From: Pseudomonadota bacterium
GTDB taxonomy: Bacteria > Desulfobacterota > Desulfobacteria > Desulfobacterales > RPRI01
Reading direction: 5' to 3'
Assembly (NCBI GenBank): GCA_018901125.1
Contig: JAHIFE010000056.1
Location: 1 to 64,000, forward strand
Length of the DNA: 64,000 nucleotides
A model generated the notes under the pieces. It was not told the origin of the DNA, did not search any database, and worked only from the letters and a program-made list of their open reading frames with translations. This document shows, piece after piece, positions 1-64,000 of this stretch. The stretch's first letter is position 1; every line of letters starts with the position of its first letter. A program made the position numbers and the translations under genes.

Positions 1-37
1 AGAGATTGGCCAAAATGGGACGTTTTGAAACTGGCTC
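1..37 (+). repeat. Right end of a MITE-like repeat (partial copy, cut by window start)
   Basis: These bases match the right terminus of the dispersed repeat seen complete at 10395-10559 and 18311-18475, ending in AAACTGGCTC. The left part lies outside the window. The repeat ends 20 bp before the start codon of the following cytochrome gene, so it may supply part of that gene's leader. Confidence 0.85.
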
Positions 38-57
38 TTCAGTATGGTTTATCTGGC

Positions 58-609
58 ATGAAAAAGAATACAAAAATCATTATCCTTATCCTAACAGGTA
101 TTGTTATCGCCTTCCCGCTTTTCAGCATTACTTATTACACTATGGTGCGGACTTCAACTCCCGGATTCTGCGCAACCTGTCATGAAATTCAGTATGCCGT
201 AGATACCTGGAAGACATCCAGCCATGTTAACAATGCTCATGGGTTTGTTGCCGATTGCATGGATTGCCATCTTCCGGCCCCGTACGATACCTTCAATTTC
301 TTTTTCACCAAAACCTTTCATGGCCTAAAAGATGTCTTTGCACATTTTACAATAAGTGAATATGACCATGAAAAAAATCGCAATAAGGCATATGCGGCTT
401 TTAAAAACAGGGAATGTCAGAAATGCCACCGGAATATTTTGTACATTCCCGACAAGCGAGGAGCAATGCTTGCCCACAGATCGGTTTTATACCCGCGTAA
501 AGGATATGAAAAAAAATGTGTCGACTGCCACAAAAACCTCGTTCACAACAAAAGACAGGTTTACGATTACAAGCAATACAAAGCACCTTATAAAGGATCT
601 GGATTATAA
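58..609 (+). CDS. NapC/NrfH-family tetraheme cytochrome c, membrane-anchored quinol dehydrogenase
   Basis: This protein of about 183 residues has one N-terminal membrane anchor (residues about 6-28) and four CxxCH heme sites (CATCH, CMDCH, CQKCH, CVDCH), the pattern of the small NrfH/NapC/NirT family. Family members take electrons from menaquinol and pass them to a periplasmic partner. The partner here is very probably the octaheme protein starting 46 bp downstream on the same strand. I start at the ATG at 58 because the frame further upstream runs into the dispersed repeat. Four hemes and the short length fit NrfH/NapC and not longer pentaheme relatives. The exact substrate of the complex cannot be read from this subunit. 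Confidence 0.88.
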   Translation: MKKNTKIIILILTGIVIAFPLFSITYYTMVRTSTPGFCATCHEIQYAVDTWKTSSHVNNAHGFVADCMDCHLPAPYDTFNFFFTKTFHGLKDVFAHFTISEYDHEKNRNKAYAAFKNRECQKCHRNILYIPDKRGAMLAHRSVLYPRKGYEKKCVDCHKNLVHNKRQVYDYKQYKAPYKGSGL

Positions 610-655
610 AAGTTAAATTTTTGATAATATGTGTATAATGAAATAGGGGGAGAAG

Positions 656-2056
656 ATGAAAAAAAGGCTTTTAATAATCACAGCTTTTGTTATAGCCATC
701 GGAAGTATTCTTGTTTTTAAGGCAATTATAGCGGATGCTCAAAATACCGTAAATATGCCAAAGGAAAAAACATTCCGAATTGAACGAAGCACCCCAAAAG
801 AGGCTATAGCCTGTTTGGAATGCCATAAAAAAGAAAATCCGGGGCTTTTTGCCGACTGGGCTCAAAGCCGCCATGCCAGTGCCAATATCACATGTTATGA
901 CTGCCATAAAGCTGAAGAATTTGATCCTGACGTAAGCAAATCCCATTATAAGCAATATGAAGGGCGCGGGTTTCCCGGCGGCAGGGAGACTAAGGTTCCT
1001 GTTACAGCTGTTGTAACTCCTAAAGATTGTTCGCGCTGTCATCCTGATGAAGCAAAGCAATATTCCCGCAGCAAGCATGCAAACACAATTGAAATAATAT
1101 GGAAAATAGACCCATGGCTTAATAAGGGCATGAACAGTGATACTGAAAGAAACGCCGGTTGCTATAATTGTCATGGCACCGTTCTTAAATCTAAAGATGG
1201 TTCTCTTGATCCTGAAACTTGGCCAAACACCGGAGTGGGCCGTGCAAATCTTGACGGAAGCCTTGGAAGCTGCACAAGCTGCCATACCCGGCATCGTTTT
1301 TCGGTGATGGAAGCAAGAAAGCCCGAAGCCTGCGGGCAATGCCACCTTGGCCCCGATCATCCCCAGATCGAAATTTATATGGAATCAAAACATGGCGATA
1401 TTTATACAGCTTACGGAAACAGTTATAACTGGGATGCAGCACCAGGCACCTGGACTCCTGGTGTTGATTTCAGAGCCCCTACCTGTGCATCATGCCACAT
1501 TTCAGGTGCAGGCAAAGTACTGACTTCGCATGATGTCACCGAACGCCTGTCGTGGGAATTGCAGGCACCCCTCACAGTTCATCCCCAGGATTTTAAACCC
1601 TTCCCGGCAAAAACAGACTGGAAGATCGAAAGAAATAAGATGAAAGAAACCTGTATGCAGTGTCATGGAAATAAGTGGATTGATGGTCACTATTACAAAC
1701 TTGATAAGGTAATAAGCGAATACAACGAAGTATATTACAAACCCGCCAAAAAGCTTTTTGATGAACTTAATGAGAAGAAGCTTTTAGATGACAGCAGATA
1801 TTTCGATGAAAGGCTTGAAGTCGAGTTTTATGAATTATGGCATCACGAAGGAAGAAGAGCAAGAATGGGAGCTGCAATGATGGCACCCGATTATTCATGG
1901 TGGCATGGCTTTTATGAATGCAAGAAGAGATTCAATAATTTCTTCGAAGAAGCAGATGATCTTATTAAAAGCGGTAATAAAGCATACAAGGCAAAGAATT
2001 TTCCCAATGCCACAGGAAATACGGTAAAACCGAAAGAAATTTTTATAAACAAATAA
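656..2056 (+). CDS. Octaheme cytochrome c of the hydroxylamine oxidoreductase (HAO) family
   Basis: The 466-residue protein has an N-terminal signal/anchor segment (about 4-26) and eight CxxCH sites at residues 53, 80, 125, 169, 206, 226, 277 and 333, followed by a heme-free helical tail of about 130 residues. Eight hemes with this spacing and a long C-terminal helical region are typical of HAO-like proteins. Together with the upstream NrfH-like gene it resembles the quinol-linked HAO-type complexes of anaerobes, which in some Campylobacterota reduce nitrite. A conserved-looking PDYSWWHGFY segment lies at 411-420; whether it contains the Tyr that cross-links the active heme in oxidative HAOs needs an alignment. 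An RBS-like GGGGGAG lies before the ATG. Direction (oxidative or reductive) and substrate are inference. Confidence 0.85.
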   Translation: MKKRLLIITAFVIAIGSILVFKAIIADAQNTVNMPKEKTFRIERSTPKEAIACLECHKKENPGLFADWAQSRHASANITCYDCHKAEEFDPDVSKSHYKQYEGRGFPGGRETKVPVTAVVTPKDCSRCHPDEAKQYSRSKHANTIEIIWKIDPWLNKGMNSDTERNAGCYNCHGTVLKSKDGSLDPETWPNTGVGRANLDGSLGSCTSCHTRHRFSVMEARKPEACGQCHLGPDHPQIEIYMESKHGDIYTAYGNSYNWDAAPGTWTPGVDFRAPTCASCHISGAGKVLTSHDVTERLSWELQAPLTVHPQDFKPFPAKTDWKIERNKMKETCMQCHGNKWIDGHYYKLDKVISEYNEVYYKPAKKLFDELNEKKLLDDSRYFDERLEVEFYELWHHEGRRARMGAAMMAPDYSWWHGFYECKKRFNNFFEEADDLIKSGNKAYKAKNFPNATGNTVKPKEIFINK

Positions 2057-2066
2057 TAATGCTATT

Positions 2067-2747
2067 TCAATAAGTTATATTTTTAAGAGCTTTTAATATA
2101 GGCTGTGCACGATCTCTGTGTTCGGGAGGAATCATCAGAATTTTTAAAGGGTGATTATTTGTAAGGAAAGATGGCTGATTAATAAATTTACCTGCCAGAA
2201 GATTTTCGCGATTTTGCGCGGATTCCAGAAAAAGCGATATATCTGTTAAATTGCCTGTAAATCCGTCTTGATCGATATGCTCAATTACCTGTAAAAAAAT
2301 ATTATTTACTGTTAATACAAAGTCATCAATGATTGCGCATCCGTTTTCTGCACAATTTTCAATGGAAATAAAACATCTGCACGCAAAAGGTCTGTCCGGA
2401 TAAACAGAGCATGTATTATTTATCAATAATGGGCATTTACCTATTAATGTTTTAATTACTTCGGGCAAGTCATCTTCCTCTTTGCAAAGATCTGCCAGAC
2501 CATTTATAGTTATTTTTGGCTGAAACCTTTTCAGGGCTGAAGAAGCTTTAATTCTTTCAAATAAATGTATTTTATCTTCCGATAAAATATGTCCTATAAT
2601 TTTATAGCCCTCAACACTTGTCATTATTACATCTCTGGTGCAGCACACAGAACAATATTTCTTGCAGGCAGTATTAATAGTGTCTGCAAACTCTGTATAG
2701 ACATTAAATATTTTATTGAGCGCCACAAGCTTTGAATTTAAATTCAT
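2067..2747 (-). CDS. YkgJ-family cysteine-cluster protein
   Basis: The 226-residue protein has an N-terminal CxxxCxxCC cluster (in KKYCSVCCTRD) and a second Cys set around residues 110-130 (CPLLINNTCSVYPDRPFACR). This layout defines the YkgJ / zinc-or-iron-chelating (UPF0153) family, common in Desulfobacterota and mostly of unknown function. It is convergent with the cytochrome pair and probably transcribed alone. The usual family core is about 100-130 residues; the C-terminal half here is an extension I do not recognise. A second, shorter YkgJ protein lies at 25245-25535. Confidence 0.75.
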   Translation of the reverse strand: MNLNSKLVALNKIFNVYTEFADTINTACKKYCSVCCTRDVIMTSVEGYKIIGHILSEDKIHLFERIKASSALKRFQPKITINGLADLCKEEDDLPEVIKTLIGKCPLLINNTCSVYPDRPFACRCFISIENCAENGCAIIDDFVLTVNNIFLQVIEHIDQDGFTGNLTDISLFLESAQNRENLLAGKFINQPSFLTNNHPLKILMIPPEHRDRAQPILKALKNITY

Positions 2748-3008
2748 TTTATTATATTACTCCGTCATATCCGGAAAGCAGATTATATGGTAAAATAGAA
2801 ATTGTATTCAAACGTCTTGACTTAAATACGTCCTATCGCTATTTTCTAAAAAAGCAAACTATTTCAAATCATGCAAGCGTTAATTGCAAAGCCTATGCAA
2901 ACAAGATGAACTCATAAAAAATCATTTTGAATTTATTTACGAAGTTATCAAAAAAATATATTTATTAGAGCCAGTTCCAAAATTTAATCCAAGATACGGG
3001 AGCATATC

Positions 3009-4115
3009 ATGAAAAGTATAGTCTATTTTACAAATTTAAGAGCCACTCATAAGGAAAACCTCTTAAAAAAAGTGGAAAAGCTTCTTGATACCGCCGGCAT
3101 TTCGGAATCTATAAGTAAAAGAGACCTTGTAGCAGTAAAACTTCATTTTGGAGAAATGGGAAATATAGCCTATATACGCCCGGTTTATTTGCGAAAAATA
3201 GTAGAATTAATTAAATCAAAAGGCGGTACTCCTTTCTTAACGGATGCAAATACATTGTATGCCGGAACCCGAAGTGACTCCCCCCACCATATGATAACCG
3301 CTATACAAAATGGGTTCGCCTATTCTGTAGTTGAAGCGCCTATTATAATTGCGGACGGATTGCGTGGTAAATCGGAAACAGCCGTTACGATCAACCAGAA
3401 GCATTTTAAAGAGGTATATATCGGTTCCGAAATTGTGCAGGCAGATTCACTTATTTCGGTTGCTCATTTCAAGTGCCACGAAATTTCTGGATTTGGAGGA
3501 ACATTAAAAAATCTTGGTATGGGCTGCGCATCCAGAAGAGGAAAAATGGCTCAACACTCCAGGCTGTCGCCTGGTGTAAAAAAGAAAAAATGCATAGGTT
3601 GTGGCGATTGTATTGATCATTGTGCACAAAAGGCTATTTCTCTTGTTAACGATAAATCTGTAATCGATTCCGCCAAATGCATAGGTTGCGGTGAATGCAT
3701 TCTGATATGTATTAATGAGGCCATTCAGATCAAATGGAATAAGGTCGTTCCTGTTTTTCTGGAAAAAATGGTTGAATACGCAATGGGTGTATTAAAAAAC
3801 AAGGCAGGAAAAGCCCTGTTTGTAAATTTTATTACCGATATTTCTCCGGCTTGCGATTGTTATCCGTACAACGATGCTCCAATAGTAAGAGATATCGGGA
3901 TAGTGGCTTCAAATGATCCGGTTGCAATAGATCAGGCGTCGGCTGATATGGTAAATAATGAACAAGCGCTTCCCGGCACCTGTATGAATTCGGCTCTTAG
4001 CCCTGGTGAAGATAAATTTAAGGCGGTTTATCCGGCAGTAGACTGGCCGATACAACTTGATTATGCTCAGAAGTTAGGTTTAGGGAGCCGCAATTATAAA
4101 ATTATTGAAGTATAA
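3009..4115 (+). CDS. DUF362 protein with two [4Fe-4S] ferredoxin motifs
   Basis: The 368-residue protein begins with a DUF362 domain (about 1-185 and again 255-365) split by a bacterial dicluster ferredoxin insert (about 195-245) carrying two CxxCxxCxxxC motifs (CIGCGDCIDHC and CIGCGECILIC). DUF362-ferredoxin proteins are widespread in anaerobes and archaea; their reaction is unassigned, but the two clusters imply cytoplasmic electron transfer. No signal peptide is visible. An AT-rich stretch of about 260 bp precedes it, so it probably has its own promoter. The next gene starts about 70 bp downstream on the same strand and may be cotranscribed. Confidence 0.82.
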   Translation: MKSIVYFTNLRATHKENLLKKVEKLLDTAGISESISKRDLVAVKLHFGEMGNIAYIRPVYLRKIVELIKSKGGTPFLTDANTLYAGTRSDSPHHMITAIQNGFAYSVVEAPIIIADGLRGKSETAVTINQKHFKEVYIGSEIVQADSLISVAHFKCHEISGFGGTLKNLGMGCASRRGKMAQHSRLSPGVKKKKCIGCGDCIDHCAQKAISLVNDKSVIDSAKCIGCGECILICINEAIQIKWNKVVPVFLEKMVEYAMGVLKNKAGKALFVNFITDISPACDCYPYNDAPIVRDIGIVASNDPVAIDQASADMVNNEQALPGTCMNSALSPGEDKFKAVYPAVDWPIQLDYAQKLGLGSRNYKIIEV

Positions 4116-4185
4116 ACCGGTTTGTCCGCAGGCTTTTATAAATTCAGCAATCATAATCCGACATTTACCGAGGAATATAATTTTT

Positions 4186-4917
4186 ATGAAATTGTCAGAC
4201 AACAGGAAAATCATATTTTCAGCAATTATTATTTTTATGCTATTCTCAATCTTGTTTCTTTTTAGTTGCAGCGATAATACTACCCAAAAAAAACCTGAGT
4301 TTGCAAAATTAAACTTTCCTGAAAGTTTTACATTTTTTGAGCTGGGATCAAATACCGTTTTATCTGAGATGATGATAAAGAAGCTTTCTGAACAGCTTGG
4401 GTCTTCTGCTGTTGAAAAAATGGGCACACTCGATCTTTCGTTGCGTGACAAGATATTTTTCAATCAGAACTTTCCTAAACTTTATGAATTAAACATGAAA
4501 TTAAATGATGAAACCGGAGCAAGAGTTGAACATAATATAACAAATCTGATTTTCAGATATCCGGAAAATGCAAACACCCCCTTTGATAATATTAAACTGG
4601 TTTTTTCAAACCACACAAACAAACCCCTGCTGTTTTCTATTACATCAAGAAAAAAGGAAGGCGATATTGTCGATATTTTGAAAGATAAATATGGCGCGCC
4701 CCTTTTGATCAAATGGAATGACGGCAAAAGTGCATCTTCGGCATGGGAAATAAATAATGATTTTTTGATATTTTCTGCAATTTCAGCAGGAGGGAACTTT
4801 AAATACAGTATAATGATTTACTTCGTAAACAATATAGAATATCTTCTTAAAACTGAGCAGAAGGCAATTGAAAAAAAGGCGGCGGAGAGAAAGAAGGCGG
4901 GACAAACGGCGTTTTAA
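4186..4917 (+). CDS. Putative lipoprotein of unknown function
   Basis: From the ATG at 4186 (GAGG about 12 bases upstream) the product is about 243 residues with a basic N-terminus, a hydrophobic segment and a lipobox ending in FLFSC near residue 25, so it should be lipid-anchored. The mature part is mixed alpha/beta with a Lys/Glu-rich C-terminal tail (EKKAAERKKAG). I recognise no domain. The frame is open upstream of 4186, overlapping the previous gene, but a start there would bury the signal peptide. The neighbouring transglycosylase suggests an envelope role, which is weak inference. Confidence 0.7.
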   Translation: MKLSDNRKIIFSAIIIFMLFSILFLFSCSDNTTQKKPEFAKLNFPESFTFFELGSNTVLSEMMIKKLSEQLGSSAVEKMGTLDLSLRDKIFFNQNFPKLYELNMKLNDETGARVEHNITNLIFRYPENANTPFDNIKLVFSNHTNKPLLFSITSRKKEGDIVDILKDKYGAPLLIKWNDGKSASSAWEINNDFLIFSAISAGGNFKYSIMIYFVNNIEYLLKTEQKAIEKKAAERKKAGQTAF

Positions 4918-4969
4918 TTTATAAGCAACCAAAATCAAACATCACTTAAATAACAAACAATGGTGGATT

Positions 4970-6079
4970 ATGTATTTAACCTGTAAAAAATTTATTTTGC
5001 TTCTTTGTGCTTTTTTTGTCTCTGCAAATGTCGGCGCAGCATCTTTAGAACAATCTCCTTCCCTTTATCCGGATTTTGCTGCAATTCCAAAAGGCACGTT
5101 AACTTTTTGCGGAGAACCCGTTCCTTTTGAACTTCAGGATGTAAAAGAAAGATTCGAAAAAGAAATCCTACTCTCATCCTGGGACAGAGCGCAGGTTCTT
5201 TTGTGGCTCAAACGTTCGCGCAGATACCTCCCTCATATAGAAAAGATTCTTAAAGAAAACGGTATGCCGGACGATTTAAAATATATTGCTGTTGCAGAAA
5301 GCGCATTAAGACCAAACGCTACATCAAACAAGAGTGCTGTGGGCTACTGGCAGTTTATTCACAGTACAGGCCTGAATTACGGGTTAACCATCAATGAAAA
5401 CAAAGATGAAAGACGTAATTTTTTTACATCAACCCAGGCTGCCGTTTCTTATTTGAAACAACTCAACAGTATGCTTGGATCATGGACTCTTGCTGCAGCA
5501 GGATATAACATGGGAGAAGAAGGACTTCTTGCCCAAATCCATGAGCAGGAAACCAATAATTTTTACAGGCTCTATCTTCCGGAAGAAACCCAAAGATACA
5601 TTTTCCGGATTCTTTCAATAAAACTTATCATGCAGAATCCAGCTAAATATGGATTCAAACTGGAAGATAAAGACTATTACCCGCCAATATCCTTTGATAG
5701 AGTTGACATTGAATGCTCTGACAGAATACCTTTAATGCTCATAGCAAAGGCTGCAAGCACTACATTTAAAGAAATAAAGGATCTTAACCCGGAAATAAGG
5801 GGGCATTTTCTCCAAAAAGGCATCCACACTATTAGTATTCCGACAAGCGGTTCAAAATATTTTATGAGCAGTTATAAACTGCTTGTGGATAATTTTCTTT
5901 CTGATAAGAATCAGAATATTTATATTGTAAAAAAAGGAGACACTCTAATTTCAATTGCCAAAAAGCTTGGTGTGCCTCTTCTGGCTATTTCTATCTGGAA
6001 CGATCTTGATAACAAGCTTTCCGTCAAAACGGGCGATCGCCTTTTAATTTATCAGAAAAAAATAAATCCTGATGAATAA
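4970..6079 (+). CDS. MltD-like membrane-bound lytic murein transglycosylase with LysM domain
   Basis: The 369-residue protein has a signal peptide (about 1-24), an SLT/lysozyme-like domain (about 90-220) and one C-terminal LysM repeat (about 317-362, YIVKKGDTLISIAKKLGV). The catalytic Glu is E110 in YIAVAESAL, followed by the family signature GYWQFI and by AAGYNMG. Members cleave the MurNAc-GlcNAc bond of peptidoglycan to the 1,6-anhydro form, and LysM binds the glycan. It is shorter than E. coli MltD, which has two LysM repeats. It lies 52 bp after the lipoprotein gene. Confidence 0.88.
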   Translation: MYLTCKKFILLLCAFFVSANVGAASLEQSPSLYPDFAAIPKGTLTFCGEPVPFELQDVKERFEKEILLSSWDRAQVLLWLKRSRRYLPHIEKILKENGMPDDLKYIAVAESALRPNATSNKSAVGYWQFIHSTGLNYGLTINENKDERRNFFTSTQAAVSYLKQLNSMLGSWTLAAAGYNMGEEGLLAQIHEQETNNFYRLYLPEETQRYIFRILSIKLIMQNPAKYGFKLEDKDYYPPISFDRVDIECSDRIPLMLIAKAASTTFKEIKDLNPEIRGHFLQKGIHTISIPTSGSKYFMSSYKLLVDNFLSDKNQNIYIVKKGDTLISIAKKLGVPLLAISIWNDLDNKLSVKTGDRLLIYQKKINPDE

Positions 6080-6379
6080 ATAAAAAAATAATTTTTGTAT
6101 TATTACAAATTGTTGAACAGATAATATTTATCTGAATTATATATTGTTCAGAATTTGTTGAAAATATCTGCAAGCTTTGGTATTAGGCTTAAAGCTATTG
6201 GAGCATCGAGAGCTTAGATGGATTTTATGCAAAGGTTCTGCCCCTTTCCTTTAATACCGGAAGGCTTCATGAGAATTTATGGGCTCAGGTGTAATTTGCA
6301 CAATATCAAAATGTATTTATAGAATGGTTTTGTTTCAGAAATAAAAGTTTCATAAAAAAAACATAAGGAGGAAAGTAAT
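6080..6379 (+). other. Intergenic stretch, no gene seen
   Basis: Three hundred AT-rich bases separate the transglycosylase from the SDR gene. No open frame with recognisable content is present. A GAACA...TGTTC inverted pair lies near 6115-6155. A strong RBS (AAGGAGGAAAG) sits at the right end. The region presumably holds the SDR promoter, but no convincing hexamer pair stands out. Confidence 0.5.
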
Positions 6380-7135
6380 ATGATCTTAGAAGGAAAAGCA
6401 GCAATTGTAACAGGTGCCGGAAGAGGAGTAGGAAGAGGAATAGCTTTGGATTTTGCCAGAGAAGGCGCTGATGTATTGGTAAATTATAGCAGCAGCGAAG
6501 GAGCGGCTAACGAGGTTGTAAAAGAAATAGAAAAAATGGGCCGTAAAGGACTTGCTGTTAAGGCGGATGTTTCCAAAGAAGAAGATGTAATTAATATGTT
6601 TAAAGCTGCCATTGATAGTTTTGGCAAGGTTGATATACTGGTAAACAATGCCGGCAATTCGGCTCCCGGAATGTTTCATAAGATGTCGGTGGAAAAATGG
6701 GATAGTGTTGTAGATATTCATCTCAAAGGAACATTCTTGTGCATGAGAGAAGCTGCAAAACACATGATTGAAAGACAACAGGGAACAATTCTTTGTGTCA
6801 TTTCAGTAGCAGGTATTCAGGGTTCGGTAGGACAACCGAATTATGCGGCATCCAAGGGCGGAGTAATCGGTCTTATTAAAAGCGGGGCAAAGGAGCTTGC
6901 CAAATACAACATCAGTGTAAATGCGGTAAGTTTAGGAATAGTATCTACCGACATGACATCCAAGATTTTGTCAGATCCAAAATTCAGAGAAGCAACCCTG
7001 GCAAGAGCATTGCTGAAAAGACCCATGGAACCGGAAGAAGTTGGTAAGGTCTTTTCGTTTTTGGCATCGGATGCTGCCAAAATAATTCAGGGGCAGGTTA
7101 TAGCAGTTGACGGAGGTATCGCAGGGTTAGGTTAA
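6380..7135 (+). CDS. Short-chain dehydrogenase/reductase, FabG-like
   Basis: The 251-residue protein is a complete classical SDR: the NAD(P)-binding TGAGRGVG at 11-18, NNAG at 89-92, the catalytic Ser (S142), Tyr155 and Lys159 in YAASK, and a C-terminal VDGG. The acidic residue expected for NAD(H) selectivity after the second strand is replaced by NYSSSEG, more typical of NADP-using FabG proteins. Substrate cannot be fixed; 3-oxoacyl-ACP or another ketone is possible. A very good RBS precedes the ATG and a terminator follows, so it is probably monocistronic. Confidence 0.85.
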   Translation: MILEGKAAIVTGAGRGVGRGIALDFAREGADVLVNYSSSEGAANEVVKEIEKMGRKGLAVKADVSKEEDVINMFKAAIDSFGKVDILVNNAGNSAPGMFHKMSVEKWDSVVDIHLKGTFLCMREAAKHMIERQQGTILCVISVAGIQGSVGQPNYAASKGGVIGLIKSGAKELAKYNISVNAVSLGIVSTDMTSKILSDPKFREATLARALLKRPMEPEEVGKVFSFLASDAAKIIQGQVIAVDGGIAGLG

Positions 7136-7160
7136 TCCGGAGAAGTATTTATAGTAAATA

Positions 7161-7211
7161 AAGGGCCGGGAGAATATTAAATCGCTTTGATTTTCACCTG
7201 GCCCTTTTTTT
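7161..7211 (+). terminator. Rho-independent terminator after the SDR gene
   Basis: The arms AGGGCCGGG and CCTGGCCCT pair through nine positions with one G-T wobble, and the right arm runs straight into seven T. It begins 26 bp after the SDR stop codon. Confidence 0.85.
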
Positions 7212-7287
7212 AACTTTTTTACAAAACAGCCAAATATAAAGAGTTTTATAGATGTACTTTAAGCCATGATCAGGAGGTTTTGTCTTG

Positions 7288-8355
7288 ATGAAATATCTTG
7301 TGCCTTTGTTCAGGAAGCTAAGTTTAGCTGTTGTGTTTTGTTTCGGATTGAATTTGTCAATCGGATTGGCGGCTGAACAGGCGACAGGTGTGGGAACCCC
7401 CAGCGAAGCTTCTATAAGCCCGAAGAACTCCCCCAAGATTCAGTTCGAGGAATTCTATTTTGATTTTGGAAAGGTTTCCCAACATAAGCCGCTTGAGCAT
7501 GTATTTGTATTTAAGAATATAGGCACAGGAGTTTTGCTCATTCAAAATGTGAAAGCGGGCTGAGGCTGTACAGCGGCCCTGGCTTCTGCCAAGGAAATTC
7601 CCCCGGGAGGGGATGGAAAAATTAAGGTCACCTTTAAGACAAGCAACAAGTCAGGAGAAAGGACCCAGATAATCACCATCGCCACGGATGATCCTGAAAA
7701 TCCGGTCATCCGGCTTAAGGTCCGTGCAGAAGTCGAGGTAAAGCTGGAGGCAAAACCGGACAGGATTAATTTCGGCCAAATAAAGAAAGGAACCGAACCT
7801 CTGCCACAATATGTATCGCTTAATGGAGAAGATAAAGATACGACTGAAATCCTTTCAGTATCGTCCAAGAACAAACATATAAAAGTAGAAATAGCTTCTC
7901 CTGATTCCGCAGATAGGCATAAACCCCAGCGTGTCAAAGTCTCTGTCTTGCCTGGCATGGAAGTCGGCAAATTCATGGATAAGATCACCATTAAGACCGA
8001 CCATAAAACAATGGAAGTGCTAAGCGCTACTCTTTATGGAGAAGTTATAGGAAATATAGCGGTAATTCCTAATTATCTATCCTTTGGTATGTTCAAAAGG
8101 GGTGAGAAACATGAAAAATCCGTAAGACTGAGGTCTACTCCGCGTGTGAGCTTCAATATCCTGGATGTAAAAAGTACTACTCCCGATGTTAAGGCCAAGC
8201 TTATAACCATTAAGGAGGGTTTCGAATATATGGTTCAGGTTTCAACGGATGAAAATTTTAAGGGCAATTTTTTAAGTGGAAAAGTCCTTATAACCACTAA
8301 CGAACCGGACCAGGCCGAGATTGAAGTCAAGGTTTTCGGAAGAACTTTTCCATAA
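7288..8355 (+). CDS. DUF1573 protein with in-frame UGA, candidate selenoprotein
   Basis: The ATG at 7288 follows AGGAGG by ten bases and a signal peptide (about 1-27). Residues about 50-130 match DUF1573 (FDFGKVSQHKPLEHVFVFKN), a family normally carrying a conserved S-C-G-C-T. Here codon 92 (7561-7563) is TGA, giving VKAG-UGA-GCTAA, so the stop falls exactly on the first Cys of the CGC motif. The same frame stays open for 263 more codons to 8355, with two further Ig-like beta repeats. The best reading is selenocysteine insertion; a recent nonsense mutation or sequencing error is the alternative. A stem of CCCTGGC/GCCAAGG with one mismatch at 7577-7594, and a second hairpin at 7597-7614, lie where a bacterial SECIS would sit. 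Function of the family is not settled; it is periplasmic. Confidence 0.72.
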
Positions 8356-8567
8356 CAATCCACAGGCATGCAGCAAGGCAAAGCAAAATGATTCGGGGGC
8401 GCTTTACAGACGCAGACCTGACAGAGTGCAGACGGTAAATACTACGGTTAACATGTTCATCACACAAAAGAACGAACTTCTCAACCTGGGGTATGACCAT
8501 CCATCCTCATCTTTTCAGAGCACTTTGCGCCAAGACATTTGTGCCTGGCGCAAAGCAAGCAGATGAT

Positions 8568-10295
8568 TCATCTACAGTTCCCTGGTTTTCCCCAGGGAAA
8601 GTGCGGCCATGTTTTCCTGCATTTCCAATTCGATGCATCGTTCACATCGAGATCGTACGGGTTGTCGACACCGCCGCAGAACACTGCAGCACTAGGGTAA
8701 GGACAAAGCAAAAATGTCCGCGGTGGCGCTGTGAGGGCTGAATGTGTGATCAGTTCCTCGGGTGGCTTTCCCTGCTCCACCCAGCGAACTACTGCCGCTA
8801 TCGCCTGCTCCGTCGTATCCTGCGGGCCCGGTCCGCCAGTGCAATGGAAAACGCCCGGCGCAATGAAGAGACGGGCAAAAGACTGCGTGTGACCGTAGCC
8901 GTGCTGCAATTGGGCCAGGTCCTCATAGTAGCGGATCATGTTGAATGCCGAGATCCCGTTGTCGCTCACGCCATGCCAGAAAATAATCTTGCCACCGGCC
9001 CGCCTGAAGGCATCCAGACCGGCTGGATCAGCAGTCCCGGACCCCGGATATACAGCCTCAAAGGTTTCGAACCATTTTTTTACATCCGCTTCACTGGTAA
9101 AGTCGAATTGAGCCCGCCAATCGTAGTCCAGGCCGAACATCCCGCGCGTATAAGTGTCAAACATGCCTAATCCGGCGGGGCTATAAGGGTTGTCCGGCGC
9201 CCATTCGCTGGGAGGGATCAATCCTACAAAAAACGGTGACCAGCCTGTTGGGTTTGAGAGGGTGTATCCCAGGTAGCGATACCCGAATAAATCTACGCCC
9301 TTCAGGATAAGTTGCAGAGTCTCGATCTGGGGCGGAGTAAAGAGAGGATCGCCGTTGCTGTCTTTCACACTTACCGGGTCGAATTCTATCTTTGAGGGGT
9401 CCCAGACAAGCCCGTCTATGGCACCGTCGTAACCGTCATACTCAGCCACCAGGATCTGCTCGAGCTGGTACAACTTAGCAGGTTCGATCCATCTTTCAGG
9501 ATTCTCAAGAATAAAAGCGGCAATCATGCCAAAGAAGAAAGGGTTCCCGGCGTTGATCCCCGGTGCGCTGGCAACGACCCCGTCAAAATCCTCAGGATAC
9601 TCGATAGCAGCCACATTCCCCATGCGCCCGCCGCCCGAGCATCCTTCAATGTACCGGTACAGGTCTTGCTTTTTCGTCCCAAGACCGTAATATGACCGTG
9701 TAATGTGCTGCGTAACGACTGCTGTTACATGGACGCCTCGTTTGGCATAATCCAGCGCCTGGGTCCGATCGACAGCGAATGTCCAGTCGAGAATAGATTG
9801 CATCGTGTTATCGCCGTGGTGACCTGCATTAGTACCCGCAACCGCAAAGCCTTCTTTCAAACGAATATCCGGGGGATCCGGGACGTAACCGGCCGCCCCA
9901 CCCAAACCGACAAAGAAGTACCGGTTTTTGAAATTATCCGGCAAGGCAACCATAAAATTGACCTCGTTTTTGGGGTATACACCATCCGGGTATTCCGGTG
10001 TCGCAAGGTCCGGCTGCGTCACTCCCTCAGTCACAACAAAACCGTCTACGCGACAATAGGTGCAGCCGTCAGATGTTGACAACAGGTTTGCAGATTCAAT
10101 AAATACGTTATCGGGCACCACCGCCTTGATCGTAGCCACATTACAGGTGAGAACAGGCATGGGCGGTCTTGGCCCATTTTTTTTCGATGCCTTTCCGATT
10201 CCCTGGGCATATACGGAATCGGCAGTCCAAAAAATGAATACCAACAGAAAAACACATCTGAAACACTTCAAAATGCTTATTTTATTTCCTATCAT
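8568..10295 (-). CDS. Secreted tannase/feruloyl esterase family protein
   Basis: The 575-residue protein has a signal peptide (about 1-30, cut after VYA) and the tannase-family alpha/beta-hydrolase layout: nucleophile Ser220 in EGCSGGGRMG, and a late His in APGVFHCTGGPGP that fits the catalytic triad. The family hydrolyses ester bonds of gallate, ferulate or similar phenolic esters. Cys residues around 51-81 and near the C-terminus could form the family's disulfides. The gene is visibly richer in G+C than both flanks and is flanked by a repeat copy, which suggests acquisition by transfer. Substrate is not readable from sequence. Confidence 0.85.
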   Translation of the reverse strand: MIGNKISILKCFRCVFLLVFIFWTADSVYAQGIGKASKKNGPRPPMPVLTCNVATIKAVVPDNVFIESANLLSTSDGCTYCRVDGFVVTEGVTQPDLATPEYPDGVYPKNEVNFMVALPDNFKNRYFFVGLGGAAGYVPDPPDIRLKEGFAVAGTNAGHHGDNTMQSILDWTFAVDRTQALDYAKRGVHVTAVVTQHITRSYYGLGTKKQDLYRYIEGCSGGGRMGNVAAIEYPEDFDGVVASAPGINAGNPFFFGMIAAFILENPERWIEPAKLYQLEQILVAEYDGYDGAIDGLVWDPSKIEFDPVSVKDSNGDPLFTPPQIETLQLILKGVDLFGYRYLGYTLSNPTGWSPFFVGLIPPSEWAPDNPYSPAGLGMFDTYTRGMFGLDYDWRAQFDFTSEADVKKWFETFEAVYPGSGTADPAGLDAFRRAGGKIIFWHGVSDNGISAFNMIRYYEDLAQLQHGYGHTQSFARLFIAPGVFHCTGGPGPQDTTEQAIAAVVRWVEQGKPPEELITHSALTAPPRTFLLCPYPSAAVFCGGVDNPYDLDVNDASNWKCRKTWPHFPWGKPGNCR

Positions 10296-10394
10296 TTATT
10301 CACCCTCCTTAAATATATTTTCGCAACTGTGATTGTTGCGCCCCCGAACGTTTTTTCACACTCAAAGGATGTTTCTCGGAACGGCAAAACAAGG

Positions 10395-10559
10395 GAGCCG
10401 GTTTCAAAACGATTCAGTTTGGTAAAGCTCAAGGCGGGCGAAAATTTTAATCACAGGAATACATGGAGTATTTCGAGGATAGCGCTAAAGCTTCACTAAA
10501 GTGCAAAATTTTCACCCAACGCAGAGATCGGCCAAAATGAGGCGTTTTGAAACTGGCTC
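10395..10559 (+). repeat. MITE-like element, full copy (165 bp) with AAGG direct repeats
   Basis: The element starts GAGCCGGTTTCAAAACG and ends CGTTTTGAAACTGGCTC, giving terminal inverted repeats of about 17 bp that extend imperfectly to about 28 bp. The bases AAGG occur immediately before (10391-10394) and after (10560-10563), a 4-bp target duplication. There is no coding capacity. It lies upstream of the tannase start. Confidence 0.88.
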
Positions 10560-10761
10560 AAGGAACTGTGTTTCTTCGTCGATAATAAGAACTGAGCTGA
10601 CAGGAACTGATGAGAGCCGATAATAACTTGTTTTTATGGAAGAAAGATATTTGAAGATTAGCCTTGTGTCAAGGAAAAAAATGACAGGGAAAAAACGACA
10701 TGAGTCAGAAACAGAAAATTGATATATTACAAATCAGATTCAGGGTCGCTCATCAATATAT

Positions 10762-10803
10762 AAGTTGGCAGTTCAATAATTATTCTTCCGAACTTGCCAA
10801 CTT
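10762..10803 (-). terminator. Possible terminator hairpin downstream of alaS
   Basis: Arms AAGTTGGCA-GTTC and GAACTTGCCAACTT form a long stem with a one-base bulge, 14 bp beyond the alaS stop on the minus strand. The downstream bases are A/T-rich but without a clean U tract, so termination efficiency is uncertain. Confidence 0.5.
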
Positions 10804-10816
10804 ACGAACTATCTTT

Positions 10817-13456
10817 TCATACTGCACTGATAATATCATAGGCTCCTGCCAGCGCTTCATCCAGTTTCTCAGGAATACTGCCTCCGGCCTGGGCCATATC
10901 GGGTCTTCCCCCGCCCCCTCCTCCTACTACAGATGAAACCTGCTTTACTATATTGCCGGCATGATATTTTCCTGTAAGATCCTTGGTAACAATAACAATG
11001 AGAAACACTTTTGAGTCTGCGGCGCTTCCCAGCACAACAATTCCGGATTTTATTTTATCCCTGAATTTGTCGGCAAGATCTCTTAATGCAGCGGGACTAT
11101 CTGCCGGAACTTTCTTGGCCAGCACTTTCACTCCATTTAATAATTTAATATCATCATCGATTTCATCAGCTGCATGGGAGGCAATTTTTGCTTTTGTTTT
11201 TTCAAGTTCCTTTTCATAAGATCTTTGCTGGGTAAGCATTTTTTCGACTTTTTGGGGTAATGCTTCAGGCTTTTCTTTAACAATACGGGCTGTCTCTTGC
11301 AGAATTTTTATATTCTGCTGAATGTAATCTAAAGCGGCAGCACCCGTTAATGCTTCGATTCGCCTTACCCCGGATGCAACGCTTGATTCTCCGATAATCT
11401 TAAAAAGACCAATGTTTCCTGTCCGGTCGGTATGTGTACCACCGCAAAGCTCTTTGCTGAACGATCCAAGAGAAATAACTCTTACAACATCACCGTACTT
11501 TTCTTCAAACAGAGCTGTTGCGCCGGATTTAAAGGCTTTCTCGGCATCCATTTCTTCTATACATGTTAAAGCATTTTCCCTGATTCTTTCATTTACAAGC
11601 GTTTCTATCTTTTCAAGCGTATCAGAATCAACCTGGGAAAAATGGGTAAAATCGAAACGAAGCCTTTCGGATGATACAAATGATCCGGCCTGTTTTACAT
11701 GATCGCCCAGAATCTGTTTTAAAATGTAATGCAATATGTGCGTTGCAGTATGATTGTTCGCTGTTGCACTACGTCTTTTATTATCAACAGAAAGAGTTAC
11801 AAGCTGGCCATTCGAAACAGTGCCGGAAATTATTTTACCCTTATGAATAATTATTCCGGCCGCATCCTTTATGGTATCTATAACTTCAATTTCAAGATTC
11901 TTTGAAGTTATCAAACCTGAGTCTCCGGTCTGGCCTCCCGATTCACCATAAAAAGGGGTCTCTTCGGTAACAATTTCAATATCACTTCCTGCAACTGCTT
12001 CAGCGGTTTCTTTCCCGTCTTTTACTATAAGAAGTACTTTGGAATCACTTGTTTGTTTGTCATATCCTACAAATTTTGGGATCAGACGGTTTGCGGAAAG
12101 ATTTTTATAGGCTTGGGTTATCCCGGAAAAAGTTGCAACCGATCTTGACTTTTTCTTCTGGCTTTTCATGGCGTCATTAAAACCGTCCATATCAAGATAT
12201 AGATTTTCATCCCTAACAACGTCTCTAACAACATCCCTTACAATATCCGGTGGAAAACCATAAGTATCATACAGCTTAAATATGATATCTCCGGAAACCG
12301 TATTTAGACCCTTAGCTTTGATTTCTGAAAGGGTGTCATTTAACAGCCTTAATCCATTATCAAGCGTTTCTGAAAACCTTGCTTCTTCATTTTTTATAAT
12401 ATTTGAAATAAAAGCTTCTGCTCCTTCAAATTCCGGATAAGCCTCTTTCATGGTTTCGATAACAACTTGTGATGTCTCATGCAGGAAAGGTTTCACAAGA
12501 CCGATGTTCCGCCCGTAACGTATTGCCCTTCTCATTATCCTGCGAAGCACATATCCCCTGCCCTCATTAGACGGAAGAATTCCGTCACAGATGAGAAATG
12601 CCGCCGCTCTGCTGTGATCGGCAATTACTTTCATCGCTACATCCGATACTGCCGATTCACTAAGTCGCTTTTGTGACAACTCCTCGGCCTTTTTTATTAT
12701 CGGAATTATAAGATCCGTGTCGTAGTTCGTAGGTACATTCTGCACAACTGCTGCAATACGTTCAAGCCCCATTCCCGTATCAATACTGGGTCTGGGAAGA
12801 GGAGTCATTTTTCCGGATGCATCTCTTTCAAACTGCATGAAAACAAGATTCCATATTTCAAGATAACGGTCACATTCACAACCGACCCTGCAATCCGGCT
12901 TCCCGCAGCCATATTTTTCTCCTCTGTCAATGAGTATCTCAGAACAGGGACCGCAGGGCCCTGTATCTCCCATTGACCAGAAATTGTCTTTATCACCTAA
13001 TCTGACAATTCTATCTTCTGAAACACCGATATTCTTATGCCAGATATTATAGGCTTCATCATCATTAAGATAAACTGAAACCCAGAGTTTATCCACCGGA
13101 AGTCCGTAGCCTGTTACAAGAAGATCCCAGGCAAATTCAACAGCCTTTTCCTTGAAGTAATCACCAAAAGAAAAATTTCCAAGCATTTCAAAAAAAGTAT
13201 GGTGCCTTGCTGTATAACCAACATTTTCAAGATCATTATGCTTTCCGCCGGCACGCACGCATTTCTGTGAGCTTGCCGCCCTTACATAGCTCCTTGTCTC
13301 TTCCCCGAGAAAGGTGCGCTTAAACGGCACCATACCGGCATTTGTAAAGAGCAAAGTAGGGTCTTCAACCGGAACGAGTGATGAACTTCTTACTACCTGA
13401 TGATCGTGCTTCCTAAAATATTCAAGAAAATGTCTGCGAATATCACTGCCTGTCAT
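10817..13456 (-). CDS. alaS: Alanyl-tRNA synthetase
   Basis: The 879-residue protein is full length for a bacterial AlaRS. It has the class II catalytic domain (about 1-240, including FTNAGMVPFK and the SMGDTGPCGPCSEI loop), the tRNA-recognition helices, the editing domain with HTATH near 565 and CGGTHTDRTGNIGLF near 665, and a C-terminal C-Ala domain. It charges tRNA-Ala and clears Ser/Gly mischarges. It follows recA on the same strand with a gap of about 155 bp that holds repeats. The thpR-recA-alaS order is common in bacteria. Confidence 0.97.
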   Translation of the reverse strand: MTGSDIRRHFLEYFRKHDHQVVRSSSLVPVEDPTLLFTNAGMVPFKRTFLGEETRSYVRAASSQKCVRAGGKHNDLENVGYTARHHTFFEMLGNFSFGDYFKEKAVEFAWDLLVTGYGLPVDKLWVSVYLNDDEAYNIWHKNIGVSEDRIVRLGDKDNFWSMGDTGPCGPCSEILIDRGEKYGCGKPDCRVGCECDRYLEIWNLVFMQFERDASGKMTPLPRPSIDTGMGLERIAAVVQNVPTNYDTDLIIPIIKKAEELSQKRLSESAVSDVAMKVIADHSRAAAFLICDGILPSNEGRGYVLRRIMRRAIRYGRNIGLVKPFLHETSQVVIETMKEAYPEFEGAEAFISNIIKNEEARFSETLDNGLRLLNDTLSEIKAKGLNTVSGDIIFKLYDTYGFPPDIVRDVVRDVVRDENLYLDMDGFNDAMKSQKKKSRSVATFSGITQAYKNLSANRLIPKFVGYDKQTSDSKVLLIVKDGKETAEAVAGSDIEIVTEETPFYGESGGQTGDSGLITSKNLEIEVIDTIKDAAGIIIHKGKIISGTVSNGQLVTLSVDNKRRSATANNHTATHILHYILKQILGDHVKQAGSFVSSERLRFDFTHFSQVDSDTLEKIETLVNERIRENALTCIEEMDAEKAFKSGATALFEEKYGDVVRVISLGSFSKELCGGTHTDRTGNIGLFKIIGESSVASGVRRIEALTGAAALDYIQQNIKILQETARIVKEKPEALPQKVEKMLTQQRSYEKELEKTKAKIASHAADEIDDDIKLLNGVKVLAKKVPADSPAALRDLADKFRDKIKSGIVVLGSAADSKVFLIVIVTKDLTGKYHAGNIVKQVSSVVGGGGGGRPDMAQAGGSIPEKLDEALAGAYDIISAV

Positions 13457-13469
13457 TAATAACTCCGTA

Positions 13470-13600
13470 TTAGTGTAGCTCGTAAGTTGGTGAGTTGGTG
13501 AGTTTATAAGCTTACGAACTTAACAACTTATGAACTCATTGGAAAGATTTTTTATCTTGCACCTTTCCTTAACCAACTTATGAACTCATGAACTTTATTT
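13470..13600. repeat. Short direct and inverted repeats between recA and alaS
   Basis: The sequence AACTTATGAACTCAT occurs twice (near 13526 and 13577), and CGTAAG...CTTACG forms a short inverted pair around 13483-13520. The unit resembles the stem at 10762-10803 on the other side of alaS. It may be an intergenic palindromic repeat or a processing/attenuation structure. Confidence 0.45.
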
Positions 13601-13612
13601 ATTTATGGTTCG

Positions 13613-14662
13613 CTATTCGGTCTTAGGTTTAACCTCAGCTTTGATTTCTTCTTTTTCCGGGATAATACCGGCAACTTCCCTAACCTTTAAATGTATACTG
13701 TTAAAAATATCCGGGTTTTCCTTTAAGAATTTTTTTACATTTTCGCGGCCCTGCCCTATTCTTTCCCCGTTATATGAATACCATGCACCGCTTTTGTCAA
13801 TTACTCCCAAATCTGCCCCCATATCAATGATATCCCCGGTTTTTGATATTCCTTCGTTATACATTATATCAAATTCGGCTTCTCTGAAAGGCGGAGCCAT
13901 CTTGTTTTTGACAACACGAACTCTTGTCCTGTTTCCCGTTACTTCCTGCCCATCCTTGATGGAAGCAGTACGCCGTATATCAAGCCTTACGGAAGAATAG
14001 AACTTAAGAGCGTTTCCTCCGGTAGTTGTTTCAGGGTTTCCGAATACAACTCCTATTTTCATCCTTATCTGGTTGATAAAAATAACGGAAGTCATTGTCT
14101 TGCCGATTGTTCCTGTAAGTTTCCTCAAAGCCTGGGACATGAGCCTTGCCTGAAGGCCCATATGCGAATCGCCCATTTCACCTTCAATTTCGGCCCTGGG
14201 AACTAGCGCTGCAACCGAATCGATTACAATAATATCTATAGCTCCGCTTCTTACAAGCATATCTGCAATTTCAAGACCCTGCTCACCTGTATCAGGCTGT
14301 GCAATAAGAAGTTCATCGCAGTTGACACCTATCACTTTTGCATAAGCGGTATCAAGCGCATGTTCTGCATCAATATAGGCAGCTATGCCGCCTTGTTTCT
14401 GGGCTTCGGCAACACAACTTAAGGCAAGAGTCGTCTTGCCCGATGATTCCGGACCGAATACTTCAATAACTCTTCCTCTCGGAAGCCCGCCCACACCAAG
14501 TGCTCTGTCAAGTGCAAGAGATCCGGTGGGTATTACAGGAACATCAACAACAGGTTTGCTGCCAAGTTTCATAACCGAACCTTTTCCAAACTGGCGTTCA
14601 ATCTGGCCTATTGCAGCATCAATCGCTTTTTCCTTATCCACTGTATTGCTTGTATTGCTCAT
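13613..14662 (-). CDS. recA: RecA recombinase
   Basis: From the ATG at 14662 (AAAGGGG six bases upstream) the protein is 349 residues, the normal RecA length. It shows Walker [10 protein letters not shown] at 70-78, the [10 protein letters not shown] motif and the L1/L2 DNA-binding loops, and a charged C-terminal tail ([12 protein letters not shown]). It drives strand exchange and LexA self-cleavage. The frame is open for 21 codons upstream of 14662, but that stretch crosses a leader hairpin and has no RBS. No obvious SOS box could be assigned without knowing the LexA motif of this group. Confidence 0.97.
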
Positions 14663-14694
14663 AAATTTCCCCTTTCTTCTGTAAATCAACTGCC

Positions 14695-14828
14695 ATCGGC
14701 TAAAGCCGATCGCTTTAGGGTTCAAGGATTCAAGAATTCAAGGGGTCAAGTGACCAAGAAGAAATTTTTCCTTATTACTCTCTATCCCTTAAATCCTTGA
14801 GTCCTCGAATCCTGAAACCCTGGAACCC
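14695..14828. repeat. recA leader hairpin and large imperfect inverted repeat
   Basis: ATCGGC-TAAA-GCCGAT at 14695-14710 is a compact stem-loop in the recA leader. Beyond it, GGGTTCAAGGATTCAAG (14718 on) is the imperfect inverse of CGAATCCTGAAACCC... near 14805-14828, forming an inverted repeat of about 110 bp total span. Such GAATCC-type palindromic repeats are often dispersed. Confidence 0.5.
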
Positions 14829-14865
14829 TTTTGGCTAACAAGAACACAGTTACATTTCCATATTC

Positions 14866-15447
14866 TTAGCCAATTTTTTTTGCCAAAAGCACATTTAAAA
14901 GTTCGGTGTATACAGGCCCTTGTGGCTTAAGATCGCTTTTAAACAGAACAAACTCTTGTGCAGTAAAAACCTCCGAATCAAATTTTTGATATTTTCTTAT
15001 TGCTTCAATCAGCTTCCCGTTATTGGCCTTGTCTTTAAAGCGCCCCAGAGTCAGATGCCCTTGAAACGGCCTCTCTTCTTTTTTAAAACCATATTCTTCC
15101 AATCTTTTTTCAAGAGTATTCTGCAAACTCAACAAAAGGGGGATCTCACCAGAAATACCCACCCATATTACCCTTGGGCGCATAATTGTCGGAAATACGC
15201 CAATTCCTTTTGCAAAAAGGCTCAAAGGAGAAAAATTATCTGCGCAATCACTCACAGCAGCCTTAGCATTTGCTACATCGGACTCATCTATGTTTCCAAA
15301 AAACTTAAGGGTAAGATGGATATTTTCAGGTTTGACCCATCTTACAGGAAAACCATACTGCTTCAAATCCTTCTGAATATTTTTTATGGAAGTTAAAATA
15401 TTTTCAGGAAGCTTGAGCGCTATAAACGCTCTTATTGTATCAGACAT
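14866..15447 (-). CDS. thpR: RNA 2',3'-cyclic phosphodiesterase (LigT/ThpR family)
   Basis: The 193-residue protein carries both 2H-phosphoesterase motifs: HLTLKF (H44, T46) and HLTLGRF (H131, T133), at the usual spacing. The family opens 2',3'-cyclic phosphates of RNA. It lies directly upstream of recA in the same orientation, as in many bacteria (thpR-recA), and downstream of the homocysteine protein. TTGGCTAA at 14831-14838 is the exact inverse of TTAGCCAA at 14866-14873, which includes the stop codon, and is followed on the plus strand by seven T. Confidence 0.9.
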   Translation of the reverse strand: MSDTIRAFIALKLPENILTSIKNIQKDLKQYGFPVRWVKPENIHLTLKFFGNIDESDVANAKAAVSDCADNFSPLSLFAKGIGVFPTIMRPRVIWVGISGEIPLLLSLQNTLEKRLEEYGFKKEERPFQGHLTLGRFKDKANNGKLIEAIRKYQKFDSEVFTAQEFVLFKSDLKPQGPVYTELLNVLLAKKIG

Positions 15448-15456
15448 GGCATTAAA

Positions 15457-15477
15457 GGGACGTTTTGGAATCGGCTC
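15457..15477 (+). repeat. Fragment of the MITE-like repeat (right end only)
   Basis: The 21 bases match the right terminus of the element (GGGACGTTTTGGAATCGGCTC) with two changes. No left end is present nearby, so this is a solo end left by deletion, in the short gap between thpR and the homocysteine gene. Confidence 0.6.
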
Positions 15478-15486
15478 ATCAGACTG

Positions 15487-16656
15487 TCAGCTTTCAGGCA
15501 GAGTAAACTGCGGTTCACCCAGAAAGAACTTTCCGCCAGAAATCCAATCTTTTAGAATATTGGCAATTTCTCTTGCCTTAACAAGGCTTGAAAGCGGAAC
15601 AGTCGGAATTTTTTCTCCACTATAATTTATAAACCCACTTTTTAACTCTGCATAGCTAATCTGCCCATAACTTTTAGATATTCCGTTCGGGTAATCATTC
15701 CCATAATCAATAATCTGTGTAAATATGTCTTCATCGGATATTGCTGTATATGATGCAATTTCTTCATTTAATATAGGTATGGGAATTCCCAATCCTACCG
15801 AAAGGGAACATCCATATCCCTGTATACTGACACCAACAAGCCAGTTCGGACTCATGTTTTTCAAATCGCCCATCACCCAGAGTGTTCCGGCAGGTGTAAC
15901 CGGAACACCTTTTTCACTTCTGTTTACTGAAGGCTTATGCTGGGTTCCATACCAGGTAACATATCCTGTGGCACCTCCTAAAAATATTCTTGTGCCAAGA
16001 CCTATTGTTTTATAGTAAGGATCATTCATAAGAGGGCTCAACTCCCCGGCAGAACAATAAGTTGCATTTGCGCCTCGGGGTTTTAGAGTACCCATGTAAG
16101 TATAAATTGTTTTTTTGGTCAGGTTGATTGCGCAATTATAATTCTGATAACCGTTTCTGGGATTGCAAAGAGTCGCACCGGGAAGAGTTGCAAGTGAAAT
16201 ATCTTTTTCAATTTGACGACCAGGATAGCATGCAGTACCATAACCAATAGCTTTCAAATTCACTTTTTTCCCTGCAACCAGATCTTGAATAACATGCCCG
16301 CCGCCATAATTGAATTCTCCGGGATAAACCTTGTTAAGAGGATCATCCTCACATGGCTCCGTAGCTCCTATATAACAATCAACGGCCGCAAGCCCTGCAT
16401 ATGCAGGAACATTGTTTATCCAGACTTTAGATGCTTTAGTTCCGGGAACCGAATGCCCAAAATTGATAAATGCACCTGAAGAACACATGGGAGCAAAAGT
16501 CCCGGTAGTAACTACATCAACATAACTTGCAGCTTTAACCGGCCCATCGTTTTTAACGATATCTATCATCTCCCCGGCTGTAACTACAACAACCTTTCCG
16601 GATTTAATTTTCTCGTTGATCTCTTTATAAGTTTTTCTTACCTTAAATTCCTTCAT
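15487..16656 (-). CDS. Homocysteine biosynthesis protein, DUF39 family (aspartate semialdehyde sulfurtransferase type)
   Basis: The 389-residue protein matches the DUF39/HcyBio family end to end (FAPMCSSGAFINFGHS, IGYGTACYPGRQIEKD). In methanogens and sulfate reducers this family, with a NIL-ferredoxin partner, makes homocysteine from aspartate semialdehyde and sulfide. Two Cys residues shown to matter in an archaeal homologue probably correspond to C58 and C143. No CBS domain is fused here and no NIL-ferredoxin gene is adjacent; the ferredoxin would have to be elsewhere. It is 11 bp downstream of the M23 gene and likely cotranscribed with it. Confidence 0.85.
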   Translation of the reverse strand: MKEFKVRKTYKEINEKIKSGKVVVVTAGEMIDIVKNDGPVKAASYVDVVTTGTFAPMCSSGAFINFGHSVPGTKASKVWINNVPAYAGLAAVDCYIGATEPCEDDPLNKVYPGEFNYGGGHVIQDLVAGKKVNLKAIGYGTACYPGRQIEKDISLATLPGATLCNPRNGYQNYNCAINLTKKTIYTYMGTLKPRGANATYCSAGELSPLMNDPYYKTIGLGTRIFLGGATGYVTWYGTQHKPSVNRSEKGVPVTPAGTLWVMGDLKNMSPNWLVGVSIQGYGCSLSVGLGIPIPILNEEIASYTAISDEDIFTQIIDYGNDYPNGISKSYGQISYAELKSGFINYSGEKIPTVPLSSLVKAREIANILKDWISGGKFFLGEPQFTLPES

Positions 16657-16667
16657 TATGCTTTTTC

Positions 16668-18050
16668 CTATTTGGAACCGGAAGTTGATTTGGCGTCATT
16701 GATTTTCGATGTTATGTTGTTTACTATCCATGAAGCATCTAACCATTCTAAAGGATTTACAAATACATTATTTACAAGCATGCTGAAATGCAGGTGGTCT
16801 CCAGCGGCAAGGCCGGTTTTACCCGAACGTCCTATCGTATAATTTTTTTCTACAATCTGACCTTTTGTAACATCGGAACTGCTCAGATGCCCATATAAGC
16901 TGAAAAGGCCGAAGCCGTGATCAATAAGCACCATTTTCCCATAAATTCCAAAATCTCCGACATATACAATCTTTCCCTTGTTTGCCGCAGGGATAGAAGC
17001 ACCGGCAAGCGACGCCAGATCAATTCCCTGATGAACCTGGCTGTCTACAAGCTTGCCATTATAATTATAATCTCTGTAGTCGGCAAAAGAAGCCTTATTT
17101 GTAGCATTCGGAAAACTTACAAAAGCACCTTGCCAAAACATTTCCTTTTCAGGGTTTTGTATAAGTTCTTTTAATTTGTTATGGTTTGCAACCCGCATCT
17201 CCCGGTTTATTTTAATATATTTATCCAAAAGAGGGTTGCTTGAATTCGGGTCAACAGCTATATCGAATTGCGGCACAACTGCATTAAGGAATGCATCGGA
17301 AATATTGATTGAATCTTTTCTGAATTTGCGATCCTTGATGGTTAGATTAAAACCTCTTTTAGCAATGTTACCTGCCTCGTCAACCGCCGAAGCGTATATT
17401 TCAGTACCCGGTCCCTTGTCATATTCAAGAGCATAAAAACAAATATATATATTTTTATCCGGAAAAAATCCGCTATAGCCGGGGAAAAAATTCCCTCCGG
17501 CATAAACCCCGTTTTTCTCACATGGTTCTGATAATCTGTATATTTCAACACCGGTACCGCCCTGATTTATATATTGTGTTCCGCTTAAAACGTCTATTTC
17601 AGGCCGTTTCGTATCAATAGTAATTTCTTTGTCAACAGCAGTAGTGTTTCCGTTCCACCATCTGCTCCAGGAATAGTCCCATGCAGACAAGCGAAATAAG
17701 GCTTTCCCGTCTGTAATTCCAAGTTTTGACGGCTCAATAGTAATATTTAATGTATCTTTATTAATACCTGCCCCAAAAAAGGAAGCCTTAGGATATTCTT
17801 TTTCAATCAAGACAGTCTGTTTCCCATCTTTTACAATCTCAATTCTAATCTTGCGCAATCCTCTTTTCTGGTCGGTAGCCGAAATGACGACATCTTTTGA
17901 AGCTCCGATTGATATTAATTTAGTTGGGCTTTCAACAACTATAACAGGACATTCCCTTTCCATGTTAAAAACTAAAACCCACAGAGCGGGAATTAAAAAC
18001 AAGCCAAACAAAACAATCAAAATAACCTTTAAATTGATTTTACTTTTCAA
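16668..18050 (-). CDS. M23-family metallopeptidase, membrane-anchored
   Basis: The 460-residue protein has one N-terminal transmembrane segment (about 9-29), a long beta-rich region with Ig-like character (about 35-245), and a C-terminal M23/LytM domain (about 330-445). Zinc ligands are visible: H340 and D344 in HQGIDL, and H419/H421 in GDHLHF. This suggests an active D,D- or L,D-endopeptidase acting on peptidoglycan crosslinks in the periplasm. It heads the minus-strand gene series that runs through thpR and recA to alaS. Confidence 0.87.
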   Translation of the reverse strand: MKSKINLKVILIVLFGLFLIPALWVLVFNMERECPVIVVESPTKLISIGASKDVVISATDQKRGLRKIRIEIVKDGKQTVLIEKEYPKASFFGAGINKDTLNITIEPSKLGITDGKALFRLSAWDYSWSRWWNGNTTAVDKEITIDTKRPEIDVLSGTQYINQGGTGVEIYRLSEPCEKNGVYAGGNFFPGYSGFFPDKNIYICFYALEYDKGPGTEIYASAVDEAGNIAKRGFNLTIKDRKFRKDSINISDAFLNAVVPQFDIAVDPNSSNPLLDKYIKINREMRVANHNKLKELIQNPEKEMFWQGAFVSFPNATNKASFADYRDYNYNGKLVDSQVHQGIDLASLAGASIPAANKGKIVYVGDFGIYGKMVLIDHGFGLFSLYGHLSSSDVTKGQIVEKNYTIGRSGKTGLAAGDHLHFSMLVNNVFVNPLEWLDASWIVNNITSKINDAKSTSGSK

Positions 18051-18310
18051 TTTATTACACCAACCTTTCTTTACAGCAATTTATTAAAATATTATTTATC
18101 TATAACCTTTCCTGCTTAAATGTGAGGATAAATTAGCATGGAATACATCAATATGCCAGCCTTATTTTAAAGGATTTATAAAAAGTCAGTCATTTTTATT
18201 TCTATCATAACACGCCTTTGTCCGATATGCGCACAAACATAACTTGCCGTTAATGAACCGTAAATTTCGGTTTGACCAACGGCTCCCAATATAATTTATG
18301 ATTCACTTTT

Positions 18311-18475
18311 GAGCCACTTTCAAAACGTTTTAGTTTGGTCAAGGTCAAGGCGGATGAAAATTTTAACCGCAGGAATACATGGAGTATTTCGAGGATAGCG
18401 CTAAAGCTTCACTAAAGTGCAAATTTTTCACCCAACGCAGAGATCGGCCAAAATGGGACGTTTTGAAACTGGCTC
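18311..18475 (+). repeat. MITE-like element, full copy (165 bp) with TTTT direct repeats
   Basis: The element begins GAGCCACTTTCAAAACG and ends CGTTTTGAAACTGGCTC. It is nearly identical to the 10395 copy over its length, including the internal AGGATAGCGCTAAAGC. TTTT flanks both sides, consistent with a 4-bp target duplication, although low complexity weakens this case. It abuts an integrase remnant. Confidence 0.87.
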
Positions 18476-18482
18476 TTTTATA

Positions 18483-18682
18483 TTAAACTTCAAGATCATC
18501 CAGAGGGCTTACCACACCATGTCCGCCTTGCAGAAGAACATGGTTTTGTGGTGGAGACGTCGTTGTGCCCCAAAAGCGTCTGAATGGTTCGGATATCCCT
18601 ACCCCGGGAGCAAATGCGTTGCAAAGCTGTGACGGAATGTATGAGTGCTGATGCGTTTGCTCAGGTGCGCCTTTTGCAATAT
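18483..18682 (-). pseudogene. Integron-type integrase, C-terminal remnant with frameshifts
   Basis: Reading the minus strand from about 18682 gives [19 protein letters not shown], then after a frame change DIRTIQTLLGHNDVSTT, then in a third frame HVLLQGGHGVVSPLDDLEV and a stop at 18483-18485. These are the HxxR box, the GH box and the typical integron-integrase tail (GG-G-V-SPLDDL) in the right order. Everything upstream is missing. It is a relic distinct from the integrase remnant at 18970-19783, whose corresponding residues differ. Confidence 0.75.
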
Positions 18683-18969
18683 CACTTTCGTGCATCATTT
18701 TCACTTTCAACAAATGGAATAGTGGAGAAGTAGTATTACATCTCGAACTTCATCCAATATTTTGCGATTTGTTTGTATTGGCATATCAGCCATAACATGC
18801 TTTATTCAAGGCCAATTTAATCTATTTTTTTCCATATTCAATACTTTTGTTGCGGCTATTATATGCCGACATAAAATTAAATCAAGCCTGATATTAACAC
18901 AGGGAAAAGTGCCCTAAAACCCCATCAATATCTTAATATCAGGGAAAATTGATCTGATAATCAATGGTA

Positions 18970-19783
18970 CTAAATTTTTTCTTGAAAGTTGTTGTATTTA
19001 TCTATATTTAGCTTCGATGGAACCATAAAAAGTCGGAAAATCCCGGTTTTGTCATTCCGGCGAAGGCCGGAAACCAGTAATTTCAATGTGTTTTGGGTAC
19101 CGGCTTTCGTCGGCATTACGGTTTGTGGACTTTTTACGAGTACATCAACTTTAGAGCTGTTGATTTTTAAAAGGCGGTCCAGAGGGCTTGAAACAGCGGA
19201 TATGTCCTTCTCCATGACATGAGTGTAAATCTCGGTGGTCTTAACGTCTGCATGGCCCATCAGTTCCTGAACTACCCGGATATTAACTCCGTTTTCCAAA
19301 AGGTGAGTAGCGAACGAATGCCGGAAAGTATGACAACTGATACGTTTAGTGATACCGGCTTTGTCAACCGCAACCTTAACGGCCTTTTGCAAACCGGACT
19401 CAAGAACATGATGACGTCGTTTTGCATTACTGCGAGGGTCGTCGCTCAGATTTTTAGACGGGAAAACATATTGCCACCTGAATTCCCTTGAAGCGGAGGG
19501 ATATTTTTTTGCCAGCGCTCCCGGCAGATAGACATCGCCGTATCCTTTTGCAAGATCTTCGCCATGAAGACGCTTTACTTTTTCCAGATGCTGTTATAAT
19601 TGCGGAAACTTTGTCATGGGTGGCCAAATGGCTTAAAAAAGCATCAATTTCTGTCTTGCCCATCTGAGTTGGATGGGTTTTGCCGCCATGAAACTTGATG
19701 TACCGCATGATCCAGTCACAGAAAGTTTGCTCGGTACGATATGCATAATGATGGTAGCGCAACACCTGACGGGTTTGGTCCAT
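18970..19783 (-). pseudogene. Integron integrase (IntI-like) with internal deletion
   Basis: The N-terminal part (19783 down to about 19610) reads QVLRYHHYAYRTEQTFCDWI...FLSHLATHDKVSA, a core-binding domain. A different frame then gives [20 protein letters not shown], the IntI-specific extra segment ([18 protein letters not shown]), [15 protein letters not shown] and [15 protein letters not shown] with the catalytic Tyr. The region that should carry the first catalytic Arg, about 110 residues, is missing at the junction, so the enzyme is dead. The 3' end reads on into a palindromic repeat (19051-19121). The IntI-specific segment separates it from Xer or phage integrases. Confidence 0.85.
19051..19121. 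repeat. REP/BIME-like pair of inverted palindromic units
   Basis: GTCATTCCGGCGAAGGCCGG and GTACCGGCTTTCGTCGGCAT are inverted versions of one GC-rich palindromic unit separated by about 25 bp. This unit type (CATTCCGGCGAA-GCCGGAA) is a common intergenic repeat in Proteobacteria and Desulfobacterota. It lies inside the 3' end of the integrase relic. Confidence 0.7.
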
Positions 19784-19815
19784 TAGTTTTGATTTCGGGT
19801 CGGGTTTGGAGAAAA

Positions 19816-19900
19816 TAGGGGGTCAAGTCTATGTTTGACTTTTCAAATAGGGGTCACCCATTAAAGGTCAGGTCAAGTCTATGTTTGACTTTTAAGGTTG
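19816..19900. repeat. Left flank of RAYT: two direct copies of a 23-bp unit
   Basis: The unit GGTCAAGTCTATGTTTGACT occurs at 19821 and again at 19871, 50 bp apart. The same unit in inverse orientation occurs at the 3' end of the transposase gene (20876-20900). The unit is itself partly palindromic (GTCAAG...TTGAC). These are probably the end sequences recognised by the transposase. Confidence 0.8.
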
Positions 19901-19915
19901 TGATATGAGATAGCA

Positions 19916-20890
19916 ATGTCACGACCACTTAGAATAGAATATCCAGGTGCATGGTATCATGTTATGAACCGGGGGCGAAGGTCTGAATCCATTTTTTCAG
20001 ATAAGCAGGATTACGGTCTTTTTCTCGATCTTTTAATTGAAGCAACAGAACTATGGAAGGTCAATATCGCTGCCTATTGTATGATGGCTAATCACTACCA
20101 TATTCTTCTTCAGACTCCGGAAAGTAATATTTCAAGATGCATGAGACACCTAAACAGCCTCTACACCCAAAGATACAACAAACATCATGGATATGACGGA
20201 ACGCTTTTTCGGGGACGATATAAGTCTGTTCTGGTCTCCAATGACAGCCATCTGCTTCAGTTGGCAAGGTATATACATAAAAACCCTGTTAAAGCCGGGA
20301 TAGTAAAACATCCTGAGGAATATCTCTGGAGTAGTTACAAGGGGTATCTTTCATTTGCCAAGAAATGGGATTGGCTGTATAAAGATTATATATTTGAAAT
20401 GATTACGCCTAAAAAGCAGGGGCGGTTGAAGGATTTTATCGCATTTATGCAGGAGGATGATTCTCCGGAAGTTATCCGGTTGTTTTCAAAAAAGAACCTT
20501 CCTTCTTTATTCGGACCGGAAAGCTTTATTGCTCAGATAAAAGAAAAATATTATCTTAAAAAAGCCAGATATGAGGTCCCGGAATCAAAGCATTTAGCGC
20601 CGGAGCCTGATGTAATAATCAGTATTGTTTGTGAGTATTACAACGTTGTCTTTGAAGATTTATTGATTTCCCGGCGAGGGGTTTTTAATAAGCCGCGAAA
20701 TGTTGCAATCTACTTATTGCGCCAAATACGTGGAGATGATCTAAACAGTATAAAAGAAGTATTTCATATAAACACATACAGCACAGTGAGCAGTATTGTC
20801 CAAAAAATTGCATGCATGACAAAAGCAGACAAGAAATTAAGAAAAGAGATTCAAACTTTAAAAGAAAAAGTAATTAAAGGTCAAATATAG
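19916..20890 (+). CDS. REP-associated tyrosine transposase (RAYT, Y1_Tnp) with C-terminal DnaA-like domain
   Basis: The 324-residue protein starts MSRPLRIEYPGAWYHVMNRG, the hallmark of RAYT proteins. It has the HUH pair in ANHYHILLQ (about residues 61-69) and the catalytic Tyr in LARYIHKNPVKAG. The C-terminal 100 residues (SIVCEYYNVVFEDLL...RQIRGDDLNSI) resemble the DnaA-C/HTH extension found in one RAYT subgroup. RAYTs cut single-stranded REP hairpins. The gene is intact and flanked by inverted repeats; its last codons overlap the right repeat. It lies between the integrase relic and the cassette-like genes, where an integron attI would be expected. Confidence 0.88.
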   Translation: MSRPLRIEYPGAWYHVMNRGRRSESIFSDKQDYGLFLDLLIEATELWKVNIAAYCMMANHYHILLQTPESNISRCMRHLNSLYTQRYNKHHGYDGTLFRGRYKSVLVSNDSHLLQLARYIHKNPVKAGIVKHPEEYLWSSYKGYLSFAKKWDWLYKDYIFEMITPKKQGRLKDFIAFMQEDDSPEVIRLFSKKNLPSLFGPESFIAQIKEKYYLKKARYEVPESKHLAPEPDVIISIVCEYYNVVFEDLLISRRGVFNKPRNVAIYLLRQIRGDDLNSIKEVFHINTYSTVSSIVQKIACMTKADKKLRKEIQTLKEKVIKGQI

Positions 20891-20900
20891 ACTTGACCCC
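20876..20900. repeat. Right flank of RAYT: inverse copy of the 23-bp unit
   Basis: The right copy ends TATAGACTTGACCCC, the inverse of the left GGGGTCAAGTCTATGTTTGAC with two differences. It includes the stop codon of the transposase gene. Confidence 0.8.
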
Positions 20901-20933
20901 ATTTCCCTTTCCATTTCCCTTTCCATTTCCCTT
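20901..20933. repeat. Short tandem repeat of ATTTCCCTTTCC
   Basis: A 12-base unit is repeated nearly three times and then runs into nine T. It directly follows the right RAYT end. Confidence 0.8.
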
Positions 20934-21008
20934 TTTTTTTGCTGTTTCTTTGAAAGCTTCTGCTGCTAAGTAAGCCGAACCGTTGGATAAATCAAGAAAG
21001 AGGAGACT

Positions 21009-21536
21009 ATGGAGAATTTATTGAATGCTGAAGTGATAAAAGCGGCTGCTTCAAGCACTTTGGGGATATTATGCCTCATGTGTCTAATTTTAGGTATCAT
21101 CGCGCTGGCATTGTTCAAGGATGCTCCCATTGGTGCAAAGTTATCTGTATTTGTGTTGCTGCTCATTGGTGCCGTCGGTTTTGGATATGTCATCACAAAG
21201 CAGCAACTGCCGAATTTGATGCCAGAGAAGCCGCATGAATTTATCTTGGGTCAATGGCAAAATGGACAGAAAATAGGCGATATTGAAGCAGGCTCAATCA
21301 TCACGTACTTCGAGGATGGGTCTTTTTCTGGTACAAATGATTCATTCGTTAAGGGGCAAGGTGAACGTAAGCAAATAAAGGGGAGATGGGAACTCAAGCA
21401 ATTGCCACCGGACAAAGGCCAGCTCGTTCTGAAATTCAACGACGGCAAACAGTGGCAAAGCACATTTAAAATCATCGACCGTAACCGAACCCATAATATT
21501 GAGGAAAACTACGATTCGGTACGGATCTCAGATTAA
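21009..21536 (+). CDS. Hypothetical membrane protein with soluble C-terminal domain
   Basis: The 175-residue protein has two transmembrane segments (about 16-38 and 44-63) and a soluble beta-rich C-terminal part (about 75-175; ILGQWQNGQ, GRWELKQLPPDKGQLVLKF) that looks like a small lipocalin-like or wall-associated domain. I do not recognise a family. AAGAGGAG precedes the ATG. The gene starts 26 bases after a GTTGGAT that fits the integron core-site pattern GTTRRRY, and it has no visible promoter, so it could be an old integron cassette. Confidence 0.65.
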   Translation: MENLLNAEVIKAAASSTLGILCLMCLILGIIALALFKDAPIGAKLSVFVLLLIGAVGFGYVITKQQLPNLMPEKPHEFILGQWQNGQKIGDIEAGSIITYFEDGSFSGTNDSFVKGQGERKQIKGRWELKQLPPDKGQLVLKFNDGKQWQSTFKIIDRNRTHNIEENYDSVRISD

Positions 21537-21859
21537 GGAATGAGAAACTGTCCTCAATTTCTCATTCATCGATTTTTTATGCCTGCCTCTCTTTATATGT
21601 AACTCTCAAGCTGCTGATTCATATAAAGAAACTGAAACGCAAAGCTATGAAAGTCGCAAGGAAAATATCCAGCAAATAAGGATAGATTTTGCGTAGCCAC
21701 AATCTTATCCTGTGGTTCAACATCATTTTATCAACCATCCCGCTCGCTTAAATATTATTTGCAGGTTTAACAAAAATTTACTATAGAATACAGTTATGTG
21801 GCTTTTTTACGGCGGGACAATTGATAAAACGCTATTCGTTATAAAATTGAGAAATATCA
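21537..21859. other. Gene-free stretch with a hairpin
   Basis: No gene is seen in 323 bases. GGATAGATTTTG at 21680 pairs with CACAATCTTATCC ending near 21711 to make an imperfect stem-loop. A GTTTAAC at 21765 and a GTTATAA at 21838, 21 bases before the next ATG, are weak matches to integron recombination boxes. Confidence 0.4.
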
Positions 21860-22324
21860 ATGAATACAAACCAAGCAAAAAAAGAGATTACTTATAAACC
21901 GAGTTCATTGCAGAAAATTATCCGTTTCACAATATTTTGTTTCTCTTTTTATATAGGCGATCAAATCGTGCGCAGCGGAGACGGTAAAATACCTTATTTT
22001 ATAATATTTGTCTTGCCGGCTATAACCCTGCTTCCTCTTATAGAAACATTTATTTGTAAAATAACATTATCAACTACCGGAATAAAGGTAAGAACCCTCT
22101 TCCGGAATTGGGCGATTGACTGGAATCAAATCACATCATGGAAAATAATTAGTAACTCAGGACAGACTGTTGGCAGTGCCGGAGTTGGAACACATTTTGT
22201 TTTTTACGTGGGTAATAAAAGCTATTCCTTAATGGAGCTTCATAAATTCAGTGCTCTAAAGCACTTCGATGAAATTAAAGATTGGATTAAAAAGCATGTA
22301 AAAAACAAAGCGCAACAGGGATAA
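21860..22324 (+). CDS. Hypothetical membrane protein, PH-like C-terminal domain
   Basis: The 154-residue protein has two hydrophobic segments (about 20-38 and 46-68) followed by a basic beta-rich domain (about 70-150; TLSTTGIKVRTLFRNWAIDW, SWKIISN) that resembles bacterial PH domains placed after a membrane hairpin. No enzymatic motif is present. It starts 21 bases after a candidate core site and ends 12 bases before an attC-like hairpin, the spacing expected of an integron cassette. Function unknown. Confidence 0.6.
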   Translation: MNTNQAKKEITYKPSSLQKIIRFTIFCFSFYIGDQIVRSGDGKIPYFIIFVLPAITLLPLIETFICKITLSTTGIKVRTLFRNWAIDWNQITSWKIISNSGQTVGSAGVGTHFVFYVGNKSYSLMELHKFSALKHFDEIKDWIKKHVKNKAQQG

Positions 22325-22335
22325 AACAACTTCTA

Positions 22336-22365
22336 ACAAGGCAAAACCGCTGATTTTTGCGTTGT
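22336..22365. other. attC-like hairpin between cassette-like genes
   Basis: ACAAGGCAAAA and TTTTGCGTTGT pair at 10 of 11 positions around an 8-base loop, preceded by TTCTA and followed by AACC. Integron attC sites commonly read TAACAAGGC...GCGTTGTNA, so this looks like a shortened or eroded attC. It is shorter (about 40 bases) than functional attC sites, and no structure or activity can be shown here. Confidence 0.4.
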
Positions 22366-22387
22366 AACCGTGAAGGATTAGAATTAT

Positions 22388-22696
22388 ATGGCAAAATTAG
22401 GAACTGATAAAAAGCCGGTAAGGTTCCGTGTTCAAACCGAAGACAGGGTGCAAGAAATTGCAGACATCTGTTCTGAAAAAGGTTGGAAATTTATCGGTGG
22501 GCTTGAACCCGATGAACCTGAGGATCTAAGTGAGGTTGAATATTTGCTGAATCCGAAAGCATTTACAACCCAACCTCGTATGGGAAATTCTGACAGAATG
22601 ACCGTTGTTCATGAACACCCCAAGGTAGGCCGAAATGATCCATGTCCATGTGGCAGCGGGTTAAAGCATAAGAAATGCTGCATGAAAAAAAATTAA
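22388..22696 (+). CDS. SEC-C motif protein (PBPRA1643-like)
   Basis: The 102-residue protein ends in a SEC-C zinc motif, [16 protein letters not shown] (residues about 83-98), with the CxC...CC ligands intact. The N-terminal part ([30 protein letters not shown]) matches small SWIM/SEC-C proteins described from Vibrio and relatives as the PBPRA1643 family; function unknown. It begins 27 bases after a GTT of the attC-like hairpin. Confidence 0.8.
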
Positions 22697-22807
22697 GAGC
22701 TTGGCATAACCAACGGCTCGTGAAAGACGCCGGGAGCAACGCACTTATCCGGACGAACCATTTTTACGCCGGTGCCGCACAGTTCAACCGTTCACAATAA
22801 GGAAGCA

Positions 22808-24094
22808 ATGTTACCCGCTAAATTTATCTGGAAACCTTTAATTCAAAAGTTGGTAACGGGTAATTGGAAACGGTTCCGAATGTATTCTGAAACGCCCTCT
22901 TTTCCTCACAATCTTAAACAAGTGGGTCTATATCTTCATATCCCGTTTTGCAAAAACCTTTGCCCGTTCTGTCCTTATAATAGAATTGAATATGATGAAA
23001 ATTTATTTTCTCAGTATGAAGAAGCTGTCAATGCTGAAATAGAGCTGTACACTCCATATCTTAAAGATTGCGAATTCGTTTCTCTTTATATCGGAGGCGG
23101 TACCCCTACTGTGAATCTGCCTGGATTACTAAGAATAATTGAACACCTTAAACGAAACTTTTCCTTGTCTTGTGATATTTGTATCGAACTCCACCCAGGT
23201 AACATGGACAGTGAGTGCCTGGGAGAATTAAAAGATTCGGGGGTATCGATGCTATCTATTGGAATAGAATCCACTTCTGATCGTATATTAAAAAATATTG
23301 GCAGAAATCATGATGGTGAAACAGCAATCAATTCTCTTCGAAGAGCTATTAAAACAGGATTTGATTCGGTAAACGCGGATCTTATGTTTGCTTTGCCCGG
23401 GCAGAATCTCAAAGACTGGGAAAATGATTTAAAAGCACTAGTAAGCGAAGGAGTTGATCAAATAAGCACATATCCTCTTTTCTCCTTCCCATACTCTGAT
23501 TTAGGCCAATCTCTAAAAATCCGACAAGTGAAAAGGCCAGAAAGTCATCTTATCCGTTCGATGTTAAACCTTACCGATTCTTTCTTAACTGGTTCAGGCT
23601 ACAAACGCTGTGCTGTCTGGAGCTGGTTGAAGCCTTCCAAAAAGAAATTCAGTTCAATAACCAGGCACCACTATGTAGGTTTCGGCCCAAGTGCAGCTTC
23701 AATGACCGGTAAGGATTTCTATGTAAACACATTCGATGTCGCGTCTTATGCTGAAACACTGCCAAACAAGAGGCCCATTGCCCTTTCAATGCCGGTTAAT
23801 CAACGTCTTGAGATGGCTTATTGGCTCTATTGGCGTGTCTATGAATTGAAAATATACCAAAAAGATTTCCAGAATCTCTTTGGCGAAGAACACACTATAG
23901 AATCTACTTTTTCAAAAATTATCAAACCATTTGAGCTTGCAGGAATGATAGATAAAAATAATGGGGGATACCAGGTCACGGATTCAGGGGCATATTGGAT
24001 ACATCGTCTTCAGAACGAGTATAGCCTCAATTATATAAACAGGCTTTGGGGTTCCTGCAGGCGGGAATCATGGCCGTCGGGGGTTTCCCTTTAA
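22808..24094 (+). CDS. HemN-like radical SAM protein
   Basis: From the ATG at 22808 (AAGGA just upstream) the protein is 428 residues. The radical SAM CxxxCxxC is at C48, C52 and C55 (HIPFCKNLCPFCPYN), followed by IGGGTPT near 90 and a HemN-like region up to about 400. The first half resembles coproporphyrinogen dehydrogenase and other HemN-like enzymes. The usual HemN motif CxxxCxxCxC lacks its fourth Cys here (CPY), so it is probably a HemN-like paralogue, for example a methyltransferase or heme chaperone relative, and not HemN itself. It overlaps the next radical SAM gene by one base (TAATG). Confidence 0.82.
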   Translation: MLPAKFIWKPLIQKLVTGNWKRFRMYSETPSFPHNLKQVGLYLHIPFCKNLCPFCPYNRIEYDENLFSQYEEAVNAEIELYTPYLKDCEFVSLYIGGGTPTVNLPGLLRIIEHLKRNFSLSCDICIELHPGNMDSECLGELKDSGVSMLSIGIESTSDRILKNIGRNHDGETAINSLRRAIKTGFDSVNADLMFALPGQNLKDWENDLKALVSEGVDQISTYPLFSFPYSDLGQSLKIRQVKRPESHLIRSMLNLTDSFLTGSGYKRCAVWSWLKPSKKKFSSITRHHYVGFGPSAASMTGKDFYVNTFDVASYAETLPNKRPIALSMPVNQRLEMAYWLYWRVYELKIYQKDFQNLFGEEHTIESTFSKIIKPFELAGMIDKNNGGYQVTDSGAYWIHRLQNEYSLNYINRLWGSCRRESWPSGVSL

Positions 24095-24987
24095 TGATCA
24101 ATAAGTTGCTAAGCTGGTTTTCCTATAGTTTTAAGACTTTTATCCTGAGAAAGGAATTACCCTATCTCTTTGGCATTGTGATAACCGACAAATGCAACTT
24201 GAATTGCTTTTATTGCGAAAGTAAAAATTCAGGGCGATATCATTTTTCATTTGAACAAGCCAAAGACACAATTAATAGCGCATATCAACGGGGACATCGG
24301 TCACTCTACTTCACAGGCGGAGAACCCATGATTTGGGAAGACAAAGGTCATACGCTTGATGAGTTAATTCAATATGCCCGTAAGGTTGGATTTCTTGAAG
24401 TATTTATTTTCACCAATGGGACAATTCCTCTGTCTATAAAACAATGCAATTATATCGTTACTGTCGATGGGCCGAAAAGCATTCACGACCAAATTCGGAA
24501 CAATTCATATGCGCTGGTTCTTAAGAACGTTGAGAATGCGGTAACCAAAGCTGTTTTTGTATCCATTACTTTCAGCAAGGCAAACTTTCGTTATTTGGAT
24601 CAATTCGTAAAAGAGGTGACCGGGACAAAATTATTTCGGGGTATTTCATTCAATTTATTAACTCACTGGCCTGAAATAGTTGAAGAGCATGGAGTTTCTC
24701 CGGAGGAAAGGAAACATCTTCTTGACAAGATTTGGGAATTAAAAAAGAAAGGGTATCCCATTGTTCTTTCGAAGGCGGCATACAAAGGCTTAAGGAATAA
24801 CGACTGGAAACGCCCCATACCTCAAATCGAATTGGGTACCAAAGACAATATATTTACATGTTGCAGGGACGTAGGCAATCCAGCTATATGTGAAAATTGT
24901 GGGTACGCAAATTGTGTCGAGGTTTCACAAATACTTGCTTTAAAGCCTTCAGCCATGTGGCAGGTAATACGTATGTTAGGAGCTTAA
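24094..24987 (+). CDS. Radical SAM protein with C-terminal Cys cluster
   Basis: I start at the ATG at 24094, which overlaps the previous stop (TAATG) and implies translational coupling; the frame is open further upstream. The 297-residue product has CxxxCxxC at C34, C38 and C41 (DKCNLNCFYCESK), TGGEPM near residue 76, and a C-terminal Cys-rich stretch (FTCCRDVGNPAICENCGY, then ANC) that could hold an auxiliary cluster as in SPASM-like enzymes. Lys/His-rich peptide targets are not visible nearby. Substrate unknown; the coupling says it works with its upstream radical SAM partner. Confidence 0.82.
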   Translation: MINKLLSWFSYSFKTFILRKELPYLFGIVITDKCNLNCFYCESKNSGRYHFSFEQAKDTINSAYQRGHRSLYFTGGEPMIWEDKGHTLDELIQYARKVGFLEVFIFTNGTIPLSIKQCNYIVTVDGPKSIHDQIRNNSYALVLKNVENAVTKAVFVSITFSKANFRYLDQFVKEVTGTKLFRGISFNLLTHWPEIVEEHGVSPEERKHLLDKIWELKKKGYPIVLSKAAYKGLRNNDWKRPIPQIELGTKDNIFTCCRDVGNPAICENCGYANCVEVSQILALKPSAMWQVIRMLGA

Positions 24988-25013
24988 TCACAAAGGAAAA
25001 ATGAGTGTGTAAA

Positions 25014-25241
25014 ATGAAAGAAATTAAAATTTCAGAAGAGCCGATTGAGCTCTATAAAATCTTGAAGTTCGAAAATATGGTCGATAGCGGCGGTGAAGCA
25101 AAATATGTGATTTCTGAGGGTCAGGTTATGGTAAACGGAAAAATCGAAACCAGAAAAAGAAAAAAGATTTTTTCAGGTGATATCATAGAATTTGGAGAAA
25201 ATAAAATTCGTGTACAAGTCAAAGAAGAAAAGGAAAAGTAA
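25014..25241 (+). CDS. S4-domain RNA-binding protein (YbcJ-like)
   Basis: The 75-residue protein is essentially one S4 domain: FENMVDSGGEAKYVISEGQV followed by MVNGKIETRKRKKIFSGD. It matches the small YbcJ/YaaA-type S4 proteins that bind RNA, probably ribosomal. It starts 26 bp after the second radical SAM gene and ends three bases before the next gene, so all four genes probably share a transcript. Confidence 0.85.
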   Translation: MKEIKISEEPIELYKILKFENMVDSGGEAKYVISEGQVMVNGKIETRKRKKIFSGDIIEFGENKIRVQVKEEKEK

Positions 25242-25244
25242 TTT

Positions 25245-25535
25245 ATGACAATCGAGCTCACAACACTGCCTGATGCCGAGGTGTCCTGTGAAAACTGCAA
25301 GGCCTGCTGTTGCCGTTTGGAAGTAATGCTTATTACCGAAACCGGAGTGCCCGATATTTTCATTAAGATGGATAAATGGGGAGGAATGACCATGGCGCGG
25401 GAAGAAGATGGCTGGTGTTCGGCCTTGGACCGAAACACCATGCTTTGTAATATTTATGAGAATCGGCCATTAAATTGCCGTGAATTTAAGATGGGGGAAT
25501 ACGAGTGCCTTTACGAGCGAGCCGCCAATCTGTAA
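25245..25535 (+). CDS. Short YkgJ-family cysteine-cluster protein
   Basis: The 96-residue protein has CENCKACCCR near residue 17 and CNIYENRPLNCREF near residue 70, the two halves of the YkgJ metal-binding pattern, at about the minimum family length. It follows the S4 gene by three bases. Function is unknown; a zinc or iron site is likely. Confidence 0.85.
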   Translation: MTIELTTLPDAEVSCENCKACCCRLEVMLITETGVPDIFIKMDKWGGMTMAREEDGWCSALDRNTMLCNIYENRPLNCREFKMGEYECLYERAANL

Positions 25536-25926
25536 ATTGCATAAAAATGCAAATGTTCGTGCCAAGATTAATCCGAATCGTTGGAATGATATACTATGTT
25601 TTTATGTTAAAATTCAAAAAAGCATTCCAGTGATGATCTTTTAAGTTTTTCTGCCCATGAAGAATGGGATGAAGATACCGTAGAAGACCTGTATCCAGCT
25701 TTGAAGTATAAGGAATATTTGCATTAAGTACGAATTATAAGATTCAGGTTGATATAAGTCTTATGATAGATGAAATCCCTCCCTTTGCGAAAATTGAGTT
25801 TAAATAAAATAGCGAACACTTGAGTCAGTTTCAAAAAGTAGCAATTCCATTTGATCCTTATGTGCTGGATATCTGTATTGAATTTTGCGGAACAAATGGA
25901 TTCACATTAATTTATGGGGATGCTTT
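25536..25926 (+). other. Gene-free stretch with a small coding relic
   Basis: A frame at about 25610-25728 reads SDDLLSFSAHEEWDEDTVED and ends LYPALKYKEYLH plus stop, but it has no start codon and looks like the tail of a lost small gene. GAGTCAGTTTCAAAAAG at 25823 resembles one end of the dispersed repeat. No promoter could be assigned to the kinase gene that follows. Confidence 0.4.
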
Positions 25927-28464
25927 ATGGTAACATCCGACACCGGTAAAGAAAAACGAGTTATTATTTTTCTATGTATAGTTATGATTCTTATGCTTGC
26001 TTTACTGACATGGTTCGGCTGGTATTCCCGGTACTCCTATCTGAAAACAAAGGTTGAAAGGAAACCCCATATAAATATCACAAATCTTAGCGGGACCATT
26101 ATGTACCCGGATCAAGCGCTGACTATATCCGACATAATGAAAGCCTCCGTTGAACAGGAACGAAAACAAGCCTTCATCAATACCATGATTTCCTGCCTGT
26201 TAATTTTTCTGCTGATCACGGCATCGTTTATCATCTTTCTGATTATCCGCAGTTATAAAAATACACTGCTCACAGGCAAGAAAGACCTGCATGAGGAGAT
26301 GGCGGAGCGTGAGCGGGCTGAAGATAGCGCCAGGCGCGAAAGAGCAAAGCTGTTGTCGATAGCATCCGGTATGGAACAAGCACGCCGGAAGGCCGAGGAG
26401 GCCAGCAAAGCTAAAAGCGATTTCCTGGCCGATATGAGTCATGAAATCCGTACTCCCATGAACGCAATTATTGGAATGACTGAACTGATACTGGCTACCA
26501 GCCTGACAGTCGATCAGCGTGATAATCTTGAAGTTGTCAAGGTATCGGCTGATTCACTGCTTGATCTTGTGAATGACATACTGGATTTTTCAAAAATAGA
26601 AGCACAGCAAATGCAGCTTGAAACAATAGCATTTGATCTTCGAAATACCATAGAAAACGCAGCGGGTACTCTGGCTGTGAAGGCCTATGAAAAGGGGCTG
26701 GAACTTATCTGCCATATAAAACCGGACGTGCCTGCCGGATTGATTGGCGACCCCGGACGACTTCGCCAGGTTGTTATAAATTTAACCGGCAACGCCATCA
26801 AATTCACTGAAAAAGGTGAAGTGCTTATAAGTATAGACGTTGAAAAAGAGGAAGACTCCAGGGTGGTCTTACATTTTATCGTATCGGACACGGGTATTGG
26901 AATCCCGGCCTGCAAGTCGGATATAATCTTCGAGAGCTTCCGGCAAGCGGATGGTTTGACCACCCGCAAATATGGAGGCACCGGACTTGGGTTGAGCATT
27001 TCTAAAAAAATAGTAGAGATGATGGGCGGCCGCATCTGGGTAGAAAGCCCCGCCGGTTTTGGATTACGGCTCGGAGATGGAAAAGCTGATGAGAGCAAGG
27101 ATACAAATGCTCCCGGAAGCGCCTTTCATTTCACGGCAAGCTTTGATTTGAGCGGGGTTGAGGGGCTAAAACCCCTGAGCATGAACCATATGGATCTTGA
27201 AGGAGTAAAAATCCTTATAGTGGATGATAATACTACTAGTCGTATGATCTTTCATGAAATGACATCGGCCTGGGGTTTTATACCAGCCCAAGCTGAGAAT
27301 GGCGAAAAAGCGCTTAAGGAGCTGACAGTTGCGTTTGAGAAAGGTGATCCTTACAGAATTGTTTTACTGGATTCACATCTACCGGATATGGATGGCTTCG
27401 ATACGGCAATCAAAATAAACCAGGAGCGCTTCGGAAGTAAAACAAAGATTATTCTGCTTACATCGGCAGGCATAAAGGGAGACAGACAGCGTTGTAATGA
27501 AGCGGGTATATCAGGCTATCTTACCAAACCAGTCAAACAATCTGATCTTATGGATGCCATCATGGTTGTCCTTGGCCAGCCTTCTCAAAAAATACTTCCG
27601 GTCATCACCCGTTATACTATCCAGGATGCCAGAAGCAGGTTGAATATTTTACTGGCGGAAGACAATCTTATGAATCAGAAACTGGCAACCAACTTATTAA
27701 AGATGAGGGGACATAGAGTTGTTGTTGTCTCAAATGGCAGGGAAGCTCTTAATACCCTTGAAAAGGAAGCCTTTGATCTGGTGCTGATGGATATCCAGAT
27801 GCCCGAGATGGACGGCCTTACCGCTACGAGGCAAATAAGAAAGCTTGAAATGAGAAACCTGGAGTTGGAAACTGACGACACAAAACTCCAATCATCAATC
27901 GATAAACGACCATCATCAGGCCACAGGACTCCCATCATCGCTATGACAGCCCATGCCTTGAAGGGAGACATGGAAAGATTTCTTGAGGCGGGCATGGACG
28001 AATATATATCCAAACCGATAAAGGTTGAGCAATTATTAAGAGCAATCGAAGGAGTAATCTGTGGATCAGGAGACAAAGAGCAGGAAAGACCGCATTACCA
28101 GGCATGCGCAGAATCGGCATCCAAAGATGTCTTTAACCTTTCCGAAGCCATGGAAGTTGTAGGAGGCAAAAAGGAGCTTTTCAAGGAAATAGCCGACATG
28201 CTATTAGAAAATCTGCATAGATATATGGCAAAAATAAAGGACAGCATTTCTAAAGGCGATGCCAACGCGCTCGAGATGGCTGCCCATGAACTGAAAGGCT
28301 CGGTAGGAAATTTTGGTGCCATGCGTTCACATGAGGCGGCTTACCGCATCGAAAAGATGGGGAAAACCCGGAGATTGGATGATTCAAAGAACGCTTTCAC
28401 GGAGCTTGAAAAAGAGATTGATGCCTTGAAAAAAGCAATAAAAGCTGTTTTAAAAGAAATTTAG
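25927..28464 (+). CDS. Hybrid sensor histidine kinase with two receiver domains and Hpt
   Basis: The 845-residue protein has two transmembrane segments (about 12-30 and 86-108) enclosing a short periplasmic loop of about 55 residues, a coiled coil, HisKA with H172 in [10 protein letters not shown], HATPase_c with [12 protein letters not shown], two receiver domains ([11 protein letters not shown] and [12 protein letters not shown] with phospho-acceptor Asp), and a C-terminal Hpt with [11 protein letters not shown]. This is the BarA/ArcB-like phosphorelay plan, able to carry phosphate to an external receiver. The next gene, 45 bp downstream, ends in a receiver domain and is an obvious candidate target. 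Confidence 0.92.
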
Positions 28465-28509
28465 AATGATTCTTAGTCAAAATTTATAAGTATTTATGAG
28501 GGATAATAC

Positions 28510-30741
28510 ATGAACGTTCAGGATAATGAAAAAAGAATCTCCGAAAAACGAAAGAAGTTGGGTGAGTGCCTGGTTTTTGCCGGGCTTATAGATGGAAAGA
28601 CCCTTGCCGAAGCTCTTGAACTGCAGAAAATTCAGAAAAAGAAATTAGGCCGTATCCTGATCGATATGGGTGTTGCCGATGATAAAACCATAGCTAAGGC
28701 ATTGTCCGAACAACTCAACATTCCACTGATCCATTTAAAAAACCTTGAAATTGAAAAGAAAATCATCTCTATGGTTCCTTGCGAACTAGCGGAAAACCAT
28801 CTGATTATTCCCATAAAAGAAATGGAAGGGGGTATCCTCGTCGCCATGGCCAATCCTCTGGATTTATTCGCGATGGATGATCTGAGGTTTGTGCTCGGAA
28901 AAAGAATCCATATAGCTGTTGCTCCTGAGGGAGACATCCTGACAGCCATTGAAAAACACTATCCAAGAGATATTGAAAATAAGATGAATTTCGGGCCGGC
29001 AATGGATGAAGGGATTGAGTTTGTACGGCGAAAGGTAACGGAGGAAACAGACCTCACGGATATAAAGAAGATCCTGGATCTCACAAAAAGACCCCCTATC
29101 ATAAGGCTCACGAATGCCGTCATTGCAGACGCCATCAAACTGAATGCCAGTGATATACATATTGAACCCCAAAAAGACTCTATGATTATCCGTTACAGGA
29201 TTGACGGCATCATGCGGGAAATCATGAAAACAGCCCGGCACATACAAGCCCCGCTAGTATCCAGGATTAAAGTTATATCCAATATGGATATATCCATGCG
29301 TCGAAAACCACAGGACGGCAAAACCCAGATTAAATACGGCGGTAAATTTTACGATCTGAGAGTGTCCACTATACCGACCACATATGGAGAAAGCTTGACC
29401 ATCCGAATCCTGAACCCGAATGCCTCAAATATGACTCTTGAGAGTATGGGCCTTTCTAACAGGCTTTTTGAAGATTTTTCGAATGCAATCAGCTTGCCAC
29501 AGGGAATGATTCTTGTAACCGGTCCTACCGGAAGCGGGAAATCCTCCACGCTTTATGCCTGCCTTAACAGACTAAACAGTCCTACCGTTCATATCATTAC
29601 ATTAGAAGATCCTGTTGAGTATGATATCGAAGGGGTCAACCAGGTACAGATAAACCCTCTTGCCGGTATCACTTTTGGGTCCGGACTTCGATCCATATTG
29701 AGACAAGACCCGGATATTGTTATGGTAGGAGAAATAAGAGATTTTGAAACAGCATCTATCGCCTGCCAGGCCGCGCAAACCGGACATCTGGTGTTCTCTA
29801 CGCTGCACACCAATGACGCTCCTTCCACCATAACAAGGCTTGTGGACCTTGGCATAGCGCCTTTTTTAATATCCTCATCACTGATTGCCGTTGTCGGCCA
29901 ACGGCTCGTAAGAAAAATATGTCCCTTATGCAAAAAGATCAAGGATCCAATGAGTTCAAAGATTATAAAAAGACTTCCGGCATCTTTCTTTGACAAGAAA
30001 AAGGACACCACATTCTGGAAAGGAGCAGGTTGTGAATTATGCAACTACTCAGGATACTCAGGCCGTATCGGCCTGTTTGAAGTCCTGATTATCAACCAGG
30101 CCCTGCGGGAAATCATAACAGATGGTGTTACAGCAGAAGTTCTGAAAAAAGCCGCTGAAGGCAACGGATTTCAACCTATGAGCCTGGATGGAATCAGAAA
30201 AGCTTTTCAGGGGATCACGACTATTGATGAAGTTTTTCGCGTAGCCCCTCCTGATATTATTAAAACAAGTGAAGAAACAATCATTCAGCCCTTGGAGCAG
30301 GAAGAAGTCATGCAGGAGGAAGAACTACAGGAAGAGAGCATATCCTCTTTCAGTACGGTAAGGCCCTATAAAATCCTCATAGTTGACGATAATGAGGTTA
30401 TCCTCAAAATACTATCCGGCATATTAGAATCAGAAGGATATCTGATAAATATCGCAACAAACGGGACAGATGCCCTGAAACTGACATTCCAGGAAAAACC
30501 GGATATGATTATCACAGATATTATCATGCCTGGCATGGATGGCGTAGCCCTTATTAAAAAACTGAAGGCTCAGCTTGCAACACGCTACATTCCCATTATT
30601 GTGCTTACCGCTAAAGATGAAGAGGATGCGGAAGTGGAAAGCATTAATGCCGGAGCTGATGATTATATCACAAAGCCGATAAACGCAAAAAGACTCGTTG
30701 CGAGAATCAACAGACTCCTGAAGAAGTCGGTAGTTAAATAG
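28510..30741 (+). CDS. PilB/GspE-type secretion ATPase fused to a C-terminal receiver domain
   Basis: The 743-residue protein has an N-terminal MshEN/GspE-N domain (about 10-150, KLGRILIDMGVADDKTIAKA), the AAA-like ATPase with Walker A GPTGSGKSS near 340, Asp box and Walker B (PDIVMVGEIRD), a tetracysteine zinc site (CPLCKKI and CELCNYSGYSGR), a glutamate-rich linker (about 600-620) and a complete CheY-like receiver (about 625-740) with DDNE, ITDIIMPGMDG and the Lys in TKPI. The ATPase would power assembly of a type IV pilus or type II secretion pseudopilus; no other pilus genes are nearby. Phosphorylation control of the motor is inference. Confidence 0.9.
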   Translation: MNVQDNEKRISEKRKKLGECLVFAGLIDGKTLAEALELQKIQKKKLGRILIDMGVADDKTIAKALSEQLNIPLIHLKNLEIEKKIISMVPCELAENHLIIPIKEMEGGILVAMANPLDLFAMDDLRFVLGKRIHIAVAPEGDILTAIEKHYPRDIENKMNFGPAMDEGIEFVRRKVTEETDLTDIKKILDLTKRPPIIRLTNAVIADAIKLNASDIHIEPQKDSMIIRYRIDGIMREIMKTARHIQAPLVSRIKVISNMDISMRRKPQDGKTQIKYGGKFYDLRVSTIPTTYGESLTIRILNPNASNMTLESMGLSNRLFEDFSNAISLPQGMILVTGPTGSGKSSTLYACLNRLNSPTVHIITLEDPVEYDIEGVNQVQINPLAGITFGSGLRSILRQDPDIVMVGEIRDFETASIACQAAQTGHLVFSTLHTNDAPSTITRLVDLGIAPFLISSSLIAVVGQRLVRKICPLCKKIKDPMSSKIIKRLPASFFDKKKDTTFWKGAGCELCNYSGYSGRIGLFEVLIINQALREIITDGVTAEVLKKAAEGNGFQPMSLDGIRKAFQGITTIDEVFRVAPPDIIKTSEETIIQPLEQEEVMQEEELQEESISSFSTVRPYKILIVDDNEVILKILSGILESEGYLINIATNGTDALKLTFQEKPDMIITDIIMPGMDGVALIKKLKAQLATRYIPIIVLTAKDEEDAEVESINAGADDYITKPINAKRLVARINRLLKKSVVK

Positions 30742-30956
30742 AAACGCAGCAAGCAAGCAGTATAAAGGATTAAAAGGAGGGATGCAGGACGATAACAAAG
30801 GCATGCATCACCATAACATTTGTTATCATTGTTCTCGTCTTTCTGATGTGCATATACAATGGTGCCTGAGGCGAAAATATATTTTGGCGACCCCGCCAAT
30901 ATAAATTCCTTAATATTTATTCAAACCATCCGATATACTGATAATAAGCTAATGAC

Positions 30957-31263
30957 TTTTTTACGTTATAGTCCGGATACATAGGAAACACTTTGGATTA
31001 AACAAAGCATATTTAAGAAAAGAGATTGCTATTAAGCTTTCCAAAGCTCAAAAAATATTAAAAACCAAATGTAATACTCGCTCTTTACTGATTTTAGATG
31101 CTGCGCGGCCAAGAAGCATATCCGGATTGATGTATAATAATCGGACATTACTATCCGATACTATGGTTAGCGCGGGATTTACCCCATTGAGCTTTGAATG
31201 GTGGCATTTTGATGGTATTTCAAAAGATAAAGCTCGCAAGTTGTCTGAAATAATAGAATGATT
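30957..31263 (+). pseudogene. Remnant of VanX-like D-Ala-D-Ala dipeptidase
   Basis: A frame without a start codon reads FGLNKAYLRKEIAIKLSKAQ, LLILDAARPRSIS, then LLSDTMVSAGFTPLSFEWW-HFDG and a stop at 31261-31263. These are the DxARP and ExWHF parts of D-Ala-D-Ala dipeptidases (VanX/DdpX). The central zinc-binding SxHxxGxAxD segment is missing, so an internal deletion has killed it. An in-frame TGA lies just upstream. Confidence 0.75.
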
Positions 31264-31783
31264 TATTACAAAGGCGATAATTAATATTTTTTACCAAGTG
31301 CGGAGTTTCACAAAATAGTATTCTGGTTTCTACACTTTGTTGATTTTTTCTTCCAAGGCTATTATTTTAGAAAAGTATTGACATACTATGATTAAATATG
31401 TTTATTGGCTGTAACCATTTCAAAATATTCAGATTCAGGCATTTGGTTATAAATAGGTGTTCATGAACTGGGTATGATTCAATCTAAAGCTAATCGATCA
31501 ACGTTTTTTAAAGAAAGACTTCGGCAGCTACAACCCGCAGCCTTTCTTTGTTTTCCATACAATTGACTTCGCAAAGATTCAGGCCAATACGCACTCATAA
31601 CCAAACGGAACAGATTCGTTACATTTGCTATAGATAGAATGATAGAAAGCTATGAAAGATAGGAATAAGCTCATCATTGATAATCTTAGGAAGGATAGAA
31701 TTCTTCTTTTTATATTTTCACCATTACTATCAACGTAGGGTGAATAAAATATCATATGCCAACAATTAATAGGAGAAAACCAT
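31264..31783. other. Intergenic stretch, no gene seen
   Basis: About 520 AT-rich bases. TTGACA at 31379 has no good partner at 16-18 bases. No conserved frame, tRNA or repeat unit was recognised. Confidence 0.5.
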
Positions 31784-32176
31784 ATGAAAGGGAAAAATAA
31801 AAAGAATGGAATGTTCGCAAAAATTGAAACACGGGAAGATGCTCTCAAAACAATTAAAGATTGTTCCTTCGGTTTCTTCTTCGTTGCTGTTCTCCAAGGA
31901 GTTTTAGGTTATTTTATTGCTCCGAGTATCATTTTTGACGCTATACTATATGCTGTTTTTGCAGGAATTCTTCTAAAATGGAAGTCGAGAATTGCTGCGG
32001 TTGTGCTATTATTTCTCTCATGTGCTGCTATAATAATGACAGTTCTAAACAGATTTGGTGTCACAGCCGAAGGTGGTAACAATATCTTTTTAGCGGTTAT
32101 AATTTTTTGGGCTGCAATTCGTTCTGTAGAAGCTACATTCAAACTATATGGAAAATTTACTACCGAAAGCATATAA
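31784..32176 (+). CDS. Small integral membrane protein, function unknown
   Basis: The 130-residue protein has three to four hydrophobic segments (about 28-50, 53-66, 68-88 and 98-112) with a basic N-terminus. It has a good RBS (TAGGAG) and normal codon use. I recognise no family. It precedes the NfeD-flotillin pair by about 150 bp on the same strand and might belong to that membrane-organisation unit, but that is only a positional hint. Confidence 0.6.
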   Translation: MKGKNKKNGMFAKIETREDALKTIKDCSFGFFFVAVLQGVLGYFIAPSIIFDAILYAVFAGILLKWKSRIAAVVLLFLSCAAIIMTVLNRFGVTAEGGNNIFLAVIIFWAAIRSVEATFKLYGKFTTESI

Positions 32177-32322
32177 CAATGTAACCAGTAATGATTTTTT
32201 ATTTGCGCATTGTATTCGTAAGGAGAGTAGAACTGAGACCACAGGTTAATAAGGCATAGCAGCTGATTGCAAGCGACAGGCTGACTTAATGGTAGATATA
32301 TACAAAAAAAAGGAGTCATGGC

Positions 32323-32904
32323 ATGTCAACGTTTTTTTCAGGTTTTAACGGTCTGGAGTTATTTTTTCTGGTATGTGCCATCATTGGCGGGTTTTTCGTA
32401 TTTTTCAAACTGATTATGCAGTTTATTGGGGGTGATACTCACGCAGATGCCGGAGCAGGAAGTGATTTTGATATTGATTCTGAGCATGCGGATTCCGACA
32501 TTGGTTTTCGGATAATCTCTTTGCAGGGGTTATCCGCATTTTTTATGATGTTCGGTCTGGTCGGGCTCGCGCTTCACAGGCAAAGCCAGGTGGGGGTTAT
32601 CATATCCATTGTCGGAGCTGTAGCAGCAGGTTTGGGTTCTGTCTGGGTTATAGGCAAACTCTTTAAGGGAGCTGCCAGCCTGCAATCAAGCGGCACCTTA
32701 AAAACCTCTGATGCAATAAACAGCATGGGAACAGTTTATATCAATATCCCAAAAGGAGGTGTTGGGCGGGTAAGCCTCAATTTTCGAAACCACCTTCGTG
32801 AATTCGATGCCATCGAAAAAAACGGGGCTGAGGTGCCCACCGGCACCCCGGTTCGTGTAGTTCAGGTGAACGCTAATATTCTGGTTGTGGAAACAATTAA
32901 CTAA
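32323..32904 (+). CDS. NfeD-like membrane protein (flotillin partner)
   Basis: The 193-residue protein has an N-terminal transmembrane segment (about 10-32), an acidic loop (DADAGAGSDFDIDSEHADSD), two more hydrophobic stretches (about 67-110) and a C-terminal NfeD-type OB-fold (about 135-193; MGTVYINIPKGGVGRVSLNF, VPTGTPVRVVQVNANILVVE). This is the plan of YuaF/YqiJ proteins, whose genes pair with flotillins. The flotillin gene starts 13 bp downstream, so the two should form one membrane-domain complex. Confidence 0.85.
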   Translation: MSTFFSGFNGLELFFLVCAIIGGFFVFFKLIMQFIGGDTHADAGAGSDFDIDSEHADSDIGFRIISLQGLSAFFMMFGLVGLALHRQSQVGVIISIVGAVAAGLGSVWVIGKLFKGAASLQSSGTLKTSDAINSMGTVYINIPKGGVGRVSLNFRNHLREFDAIEKNGAEVPTGTPVRVVQVNANILVVETIN

Positions 32905-32917
32905 AAAAGGAGTTATT

Positions 32918-34483
32918 ATGTTCGATTTTTGGATTCTTCCCATTGTTGCATTCCTTATTCTTGTTGTATCGACCATCATCTTTCTCGCTTCGCGTTATAA
33001 ACGTTGCCCATCGGACAAGATACTGGTAGTATATGGCAAGGTTGGTGCAGGACAATCGGCTAACTGTATCCATGGAGGCGGCACTCTTATCTGGCCGTTG
33101 ATTCAGGATTACGCCTATATCAGCTTGACGCCGATGACCATCAGCATTCCTTTGCAGAAGGCCCTTTCATTACAGAATATCCGCATAAACGTTCCTTCCA
33201 CTTTTACCGTTGGTATCAGCACCGAACCTGAGATAATGACTTCCGCTGCCGAACGTTTGCTTCATCTTTCTCAAGGTGAAATTGAGGAGATGGCAAAAGA
33301 AATCATCTTTGGTCAGTTGCGTCTTACAGTGGCTTCGCTGACCATAGAGCAGATCAATCAGGACCGCGAGAGTTTTTTGGAATCGATCCGCAAGAATGTT
33401 ACTCCGGAACTGAATAAAATCGGTCTGTTTTTGATTAACGTTAATATCACCGACATCACTGACGAGTCGGGTTACATCGATTCTATAGGCAAGAAAGCAG
33501 CATCCGAAGCCATTAACCAGGCCAAGGTAGATGTTGCAGAACAGGAAAAGCTGGGTGCTATTGGTGAAGCTGAAGCTACCAAGGTGAAAGAAATACGGGT
33601 GGCTGAAAATGTTGCCGAGTCGGAAAAGGGCAAGAAAAAGGCTGAGGCTGACCAGCGTGTTTTTGTACAACAACAGGAAGCAGGAGCTACAATCGGTGAG
33701 GCGGCAGCCAACCGTGACCAGGATATCAAGGTTGCTGAAAATGTGGCTGAATCTGCAAAAGGCCAAAAAAAGGCCGAGGCTGATCGACGTATTTTTGTTC
33801 AGCAACAGGAAGCACTTGCAGTAGATGGTGAAAACCGCGCCAAGGCCGATATAGCAGATACCAACGCAGAACTGGCGGTGAAACAGGCAGCTGCCTTGAA
33901 ACTCGGAGAAGTGGCCAAACGTGAGGCTGAAGTTGAAATCCAAAAAGCTCAATATAAGGCTGAACAGGAACGGCTCAATGCCGTTGAGGTTGTGCGCCAG
34001 GAAATTAATAAGAAAAAAATTGAAATCGCCGCCGAAGCCGAAGCCGAAAAGATCCGCCGTGAGGCAAAAGGCCAGGCCGACGCTATACTTCTTAAATACC
34101 AGGCAGAAGCAGAAGGTATACGCCAAGTACTTGAAAGCAAAGCAGCCGGCTATCTCAGCCTGGTTAAAGGCTGTAATGGCGATGCTAAAGCTACAGCTAC
34201 GCTGCTCATGACCGAAAAAATCGAAAACATAGTACAGCTACAGGTAGAAGCTATCCGTAACATAAAGATAGACAAGATCACGGTTTGGGATTCCGGCGGG
34301 GGCGAAAAAAACGGAACTTCCACATCAAACTTTCTTTCCGGACTGATCAAATGTTTACCGCCGTTGCACGAAGTGGCGGGCATGGCTGGTATTGAACTTC
34401 CCCAATACCTTGGCGAAATTGCTTCGGACAAAGCGGCACCGAAAAAACCTCAATGTAAAATGAATTCCGACGAAAACGCTTAG
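32918..34483 (+). CDS. Flotillin-like SPFH/Band 7 protein (YqiK/FloT type)
   Basis: From the ATG at 32918 (AAAAAGGAG upstream) the 521-residue protein has an N-terminal membrane segment (about 5-25), an SPFH domain (about 30-200) and a long alanine/glutamate-rich coiled coil (about 200-410). Within the coiled coil, a 44-residue unit (VAENVAES-KG-KKAEAD-R) is repeated twice back to back; at DNA level the copies lie about 132 bases apart (33599 and 33731). Flotillins scaffold ordered membrane domains. It is cotranscribed with the NfeD-like gene. Confidence 0.92.
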   Translation: MFDFWILPIVAFLILVVSTIIFLASRYKRCPSDKILVVYGKVGAGQSANCIHGGGTLIWPLIQDYAYISLTPMTISIPLQKALSLQNIRINVPSTFTVGISTEPEIMTSAAERLLHLSQGEIEEMAKEIIFGQLRLTVASLTIEQINQDRESFLESIRKNVTPELNKIGLFLINVNITDITDESGYIDSIGKKAASEAINQAKVDVAEQEKLGAIGEAEATKVKEIRVAENVAESEKGKKKAEADQRVFVQQQEAGATIGEAAANRDQDIKVAENVAESAKGQKKAEADRRIFVQQQEALAVDGENRAKADIADTNAELAVKQAAALKLGEVAKREAEVEIQKAQYKAEQERLNAVEVVRQEINKKKIEIAAEAEAEKIRREAKGQADAILLKYQAEAEGIRQVLESKAAGYLSLVKGCNGDAKATATLLMTEKIENIVQLQVEAIRNIKIDKITVWDSGGGEKNGTSTSNFLSGLIKCLPPLHEVAGMAGIELPQYLGEIASDKAAPKKPQCKMNSDENA

Positions 34484-34599
34484 CTATCTGCCGTGATCGC
34501 TATTACTTATGGAAATTATCCTGCCATAAAACAGTGGACACTCAGATAAGTCGTTGATAAAAACAATGACAGAATGGCAGGATGGATACATGAATGTAC

Positions 34600-34656
34600 A
34601 ACGAATAAGGATAGATTGTCAGGATCGAAACGAGCCGCAATCTATTCTTATTCGTT
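34600..34656. terminator. Long hairpin between convergent flotillin and porin genes
   Basis: AACGAATAAGGATAGATTG and CAATCTATTCTTATTCGTT pair at 18 of 19 positions around a 19-base loop. It lies between the 3' ends of two convergent genes and would fold on both strands, so it could stop both transcripts, although neither side has a clean U tract. Confidence 0.6.
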
Positions 34657-34712
34657 ACAGGATAAATATATGCTTTCAATAAATACAGGTAGTCATCACC
34701 ATTTATTTATGT

Positions 34713-35999
34713 TTAAAATTTTACAACAAGATCCGCCTGAAGTATCTGCTGATCTTTATCATTAACGCCTGATTTTCGGATTTCTTTGGTATTGTAGTAA
34801 TCAAGACCTATAGTAACATTTTTTCTGATTCCGAATTCAAATTCAGCTTCATGCCCCTTGGCGTTGGTTTCCCCATCATAAAAATCGCTGTCCGGCAGAA
34901 AATCCGGCCATGCATCTCTTTCAAGACGCCTGTAGTTGTATTTCACCTGCCAGTCTCCAAAATCTTTTACCTTTTTATGCCCGAATTTAAAACCTGCCAG
35001 CCAGCCTGTATCGTCATCCTTTCCATAAACATTATTACTATCCACATCTGATTTCACATATTGTCCAAATACTGCAGCATAAGGAATGGGCCCAGGTATT
35101 TTAGTTATGCCAAACTCAAGATCTGCTGCAAATGCATCGTGATCGTATTTCCAGTTGCCTGCTGCATCTCTGGAATTTATGCCAATTCCATAAGCACCGC
35201 CTGCCGTCCAATTATTGCCTTTTACATTATCAAATTCATAATAGCTTGCCGCTGCTTTAATATACATGCTGCCGGGCAGCTTCACATTTATGCCGGGCTG
35301 AACAACGATCATATAAGGATCATTGGCTTTATTGCTGAACTCTTCCAATATGAAGCCGCCTAATGTGCCAAAAATATCCAGATTTTTTGAAACCTCATAA
35401 TTAAATGTTACAGCAGCTCCTTCGGGGGTAATATCGCTATCCCACAAAAGGTCTTTTGTTCCCCATATGGGGTTTTGAAACTTACCAAGCCATAGGCTTG
35501 TCCATTTAGCCGGGCTATATTTGACATATGCGTAATCAAGCCTGATATCCTTGGTGCTGAAGGTGTTTTCGAGAGTCTGGTTGGTTGACCGGGGATCATT
35601 TGATCCTGTTGCTATGCCAAAACCAGCCGTCCACTGATCATTTACTTCCGACTCAACGCCAAGCCTTAATCTTACACGTCCCCGATTCCTGTCAGGATTG
35701 TTATCATTTTTTTCATCCTGGTGCTGATATCTTGCTCTTACATCTCCTTTTACTTTCATATTCTCTGCCCATTTAGGCACTTCCAAAACTTTGCTTGCTT
35801 CTTTGCCGGCAACTGCCATTATTTCTTTTTCTTCCTCTGCCTGCATTTGCAGTATAAGTTCTTCGGCTTCTGATTTGGTAAGAATATTTTTCTCAACCAG
35901 TTTGTTTATCAGTTTCCCATCACTGCCTGCCCATGATGGACTATTTGTGAATACCGATAAGGCAATCAAAGCTAATACTACTAAACACAATTTTTTCAT
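34713..35999 (-). CDS. Putative outer-membrane porin
   Basis: The 428-residue protein has a signal peptide (about 1-24, ending PSWAG), a short periplasmic coiled coil (about 28-60, LINKLVEKNILTKSEAEELI), and a beta-barrel region with alternating aromatic strands, ending in the terminal Phe of LQADLVVKF required by the BAM complex. It fits the 'putative porin' family common in Desulfobacterota, with an N-terminal helical stalk. The AGGAGGAGT-like RBS lies before the ATG. Solute unknown. Confidence 0.85.
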   Translation of the reverse strand: MKKLCLVVLALIALSVFTNSPSWAGSDGKLINKLVEKNILTKSEAEELILQMQAEEEKEIMAVAGKEASKVLEVPKWAENMKVKGDVRARYQHQDEKNDNNPDRNRGRVRLRLGVESEVNDQWTAGFGIATGSNDPRSTNQTLENTFSTKDIRLDYAYVKYSPAKWTSLWLGKFQNPIWGTKDLLWDSDITPEGAAVTFNYEVSKNLDIFGTLGGFILEEFSNKANDPYMIVVQPGINVKLPGSMYIKAAASYYEFDNVKGNNWTAGGAYGIGINSRDAAGNWKYDHDAFAADLEFGITKIPGPIPYAAVFGQYVKSDVDSNNVYGKDDDTGWLAGFKFGHKKVKDFGDWQVKYNYRRLERDAWPDFLPDSDFYDGETNAKGHEAEFEFGIRKNVTIGLDYYNTKEIRKSGVNDKDQQILQADLVVKF

Positions 36000-36120
36000 C
36001 TTCCTTTACTCCTCCTTGTTTTGTATATTTTAGATTTACGAGGTTTTAACCCCGTTCCCCAACAAAATTATTAAATATATAGCGAGGCAATCTATTATAC
36101 TTCATTCCTTTTTAAGCGAT

Positions 36121-36843
36121 TTAAGAGACTTCGCGAAAAGAAGTAACCTCTACTTGTCCATCATTTTTCAAAAGTGCTTTAGCATTCATAATGGCATTTT
36201 TCATATCTTCTTCCGGAGACAATGATATACCGCCGTGTCCCGGGTAAAGCTCATTAATTTTTCTTGTTTCCAATAAACTAATGGAATTGATATAATCACC
36301 AACACTTCCTGACTCGCCTATATAGGAGAGAGTCCCTCCGGCAAACAGGGTATCCCCGGTAAAAAGTAACTTACGGGTAAATTCATAGATACATATAGAA
36401 CCCGAAGTGTGTCCCGGTGTATGAACCACTTCCAGGCTGTAGTTCCCAAGATCAAAACGGAATCTGTTTTCCAGCCAGAGATGAACTCTAAGCGGAGGTT
36501 CGTTTAAATCTCCTGATTTATACATAGTTACGTATCTGTCTTCTACTGTAATCTTGGTGGCAGCAAAGCGATGGGCGGCGATAAGGGCATAATCCTGAAA
36601 ATAACGATTTGCTCCTAAATGGTCAAAATGCTCATGGGTATTTATTACTATATCAATATCACTCACCTTTAATCTTAGTGTTAGCAAGCACTCTTGTAGT
36701 TTGGAGAAATTCCTGTCCACTCCTGAATCGATAAGAACATTTTTATAATCACCTCTGATCAGGTAGCTGTGGCTGCTGGGATCCTCTCCGTTAAACCAGA
36801 AGATATTGGGGTGAAGTTCAGTAATTTGGTTATTTTCTGACAC
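36121..36843 (-). CDS. MBL-fold metallo-hydrolase
   Basis: The 240-residue protein carries the metallo-beta-lactamase ligands: HEHFDH (about 70), the His in HTPGHTSGSI, the Asp in FTGDTLFAGG and a final YPGHG. This arrangement resembles glyoxalase II/SoxH-like hydrolases. Its start overlaps the end of the upstream STAS gene by 14 bases on the same strand, so the two are translationally linked. Substrate not readable. Confidence 0.88.
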   Translation of the reverse strand: MSENNQITELHPNIFWFNGEDPSSHSYLIRGDYKNVLIDSGVDRNFSKLQECLLTLRLKVSDIDIVINTHEHFDHLGANRYFQDYALIAAHRFAATKITVEDRYVTMYKSGDLNEPPLRVHLWLENRFRFDLGNYSLEVVHTPGHTSGSICIYEFTRKLLFTGDTLFAGGTLSYIGESGSVGDYINSISLLETRKINELYPGHGGISLSPEEDMKNAIMNAKALLKNDGQVEVTSFREVS

Positions 36844-37228
36844 GGTTATTCCATTTACTTTTTATTGCTGTTTCTCTGTCTTCATAAATCTGGAAGAAAT
36901 TATCCAAACGATTTTGCTTTAAATAGTTTAACAGTTTTGGTTTCAAGGAGCACAATTTCAAATCTCCTCTCAAGAGGTGAACTTCTTTACGAATGCTATT
37001 CAAAACTCCCACAAGATTTACCGGTTCAAACTTTCCCAGTTCCTGCAGATCCACTATCATCCTGATGCCATTTTCAATTAAATAAGGAGAGAGAACAGCC
37101 TTTGCCAGAATTGTTTCATTCTTTCTGGTTTCACCTGATATTTTTATTAGACAGAATTCTTCTTCTTTAATAATATGGTATTTCAAAGCGCTGCAGATCC
37201 TCCTTTGTATGCTTTTCCGTAATTGCAT
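36830..37228 (-). CDS. STAS-domain protein (anti-sigma antagonist-like)
   Basis: The 132-residue protein has the sheet-helix pattern of a STAS domain (IKISGETRKNETILAKAVL, GIRMIVDLQELGKFEPVNLV, LKLCSLKPKLLNYLKQ). The Ser/Thr normally phosphorylated in SpoIIAA-like proteins (D-S/T-x-G) is replaced around EPVNLVGVL, so it may be a non-phosphorylatable variant. It is coupled to the MBL-fold hydrolase. A role in partner-switching is inference. Confidence 0.65.
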   Translation of the reverse strand: MQLRKSIQRRICSALKYHIIKEEEFCLIKISGETRKNETILAKAVLSPYLIENGIRMIVDLQELGKFEPVNLVGVLNSIRKEVHLLRGDLKLCSLKPKLLNYLKQNRLDNFFQIYEDRETAIKSKWNNRVRK

Positions 37229-37634
37229 TGATTTATAATGGACTTTTATTTTGATTTTATTACGAACAAGTTAGAATTCGGTTAAATTGATGGGGTAGTC
37301 AGAACTCCATTGGAATTGATGCGCTCATGAAAGATACGTTAACAGGCCGAGGATTTAAAAACTCCTTCCGTCTTTTCAAAAAGGTTTTTGAATTATTATG
37401 AAGGGTTCATATATGACACAGCGACTAACTCTTAATAATTACAGAACTTAACTTGTTGACAAAATCCCGTATAGAAAATAATATTCGAAAACTAATTTGA
37501 CGGATTTAATGCGAAGTCAAGCCGATATATTATATATATTATATTAATATCATTATAATAATTTACAAATCCTCTGTTTTTGAGTTTGTTTTTTACAGGG
37601 TATAGCTAATGCTATAAAAAAGGTATTAATTGCC
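37229..37634. other. Divergent intergenic region
   Basis: About 400 AT-rich bases separate the STAS gene from the zinc-ribbon gene, with a run of TATATAT/ATAATA around 37520-37560. It must hold promoters for both directions; the plus-strand one is listed separately. Confidence 0.5.
37456..37484 (+). promoter_or_regulatory. Sigma-70-type promoter
   Basis: TTGACA at 37456-37461 and TAATAT at 37479-37484 are separated by 17 bases. It would start transcription about 145 bases before the zinc-ribbon gene at 37635 and could serve the PpiD gene too. Confidence 0.55.
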
Positions 37635-37883
37635 ATGATAGCTATTAATAACGTACAACAACCCCAAAAAGGCATAAAGGGAAATATCACTGCTGATGCT
37701 TTTCAAAAATTCGATGCTTCACAGTTATATTGTCCAAAGTGCAAGCAAGCAGTACCGGTGCGCAAACGACTGCTGCTTGTGCTTTCCGAAGGAGATAAAT
37801 ATGAATACCTGTGTGCGTTTTGTTCAGAGACGGTAGGAACAAAAATAGATAAAAATAGTAAACCCATTTCCATAATCGGTTAA
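37635..37883 (+). CDS. Small zinc-ribbon protein
   Basis: The 82-residue protein has two CxxC pairs 32 residues apart (YCPKCKQAV and LCAFCSET), a zinc-ribbon pattern. No other domain is recognised. It lies 46 bp upstream of the PpiD-like gene on the same strand. Similar small zinc-ribbon proteins are frequent in Desulfobacterota and uncharacterised. Confidence 0.65.
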   Translation: MIAINNVQQPQKGIKGNITADAFQKFDASQLYCPKCKQAVPVRKRLLLVLSEGDKYEYLCAFCSETVGTKIDKNSKPISIIG

Positions 37884-37929
37884 ATTCTAATAACCGTTGA
37901 ATTTTTAAAGATAAAAGTGAGGGAATAAC

Positions 37930-39828
37930 ATGCTTGACTTTATGCGGAAAAACGCCGGCTCCTGGATGATAAAAGCAATTCTTGGAATTATTGTTGTTGT
38001 ATTTGTTTTCTGGGGAGTTGGAAGCTTCCGTTCAAACCGTGCAAACAGAGTTGCTACCGTTAATGGAGAGGTGATTACTGTTCGTGAATATCAGGAGGCA
38101 TACAATAATCTTGTCGAGCAGATACGGGCGAAATTGGGAAGTAATTATAACGAAGAAACACTGAAGGCCTTTAATTTGAAAGAGAAAGCTTTGGATGATT
38201 TAATTGATAAAAGACTTATAGTCGAGGAGGCTAAAAAACTGAAATTCAGTGTTGCAGATAATGAGCTGACGCAATTAATCGGCAATATCAAAGCTTTTCA
38301 GATAGACGGTGTTTTTAATAAAAAAGAATATGAAAGAGTTTTAATCCGCAACCATACGGCTCCAGATGAATTTGAAGCTTCCGTCAGAGAATCGCTTATC
38401 ATTAAAAGGATAATTTCTTTTATCACGGGCAGCGTTAAAATTACAGAGAATGAAGCTCTCGAATGGTTTAACTGGAAAGGTTCTTCAGTTAATGTCGATT
38501 TTGTTTGTTTTAATCCTGACAAATATACGAACATTAATCCTTCGCAGGAAGAACTAAAAGAATTTTTTGATAAAAACAAAGAATCCTATAGAACCGAAAA
38601 AAAAGTAAAAGCTGCTTATGTTTTGTTCGGACCTGATGCTTTTATCGGGCAAGTAAAAGTTGCAGATAATGAAGTAAAAGAATATTATGAAAATAATATT
38701 GATAAATTCACACAACCTAAAACAGTGGAAGCTAGCCACATCCTTTTTAAAATTGATGAGGGAGCAAGCCCGGCGGTAGTTGAAGCTACAAAACAAAAGG
38801 CTGATAATGTCTTAAAAATGTTAAAGGAAGGACAGCCATTTGATAAACTCGCAGAAAAATATTCGGATTGCCCAAGCAAAGCAAACGGAGGACATCTTGG
38901 AGCGTTTGAAAAGAAAGTTATGGTTGAACCTTTTGCAAGCAAGGCTTTCTCCATGAAGCAGGGTGAAATAAGCGAGCCGGTTTTAACACAATTCGGGTGG
39001 CATATCATTAAAACAGAAAAAATAAATCAAGAAAAGACGCTTTCTTTAAAAGAAACGGAAAATGAAATAAGAAAAAAACTGACAGATGAAAAAGCAAAAA
39101 AACTTGCCTATGATGAAGCTGAAAAAGTTTGTAATATGGCAATAGACATGAATGACCTTGCCAAAGCATCTGAAAATCTGGGGTTATCAATTAAAACAAC
39201 TGATTTCTTTTCTGAACTGGATGCTTCTGCTGCAACCGATAGCGACAATCAGTATTTAATGAAATCCGGAGTTTTCAAGATGTCAGAGAAGGAAATAAGT
39301 GATGTTAAAGAAATCGGAAACAAATATTGTGTTGTTGAAGTTATGAAAACAATGCTGCCTAAAATACCTGAACTCAATGATGTGAAAAAGGCAGTAGAAA
39401 CTGATCTTATAAAAGAAAAGAAGTGGGAAAAAGCAGAAAAAGATGCTAAAGATTTATTGTCTGTTCTTAAAAAGGGGGACGATTTTATAAAAGAAAGCAG
39501 TAAATACAAACTTACCCCATACGAAACAGGTTTTTTTGGGCGCAACGGTGCTATAGGAACTATCGGATTCGAGCCGCAGATAGCAGATGCTGCTTTCAAA
39601 CTGTCAAGTACCAATCAATTTACGGAAAAGCCTGTAAAAGGGAAAAATGGTTATTATATAATACGCTTTAAGGAAAGAACATATCCATTGGAACAAGACT
39701 TTGAAAAAGAAAAGGAAGGAATAATAAAGGTCCTGCTTGAAAAGAAAAAAGAGATTACTTTTAGTTCGTGGCTTGCTCAGGTTAAAAGCAGTAGCAACAT
39801 TATAAAAGAAAAAGAATATTTGGAATAG
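37930..39828 (+). CDS. PpiD-like membrane-anchored peptidyl-prolyl isomerase/chaperone
   Basis: The 632-residue protein has an N-terminal transmembrane segment (about 13-32, AILGIIVVVFVFWGVGSF), a SurA-type N-domain (about 35-190), a parvulin/rotamase domain (about 260-365; ASHILFKIDEGASP, GGHLGAFEKKVMVEPFASKA) and a second divergent parvulin-like region near 540-600. PpiD/SurA-N proteins sit at the periplasmic exit of SecYEG and help envelope proteins fold. GAGGGAATA precedes the ATG. Length matches E. coli PpiD. Confidence 0.9.
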   Translation: MLDFMRKNAGSWMIKAILGIIVVVFVFWGVGSFRSNRANRVATVNGEVITVREYQEAYNNLVEQIRAKLGSNYNEETLKAFNLKEKALDDLIDKRLIVEEAKKLKFSVADNELTQLIGNIKAFQIDGVFNKKEYERVLIRNHTAPDEFEASVRESLIIKRIISFITGSVKITENEALEWFNWKGSSVNVDFVCFNPDKYTNINPSQEELKEFFDKNKESYRTEKKVKAAYVLFGPDAFIGQVKVADNEVKEYYENNIDKFTQPKTVEASHILFKIDEGASPAVVEATKQKADNVLKMLKEGQPFDKLAEKYSDCPSKANGGHLGAFEKKVMVEPFASKAFSMKQGEISEPVLTQFGWHIIKTEKINQEKTLSLKETENEIRKKLTDEKAKKLAYDEAEKVCNMAIDMNDLAKASENLGLSIKTTDFFSELDASAATDSDNQYLMKSGVFKMSEKEISDVKEIGNKYCVVEVMKTMLPKIPELNDVKKAVETDLIKEKKWEKAEKDAKDLLSVLKKGDDFIKESSKYKLTPYETGFFGRNGAIGTIGFEPQIADAAFKLSSTNQFTEKPVKGKNGYYIIRFKERTYPLEQDFEKEKEGIIKVLLEKKKEITFSSWLAQVKSSSNIIKEKEYLE

Positions 39829-39870
39829 CAGCTTTATTATAAACCATCTTATAATGTATGGAAAGGAATA

Positions 39871-40101
39871 ATGAGTGCTGATAAAGACAATGATTATGGG
39901 TATTTATCAAAAAAATGCCCTGAATGTCTAACCTACATCTCACTTGATGAAGTCGTATGCCCTTCATGTAATATCAGGGTTGGAAAAATTACCAAGACCG
40001 GAATGGCTAAAAGGCCTACTGACTGGAATTCATATTTTATGTTTATTATAGCAGTTGCGGCCTTCTCTTTTTATATCTGGTGGGTTTTTATTTCAGATTA
40101 A
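39871..40101 (+). CDS. Small zinc-ribbon protein with C-terminal transmembrane helix
   Basis: The 76-residue protein has two CxxC motifs (KCPECLTY and VCPSCNIR) and one C-terminal membrane helix (about 53-72). It follows ppiD by 42 bp and may be cotranscribed. Function unknown. Confidence 0.7.
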   Translation: MSADKDNDYGYLSKKCPECLTYISLDEVVCPSCNIRVGKITKTGMAKRPTDWNSYFMFIIAVAAFSFYIWWVFISD

Positions 40102-40123
40102 ACTGGTTTAATTTTGATACCTT

Positions 40124-40184
40124 GGCATAAAGTCAAAAGCGACTTTATGCCCGGCGGGAAAGGGTTCCCCCTCTCCCGCCGGGT
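40124..40184. terminator. Two adjacent stem-loops after the zinc-ribbon gene
   Basis: GGCATAAAGTC-AAAAGC-GACTTTATGCC is a perfect 11-bp stem. It is immediately followed by CCCGGCGGGA...TCCCGCCGGG, a second GC-rich stem. Neither has a U tract. They may stop the ppiD transcript or form a structured RNA end. Confidence 0.55.
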
Positions 40185-40444
40185 AGAAGTATATTATTCA
40201 AGTGGTTTTCCCCACAACCAGTTCAGGGCTTACCCGCCATTAGGCTATTGATGGGCTTTAAATAAGTCGAATTAGAAAACTGTAAATAAATCAAATTAAT
40301 CATATTAAATATTTATACTTGTTACCCAATAATATGTTGTTTTCAAGATCTATATAGACTGATCTTGCCAGATAACCTAAATGTGATTATACTGAACTTA
40401 ATAATTCCTGTTACTTGACAATGGTTTAATTGTGATAATAAATA

Positions 40445-40607
40445 GAGCCAATTGCGAAACGTTCTATTTTGGCCGATCTCAGCGTTGGATTTAAATTTTG
40501 CACGCAGTGAAACATAGTGCTATCCTCGAAATACTCCATGTATTCCTGCGGTTAAGATTTGCACCCGCTTTGGCCTTGATCAAACTGAAACGTTTTGGAA
40601 CTGTCTC
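40445..40607 (-). repeat. MITE-like element, full copy (163 bp, inverted) with AATA direct repeats
   Basis: The element lies in the opposite orientation to the other copies: it begins GAGCCAATTGCGAAACGTTC and ends ACGTTTTGGAACTGTCTC. It is more diverged than the 10395 and 18311 copies. AATA flanks both sides (40441-40444 and 40608-40611). It sits 26 bp upstream of the FmdB gene. Confidence 0.85.
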
Positions 40608-40633
40608 AATAAATAGAATTAAGGAGTGTCGTA

Positions 40634-40879
40634 ATGCCGATATATGAGTTTAAATGTTTAAAATGTGACGAATTCTTTGAATTAATACTGATGAATAAAG
40701 ATGAAGAGGCTGAGCTTAAATGCCCAAAATGCAGCAGTGAGGAATTCGAACGGGTAATAAGTGCAACAAATTTCAGCATGGGTGCCGGTTCAGGGGCTAA
40801 TACTTCGTTAAGTTCTCAGACAAGAGCATGCTCGAGCGGTTCCTGTACTACTTATGATATTCCGGGTCATACCAAATAG
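40634..40879 (+). CDS. FmdB-family zinc-ribbon protein
   Basis: The 81-residue protein starts MPIYEFKCLKCDEFFEL, the FmdB/CxxC_CxxC_SSSS signature, with a second CPKC at about 35 and a Ser/Gly-rich tail. The family is a small putative regulator or metal-binding protein of uncertain role. AAGGAG precedes the ATG. Confidence 0.88.
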   Translation: MPIYEFKCLKCDEFFELILMNKDEEAELKCPKCSSEEFERVISATNFSMGAGSGANTSLSSQTRACSSGSCTTYDIPGHTK

Positions 40880-40972
40880 ATTGATTTATCATTTCATAGT
40901 TACTTTATTTGTCCCTCGACAATTAAGATTTATCGGCTATTTTTTAAACATTTATAAAAAAGTTAATAATTC

Positions 40973-41371
40973 ATGAAATCCTTGATCAAATATGTTATCC
41001 TATCCCTGCTTGTATTTTTTATGGTCATGCCGATCAGCCATGCAGGGGGTATCGTCCTTTGTTACAGCGATACGGGACATTTTGAAATTGAATTAAAGCT
41101 ATCGGAGAGATGCTTTTGCTGTAACAATAACAGTTTACAAGATAAAGATACATGTTTCTGCTCGGATATTCCTATATCAAAAGAGGTTGATGAGCATACA
41201 ACACTTTTAAGTAACGGAATCATTCAACCTAAACTTCAGATATGTCTTCAAACTAATACGATTAATTTATTAAATCCATCATACCATGACGGTCAGTTAA
41301 CTTCAGTCAATTATCTCCATTTAAAAAGCGCCGCCCACGAATCACACCGTACCATTGTTCTTCTGATTTGA
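40973..41371 (+). CDS. Secreted Cys-rich protein upstream of metal efflux genes
   Basis: The 132-residue protein has a signal peptide (about 1-24) and a Cys-rich stretch (CFCCNNN...CFCSD, residues about 43-62) plus His residues near the C-terminus (YHDG, AHESHR). I recognise no named family. Similar small secreted Cys proteins often precede RND/CusCBA operons, and the Cys/His content fits periplasmic metal binding; that role is inference. A hairpin at 41435-41469 separates it from the efflux genes. Confidence 0.6.
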   Translation: MKSLIKYVILSLLVFFMVMPISHAGGIVLCYSDTGHFEIELKLSERCFCCNNNSLQDKDTCFCSDIPISKEVDEHTTLLSNGIIQPKLQICLQTNTINLLNPSYHDGQLTSVNYLHLKSAAHESHRTIVLLI

Positions 41372-41434
41372 ACCTTTCTTTTTTCATCCGACTCAAAATT
41401 ATTTTTTAAATCGCGCAACTTTTCACGCTCATCG

Positions 41435-41469
41435 GGAATTGTTTAGTACTTCTTTTCTTCGACAATTCC
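41435..41469 (+). terminator. Stem-loop between Cys-rich gene and efflux operon
   Basis: GGAATTGT and ACAATTCC form a perfect 8-bp stem around a 19-base pyrimidine-rich loop. There is no U tract after it, so attenuation or partial termination is possible but unproven. Confidence 0.4.
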
Positions 41470-41523
41470 TATGTGCCGGATTGTGTGAAGAATCCGAAAT
41501 TATTCATTAAATAGGAGCATTTT

Positions 41524-42831
41524 ATGTTTAAGGGCATAAGAATATATATATTTTTTGTTTTTATATACTCAGCTTGTTCAGGGATTGGGCTTTCTTTTCA
41601 ATCTCAGGATACGCCAGGTCAGCCGCAAACACCGCTGGTCAGTCAATGTTCGATGTTTCAGCCGATTAATATCGAAGAGGCAGTGCATCGTGCCCTAACA
41701 CTCAATTCCGACCTCCAGGCCATTAGGCTCGAAGAAGGTGCTGCGTATGGCCAGCTTGAAAAAGCGCGGCTTTTCTTGATAAATAACCCGACTATAGGGT
41801 GCAATGTCTCAAAAAAGGAAAGACCGGAGGGTGAAAGCGGGAGTGCGTTCACAAATTATGGATTCAAGCTTTCCCAGGAATTCGAGGTTGCGGGGCAGCG
41901 GAGTATACGGATTGATATAGCGGAAAAAGAGCTTGCCAAGATAAAAGCCGAGATTAAGGATAAAGAGCGGGTTGTAGTTGCGGACGTGAAAGATGCATTT
42001 ACAAAAGTGCTTGCCGTAAAAAAGAAAAATGGTTTGGCACAAGAGATTGTCAGGTTGAACGAAGAGCTGCTCGGCTACGCAAAGATCAAGTTTCAGGCAG
42101 GCGAAGTTTCCAGCCTCAACGTGAACCTCTCGGAGGTTGAGTTGAGCAAGGCAAAGAAAGAAGTTCTCCTTATAGGAAGAGAATGCCGGGAATCGCTTCT
42201 TGCATTACAGGGATTTATTGGCTTATCACCCGAAGCTTCTTTTGACGTTCATGGTGATTTACCCTCCAAAGCACCTGCGTTGCCTGATAAAGAATTCATG
42301 AAAGCAGCTCTTTACCGGAGGCCTGATGTAAAGGCGACTCTGTTAGAGGTGGAAAAAACCCGGTCTGCGAAAAAACTGGTGGAAAAGGAGAGCATCCCGG
42401 ACATAACTCTTTCAGGTTTTTACGACAGGGATGAGAGAAGAAACACTGTGGGGATAGAGGTATCAATCCCCCTGCCTCTTTTCGACAGGAAACAGGCGGA
42501 GAAGAAAGAAGCTTATTCGAAAGCTGCAGCGGCAAAAATAAAATCGAACGGACTGGAAAAAGCTATACAACGCGATTTTGAGCTTGCCTACAGCAATCTT
42601 GTAACCGCTATCGAAGAATTATCGCTTTTTAAAAAAGAAATAATTGTAATAGCCGCAGAAAATTTGGATCTCCTGAATCTGGCCTTCAAGGAAGGAAAAG
42701 TCGGCTTCTTCGAAGTGCGTCTTGCACAAAAAGACACCATTGAGGCACAGTTTGCTTTTATTGAAGCGCAGGAAAGAACGCAGCTTGCACTGAATGCAAT
42801 AGAAAAAACCATAGGGGGAACACTGGAATGA
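41524..42831 (+). CDS. TolC-family outer-membrane channel of metal RND efflux (CzcC/CusC type)
   Basis: The 435-residue protein has a signal peptide (about 1-20) and two OEP repeats (about 50-230 and 255-430) with long coiled helices, for example GYAKIKFQAGEVSSLNVNLS and LNLAFKEGKVGFFEVRLAQ. It forms the outer-membrane duct. TAGGAG precedes the ATG. Its stop overlaps the next start (ATGA), so the three efflux genes form one operon. Confidence 0.9.
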   Translation: MFKGIRIYIFFVFIYSACSGIGLSFQSQDTPGQPQTPLVSQCSMFQPINIEEAVHRALTLNSDLQAIRLEEGAAYGQLEKARLFLINNPTIGCNVSKKERPEGESGSAFTNYGFKLSQEFEVAGQRSIRIDIAEKELAKIKAEIKDKERVVVADVKDAFTKVLAVKKKNGLAQEIVRLNEELLGYAKIKFQAGEVSSLNVNLSEVELSKAKKEVLLIGRECRESLLALQGFIGLSPEASFDVHGDLPSKAPALPDKEFMKAALYRRPDVKATLLEVEKTRSAKKLVEKESIPDITLSGFYDRDERRNTVGIEVSIPLPLFDRKQAEKKEAYSKAAAAKIKSNGLEKAIQRDFELAYSNLVTAIEELSLFKKEIIVIAAENLDLLNLAFKEGKVGFFEVRLAQKDTIEAQFAFIEAQERTQLALNAIEKTIGGTLE

Positions 42832-44072
42832 TAAAACAAAATTTAAATATATCAAAGAATGGGGTGATAGTTGCAATTCTTATTGTTTTTGGCATCGTGC
42901 TCCTGACTGTGGGATGCGGAAAAGAGGAAGTTCCGGCAGAAGGAAAAACAGCAGTAATGGCGGAGGCGAATGAAACCGGCCATAAATGCGGAGATGAAAA
43001 AGAAGAGCACGGTGTTGTAAAACTGTCTCAGGAAATGCAGCGGTCTTCCGGTATAGAAGTCAAACAGGTGACTATCGAAGAGGTGGCGGTTCCCCTCTCA
43101 GCGACAGCCGTGATCGAGATGAACATGGACCGGGCCGCTATGATTAGCCCGCGTGTGACAGGAAAGACTGTCAGGATCATTGCATCCCAGGGCGACAGGG
43201 TAAAGGCCGGGCAACCTCTTGCTTATCTCGACAGTGTGGAACTTTATCAGATATGGGCCGATTACCTCAAGGCGCTGGGTAAAGTGGAATTGACGCGTAA
43301 GAGCTTCCAGCGGGAGGAGACACTGTTTCAAAAGAAGATATCCCCGGAAAAGGATGTGCTGAAGGCAAGGCAGGAATTGGGAGAGGCAGAGACGGACCTT
43401 AACCTTGCCAAGGAGCGTTTCCGGCTTGTTGGTGTTGATGTTGCGCAGTTTGCCACAGCCAAGGGCAACGGCAGCCTCCCTCTTATTTCGGTTGAATCAC
43501 CTGTAAGCGGGGTGGTGATAGAAAAGGCGATCACCCAGGGGGAGATTGTTAATCCCGAGAAAATGCTTTTTATGGTTGCCGATCTCTCGACACTCTGGGT
43601 GGTTATCGATGTCTATGAAAAAGACATGTCCAGCCTCAGAGTTGGTGCAGAGGTGAAGGTATCGGTCACGCCATACCCCGACAAGATATTTACAGGAAAG
43701 ATATCCTACATTGCTGATGTTGTGGATGAAAAAACCAGAACCGAAAAAGCGCGGGTAACCATCGATAATGCAAGCGGTCTGCTCAAACCCGGCATGTTTG
43801 CGACAATCCTGACGGACGCAAGAAACAGTGGGAACGAACTGCTCATTAATGTTCCTGAAGAGGCTGTGCTATTTGAAAATTCTGCGCGCTATGTATTTGT
43901 CCAGGTCTCTCCCGACAAGTTCAAAAAAAGAGAAATCGAGACCGGCAGGACTCTCGGGAAAAGCCTGGAGGTCACAGCAGGACTCAAGGAGGGCGAGATG
44001 ATTGCCGTTAAGGGTGCCTTCATCCTGAAATCCGAACTTAAAAAAGATGAACTTGAGGGAGATCACCACTAA
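42828..44072 (+). CDS. RND efflux periplasmic adaptor (CzcB/CusB type)
   Basis: The 414-residue protein has a lipobox-like N-terminus (LLTVGCGKEE, Cys about 28), a lipoyl/barrel-sandwich domain split by a helical hairpin (about 95-225), and a beta-barrel plus membrane-proximal domain (about 225-400). A His/Cys stretch (GHKCGDEKEEHG) near residue 50 could bind metal ions, as in CzcB relatives. It joins the TolC-like channel to the inner-membrane pump and overlaps both neighbours. Confidence 0.9.
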   Translation: MIKQNLNISKNGVIVAILIVFGIVLLTVGCGKEEVPAEGKTAVMAEANETGHKCGDEKEEHGVVKLSQEMQRSSGIEVKQVTIEEVAVPLSATAVIEMNMDRAAMISPRVTGKTVRIIASQGDRVKAGQPLAYLDSVELYQIWADYLKALGKVELTRKSFQREETLFQKKISPEKDVLKARQELGEAETDLNLAKERFRLVGVDVAQFATAKGNGSLPLISVESPVSGVVIEKAITQGEIVNPEKMLFMVADLSTLWVVIDVYEKDMSSLRVGAEVKVSVTPYPDKIFTGKISYIADVVDEKTRTEKARVTIDNASGLLKPGMFATILTDARNSGNELLINVPEEAVLFENSARYVFVQVSPDKFKKREIETGRTLGKSLEVTAGLKEGEMIAVKGAFILKSELKKDELEGDHH

Positions 44073-47000
44073 TGCTGGAAAAAATAATTACATATGCGTT
44101 AAAACAAAAAGGAATGGTTATTTTCCTTTCCCTTTTAATCATCGCGTTCGGATTGTATTCATATTTAAAATTGCCGATCGATGCTTTTCCGGATGTAACA
44201 AACATACAGGTTGAAGTAGTAAGCCACGCAGATGGACTGTCTGCAATAGAGATTGAGAGAAATGTTACCTACCCGATTGAGATGTCAATGCGCGGATTGC
44301 CGGATATTGAACAGATGCGTTCTGTTACAAAGTTCGGCCTGTCAATCGTGACAATAGTTTTCAAGGATAATGTCGATATTTATTTTGCCCGGCAGTTGGT
44401 ATTTGAACGATTGGCGGAAGCGAGAGAAAAGGTTCCTAAAGGCGTTGAAGTTGCTATGGGACCAATTGGCACAGTAATGGGAGAAATATATCAATATACT
44501 CTCGAAGGAGAAATGCCGGGAAATCCGCAGGATAAAATTTCTTACCTGACAAATTTGAGAACAATTCAGGAGTGGATTATCACTCCACAGTTGAAAAGTG
44601 TTGCCGGAGTAAATGAAATAAATTCATTTGGCGGTTACTTTAAACAATATCAGGTAATTGTATCGCAGGAAAAATTGCTGAAGTATGCCATAACAGTAGA
44701 TAACGTTTATTTAGCGATAGGCAACAATAATCAAAACGTAGGCGGTAATATTCTCGAACGGAATACAAATCAATATATAATCCGAAGCGTTGGATTGATA
44801 AAAGATGTCAGTGATATAGAAGATATTGTTCTGAAATCTGAACATGGAACACCTACATACATAAAAGATGTTGCGCAAGTAAAGATCGGCGAAGCCGTGC
44901 GGATGGGTGCGGCTATGAAGAACGGTAAAGATGAAGCTGTCGGCGGAATCGTTATGATGATGCGTGGCGAAAACAGCCGTGCCGTTGTTCGCCGGGTAGC
45001 GGAAAAAGTCAAAGAAATCAATGAGAACAATATGCTTCCGGACGGCATCAAGATGGTTCCTTATTACGATAGGAGCGATATTGTTAACGCGAGCGTCAGC
45101 ACGGTAAATAAAGCTCTTATTGAAGGTGCTATTCTCGTTTTGATTGTGCTTTATTTATTGCTGAACAGTTTCAGAGGAAGCTTTGTAGTGCTGACTGCAT
45201 TGCCTCTTTCATTGCTGGCAACCTTTATTGTGATGAAACTAGCCGGCATAAGCGCAAATCTTATGTCTCTAGGCGGTCTCGCAATTTCCATCGGGATGAT
45301 TATAGACACGACAATAATCCAGGTGGAAAACGTCCAGCGGCATTTAAGCGAAGAGGATAGTCAACATTATAAATTGTTTACGGTGCTTAAAGCTGTTATG
45401 GAGGTCAGAAAACCGAGTATTTTCGGCGAACTTATTATTGCCATCACTTTTATACCTATCCTTTCATTATCAGGAATTGAAGGTAAGATGTTCGGACCGC
45501 TGGCCATAACCGTCGTGATTGCTCTTCTTTCTTCTTTATTCCTCTCTGTTTTTATTATTCCGACTCTCTGCCTCCTGTTTCTGAAACCGCAACCGGAAAA
45601 AGAAAGCATAATAATGAAGTATGCAAAGAAATCTTATTTGCCGCTTTTGGAATATGCAATGAACAGGAAAAAAACAATCCTAAGCATTGCCGGTGTTTTA
45701 CTTATTGCATCTCTGTTTCTTGTAACAAAATTGGGAACGGAATTTATACCGACAATGGATGAAGGCTCGTTTGATATGGATGTGTCTATGCTTCCCGGTG
45801 TTTCACTGGCAACCGCAATGGAAGTAAATCAACGCGCCGCCGAAAAGCTGAAGCAGTTTGATGAACTGGATGTTGTTGTGTCACGAACAGGGCAAACCGG
45901 TGTTGCCCTTGATACCAGGGGCACTGATCAAACCGGGTATGTCGGTATATTTAAACCAAAGAATGAGTGGAAACGGGATATTTCGAAAGAAGAAATAACA
46001 AATGAAATGCGTGAGTCATTGGAGTCAATTGCCGGCATCAGTTTCGGTTTCAGCCAGCCGATACAGTGCAGAATTGATGAGCTTGTTGCGGGAACACGTG
46101 CGCAACTAATAGTTAAGCTGTTTGGAGAAGATATCGATGTGCTGAAAAACAAATCGTCCGAAATCGCAAAAGTCCTTTCTTCAATCAAGGGTAGCATCGA
46201 TTTGGTTACGGAAAAGGTTTCGGGGCAGCCATACCTGACAGTAAATATCGACCGTTCAAGAATAGCACGGTATGGGTTAAATATCAGCGATGTCCAGAAT
46301 GTAATTGAAATAGCTGTTGCCGGGAAGCCTGCTTCTCAATTTTATGAAGAGAATCGGAGCTTTGATATAATTGTTCGCCTGCCTGAAGAAAAAAGAAATT
46401 CACTTGAAGCAATCAAAAATATATTAGTCACTACAGAATCGGGAATGAATATTCCACTCGAACAGTTAGCCGAGGTGAAAATGATTGAAGGACCGGTGCA
46501 GATAAGCCGCCAGGATGGAATCAGAAGAATCGGGATTGAGATGAATATTAGTGGCAGAGATATTGGCAGTTTTGTTGCGGAAGCAAAAGAAAAGATAAAA
46601 GAGCAGGTTAAATTGCCGGCCGGCTATTATTTAAGTTGGGGCGGACAATTTGAAAATCAACAGAGAGCTATGAACAAACTGATGATCATCGGACCTGTTG
46701 CCGTCGGATTAATCCTGCTTCTCTTATTTGTTACATTCGGATCGATCCGCTTGGCGCTGTTGGTAATATGTAATCTGCCGTTTGCTTTAATCGGCGGGAT
46801 TTTTTCTATCTATATATCCGGACAATATTTATCTGTTCCTGCTTCCGTGGGATTTGTCGTCTTGTTTGGTGTTGCTGTGTTAAACGGACTGGTGCTGGTA
46901 TCCCGCATTTCACAACTCCGTGAAGAAGGTCTTGATTTGCAGGAAGCAATCAGGAAGGGAAGTCTTGACAGATTACGCCCGGTATTGATGACCGCATCAA

Positions 47001-47176
47001 TAGCAATTTTCAGCTTGATCCCTATGCTGCTTGCCGACGGGATGGGCTCTGAAATTCAAAAACCGCTTGCCACAGTTGTTGTGGGTGGATTGATTACTTC
47101 AACTCTGCTTACGCTGTTAATTATTCCGTCAGTTTACAGTTGGTTTGAAAAGAGAAAAGTCGAAGCGGAAATGTAA
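44072..47176 (+). CDS. Heavy-metal RND efflux pump, inner membrane (CusA/CzcA family)
   Basis: The 1034-residue protein is full length with twelve predicted membrane helices and two large periplasmic loops. The fourth helix reads AISIGMIIDTTIIQVEN, keeping the proton-relay Asp and Glu but with Ser-Ile-Gly in place of the DFG of Zn/Co/Cd CzcA proteins, so it is closer to CusA-type pumps. The DMDVSMLPGVS segment aligns with the substrate-entry Met region of CusA without an exact Met match. Substrate (Cu/Ag or other) is therefore open. Its start overlaps the adaptor stop by one base. Confidence 0.92.
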   Translation: MLEKIITYALKQKGMVIFLSLLIIAFGLYSYLKLPIDAFPDVTNIQVEVVSHADGLSAIEIERNVTYPIEMSMRGLPDIEQMRSVTKFGLSIVTIVFKDNVDIYFARQLVFERLAEAREKVPKGVEVAMGPIGTVMGEIYQYTLEGEMPGNPQDKISYLTNLRTIQEWIITPQLKSVAGVNEINSFGGYFKQYQVIVSQEKLLKYAITVDNVYLAIGNNNQNVGGNILERNTNQYIIRSVGLIKDVSDIEDIVLKSEHGTPTYIKDVAQVKIGEAVRMGAAMKNGKDEAVGGIVMMMRGENSRAVVRRVAEKVKEINENNMLPDGIKMVPYYDRSDIVNASVSTVNKALIEGAILVLIVLYLLLNSFRGSFVVLTALPLSLLATFIVMKLAGISANLMSLGGLAISIGMIIDTTIIQVENVQRHLSEEDSQHYKLFTVLKAVMEVRKPSIFGELIIAITFIPILSLSGIEGKMFGPLAITVVIALLSSLFLSVFIIPTLCLLFLKPQPEKESIIMKYAKKSYLPLLEYAMNRKKTILSIAGVLLIASLFLVTKLGTEFIPTMDEGSFDMDVSMLPGVSLATAMEVNQRAAEKLKQFDELDVVVSRTGQTGVALDTRGTDQTGYVGIFKPKNEWKRDISKEEITNEMRESLESIAGISFGFSQPIQCRIDELVAGTRAQLIVKLFGEDIDVLKNKSSEIAKVLSSIKGSIDLVTEKVSGQPYLTVNIDRSRIARYGLNISDVQNVIEIAVAGKPASQFYEENRSFDIIVRLPEEKRNSLEAIKNILVTTESGMNIPLEQLAEVKMIEGPVQISRQDGIRRIGIEMNISGRDIGSFVAEAKEKIKEQVKLPAGYYLSWGGQFENQQRAMNKLMIIGPVAVGLILLLLFVTFGSIRLALLVICNLPFALIGGIFSIYISGQYLSVPASVGFVVLFGVAVLNGLVLVSRISQLREEGLDLQEAIRKGSLDRLRPVLMTASIAIFSLIPMLLADGMGSEIQKPLATVVVGGLITSTLLTLLIIPSVYSWFEKRKVEAEM

Positions 47177-47233
47177 ACTAACTGACATATGAGTGTCTCA
47201 CATACCAATAAAATGTAGAAAGGAGAACAATAT

Positions 47234-47635
47234 ATGAGAAAATATTTTCAATTGGCTTTGCTTGTATTGATATGCATCGAGGTGTTTGCCGGATGCGCAA
47301 TAACTAAAAATCAGTTAAGCATCAGACAGTATCGAATGGAGTTTGTTCCGAACACCGAGACTAAGTTCAGCCAGGTATTGGCTGTGGAAGAAAATAGTAC
47401 ATTAAGGGTTGGTGGATACCTTCGATTGAAAACGATAAACCCAATTGATGTTCCTGGCTACGTGGAGGTTGCATTGCTAACGCCCGGTGGTGAGGTTTTT
47501 GATCTGAAAAAGGTTCCTTACTATCCACCAAAAAGCCTGCATGGGAGAAAATGCCATAAACAAGGCCATTTTTCAGTTACTTTCCCAAAAGTTCCTTCAG
47601 CGGGAACAACGGTTCGTTTGAACAATGTCAATTGA
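47234..47635 (+). CDS. Small lipoprotein, function unknown
   Basis: The 133-residue protein has a lipobox (EVFAGC, Cys20) and a beta-rich mature part (LAVEENSTLRVGGYLRLKTI, VEVALLTPGG). It follows the RND pump by 57 bp on the same strand with a strong RBS (AAAGGAG) and may be a late member of the efflux operon. No family recognised. Confidence 0.65.
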   Translation: MRKYFQLALLVLICIEVFAGCAITKNQLSIRQYRMEFVPNTETKFSQVLAVEENSTLRVGGYLRLKTINPIDVPGYVEVALLTPGGEVFDLKKVPYYPPKSLHGRKCHKQGHFSVTFPKVPSAGTTVRLNNVN

Positions 47636-47665
47636 GGTTTAACTTTTTTATCTGCCCGGATTTCA

Positions 47666-47694
47666 TTGACAATCGCATATTCAGGCATTATTGT
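47666..47694 (+). promoter_or_regulatory. Candidate promoter for the fur-feoA-feoB operon
   Basis: TTGACA at 47666-47671 and TATTGT at 47689-47694 are 17 bases apart, about 90 bases upstream of the Fur-FeoA gene. No clear 19-bp Fur box could be placed over it by eye. Confidence 0.4.
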
Positions 47695-47784
47695 TGCTAA
47701 TTATCTCGATAAGGTTTCAACCTATGAGAGTCTGGAATAACCGTTCAAAAGGTTTGAAAATTTGTGGTTTAATAGGGAACAATT

Positions 47785-48465
47785 ATGAAGCGTACTCATA
47801 AGCAGGAAAAAAAACAATTTGAAAAATTCTTCAAAGAGGGAAATATTGATAATTTTGAAGAAAGATTCAAAGTCCTAGATACTTTTCTGCAAACTGAAAA
47901 TCACCTGACGTCTCAGGAACTCACAAAAATGCTCAATGATAATGGGCATAATTTTGATAATTCATTTGTAAAAGATACCCTGAATTTGATGTGTAATCTT
48001 GGGTTTGCCTCTAAAAATAAATTTGATAACGGCATAATACGCTATGAGCACAGACATTTGGGTCAGCATCACGATCATATGATATGTATAAAATGCAGAA
48101 ATATTTTCGAGTTTGAGGAAGAAGAAGTAGAAAAGTTACAGATCAAAATTGCTTCCGCTCATGGATTTCACATGCTTCAGCATAAAATGGAACTTTATGG
48201 AATTTGTGCCCAATGCCTGAAAGAAAGAGTAAAATCAATGCCTTTATCAATGGCAAAACCAGGTGAACGCTTGGTGGTTAAAGATATTACCGGAGGTACC
48301 GGGGCACGCATGAGGCTGCTTAGCATGGGAATCAGGCCCGATGATGTGCTTGAAGTTATTACGAAGGTCAGCAGAGGTCAGATTGTTGTTGCTATAGAAT
48401 CCAGCCGCTATGCAATAGGACAGGGTCTTTCTCAAAAAATAATTGTTGAACCTGTCAAAAATTAG
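47785..48465 (+). CDS. Fur-family regulator fused to a FeoA domain
   Basis: The 226-residue protein combines a Fur-family part (about 1-148: winged helix, HRHLGQHHDHMICIKC metal site, second CAQC pair) with a C-terminal FeoA/SH3 domain (about 150-226; LSMAKPGERLVVKDITGG, LLSMGIRPDD). Fur proteins are normally about 140 residues without FeoA. The fusion heads the feoA-feoB operon and could link iron-dependent repression directly to the transporter. The gap to feoA is 11 bp. Confidence 0.9.
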   Translation: MKRTHKQEKKQFEKFFKEGNIDNFEERFKVLDTFLQTENHLTSQELTKMLNDNGHNFDNSFVKDTLNLMCNLGFASKNKFDNGIIRYEHRHLGQHHDHMICIKCRNIFEFEEEEVEKLQIKIASAHGFHMLQHKMELYGICAQCLKERVKSMPLSMAKPGERLVVKDITGGTGARMRLLSMGIRPDDVLEVITKVSRGQIVVAIESSRYAIGQGLSQKIIVEPVKN

Positions 48466-48476
48466 GAGTTCCGTTA

Positions 48477-48704
48477 ATGTTATTGAGTGAAATGAAGGAA
48501 GGGGAAAAGGGTATAATTGTCAGGATAGCGGGTAGCGGAGCTTTGCGGAGAAGAATACTTGAAATGGGAATGGTAAAAGGTTCCCAGATTTACATAGAAA
48601 AGTACGCACCACTGAAAGATCCTTTAGAACTAATTGTAAAAAATTATCATATATCTTTACGGGTGGAAGAGGCGTCTCAGATAACTGTCGAAAAATCAGA
48701 GTAG
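48477..48704 (+). CDS. feoA: FeoA, ferrous iron transport accessory protein
   Basis: The 75-residue protein is a single FeoA domain (LSEMKEGEKGIIVRIAGSGA, RRRILEMGMVKGSQIYIEKY, DPLELIVKNYHISLR). FeoA binds the cytoplasmic side of FeoB. It lies between the Fur-FeoA fusion and feoB with gaps of 11 and 6 bases, so this operon encodes two FeoA domains. Confidence 0.93.
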   Translation: MLLSEMKEGEKGIIVRIAGSGALRRRILEMGMVKGSQIYIEKYAPLKDPLELIVKNYHISLRVEEASQITVEKSE

Positions 48705-48710
48705 GAGTAC

Positions 48711-50897
48711 ATGACTGATAAAAAAACAATAACCATTGCTCTTGCTGGTAATCCTAACTCAGGTAAGACTACAATATTTAATAATATTACAGGATCGCGG
48801 CAAAAGATCGGAAACTGGCCGGGCGTTACCGTAGAAAAAAAAGAAGGCCTCATCAGCAAGTTTGGGTATGATCTTAAAATAGTTGATCTGCCTGGAACCT
48901 ATAGTTTAACTCCTTATTCAATAGAAGAGATTGTTGCAAGAAACTTTGTTTTAGAAGAGTCCCCCGATGTAGTTATCGATATCATAGATTCATCCAATCT
49001 TGAAAGAAGCCTTTATCTTGCAACCCAGCTAAGAGAAATAGACGGCAAGGTTCTTTTTGTCCTGAACATGGCTGATGTAGCCCGCTCTCATGGAACCAAA
49101 ATTGATGCCGAAAAGCTTTCATCACTTCTTGATGTACCGGTTATATTTACTGTAGGCAACAAAAATGAAGGGATGGATGATCTGCTGAAAGAAGCGATAA
49201 AGCTCGCGGAATCCAGTCCTGTAAAAAAAGAAAAAAGAAATGTTAAATACAGCAAGGATATCGAAAGTGCAATTGTAAGAATCGGGGATCTGATAGAAGA
49301 TAAAGTAAAAGATAATATCCATTATAATTTCAGGTGGACTGCAATAAAGCTGCTTGAAGATGATAAGATTGTAAAAGAACGTTTTGCGTTAAAAGCAGGA
49401 AATGCGGGATCTGATATTATCGACGAGGTTCAGTCTCTTCGCAAAAATCTTTTAAACCTCTACGACGAAGATACGGAAATCATCATGACTGATGACCGAT
49501 ATGGTTTTATATCGGGCATTATCAAGGAGGTTCAAACAATATCACCTAAACGGCGTGTTGATATTTCACGCAATATCGACCTTGTTCTTACAAACAAATT
49601 TATTGGTTTTCCTATATTCATTTTTTTTATCTGGGCAATGTTTCAGCTTACCTTTACAGTTGGCGCATACCCGATGGATTTGATAGATAACGGGGTAAAT
49701 CTCCTTTCTTCAGGATTTGAAAGATTTCTTCCTGAAAGTATTTTCAAGGACTTATTAGTAAACGGAATTATTGCGGGTGTTGGCAGTGTAATTATCTTTT
49801 TGCCGAATATTTTAATACTTTTTTTCTGCATCGCCTTGTTTGAAGATACCGGCTATATGGCAAGAGCCGCGTTTCTAATGGATAAGATCATGCATCTTAT
49901 CGGGCTCCATGGAAAATCTTTTATTCCCATGCTTATGGGCTTTGGATGTAATGTCCCGGCTATTATGGCGGCAAGAACATTGGAAAGTGAAAAAGACCGT
50001 ATTCTTACAATTCTAATTACTCCTTTCATGTCATGTTCCGCAAAGCTTCCCGTTTATATAGTACTTGCCGGTACTTTTTTTGCCGCAAAAGCAGGTAATG
50101 TAATATTTTCCCTTTACCTTCTAGGAATTATTCTTTCTATAATATCAGGCAGGCTCTTTCGCCTGACACTTCTGAAAGGTGCTGACGCTCCTTTTGTAAT
50201 GGAACTCCCTCCCTACAGGGTGCCAATGCTAAAAAGCCTTACTATTCATATGTGGGACAGAAGTAAGATGTTTTTAAAAAAGATGGGGAAAATCATACTG
50301 GTCGGTTCAATAATTGTTTGGTTTCTTTCATCTTTTCCCAGAAATATAAATTATTCCGAAGATTATACTTCTATATTAAACAACATCAATGAATCATTTA
50401 AGGAAAAATTTATTTCCGCAGATGAAAACGAGAAAATTTTATTAAATGAACAAAAGCTTGCTGCAATCGCCGGCATTGAAAATAAAATGAACTCGGAAAA
50501 AATTGAAAAATCATTCATGGGAAAAATCGGAAAAGGGCTTTCACCTGTTTTTAAGCCCTTAGGTATTGACTGGCGGGGCAGTGTTTCTCTCTTAACGGGC
50601 GTTTTTGCAAAAGAGATTGTTGTCAGTACTCTTGGAGTTCTTTATTCAACCGAAAAATCCAATGATAAAGCCGCGTTGGCAAATGCTTTGCGTTCTTCCG
50701 GCATGACACCTCTTTCAGCTCTTTCCATGATGGTTTTTGTGCTTTTATATTTACCCTGCCTTGCTACCATTACAACGATAAAAAAAGAAACGGGCTCATT
50801 TAAATGGACTTTTTTCAGCATAACATACAGCACAGTAATTGCGTGGATGATGTCTTTTTGTCTTTACCAGGGTGGAAAACTTCTGGGTTTTGCATAG
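48711..50897 (+). CDS. feoB: FeoB, ferrous iron transporter
   Basis: The 728-residue protein has the N-terminal G domain (G1 GNPNSGKTT at 13-21, DLPGTYSLTPYS, NMAD), the GDI helical domain, and a C-terminal membrane domain with two Gate motifs (GFGCNVPAIMAARTLE; MSCSAKLPVYIVLAG). It imports Fe2+ under anoxic conditions, fitting an anaerobe. The 50-residue FeoB C-terminal extension with Cys is absent. A broken radical SAM gene follows 11 bp downstream. Confidence 0.96.
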   Translation: MTDKKTITIALAGNPNSGKTTIFNNITGSRQKIGNWPGVTVEKKEGLISKFGYDLKIVDLPGTYSLTPYSIEEIVARNFVLEESPDVVIDIIDSSNLERSLYLATQLREIDGKVLFVLNMADVARSHGTKIDAEKLSSLLDVPVIFTVGNKNEGMDDLLKEAIKLAESSPVKKEKRNVKYSKDIESAIVRIGDLIEDKVKDNIHYNFRWTAIKLLEDDKIVKERFALKAGNAGSDIIDEVQSLRKNLLNLYDEDTEIIMTDDRYGFISGIIKEVQTISPKRRVDISRNIDLVLTNKFIGFPIFIFFIWAMFQLTFTVGAYPMDLIDNGVNLLSSGFERFLPESIFKDLLVNGIIAGVGSVIIFLPNILILFFCIALFEDTGYMARAAFLMDKIMHLIGLHGKSFIPMLMGFGCNVPAIMAARTLESEKDRILTILITPFMSCSAKLPVYIVLAGTFFAAKAGNVIFSLYLLGIILSIISGRLFRLTLLKGADAPFVMELPPYRVPMLKSLTIHMWDRSKMFLKKMGKIILVGSIIVWFLSSFPRNINYSEDYTSILNNINESFKEKFISADENEKILLNEQKLAAIAGIENKMNSEKIEKSFMGKIGKGLSPVFKPLGIDWRGSVSLLTGVFAKEIVVSTLGVLYSTEKSNDKAALANALRSSGMTPLSALSMMVFVLLYLPCLATITTIKKETGSFKWTFFSITYSTVIAWMMSFCLYQGGKLLGFA

Positions 50898-50908
50898 TTA
50901 CATAGATT

Positions 50909-51160
50909 ATGAAGGATTTTGAACCGGTCTACATAAATACCTTCAACAAAGGGTTGCTGAGCGAAAAGGCAAAAAAAGCCCGCGAAATATTGCATTCGTG
51001 TGTTCTTTGCCCAAGACAATGCAAAGCGGACAGACTTTCCGGTGAAACCGGAATTTGCAAAATCGGTTAAAAGGCGATTGTAGCAAGTTATAATGCTCAT
51101 TTTGGAGAAGAAGCTCCCCTTGTTGGCTCAAACGGTAATGTTGCTTTTCTATTGATAACT
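50909..51160 (+). pseudogene. Truncated PflA-like radical SAM protein gene
   Basis: The frame from the ATG at 50909 reads KAREILHSCVLCPRQCKADR-LSGETGICKIG, meets TAA at 51068-51070, and continues ASYNAHFGEEAPLVGSNGNV before losing similarity near the expected CxxxCxxC. This matches the N-terminus of PflA-type radical SAM proteins (CxxCPRxC...GExGxCR). The catalytic part is missing, so the gene is a relic behind feoB. Confidence 0.75.
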
Positions 51161-51384
51161 TCCTGTAATGTAGCATCCGGTAATTTTGCAGTGTATCCAA
51201 CATTTGAAGCTGTAAGCAATATATCGAACATTGTTATGAGAAAAGTAGATTTCTAACTCAAATTATGATGTCGGGTTACCGGGTAAGCAGTAATTAAACA
51301 AAAGAATATAAAATTAATAGAACGAATTGATAGATTGGTTAAAATATACGATTATTTTTTTCCTTCTGCTTCAACGCCGTTAAC

Positions 51385-52629
51385 TCACCCTGTTATTATT
51401 TCACCTTTTTCTTCTGGTGGTTTGATGTTCTGAAACATATGATAAAGACACAAATCGTAAATTATTTTCAGACCGCCTGCCAGAAAAAAAGGTGCGCTTA
51501 GGAACAAGGGATTAGCAAAGAAAAATATGCTTAAAGAAGGTGATACTGCCGCTCCAATTGAACGGGCAATGTTTGTAATGCCGGATGCCGCAGTCCGTTC
51601 ATCAGGAAGCACAACCGCCATTGTATATGACTGGCGGGTAGGCACATCCATTTGTGAAATACTGAAACGCAGCAACAGTACAAAAATTGCAGATGCAAGA
51701 TTCGGCATCAGAGGCACAAGGCACAGAAGTATATTTGACGGAATATGTGTAAAAACCATTGTTTTGATAAGCCCGATTCGTTTTGCAATACGAGCGGCAA
51801 GCAACGCTGAAATTCCGGCAAGAATATTTGCCCCGAAAAAGATACTGCCTAAAACGCCTGTATCTGCACCGAATCGGATATGAAACCAGTATGCCATTAT
51901 GCTTTGAACAATAAAACCGCCTGCAAAAGCGTCAAGTGCAAATAATGCGCTCAGTTTGATAACGATTTTTCGTGAACCGTGAAGCCCCATTTTGTATTTG
52001 ACGGTTGGGGTTTTGCTTATTTCAACACCTGACGACAGTCCTATAAATAACAGAATCAGCAAAAGTCCACCGACAGAATAGCCGAATAAAACGGAGCGGT
52101 ATGCATCTGACAATGTGAAACCTGATTTTCGTAAAGATTCTACCAGCCATCCGCTGCTGAGTGCCCCAAGTGCGGTGGCAAATGATCCGGCAAGATTGTA
52201 CCATCCGAAGATGTGGGTACGTCTTTGATTCGGAATCAGTTGTGACAGCGCAGCCTGTTCGATGGAAAGAAAAGGACCGATTTCATTTCCGCTCGGACTG
52301 ATGATTCCGACAATAGCCGCGATAGTCAGAATTATCGGATTCTTTGTAAAAACAAATACAGCTCCTGCCGATGCCATCAATACAGAACCGAAAATGAGCA
52401 TCCGTTTCCTGCCAATGCGATCTGTAACTGTAGTAACCCACAGCGAAACCACCACATCTCCGAGCAGTGTCAGTGACAGCAGCAGACCGATTTCATAGCC
52501 GCTCAATCCTATTTCCGCCAAGTACAATACCAGCACAACCGACAGGAAGCCATAAGCAAACAAGCGGATAACGCGTGTCGAAAAAAGAAGTATAATATCA
52601 GATTTCAGATGATCGGAATTATTTTTCAA
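51385..52629 (-). CDS. Major facilitator superfamily transporter
   Basis: The 414-residue protein has about twelve hydrophobic segments in two halves and the MFS motif A TDRIGRKRML between helices 2 and 3. It is the last gene of the minus-strand unit ChrB - HD - PEP-synthase-like - MFS; the gap to the previous gene is 18 bases. ChrB-linked MFS proteins exist beside ChrA in some chromate-resistance loci, so export of an oxyanion or related solute is possible but unproven. Confidence 0.88.
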   Translation of the reverse strand: MKNNSDHLKSDIILLFSTRVIRLFAYGFLSVVLVLYLAEIGLSGYEIGLLLSLTLLGDVVVSLWVTTVTDRIGRKRMLIFGSVLMASAGAVFVFTKNPIILTIAAIVGIISPSGNEIGPFLSIEQAALSQLIPNQRRTHIFGWYNLAGSFATALGALSSGWLVESLRKSGFTLSDAYRSVLFGYSVGGLLLILLFIGLSSGVEISKTPTVKYKMGLHGSRKIVIKLSALFALDAFAGGFIVQSIMAYWFHIRFGADTGVLGSIFFGANILAGISALLAARIAKRIGLIKTMVFTHIPSNILLCLVPLMPNLASAIFVLLLRFSISQMDVPTRQSYTMAVVLPDERTAASGITNIARSIGAAVSPSLSIFFFANPLFLSAPFFLAGGLKIIYDLCLYHMFQNIKPPEEKGEIITG

Positions 52630-52647
52630 TGGCTATCTTTCTATATG

Positions 52648-55600
52648 TCAAAATTCAATTGTTCTCACAGTCTGTCCCGATTTAATCCGTAAATTCTCAA
52701 AATGGGTAACCGAATCCGCTTTTGTCCAAAGTCCTGCATATCCGCTCAAAGTTCGCTGTGCTTCATATTCCATGAGCAGTTCATCGTTTACAAAGCCTTT
52801 GAATGTATTTCCCGTAATTTCCACTTTAAGCAAATACCATTTCCCGGCATTTATTTTCTTTTTCAAGGACTTTCGCTGATACCTCTTGCATTTGTCAAAT
52901 TCAAACAGAATCACGTTGTCTTCAAGCGCATTAATTCTGAAAACAAAATAATTGCAGACATCTTTGATGCCGAAAGCCAGGCCTCCGGCTCTGTCAATGC
53001 TTCCTGATACTGCATTGATAAGAACCGATGCCGATCCTTCTGAAATCTCGCTGTTTTTGGCGATAGCAAAAGGGAAATAATGATATGCGTCGATGTTGTC
53101 CAAAAATTCCTGATACGAATCCCCGAACATTTTACCCATGAGTTTTGAAACCCCTGCTGTAAGCGCGCTTCCCCATTTTGCTCCGTCCTGAACGCAGCGA
53201 ATATGCTCTTCTTCTTTAACCGTTTTCCAAAAGCCGGTGTGAACATACAATTCTTTTGGGTCATTTTCCTGTTTTCTTTCAAGAAAATTATATTCCTGTC
53301 TGAAAAAGGACTCTGTCATCTCAGCGACCTGTTCCTGACCTGAAATTGCCATGTCCAGAAGGCGGCTGCATGCAAGAAGACGAGCCAACTGATCGAGCTT
53401 TTCCTCTGTTGCTGTTTTGTCATATCTCATCAGAGCAGCATCCAGCAGATCTCCTTTAAGAGATACTTCAAATCCCAGCCGTTTAAGCACATTTCCAAGA
53501 AAACCAATTCTTAAAGAACGCCGGTAATATGTGCCTACACCTCCTGAAAATTGCAGCGTTATATAATTCTGGTTGCTATCTTCAGTGCAAAGCGTATCAA
53601 TGGTTGCAAAATGGTATCCAAAGCGCGCGCTCATGTTCATATAATCCTGCGCTATCAGCACATAGCTGGGAGAGGCGCCCGGCATTTCGCCTGCTGTTGC
53701 TCCAGAAGACATGAGGGTCATAAGATTGCCCATACTGAGGTTAATTGCGCCGGACCATGTGATGCCAGGATGCGTAAAACCTTTCCACACCGCCTTGAAC
53801 GGGACGGATTCCACACTTTCAGGAGTAATGACATCGCAGGTGGAAAGCCCGAACTTAAGTCCTCCGCCGATGTCAATCAGATAAAAGAACATCGGAAGGT
53901 TTGCTGTAAGTTTCACGGAAGTCATGCCTTTTCCTGCAGTTTCCCCGAAAGAAAACATCTGTTTCATGGACTGTTCATGGGTGAACCTGATAATATCATG
54001 AAAACTTTGGCATCCTTCAGGGGTGAATGACGGGGATTTGGGGTCTGTCAGATGAAGCGGCGAAATATGGTCAAGAATTCTTCTGGTTTTCTGATATACC
54101 GGACTGTCGAACATTGGGCGTTTGGCAGGTTTTACATGTTTTTCGAGCGATTGCACGGCTCCCTGCCAGACTTTGGAAATATCAGCATAAAAGGTAACGG
54201 TATCCTGATTTGCAAGAACCGATGTGGCGTTTTTGGTATCCACCAGCATCGGTACTCCGAATTCGCGGGCTACGGAAGCCAGATGACTGGTTGTGCTCCC
54301 CATATCGGTTATGATTCCCCGCAGTCTTCCAATGGCTTCGGCATAACTTGGCGATGCGGTTTTGGCAACAAGAATGGAATATGCAGGAATATCTTTGAGC
54401 GCAATATCCGGGGCTGCAATAAAAACATTTCCGATTGCCACGCCCGGCGATGCCGTTTTTCCGCTTGAAATCAGAACCGGATACTCGGCCTCATTCACCT
54501 CGATTTTTTCTTCCGGGGCTTTGGTGTCTGTAATATTCAGGGGTCTGGATTGCAGAATAAACAGTTTTCCGTTTTTATCCACTGCCCATTCCACATCCTG
54601 CGGGTTTCCGAAATATTCTTCAAGTTTCTGCCCGAAATCTCTCAGTTGAAACAGGATGGAATCGTCAATAGCAGGAATTTGTCTTTCGGATTCGGGTATT
54701 TTTTCCAAATCTATTCCGCCGCCGCTCAAATTTACCATCCGAAATTCTTTGGAACCGATGTGCTTTTCCAAAATGATGTTTCTTTTTTTGTCTGCCACAA
54801 ACACATCCGGCGAAGCGCTTCCGTCAACCAGATACTCCCCAAGCCCTGAGACCGCATTGATTTTGACCGAATCAGAAAAAGGCTCGGACGGATTCTTTGT
54901 GTAAAGCACGCCGCTGGCTTTTGGATCGAGCATCACAATTCCTGCCGCGCACATGGGCGTTTCCAGGTCATCCAGACCGTAATGCATCCGGTAAGAAATT
55001 GCCCGTGCAGAATACTTGCTGGCAATCACTGTTTTATAGGCATGTATGATATTGCCTTTGGTTACATTCAGCTCTGTCGAATACTGACCTGCAAAAGAGG
55101 CTTCCGTATCTTCGCCGATTGCGCTACTTCTAACGGCAATATGTACGCCCGGCACGGTTTTCTGTTCAAGTACCGCATAAGCCTTCATCAATGCTTCTTC
55201 AACCTCGGAAGGAACCGGCGACTGCATAATCATATCTCTGAGTTTTTTGCTGACCCGTTCAATTTCTTCGCCGGATTCAACTGACAGCCCCTCCAATGCT
55301 TCAGCAACAGGCGCTGTAAGGCGGTTTGCATCCATGAATTTTTGAAACGCATACGCAGTTACCACAAAGCCGTCCGGCACCGGCAAGCCCAGAACATTTC
55401 GGATAAGCGCAAGATTTCCGGCTTTTGACCCGGTCATTTTTTTCATTTCCGCACTTATTAAGGCATCAAAAGGAATAACAATATCTTTGCTTAGAAACTC
55501 AAATCCGGGTCGGAACTCTTCCTTTATGGCATTGCCGATAACATCCCTTGCCTGGATAAGCGATGAAATATCTTTTTTGGATAAACCTTCAAATGATGAA

Positions 55601-55845
55601 ATAATGTTGCTTATTGCTTCAAAAAGTTCCTGATATTTGATCCTTACCCATTGAAGCGTGAACGGCTTGCCTCCATAATATGCTTCCTCCAAATCTGCAA
55701 TCCGGTGAAGCGCAAGGTAGTTGTTATTTAGCAGTTCTCTGAAATGGTGGTATCTTTCAGCCTGTTTTCCTTCAAGTGGGGTAAGCAGTGTGCAGGCATC
55801 TTCTTTCTTGAAAATATTAAATAGTTTTAACATGTTATATCTCAT
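52648..55845 (-). CDS. PEP-synthase/PPDK-like phosphotransfer protein with a C-terminal LamG-like domain
   Basis: The 1065-residue protein has an ATP-grasp PPDK N-domain (about 150-440; MTGSKAGNLALIRN, VRSSAIGEDTEASFAGQY), a phosphohistidine swivel domain with the His in GSTTSHLASVAREFG (about 525), then a region of about 350 residues with no PEP-binding TIM barrel, and a concanavalin/LamG-like end (about 955-1055; VEITGNTFKGFVNDELLMEY). The canonical PEP/pyruvate barrel is missing, so the acceptor is unknown. A start at the inner ATG at 55833 (MLKLFNIFKK) is equally possible. It sits in a ChrB-led operon. Confidence 0.82.
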   Translation of the reverse strand: MRYNMLKLFNIFKKEDACTLLTPLEGKQAERYHHFRELLNNNYLALHRIADLEEAYYGGKPFTLQWVRIKYQELFEAISNIISSFEGLSKKDISSLIQARDVIGNAIKEEFRPGFEFLSKDIVIPFDALISAEMKKMTGSKAGNLALIRNVLGLPVPDGFVVTAYAFQKFMDANRLTAPVAEALEGLSVESGEEIERVSKKLRDMIMQSPVPSEVEEALMKAYAVLEQKTVPGVHIAVRSSAIGEDTEASFAGQYSTELNVTKGNIIHAYKTVIASKYSARAISYRMHYGLDDLETPMCAAGIVMLDPKASGVLYTKNPSEPFSDSVKINAVSGLGEYLVDGSASPDVFVADKKRNIILEKHIGSKEFRMVNLSGGGIDLEKIPESERQIPAIDDSILFQLRDFGQKLEEYFGNPQDVEWAVDKNGKLFILQSRPLNITDTKAPEEKIEVNEAEYPVLISSGKTASPGVAIGNVFIAAPDIALKDIPAYSILVAKTASPSYAEAIGRLRGIITDMGSTTSHLASVAREFGVPMLVDTKNATSVLANQDTVTFYADISKVWQGAVQSLEKHVKPAKRPMFDSPVYQKTRRILDHISPLHLTDPKSPSFTPEGCQSFHDIIRFTHEQSMKQMFSFGETAGKGMTSVKLTANLPMFFYLIDIGGGLKFGLSTCDVITPESVESVPFKAVWKGFTHPGITWSGAINLSMGNLMTLMSSGATAGEMPGASPSYVLIAQDYMNMSARFGYHFATIDTLCTEDSNQNYITLQFSGGVGTYYRRSLRIGFLGNVLKRLGFEVSLKGDLLDAALMRYDKTATEEKLDQLARLLACSRLLDMAISGQEQVAEMTESFFRQEYNFLERKQENDPKELYVHTGFWKTVKEEEHIRCVQDGAKWGSALTAGVSKLMGKMFGDSYQEFLDNIDAYHYFPFAIAKNSEISEGSASVLINAVSGSIDRAGGLAFGIKDVCNYFVFRINALEDNVILFEFDKCKRYQRKSLKKKINAGKWYLLKVEITGNTFKGFVNDELLMEYEAQRTLSGYAGLWTKADSVTHFENLRIKSGQTVRTIEF

Positions 55846-55893
55846 TTAGGTTTTCGATCTTATTGCAAAGCTCTGTCCTGTAACAAGATAAAA

Positions 55894-56631
55894 TCAATTT
55901 ATCCACCCATGAATTTCCTGGTGCATATCGATATATCTTTTCAGTGTAACAGGATTTTTGCCGTACTTTTCATACTGCTGCAAAATTACAACAAAGCGGT
56001 CTTCAGCGTCTTTTTCATTGGTATTCGGAACAATTCCGCCGGTGTAAATATCCACCATCCTGTCTGCATAAATTATAATCTTTTCTTCCGGTTTCCTGAG
56101 CGTATAATCACGAACAGGCAGACCGAGCTCGACAGCTTCAGGTTCTGTCAACCCACCACGGATATGCTTGAGAATGATCTGGATAATCTCATCCCCTAAG
56201 TTCAGTTCCTGCGCCATCTGCGCTCCGATTTCGCCATGCTCCATGCCGTAGGTTTTTGACTTGCCCAGATCATGGTAAACCGCGCCGCGAATTATTAATT
56301 TCCGGTCAACCGGGATACCGACTCTGGAAGATATTTCCAACGCCTTTCTGGCGACCTCGATGCTGTGGATAATCGCCTCATCAGGACATCCGGATTTTTC
56401 AAGGACTTCGATGTCCTGCATTGCCGTATCTTCCACAATATGCTCAAGATATTCATTAACCGCTTCATCTCCCCATGATGTTTTTACAAATTTTATGTTT
56501 TCAGAAAGTTTGTCCAGACTATGACGCCCGGCTTTCATCTGCGGGTGATTGTCAAGCCAGCCGTGCATTTGTTGATAAGATTTACCTGTTCGTTTTGTGC
56601 TTGTTTCCAAATGTTTGTGATATGGGGGCAT
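55894..56631 (-). CDS. HD-domain phosphohydrolase-like protein
   Basis: The 245-residue protein has an HD motif in GAVYHDLGKSKTYG (about 130-143) with a further His in MEHGEIGAQM and IILKHIRGG, the metal-binding set of the HDIG family. These proteins hydrolyse phosphate esters of nucleotides or similar. It lies 15 bp after the ChrB gene and about 48 bp before the PEP-synthase-like gene. Substrate unknown. Confidence 0.85.
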   Translation of the reverse strand: MPPYHKHLETSTKRTGKSYQQMHGWLDNHPQMKAGRHSLDKLSENIKFVKTSWGDEAVNEYLEHIVEDTAMQDIEVLEKSGCPDEAIIHSIEVARKALEISSRVGIPVDRKLIIRGAVYHDLGKSKTYGMEHGEIGAQMAQELNLGDEIIQIILKHIRGGLTEPEAVELGLPVRDYTLRKPEEKIIIYADRMVDIYTGGIVPNTNEKDAEDRFVVILQQYEKYGKNPVTLKRYIDMHQEIHGWIN

Positions 56632-56646
56632 AAGATATACTCCTTT

Positions 56647-57636
56647 CTATTTGTTTGATGCATAGAGCAATTCAATGATGCTCATACCTTTTTCTAAAGC
56701 CTCATGGTCATCCTTAACCGTTTTTCTTATTCCATTTATAATTTCTCTCAACCCTTCTGCTGCCGGATTTTTGTATTTTTCATCATTCAAATCAAGCTGG
56801 TGTACAATTTCGGCCATAATGCTCAGCGCCTTGTCTTTAAGGCTGAAAGCCTTGAGCAATACTTCGAAAGTTGACATATCGCCAATATGGGTGAATTCAC
56901 CACCTACGATGTCATACGCTACAATATTCTTACCCTGGCTCTCAAGGTTGTTTCCGTCGATAAAGTCAAATACGGCATTTTTATCTATAAACCCTTTTAT
57001 GAGCCATGCTGAGGCAATCCGGTCAATAAACGGTTTTTTTCTTGTGACCCATATTTTTCCCTGATAGTCAGCAACACGTCTCTGGATGACCTCAACTGCT
57101 TGATTAATCGATTTAGAATGGGGTGTTTTGGAAATTTCTAAGGTTATGTTTTCCAGCCTTTTTTCTTGTTCTTTACGCTCCTCAGAAGAAAAGAAGTCAA
57201 TTTTACCAACTTCTTTAAATTCCTTTATAAATTTATTTAATTCCTCCTTTATCTTTTTGTTTTTCACCGTTCCAACAACTTTTCCAATACCGACAATCCT
57301 GTTTTCGAATTCATCGAGCCTTTTGCTAAAGTCGAGGTAATCCTTTGCCCTTTGTTGGTTAAATAATTTAATTATTTCTTCATCTTTCATGGTTTCAATT
57401 CTTGTTACCCTCACAAATGCTGCTTCTCCTTGCATAGCCGTAACAGTTGATACCAACCATTGAAAAAATTCGTAATGGTCGTCACTGTAAGGAAGAATAT
57501 AAACTGACCCTTTAAACTGAACCGCCCCAGTTTTCACCAGCGTTCTCCAGATTCTCATCCGGCTGCTTACCGGTTTGGACGGCACACTGTAAAAGAAGAG
57601 AAGCCACTCTTGTTTTTTGCTTTTATTATTGCTCAT
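56647..57636 (-). CDS. ChrB-like protein (chromate resistance regulator family)
   Basis: From the ATG at 57636 the protein is 329 residues. The N-terminal half (EWLLFFYSVPSKPVSSRMRI, LVKTGAVQFKGSVYILP) and the C-terminal half (WVTRKKPFIDRIASAWLIKG, FIDGNN, THIGDMSTFEVLLKAF) match the two domains of ChrB, described as a chromate-responsive regulator of chr operons. No chrA is in the window. It heads a four-gene unit. A possible start 13 codons upstream (57675) lacks a good RBS. The duplicated palindrome at 57753-57787 lies about 120 bases upstream. Confidence 0.85.
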   Translation of the reverse strand: MSNNKSKKQEWLLFFYSVPSKPVSSRMRIWRTLVKTGAVQFKGSVYILPYSDDHYEFFQWLVSTVTAMQGEAAFVRVTRIETMKDEEIIKLFNQQRAKDYLDFSKRLDEFENRIVGIGKVVGTVKNKKIKEELNKFIKEFKEVGKIDFFSSEERKEQEKRLENITLEISKTPHSKSINQAVEVIQRRVADYQGKIWVTRKKPFIDRIASAWLIKGFIDKNAVFDFIDGNNLESQGKNIVAYDIVGGEFTHIGDMSTFEVLLKAFSLKDKALSIMAEIVHQLDLNDEKYKNPAAEGLREIINGIRKTVKDDHEALEKGMSIIELLYASNK

Positions 57637-57752
57637 AAAATTTGACCATACATGCTGATATATAAGTATTTTCATTTAGTAATATTGATGTCATCTGACT
57701 TTATGTCCACCAAAGAAGCCAAAGACAATCCGAAATAGCTCAACCGAATAAA

Positions 57753-57787
57753 TGTAATGTATGTTACCTAATGTAATATATGTTACA
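57753..57787 (-). promoter_or_regulatory. Duplicated operator-like palindrome upstream of chrB
   Basis: TGTAATGTATGTTACC (57753-57768) and TGTAATATATGTTACA (57772-57787) are tandem copies 19 bases apart, each an inverted repeat TGTAA-N6-TTACA (the first with one change). The spacing of about two helical turns suits two regulator dimers on one face. No other gene start is closer than chrB. Confidence 0.65.
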
Positions 57788-58449
57788 TACAAGTCAACAA
57801 AAAAACATTATTGGAGGGAAAATTTCTTAAGGCAATTTCCTGAGGAGATGGTTGTACCCTCAATATATAGACTTTCAGATATTGCTTTGGGGAGAATAGA
57901 AGGAGCTTCCATGAGTAAAGAACACAGTTGGTAAGTTGTTGAAGGGGGGCGGTATGGAATGATCTTTTAAAATCCAATTGAGAGGCGTGGAAACAAGCAT
58001 GCTCTTGGCTCACCATGTTTAAAAGATTCCTGGCGTTTATTTCCATACTTTGTTGAAAGTCAGAAGTCGATCCTGTTTCAACCTAATCGTACAACAAGCC
58101 AGTTTGAGCAGGCAAGCTGCTCAACTGAGGGATTACTTTCTTTCTATCAGAAATCTGCATGCCTCGTCGATGAATGGTTTCGAGACTTTGTGTATTATAC
58201 GTAACAAATAGGTGATTGAAAACAGATCTCAGCCGCTTCTCATTTTGAGATATTTTTCACATATCACAGTTTTTCCACAACCTTTGATAATAAGAATGAT
58301 TTTTTGAGGTTCCTTTTTCTGATATAAAATTCCTGAAAGCAGTAAATCGTTATCCTCAATTCAATTGAATAATTTCAAATGATAATTATTGGCTATATTT
58401 TCACAATTGTTTTTCCGGACATTTCAGAAAACATTAATAATTTTAGGCA
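57788..58449. other. Gene-free stretch
   Basis: About 660 bases without a convincing gene. A plus-strand frame near 57840-57900 (YRLSDIALGRIEGAS) faintly resembles the N-terminal domain of Fic proteins but is quickly interrupted; it may be a relic. No repeat copy or tRNA was seen. Confidence 0.45.
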
Positions 58450-58478
58450 TTGACAAGTTATGGGCATATGCTTATAAT
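58450..58478 (+). promoter_or_regulatory. Consensus sigma-70 promoter with internal palindrome
   Basis: TTGACA (58450-58455) and TATAAT (58473-58478) are both perfect and exactly 17 bases apart. The spacer contains GGGCATATGCTT with the palindrome GCATATGC (58464-58471), a plausible operator. It starts transcription about 25 bases before the DUF134 gene. Confidence 0.8.
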
Positions 58479-58509
58479 AGTCTAAAAGCAAAAGGAGCAA
58501 TAAAGATAA

Positions 58510-58857
58510 ATGCCCAGGCCTAAATGTCGCCGACACGTTTGCAGGATGCCGGATATAAATTATTTCAAGCCACGGGGTATACCCGCTGCAGATCTGGAGG
58601 AGGTTGTTCTAAGCCTCGATGAATATGAAGCAATTCGTCTGGCGGATTACGATGCGTTATATCAGGAAGAAGCGGCGGCCAAAATGAACATTTCCCGCCA
58701 GACATTCGGCAGGATAATCGAAGCGGCTCACAAAAAAATAGCTGACGTTCTGATAAATGGAAAAGCGCTGAAAATTGAAGGCGGGGAAGTTGCTTTCGAC
58801 GAAACAAAGACATGCGACCACGGAAAAGAACGCAGGGCTAAAAGAGATAATCCATAA
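58510..58857 (+). CDS. DUF134/UPF0251 helix-turn-helix protein
   Basis: The 115-residue protein starts MPRPKCRRHVCRMPDINYFK, has the family line LSLDEYEAIRLADYDALYQE and an HTH (EEAAAKMNISRQTFGRIIEA). DUF134 proteins are probable DNA-binding regulators encoded beside NifX/DUF-type iron-molybdenum cofactor proteins, as here. AAAAGGAG lies upstream. The palindrome inside its promoter suggests autoregulation, which is inference. Confidence 0.9.
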   Translation: MPRPKCRRHVCRMPDINYFKPRGIPAADLEEVVLSLDEYEAIRLADYDALYQEEAAAKMNISRQTFGRIIEAAHKKIADVLINGKALKIEGGEVAFDETKTCDHGKERRAKRDNP

Positions 58858-58876
58858 TATTTTAAAGGAGAAATTT

Positions 58877-59239
58877 ATGAAAATCGCATTACCTTCAAAT
58901 CAAAGTCAGATTGATGAACACTTTGGACACTGTGAATATTTTACTGTATTCACCATTGACGATCAGAAAAAAATTCTATCGGAAGAAAAGCTTGAATCGC
59001 CTGCCGGATGCGGTTGCAAATCGAATATTGCCGTTACACTCGCGCAGATGGGAGTAAAAATGATGTTAGCCGGAAATATGGGACAGGGAGCTGTTAATGT
59101 ATTGAACAGCCATGGCATTGATGTTCTGCGCGGCTGCGCCGGAAACGTTAAAGATGTTACGGAAAGCTGGCTCGCTGGGAACCTGAAGGATTCGGGCTTG
59201 GCTTGCGCTCAGCATGAACATGGTTGTCATAACGATTGA
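58877..59239 (+). CDS. NifX/NafY-like dinitrogenase iron-molybdenum cofactor family protein
   Basis: From the ATG at 58877 (AAAGGAG just upstream) the 120-residue protein matches the NifX-like fold: MKIALPSNQSQIDEHFGHCE, then PAGCGCKSNIA and GNMGQGAVNVL, and a C-terminal Cys/His tail (CAQHEHGCHND). Members bind iron-sulfur or Fe-Mo cofactor precursors. No nif genes are visible, so a general Fe-S or molybdenum storage role is as likely as nitrogen fixation. It pairs with the DUF134 gene. Confidence 0.88.
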   Translation: MKIALPSNQSQIDEHFGHCEYFTVFTIDDQKKILSEEKLESPAGCGCKSNIAVTLAQMGVKMMLAGNMGQGAVNVLNSHGIDVLRGCAGNVKDVTESWLAGNLKDSGLACAQHEHGCHND

Positions 59240-59377
59240 AGGCTATAACGCGGTGACAGACTGACCGAGGTATTAACCGTATCAATTGAAAAACTCCGGG
59301 CCTGAACATTTTAATTTACAGACCCATAGGAATTATAACTTTTTTTGTTTGTTTCATCCGGTAATCACAGACATAAA

Positions 59378-59472
59378 AAGCCACTTTCAAAACATTTCAA
59401 TTTGGTCAAGGCGGATTAAAATTTTCGTCCAACGCAGAGATCGGCCAAAATGGGACGTTTTAAAACTGGCTC
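59378..59472 (+). repeat. MITE-like element, internally deleted copy (95 bp)
   Basis: Both ends are present (AAGCCACTTTCAAAACATTT and ACGTTTTAAAACTGGCTC) but about 70 bases of the middle (the AATACATGGAGTATTTCGAG part) are missing. No clear target duplication remains. The right end lies just before the RBS of the SYLF gene (AAAGGAGAG). Confidence 0.85.
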
Positions 59473-59487
59473 AAAGGAGAGCGAATC

Positions 59488-60114
59488 ATGAGAACTAATA
59501 AGAACGCAATAAACGACATGGAGGAAAAAGGGAGAAATGTTAGATTTTATTTTGTATTTGTCATGGTTATATTTGCACTGAATTTTACCAGCCTTGTGCA
59601 TGCAGAAAACTATTCAGGCACGATCAAACTATTTAAGAAATCCAAAGCAGTGCAACCGTTTTTTAAAACCGCATATGGCTATGCTGTTTTTCCGGTAATC
59701 GGAAAAGGTGGTTTTTTTGTAGGCGGGGCTTACGGCAATGGGCGGGTATATCAAGATGGTAAAATCACCGGCATAGCATCCCTGATAAAAATATCTGTAG
59801 GCTGGCAGGCCGGTGGCCAGGCTTTCAGTGAAATAATTTTTTTCCAGGATAAGAGGGCTTACAATGAATTTACCAGCGGTGAGTTTGCCTTTGATGTCCA
59901 GGCATCGGCTGTTGCCATAACCACAGGAGCTCAGATGCAAGCGGGTACCGAAGGCGCATCTATTGGCGCAAGTGTGGGTCCGCGTACCGGCGTACAGGCA
60001 AAAACCAGATATATAAAGGGCATGGCCGTATTTGTGCACACAAAAGGTGGGTTTATGTATGAAGCAGCTATTGGCGGCCAAAAGTTTAGTTTTACACCCG
60101 TAAGAGTCAAATAA
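59488..60114 (+). CDS. SYLF-domain lipid-binding protein (YSC84-like)
   Basis: The 208-residue protein has a signal/anchor segment (about 20-42) and a SYLF domain (about 55-205; TAYGYAVFPVIGKGGFFVGG, KISVGWQAGGQAFSEIIFF, GVQAKTRYIKGMAVFVHTKG). SYLF proteins bind phosphoinositides in eukaryotes; bacterial members are secreted or periplasmic and uncharacterised. It starts right after a repeat copy and ends 36 bp before the convergent rlmB. Confidence 0.85.
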   Translation: MRTNKNAINDMEEKGRNVRFYFVFVMVIFALNFTSLVHAENYSGTIKLFKKSKAVQPFFKTAYGYAVFPVIGKGGFFVGGAYGNGRVYQDGKITGIASLIKISVGWQAGGQAFSEIIFFQDKRAYNEFTSGEFAFDVQASAVAITTGAQMQAGTEGASIGASVGPRTGVQAKTRYIKGMAVFVHTKGGFMYEAAIGGQKFSFTPVRVK

Positions 60115-60127
60115 TAGATGAGATAAT

Positions 60128-60156
60128 ATTGAGGTTATAGCTCAATAGCGCTATTG
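60128..60156. terminator. Overlapping palindromes between convergent SYLF and rlmB genes
   Basis: ATTGAG-N7-CTCAAT (60128-60146) and the perfect CAATAGCGCTATTG (60143-60156) overlap by four bases, so the two stems exclude each other. The second covers the rlmB stop codon. They may act as a bidirectional terminator, but no U tract is present. Confidence 0.4.
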
Positions 60157-60921
60157 TCTTTCGCTGTTCGATATCCGGGCTGTGAAATTTCTCTGTCTGA
60201 ATATTTCATACATTGCAACAGCACCGGCAGCAGAAGCATTAAGCGAACTAACTCCGCCCTTCTGTGGAATTGAAACCAGAAAATCACAATTTGCTTTGAC
60301 CAGCGGTCGGATGCCTTTGCCTTCACTTCCTATTACCAAAGCAATCGGGCCTTTCAGATCACAGCTAAAAACAGGCATATCCCCCATAGCATCCATCCCT
60401 GCAATCCATAGGCCTTTGCTCTTGATTAGTTGTATTGCGCTGACCATATTTGTAACCTTTGAGAGTAAAATATGTTCAAGTGCACCTGCCGATGCTTTGG
60501 AGACGGCTGGAGTCGGAGAGGCAGACCTGTCTTTTGTGATTACGATTCCGGATACCCCTGCGCATAAAGCAGTTCTTGCAAGAGCGCCAAGATTTTGGGG
60601 ATCAACCACAGTGTCAAGCAATAAAAGAAATCCGTCATTTCCCGGCGTTATATTGTTCAAAATATCATCAAACGAAATAAGGGGATATTCGCTTACCTTC
60701 GCCCCGATATTCTGGTGAAAACCTGATCCTGTAATTTTTTCCAGATAATCAGGTTTAACGGATTCCAATGGGATTTTCATCGGTTCTATCAGCTCGGATA
60801 TATCCCTTAACAATTTTGAATCTTTTTGCTTTGTGATATATACTTCGTAAACTTTTCTTCTTCCTGCTTTAAGAGCTTCAAATACAGGATGAATTCCATA
60901 TAGTATTTCAGTTTTTATCAT
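60151..60921 (-). CDS. rlmB: 23S rRNA 2'-O-methyltransferase, TrmH/SpoU family (RlmB-like)
   Basis: The 256-residue protein has the N-terminal substrate-binding domain (ILYGIHPVFEALKAGRRKVY) and the SPOUT knot with the three family motifs: LLLLDTVVDPQNLGALARTA, ALVIGSEGKGIRPLV and SIPQKGGVSSLNASAAGAVA. It methylates G2251 of 23S rRNA in E. coli. Length is normal. Upstream on the same strand lies a HAD protein with a gap of about 50 bases. Confidence 0.92.
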   Translation of the reverse strand: MIKTEILYGIHPVFEALKAGRRKVYEVYITKQKDSKLLRDISELIEPMKIPLESVKPDYLEKITGSGFHQNIGAKVSEYPLISFDDILNNITPGNDGFLLLLDTVVDPQNLGALARTALCAGVSGIVITKDRSASPTPAVSKASAGALEHILLSKVTNMVSAIQLIKSKGLWIAGMDAMGDMPVFSCDLKGPIALVIGSEGKGIRPLVKANCDFLVSIPQKGGVSSLNASAAGAVAMYEIFRQRNFTARISNSERQ

Positions 60922-60974
60922 TTTCCGGCAATGCTTCCTTATCTCTCAAATGTTCTTATCAAGACAGATTTTTT

Positions 60975-61463
60975 TTAAACTCTCAAAGTTGCAATCATTC
61001 TTTTAGGATGCAAAAGCAGTTCAAGTGCTGAAGTTATAGTTTTGCAGATAATATCTGCCGCTATAAGCGTTTGAGCACATGCACCTTCTTCCTGAATTAG
61101 AGCTATACCCAAACCAGCTTCCTTTAACATCAGTTTATCATTTCTTCCGTTTCCTATGCATGCACAATTTTCTTTTCCCAGTTTTATAACATATTCCTGC
61201 TTTTGTTTATCCTGCTCACCTGAAGAAAGTATATATAGAGTAAGGGGCAGATCTTCAATCTGTTGTTTTACATCTCCAAATGTATCAGCAGTAAGAACAT
61301 GAATTTCTATCACATCGGATAATTCCACTAAAAGAGGCTTAAGCACGTCATATAACTTGCCGTCAAATGCTATGGTGCCGTTATAATCCAAAACAAGATA
61401 TTTTAATGTCAAATCATCTGAACCGGGTACTGATATCTGGATCAATAATACCTCCTGAGCCAA
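60975..61463 (-). CDS. HAD-family protein resembling the P-type ATPase phosphatase domain
   Basis: The 162-residue protein has the HAD motif DYNGTIAFDG (motif I DxNGT, about 27), a Thr in VLTADTF, a Lys (KLGKE) and GNGRNDKLMLKEAGLGIAL, the last matching the GDGxND of P-type ATPases. It is a soluble stand-alone HAD protein of the sort annotated as 'soluble P-type ATPase'. Substrate unknown. Confidence 0.85.
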   Translation of the reverse strand: MAQEVLLIQISVPGSDDLTLKYLVLDYNGTIAFDGKLYDVLKPLLVELSDVIEIHVLTADTFGDVKQQIEDLPLTLYILSSGEQDKQKQEYVIKLGKENCACIGNGRNDKLMLKEAGLGIALIQEEGACAQTLIAADIICKTITSALELLLHPKRMIATLRV

Positions 61464-61761
61464 TTTTATTTTATCTTAGTTCAGTTATATATCATGATAT
61501 AGAAAATAATTCCGCACAATTTGATATGACTATAATAATAAGCAAATAAGAAGCAAATATAATTTAATAGATTCGCAAAAAGTCCGTCAGACAGAATGTT
61601 TTACCCAGGACTTGTTGAAAGATATTTATAATACATTGAATTAATTTAAATATAAAATTTATTTCTTGGCTTTTTTATATTCTGTGGTATTAATAATAAA
61701 TACGTAGATGAGCACTCCTCTAAACATTTTTATTATATACAGGAATGGATTAATTAATCTC

Positions 61762-63408
61762 ATGACTATAAGCTCTACTGCCGGAAAACCGGCTGAACCA
61801 TCTATACTTATTGATGTGCCGAAGCTTATCAAGGCATATTACAGTGAAAGGCCAGACCCTTTGATTGAAGAACAACGGGTTGCCTTTGGGACCTCAGGGC
61901 ATCGTGGTACTGCATTTAAAAAATCCTTTAACGAAACACACATACTTGCTGTTACCCAGGCCATTTGCCTTTATCGTGAAAAGGAGAAAATTACAGGCCC
62001 GCTGTTTATAGGAAAGGATACTCATGCGCTTTCTGAGCCTGCTTTTATAAGCGCTCTTGAAGTTCTGGCGGCAAACGGTGTGGAAGTAATGATCGAAAAA
62101 ATGGATGAATACACCCCAACGCCCGTAATTTCCCATGCCATCTTAAATTATAACCATGGCCGTAAAGCCGGTTTGGCGGATGGAATAGTAATCACTCCTT
62201 CCCACAATCCGCCCGAAGACGGAGGCTTTAAATACAATCCGACAAACGGAGGGCCGGCAGGCGGAAATATCACGAAATGGATAGAAACTAAGGCAAACTC
62301 ATTTCTGGGAAATGTGGAAAAAAGCGTTAAAAGAATTCCGTTTGAAAAAGCACTGCATTCGGCTTCCACACATTATTATGATTACATTGGAACCTACACG
62401 GCCGATCTGGACCAGGTTATAGATATGGAAGCTATCCGCAATTCAAAAATAACAGTTGGGGTGGATCCTCTTGGCGGAGCCGGTGTTCATTACTGGAAAG
62501 TTATTGCAGAGCGCTATAAGATTAACCTGACAGTAGTAGATGAAACAGTTGATCCGACCTTTAGCTTTATGACTGTGGACTGGGATGGACGGATACGCAT
62601 GGACCCTTCGTCAATCTATGCCATGCAGCGTCTGATAGGTCTTAAAGACAGATTCCAAATTGCCTGCGCCTGTGATACCGACCATGACCGCCACGGGATC
62701 GTAACCAGCAGCGCCGGATTGCTTCCGCCTAACCATTATCTGGCCGCCTGCGTTTTCTACCTGTTTCAGCATCGTTCCCGCTGGCCGAAAAATGCGGCTG
62801 TTGGTAAAACGCTGGTAAGCAGCAGCATGATCGACCGAGTTGCAGCCGGACTTTCCCGCAAGCTTTATGAAGTTCCTGTTGGGTTCAAATGGTTTGTCGA
62901 CGGCCTGTTAGACGGTTCTCTGGCCTTTGGATGCGAGGAAAGCGCCGGTGCCTCTTTTGTACGAATGGACGCCAAAGCATGGTCAACGGACAAAGACGGC
63001 ATCATAGCTTCTTTGCTTGCAGCAGAAATGACTGCAATCATGAAGCGCGATCCCGGTGAGATTTACAGTGATTTGACACGCCGGTTCGGTAATCCTGTTT
63101 ATAAACGTATCGATGCGCCTGTATTGCCGGAGCAAAAAGCCATCCTTTCAAAATTATCTCCCGAAAGTGTCAGGATCAAAGAACTGGCAGGAGAAAAAAT
63201 ACAGGCTGCACTTACAAGTGCACCGGGTAATGGAGCAGCCATTGGCGGTTTGAAGGTTGTTACTGAAAACGGATGGTTTGCAGCACGTCCTTCCGGTACC
63301 GAAAATATCTATAAGATTTATGCCGAAAGCTTTAAGGGCAATGAACATCTGAACCGGATTCTGGAAGAAGCCCAGTCAATAGTTAACGATGCCATTGGGG
63401 CTGCATAG
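61762..63408 (+). CDS. pgm: Phosphoglucomutase, alpha-D-glucose-phosphate specific
   Basis: From the ATG at 61762 the protein is 548 residues, the length of E. coli Pgm. It has the catalytic Ser in TPSHNPPEDGG, FGTSGHRG near the N-terminus, the metal loop CDTDHDRHGI and the sugar loop GCEESAG, and ends with the phosphate loop RPSGTENIYKIYAES. It interconverts glucose-1-P and glucose-6-P. A longer start at 61708 adds a hydrophobic stretch not seen in the family and is unlikely. Confidence 0.95.
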   Translation: MTISSTAGKPAEPSILIDVPKLIKAYYSERPDPLIEEQRVAFGTSGHRGTAFKKSFNETHILAVTQAICLYREKEKITGPLFIGKDTHALSEPAFISALEVLAANGVEVMIEKMDEYTPTPVISHAILNYNHGRKAGLADGIVITPSHNPPEDGGFKYNPTNGGPAGGNITKWIETKANSFLGNVEKSVKRIPFEKALHSASTHYYDYIGTYTADLDQVIDMEAIRNSKITVGVDPLGGAGVHYWKVIAERYKINLTVVDETVDPTFSFMTVDWDGRIRMDPSSIYAMQRLIGLKDRFQIACACDTDHDRHGIVTSSAGLLPPNHYLAACVFYLFQHRSRWPKNAAVGKTLVSSSMIDRVAAGLSRKLYEVPVGFKWFVDGLLDGSLAFGCEESAGASFVRMDAKAWSTDKDGIIASLLAAEMTAIMKRDPGEIYSDLTRRFGNPVYKRIDAPVLPEQKAILSKLSPESVRIKELAGEKIQAALTSAPGNGAAIGGLKVVTENGWFAARPSGTENIYKIYAESFKGNEHLNRILEEAQSIVNDAIGAA

Positions 63409-63418
63409 CCAATAATTG

Positions 63419-64000
63419 CTATTTCTCTTTTTTCAGAATACTGATTATCTCTTCTCCGAGCTCTGATCTCTGCCAGTTTTTCATTCCGCTTATTTGTTCA
63501 AGTTCTGAGAAAGAACCAGGATTATCTATACCGATTGCGGTTATCAGCGCTTTATTCAGCAAGAGTCCGGGATCGATATTAAGTTTTTCCGCCTTTTTAT
63601 CCCTCCAGGTTTTAATTACTTCTATCCGCTGCAAAGCAGCCGTTGGGATAGCATAAGCCTTTTTTTTGGGATAAACCGGAAGCATGCCTTGCGGCATCTT
63701 CATGGCCTTATGTATTATCGAAAGCAATTCCTTACCGTATATATCCATTTGTTTTTTAGATAACGCATTTGTATTTATGATTTTATTTATGCTGTCCGGC
63801 CGTGTTTCGGCAAGCTTTAATAAGGAAGCATTTCCTATGATTTTAAAAAAAGGTACATCTTTTTTCAGTGCCACTTCCTTTCGAAAGCCAAGAAGCGCTT
63901 CAAGAACAGCAAGGTTTTCCTGCCTAAGCTTTCCTGCTCCCTTGAATTTAAGAAAAAGAGGCTCGCCATTATTTGCATCAGGCCTTACACGGCATAATAT
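63419..64000 (-). CDS. Ribonuclease D-like protein, C-terminal part with HRDC domain (cut by window end)
   Basis: The minus-strand frame is open from the window end to a stop at 63419. The visible 193 residues contain two HRDC-type helical regions: the first around LFLKFKGAGKLRQENLAVLE, the second around LQRIEVIKTWRDKKAEKLNI. The tail is SELEQISGMKNWQRSELGEE. HRDC repeats at the C-terminus with an ALLGFRKEVA linker fit RNase D. The nuclease domain lies outside the window. The stop is 10 bp from the convergent pgm stop. Confidence 0.8.
   Translation of the reverse strand: MLCRVRPDANNGEPLFLKFKGAGKLRQENLAVLEALLGFRKEVALKKDVPFFKIIGNASLLKLAETRPDSINKIINTNALSKKQMDIYGKELLSIIHKAMKMPQGMLPVYPKKKAYAIPTAALQRIEVIKTWRDKKAEKLNIDPGLLLNKALITAIGIDNPGSFSELEQISGMKNWQRSELGEEIISILKKEK

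Follow-up and report, generated by a model that had tools for sequence, protein, structure and literature searches.

Does the single TGA that interrupts a DUF1573 gene in the 64,000-nucleotide stretch of DNA analysed here (the window) encode selenocysteine, and if so, what does the gene add to the selenoproteins already known? The gene lies on the forward strand at 7288..8355, from an ATG at 7288 to a TAA at 8353-8355 (355 residues plus stop), and its sole in-frame interruption is the TGA at 7561-7563, codon 92, after which the frame stays open for 263 sense codons, just as the original prediction had read it. The chance of a stop-free run of that length is about (61/64)^263 = 3e-6. A ribosome-binding site, AGGAGG at 7272..7277 (+), is placed 10 nt before the ATG and also 7 nt before an alternative start, the TTG at 7285. 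Automatic annotation would break the gene in two, leaving a fragment of 92 codons and a headless ORF of 135 residues. Taken as a whole, the locus is best explained, with high probability on the comparative evidence given below, as encoding an exported DUF1573 selenoprotein of a long subfamily: the ribosome would decode the UGA at 7561-7563 as selenocysteine using SelA, SelB, SelC and SelD of the cell's own, a cis-acting two-hairpin element directly downstream of the UGA would direct the decoding, and the first of the Ig-like (ASH/PapD-like) domains of the exported product would display the U-G-C pair at a turn between strands. The assignment of selenocysteine, which was the core of the original prediction, draws strong comparative support from the sel genes, from the alternation of UGA and Cys in one alignment column, from continued coding past the UGA, and from covarying hairpins.

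The same prediction presented the gene as a candidate for a new selenoprotein family, and this part is not supported. DUF1573/OS_HP2, with UxC and UGC motifs, has been tabulated as a selenoprotein since 2008 (PMC2398784), DUF1573 (OS_HP2) reappears in selenoprotein reviews of 2022 (PMC9312934) and 2026 (PMC13188914), and the curated NCBIfam model NF041425 bears the name "OS_HP2 family (seleno)protein"; the window gene thus joins a known kind of selenoprotein. It shares with OS_HP2 the domain, the position of the UGC, the existence of Cys homologues (whose Cys aligns with the U that opens U-G-C) and a distribution mostly in sulfate-reducing Desulfobacterota, but the window protein, at 355 residues against about 240, is longer and falls in a separate, well-supported branch, and in its gene the UGA and the PPGG motif lie one codon further apart. 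Against NF041425 the window protein scores 94.2 bits, under the cut-off of 100, and other long members score 86-95 bits; judged by this model, the window gene is classed with a sister branch and not as a member of OS_HP2. The source genome (4.45 Mb in 241 contigs, 98% complete) also encodes two paralogues over the cut-off, a short OS_HP2 Sec form at C183:43353-43646 (139.9 bits) and a Cys form at C13:37029-37319 (134.4 bits). What is additional here is that the gene falls in a long, less studied sister branch just under the NF041425 cut-off and shows an RNA signal of unusual clarity. What had been an entry in a table (DUF1573, UGC) becomes a case with more than 100 Sec genes compared, Cys forms as natural controls, and an RNA element that covaries.

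The N-terminus encoded by 7288..7377 (+) is hydrophobic and probably a signal peptide, with a predicted N-terminal helix at 4-32, which suggests export of the product. The DUF1573 domain follows at 7438..7734 (+), matching PF07610 over residues 51-149 with 101.6 bits against a gathering cut-off of 26.1; the TGA thus lies within the stretch matched, which continues past it, and the local motif is A-G-U-G-C-T. The model of this domain has a pLDDT of 93.8 and shows an ASH/PapD-like Ig sandwich, in which U-G-C occupies a tight short turn between two strands. Its best match in the PDB is 2qsv, at TM 0.83, followed by HYDIN/CEP192 domains. The solved DUF1573 relative 2qsv is without the CGC motif, so the fold does not need U-G-C, and the pair would add a function to it.

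U and Cys may plausibly act in the periplasm as a selenol/thiol redox pair on this Ig-like (ASH/PapD-like) domain, which would make the protein an Ig-like fold bearing a Sec-based redox pair. The best working analogue may be CsgC (PMC3173608), whose Ig fold carries an invariant CxC with an E0' of -139 mV and redox activity; no claim of membership is made. CsgC and nDsbD (PMC3173608) offer a parallel in that their Ig-like beta sandwiches are periplasmic and hold two Cys close together where a loop meets a strand; the differences are that neither a sequence match nor a top fold match links them, that the window domain is ASH/PapD-like, and that it uses Sec. The domain model's 50 best PDB matches include neither CsgC nor nDsbD. 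The alternative that survives best accepts a real selenoprotein but has U-G-C bind a soft metal or a sulfur species (e.g. Cu, Hg, polysulfide), with no thiol-disulfide exchange. The ASH/PapD-like fold usually serves in binding or as an adaptor, and no redox enzyme adjoins the gene in most genomes. The redox-active CxC on the Ig fold of CsgC (PMC3173608) is a precedent for the opposite view, and two features of the motif itself also speak for it: U sits at the first, nucleophile-like position, and the Cys two residues on, in the place of a resolving Cys, is kept in 55 of the 56 UGA forms. Exchange of U and Cys at a single position, as seen here, is moreover typical of catalytic thiols. We consider metal or sulfur binding unlikely, if deserving of serious thought, and prefer the redox reading. 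Gene neighbours, at short- and long-branch loci both, are conserved too little to show a pathway; priA was identified by eye upstream in 23 of 57 short-branch loci. Of eight long-branch DUF1573 genes examined, four have, as read by eye, a gene for a small putative lipoprotein as their upstream neighbour in opposite orientation (L243:7647-8195, L244:2369-2911, L245:2422-2976 and L249:5776-6330).

PF07610 is present in 52 of 59 relative genomes. In the aligned single-domain DUF1573 genes of these relatives, the column of the window TGA, where the U of U-G-C would be encoded (7561..7563, +), holds UGA in 55 of 71 genes and Cys in the other 16, which is the alternation of UGA and Cys among homologues that had been proposed as a check. 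Named Desulfobacterales loci scored at the column gave 71 UGA and one Cys (n=72), named records showing the order to be Desulfobacterales, and a homologue occurs in 337 of the 389 genomes of the order, most of them, among the matches listed, with one TGA. One UGA form (L093, G058:C39) keeps U but reads U-A-S instead of U-G-C, its second Cys gone.

The closest orthologue of the window protein, L206, comes from another order, is 53% identical over 353 residues, and has the UGA too. Full-length relatives are rare in the gene's own order (one Sec form, in G288, and Cys forms in G005 and G123); other orders of the phylum have many, mostly with UGA and at no more than 53% identity. In a tree built by a quick method, the short OS_HP2 branch stands apart from the long branch (98% SH-aLRT), and the window gene pairs with L206 (99). 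With its nearest relative in another order and the near absence of relatives from its own, horizontal transfer is suggested, another order of the phylum being the probable source of the window gene. Exchange between Sec and Cys requires 13 changes on the tree, at least four of them forced by well-supported branches. The Cys copies of G422 fall inside the Sec clade. Comparison of lists by eye showed selA in all genomes of the phylum with a UGA form except G425, G553, G651 and G761, and these four have clear tRNA-Sec genes (74-77 bits). The Cys-only genomes G422, G478, G602 and G643 had no selA, and no tRNA-Sec above about 51 bits, the false-positive level at which other tRNAs are seen in that search.

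Between the window protein and L206, amino acid identity is 57% before the UGA and 55% after it, and third codon positions change more than the other two. After the UGA, dN is 0.33 and dS 1.67 by the Nei-Gojobori method, with dS near saturation. By this comparison the frame is under purifying selection downstream of the TGA, as expected of a selenoprotein gene in which coding continues past an in-frame UGA. Such conservation bears on the possibility that the UGA is a genuine stop, giving a functional 91-residue product with occasional read-through. Selenocysteine decoding always yields some truncated product, so a short form would be made to some extent in any case. Yet termination here would cut inside the DUF1573 domain, at the end of a strand, the 263 residues downstream are as conserved as the part upstream, and the Cys orthologues are uninterrupted; a functional stop is therefore very improbable, and decoding as selenocysteine is favored.

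Two hairpins follow the UGA. H1, at 7577..7594 (+), has a seven-column stem (arms 7577-7583/7588-7594) and a 4-nt loop, UUCU at 7584-7587, that starts 20 nt past the UGA; six of the seven pairs form in the window, with one C.A mismatch. H2, at 7598..7614 (+), has a six-column stem (arms 7598-7603/7609-7614) and a loop, CGGGA at 7604-7608, that starts 40 nt past the UGA; five of its six pairs form, and its energy in the window is -7.1 kcal/mol. These conserved, covarying hairpins coincide with the stem-loops earlier picked out from the sequence at 7577-7594 and 7597-7614, which had been described, correctly, as neither one perfect. Compared with synonymous recoding, the minimum free energy of the downstream RNA has a mean z of -1.64 in 56 UGA forms and +0.10 in 16 Cys forms (p = 1e-5), with a weaker contrast in the long branch alone (-1.13 versus -0.19). 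Because the sequences are related, the z values make them look more independent than they are, a weakness that affects the comparison with Cys forms and the slid-partner control described below to a lesser degree. In short-branch UGA forms, the fraction of H1 pairs formed is 0.844, against 0.515 for the synonymous null and 0.467 in Cys forms, and the corresponding values for H2 are 0.847, 0.594 and 0.575. Both hairpins are weak or absent in Cys homologues. Covariation in the 56 short-branch sequences amounts to 30 cells changed on both sides, every one of them in H1 (shuffles, 12.1); the long branch has 15 such cells (shuffles, 5.3), with 95.7% of cells paired. Slid partners gave 0-10 such cells. 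In alignment A5, H1 shows 13 cells changed on both sides, and H2 has 99% of cells paired, with an exchange of U-A to A-U. The consensus fold from RNAalifold recovered both H1 and H2; an Rfam search of the window returned no match. A natural conversion of Sec to Cys was observed in the MAG AlinenLipids_bin-9448, where the Cys copy L153:2116 occurs together with Sec copies L181 and L185: this recent Cys copy has a mismatch in the H1 stem, and the stems of L181 and L185 are intact.

That the TGA is a sequencing error for TGC or TGT, or marks a decaying pseudogene, would be a natural concern for a contig from a MAG, but the same TGA recurs in independent genomes, including those of orthologues L206-L212, the frame past it is under purifying selection, and behind it comes the RNA element found specifically with TGA forms; the probability left to such an artifact is negligible.

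The bacterial SECIS model calls for a loop of 3-9 nt, a stem of 4-16 bp, G in the first two loop positions, and a distance of 16-37 nt from the UGA (PMC13188914). H1, with its 4-nt loop and 20-nt spacing, agrees with the consensus in hairpin, loop, stem and spacing, and its loop UUCU has no G in the first two positions. H2 carries the loop G but starts 40 nt past the UGA, outside the 16-37 range, and overlaps the Pro-Gly-Gly codons, so the G residues of its loop are partly fixed by the protein. All 106 short UGA forms and 20 of the 23 long ones have a hairpin of the H1 type 16-37 nt from the UGA, and G is found in the first two loop positions of H1 in 31/106 and 13/23, respectively. DUF1573 genes thus resemble canonical cases in having a stem-loop directly 3' of the UGA with fitting stem and loop sizes, but differ in that the H1 loop usually is without an early G and that, about 40 nt off, there is another conserved hairpin, whose loop is rich in G. 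Some selenoprotein genes do not fit the SECIS model, and distinct classes may exist (PMC13188914). We put forward tentatively, as a proposal more apt to fail than to stand, that DUF1573 genes represent a distinct SECIS class of two tandem hairpins, in which the near H1, usually lacking the loop G, would set the spacing and SelB would read the far G-loop hairpin or both, and that the long multi-domain branch, found in several orders, constitutes a separate selenoprotein subfamily below the cut-off of the curated model. The non-canonical tandem hairpin offers a concrete test of whether bacteria have more than one SECIS class.

A bacterial selenoprotein requires selA, selB, selC and selD, and all four are present in the source genome: selA at C132:24283, selB at C97:68903-70798, on the window's own contig just past the window end, tRNA-Sec (selC) at C66:30459 (76.1 bits, UCA anticodon), and selD at C63:3594-4520 (G000, L047). 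The search for these genes suggested in the original prediction thus had a positive outcome, and neither of the counter-signs it named that were looked for, a lack of sel genes or stops accumulating in orthologues, was encountered. Reassignment of UGA to another residue such as Trp throughout the genome, for which no support was found, has next to no probability, given a full Sec pathway with a UCA-anticodon tRNA-Sec, Cys rather than Trp as the aligned residue, and a six-frame scan of the whole window (about 50 main ORFs) that found no second convincing isolated frame with one internal TGA.

The source genome has a single selB/tRNA-Sec pair. Some Desulfobacterales (G018, G021, G024, G025, G031, G056 and G057) have a second selB beside a second tRNA-Sec. 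In the two genomes checked, G021 (C31, L050; tRNA 4739-4832) and G057 (C1, L095; tRNA 17101-17192), the anticodon of the second tRNA-Sec is UCA, and the PF07610 matches near the second selB/selC that show no stop have ordinary Cys codons; recoding of a sense codon as Sec in those genes was rejected for these reasons. An in-frame UGA is also found in the selD gene of the source genome, and 20 nt after it comes a canonical G-loop hairpin, so this genome probably makes use of UGA decoding.
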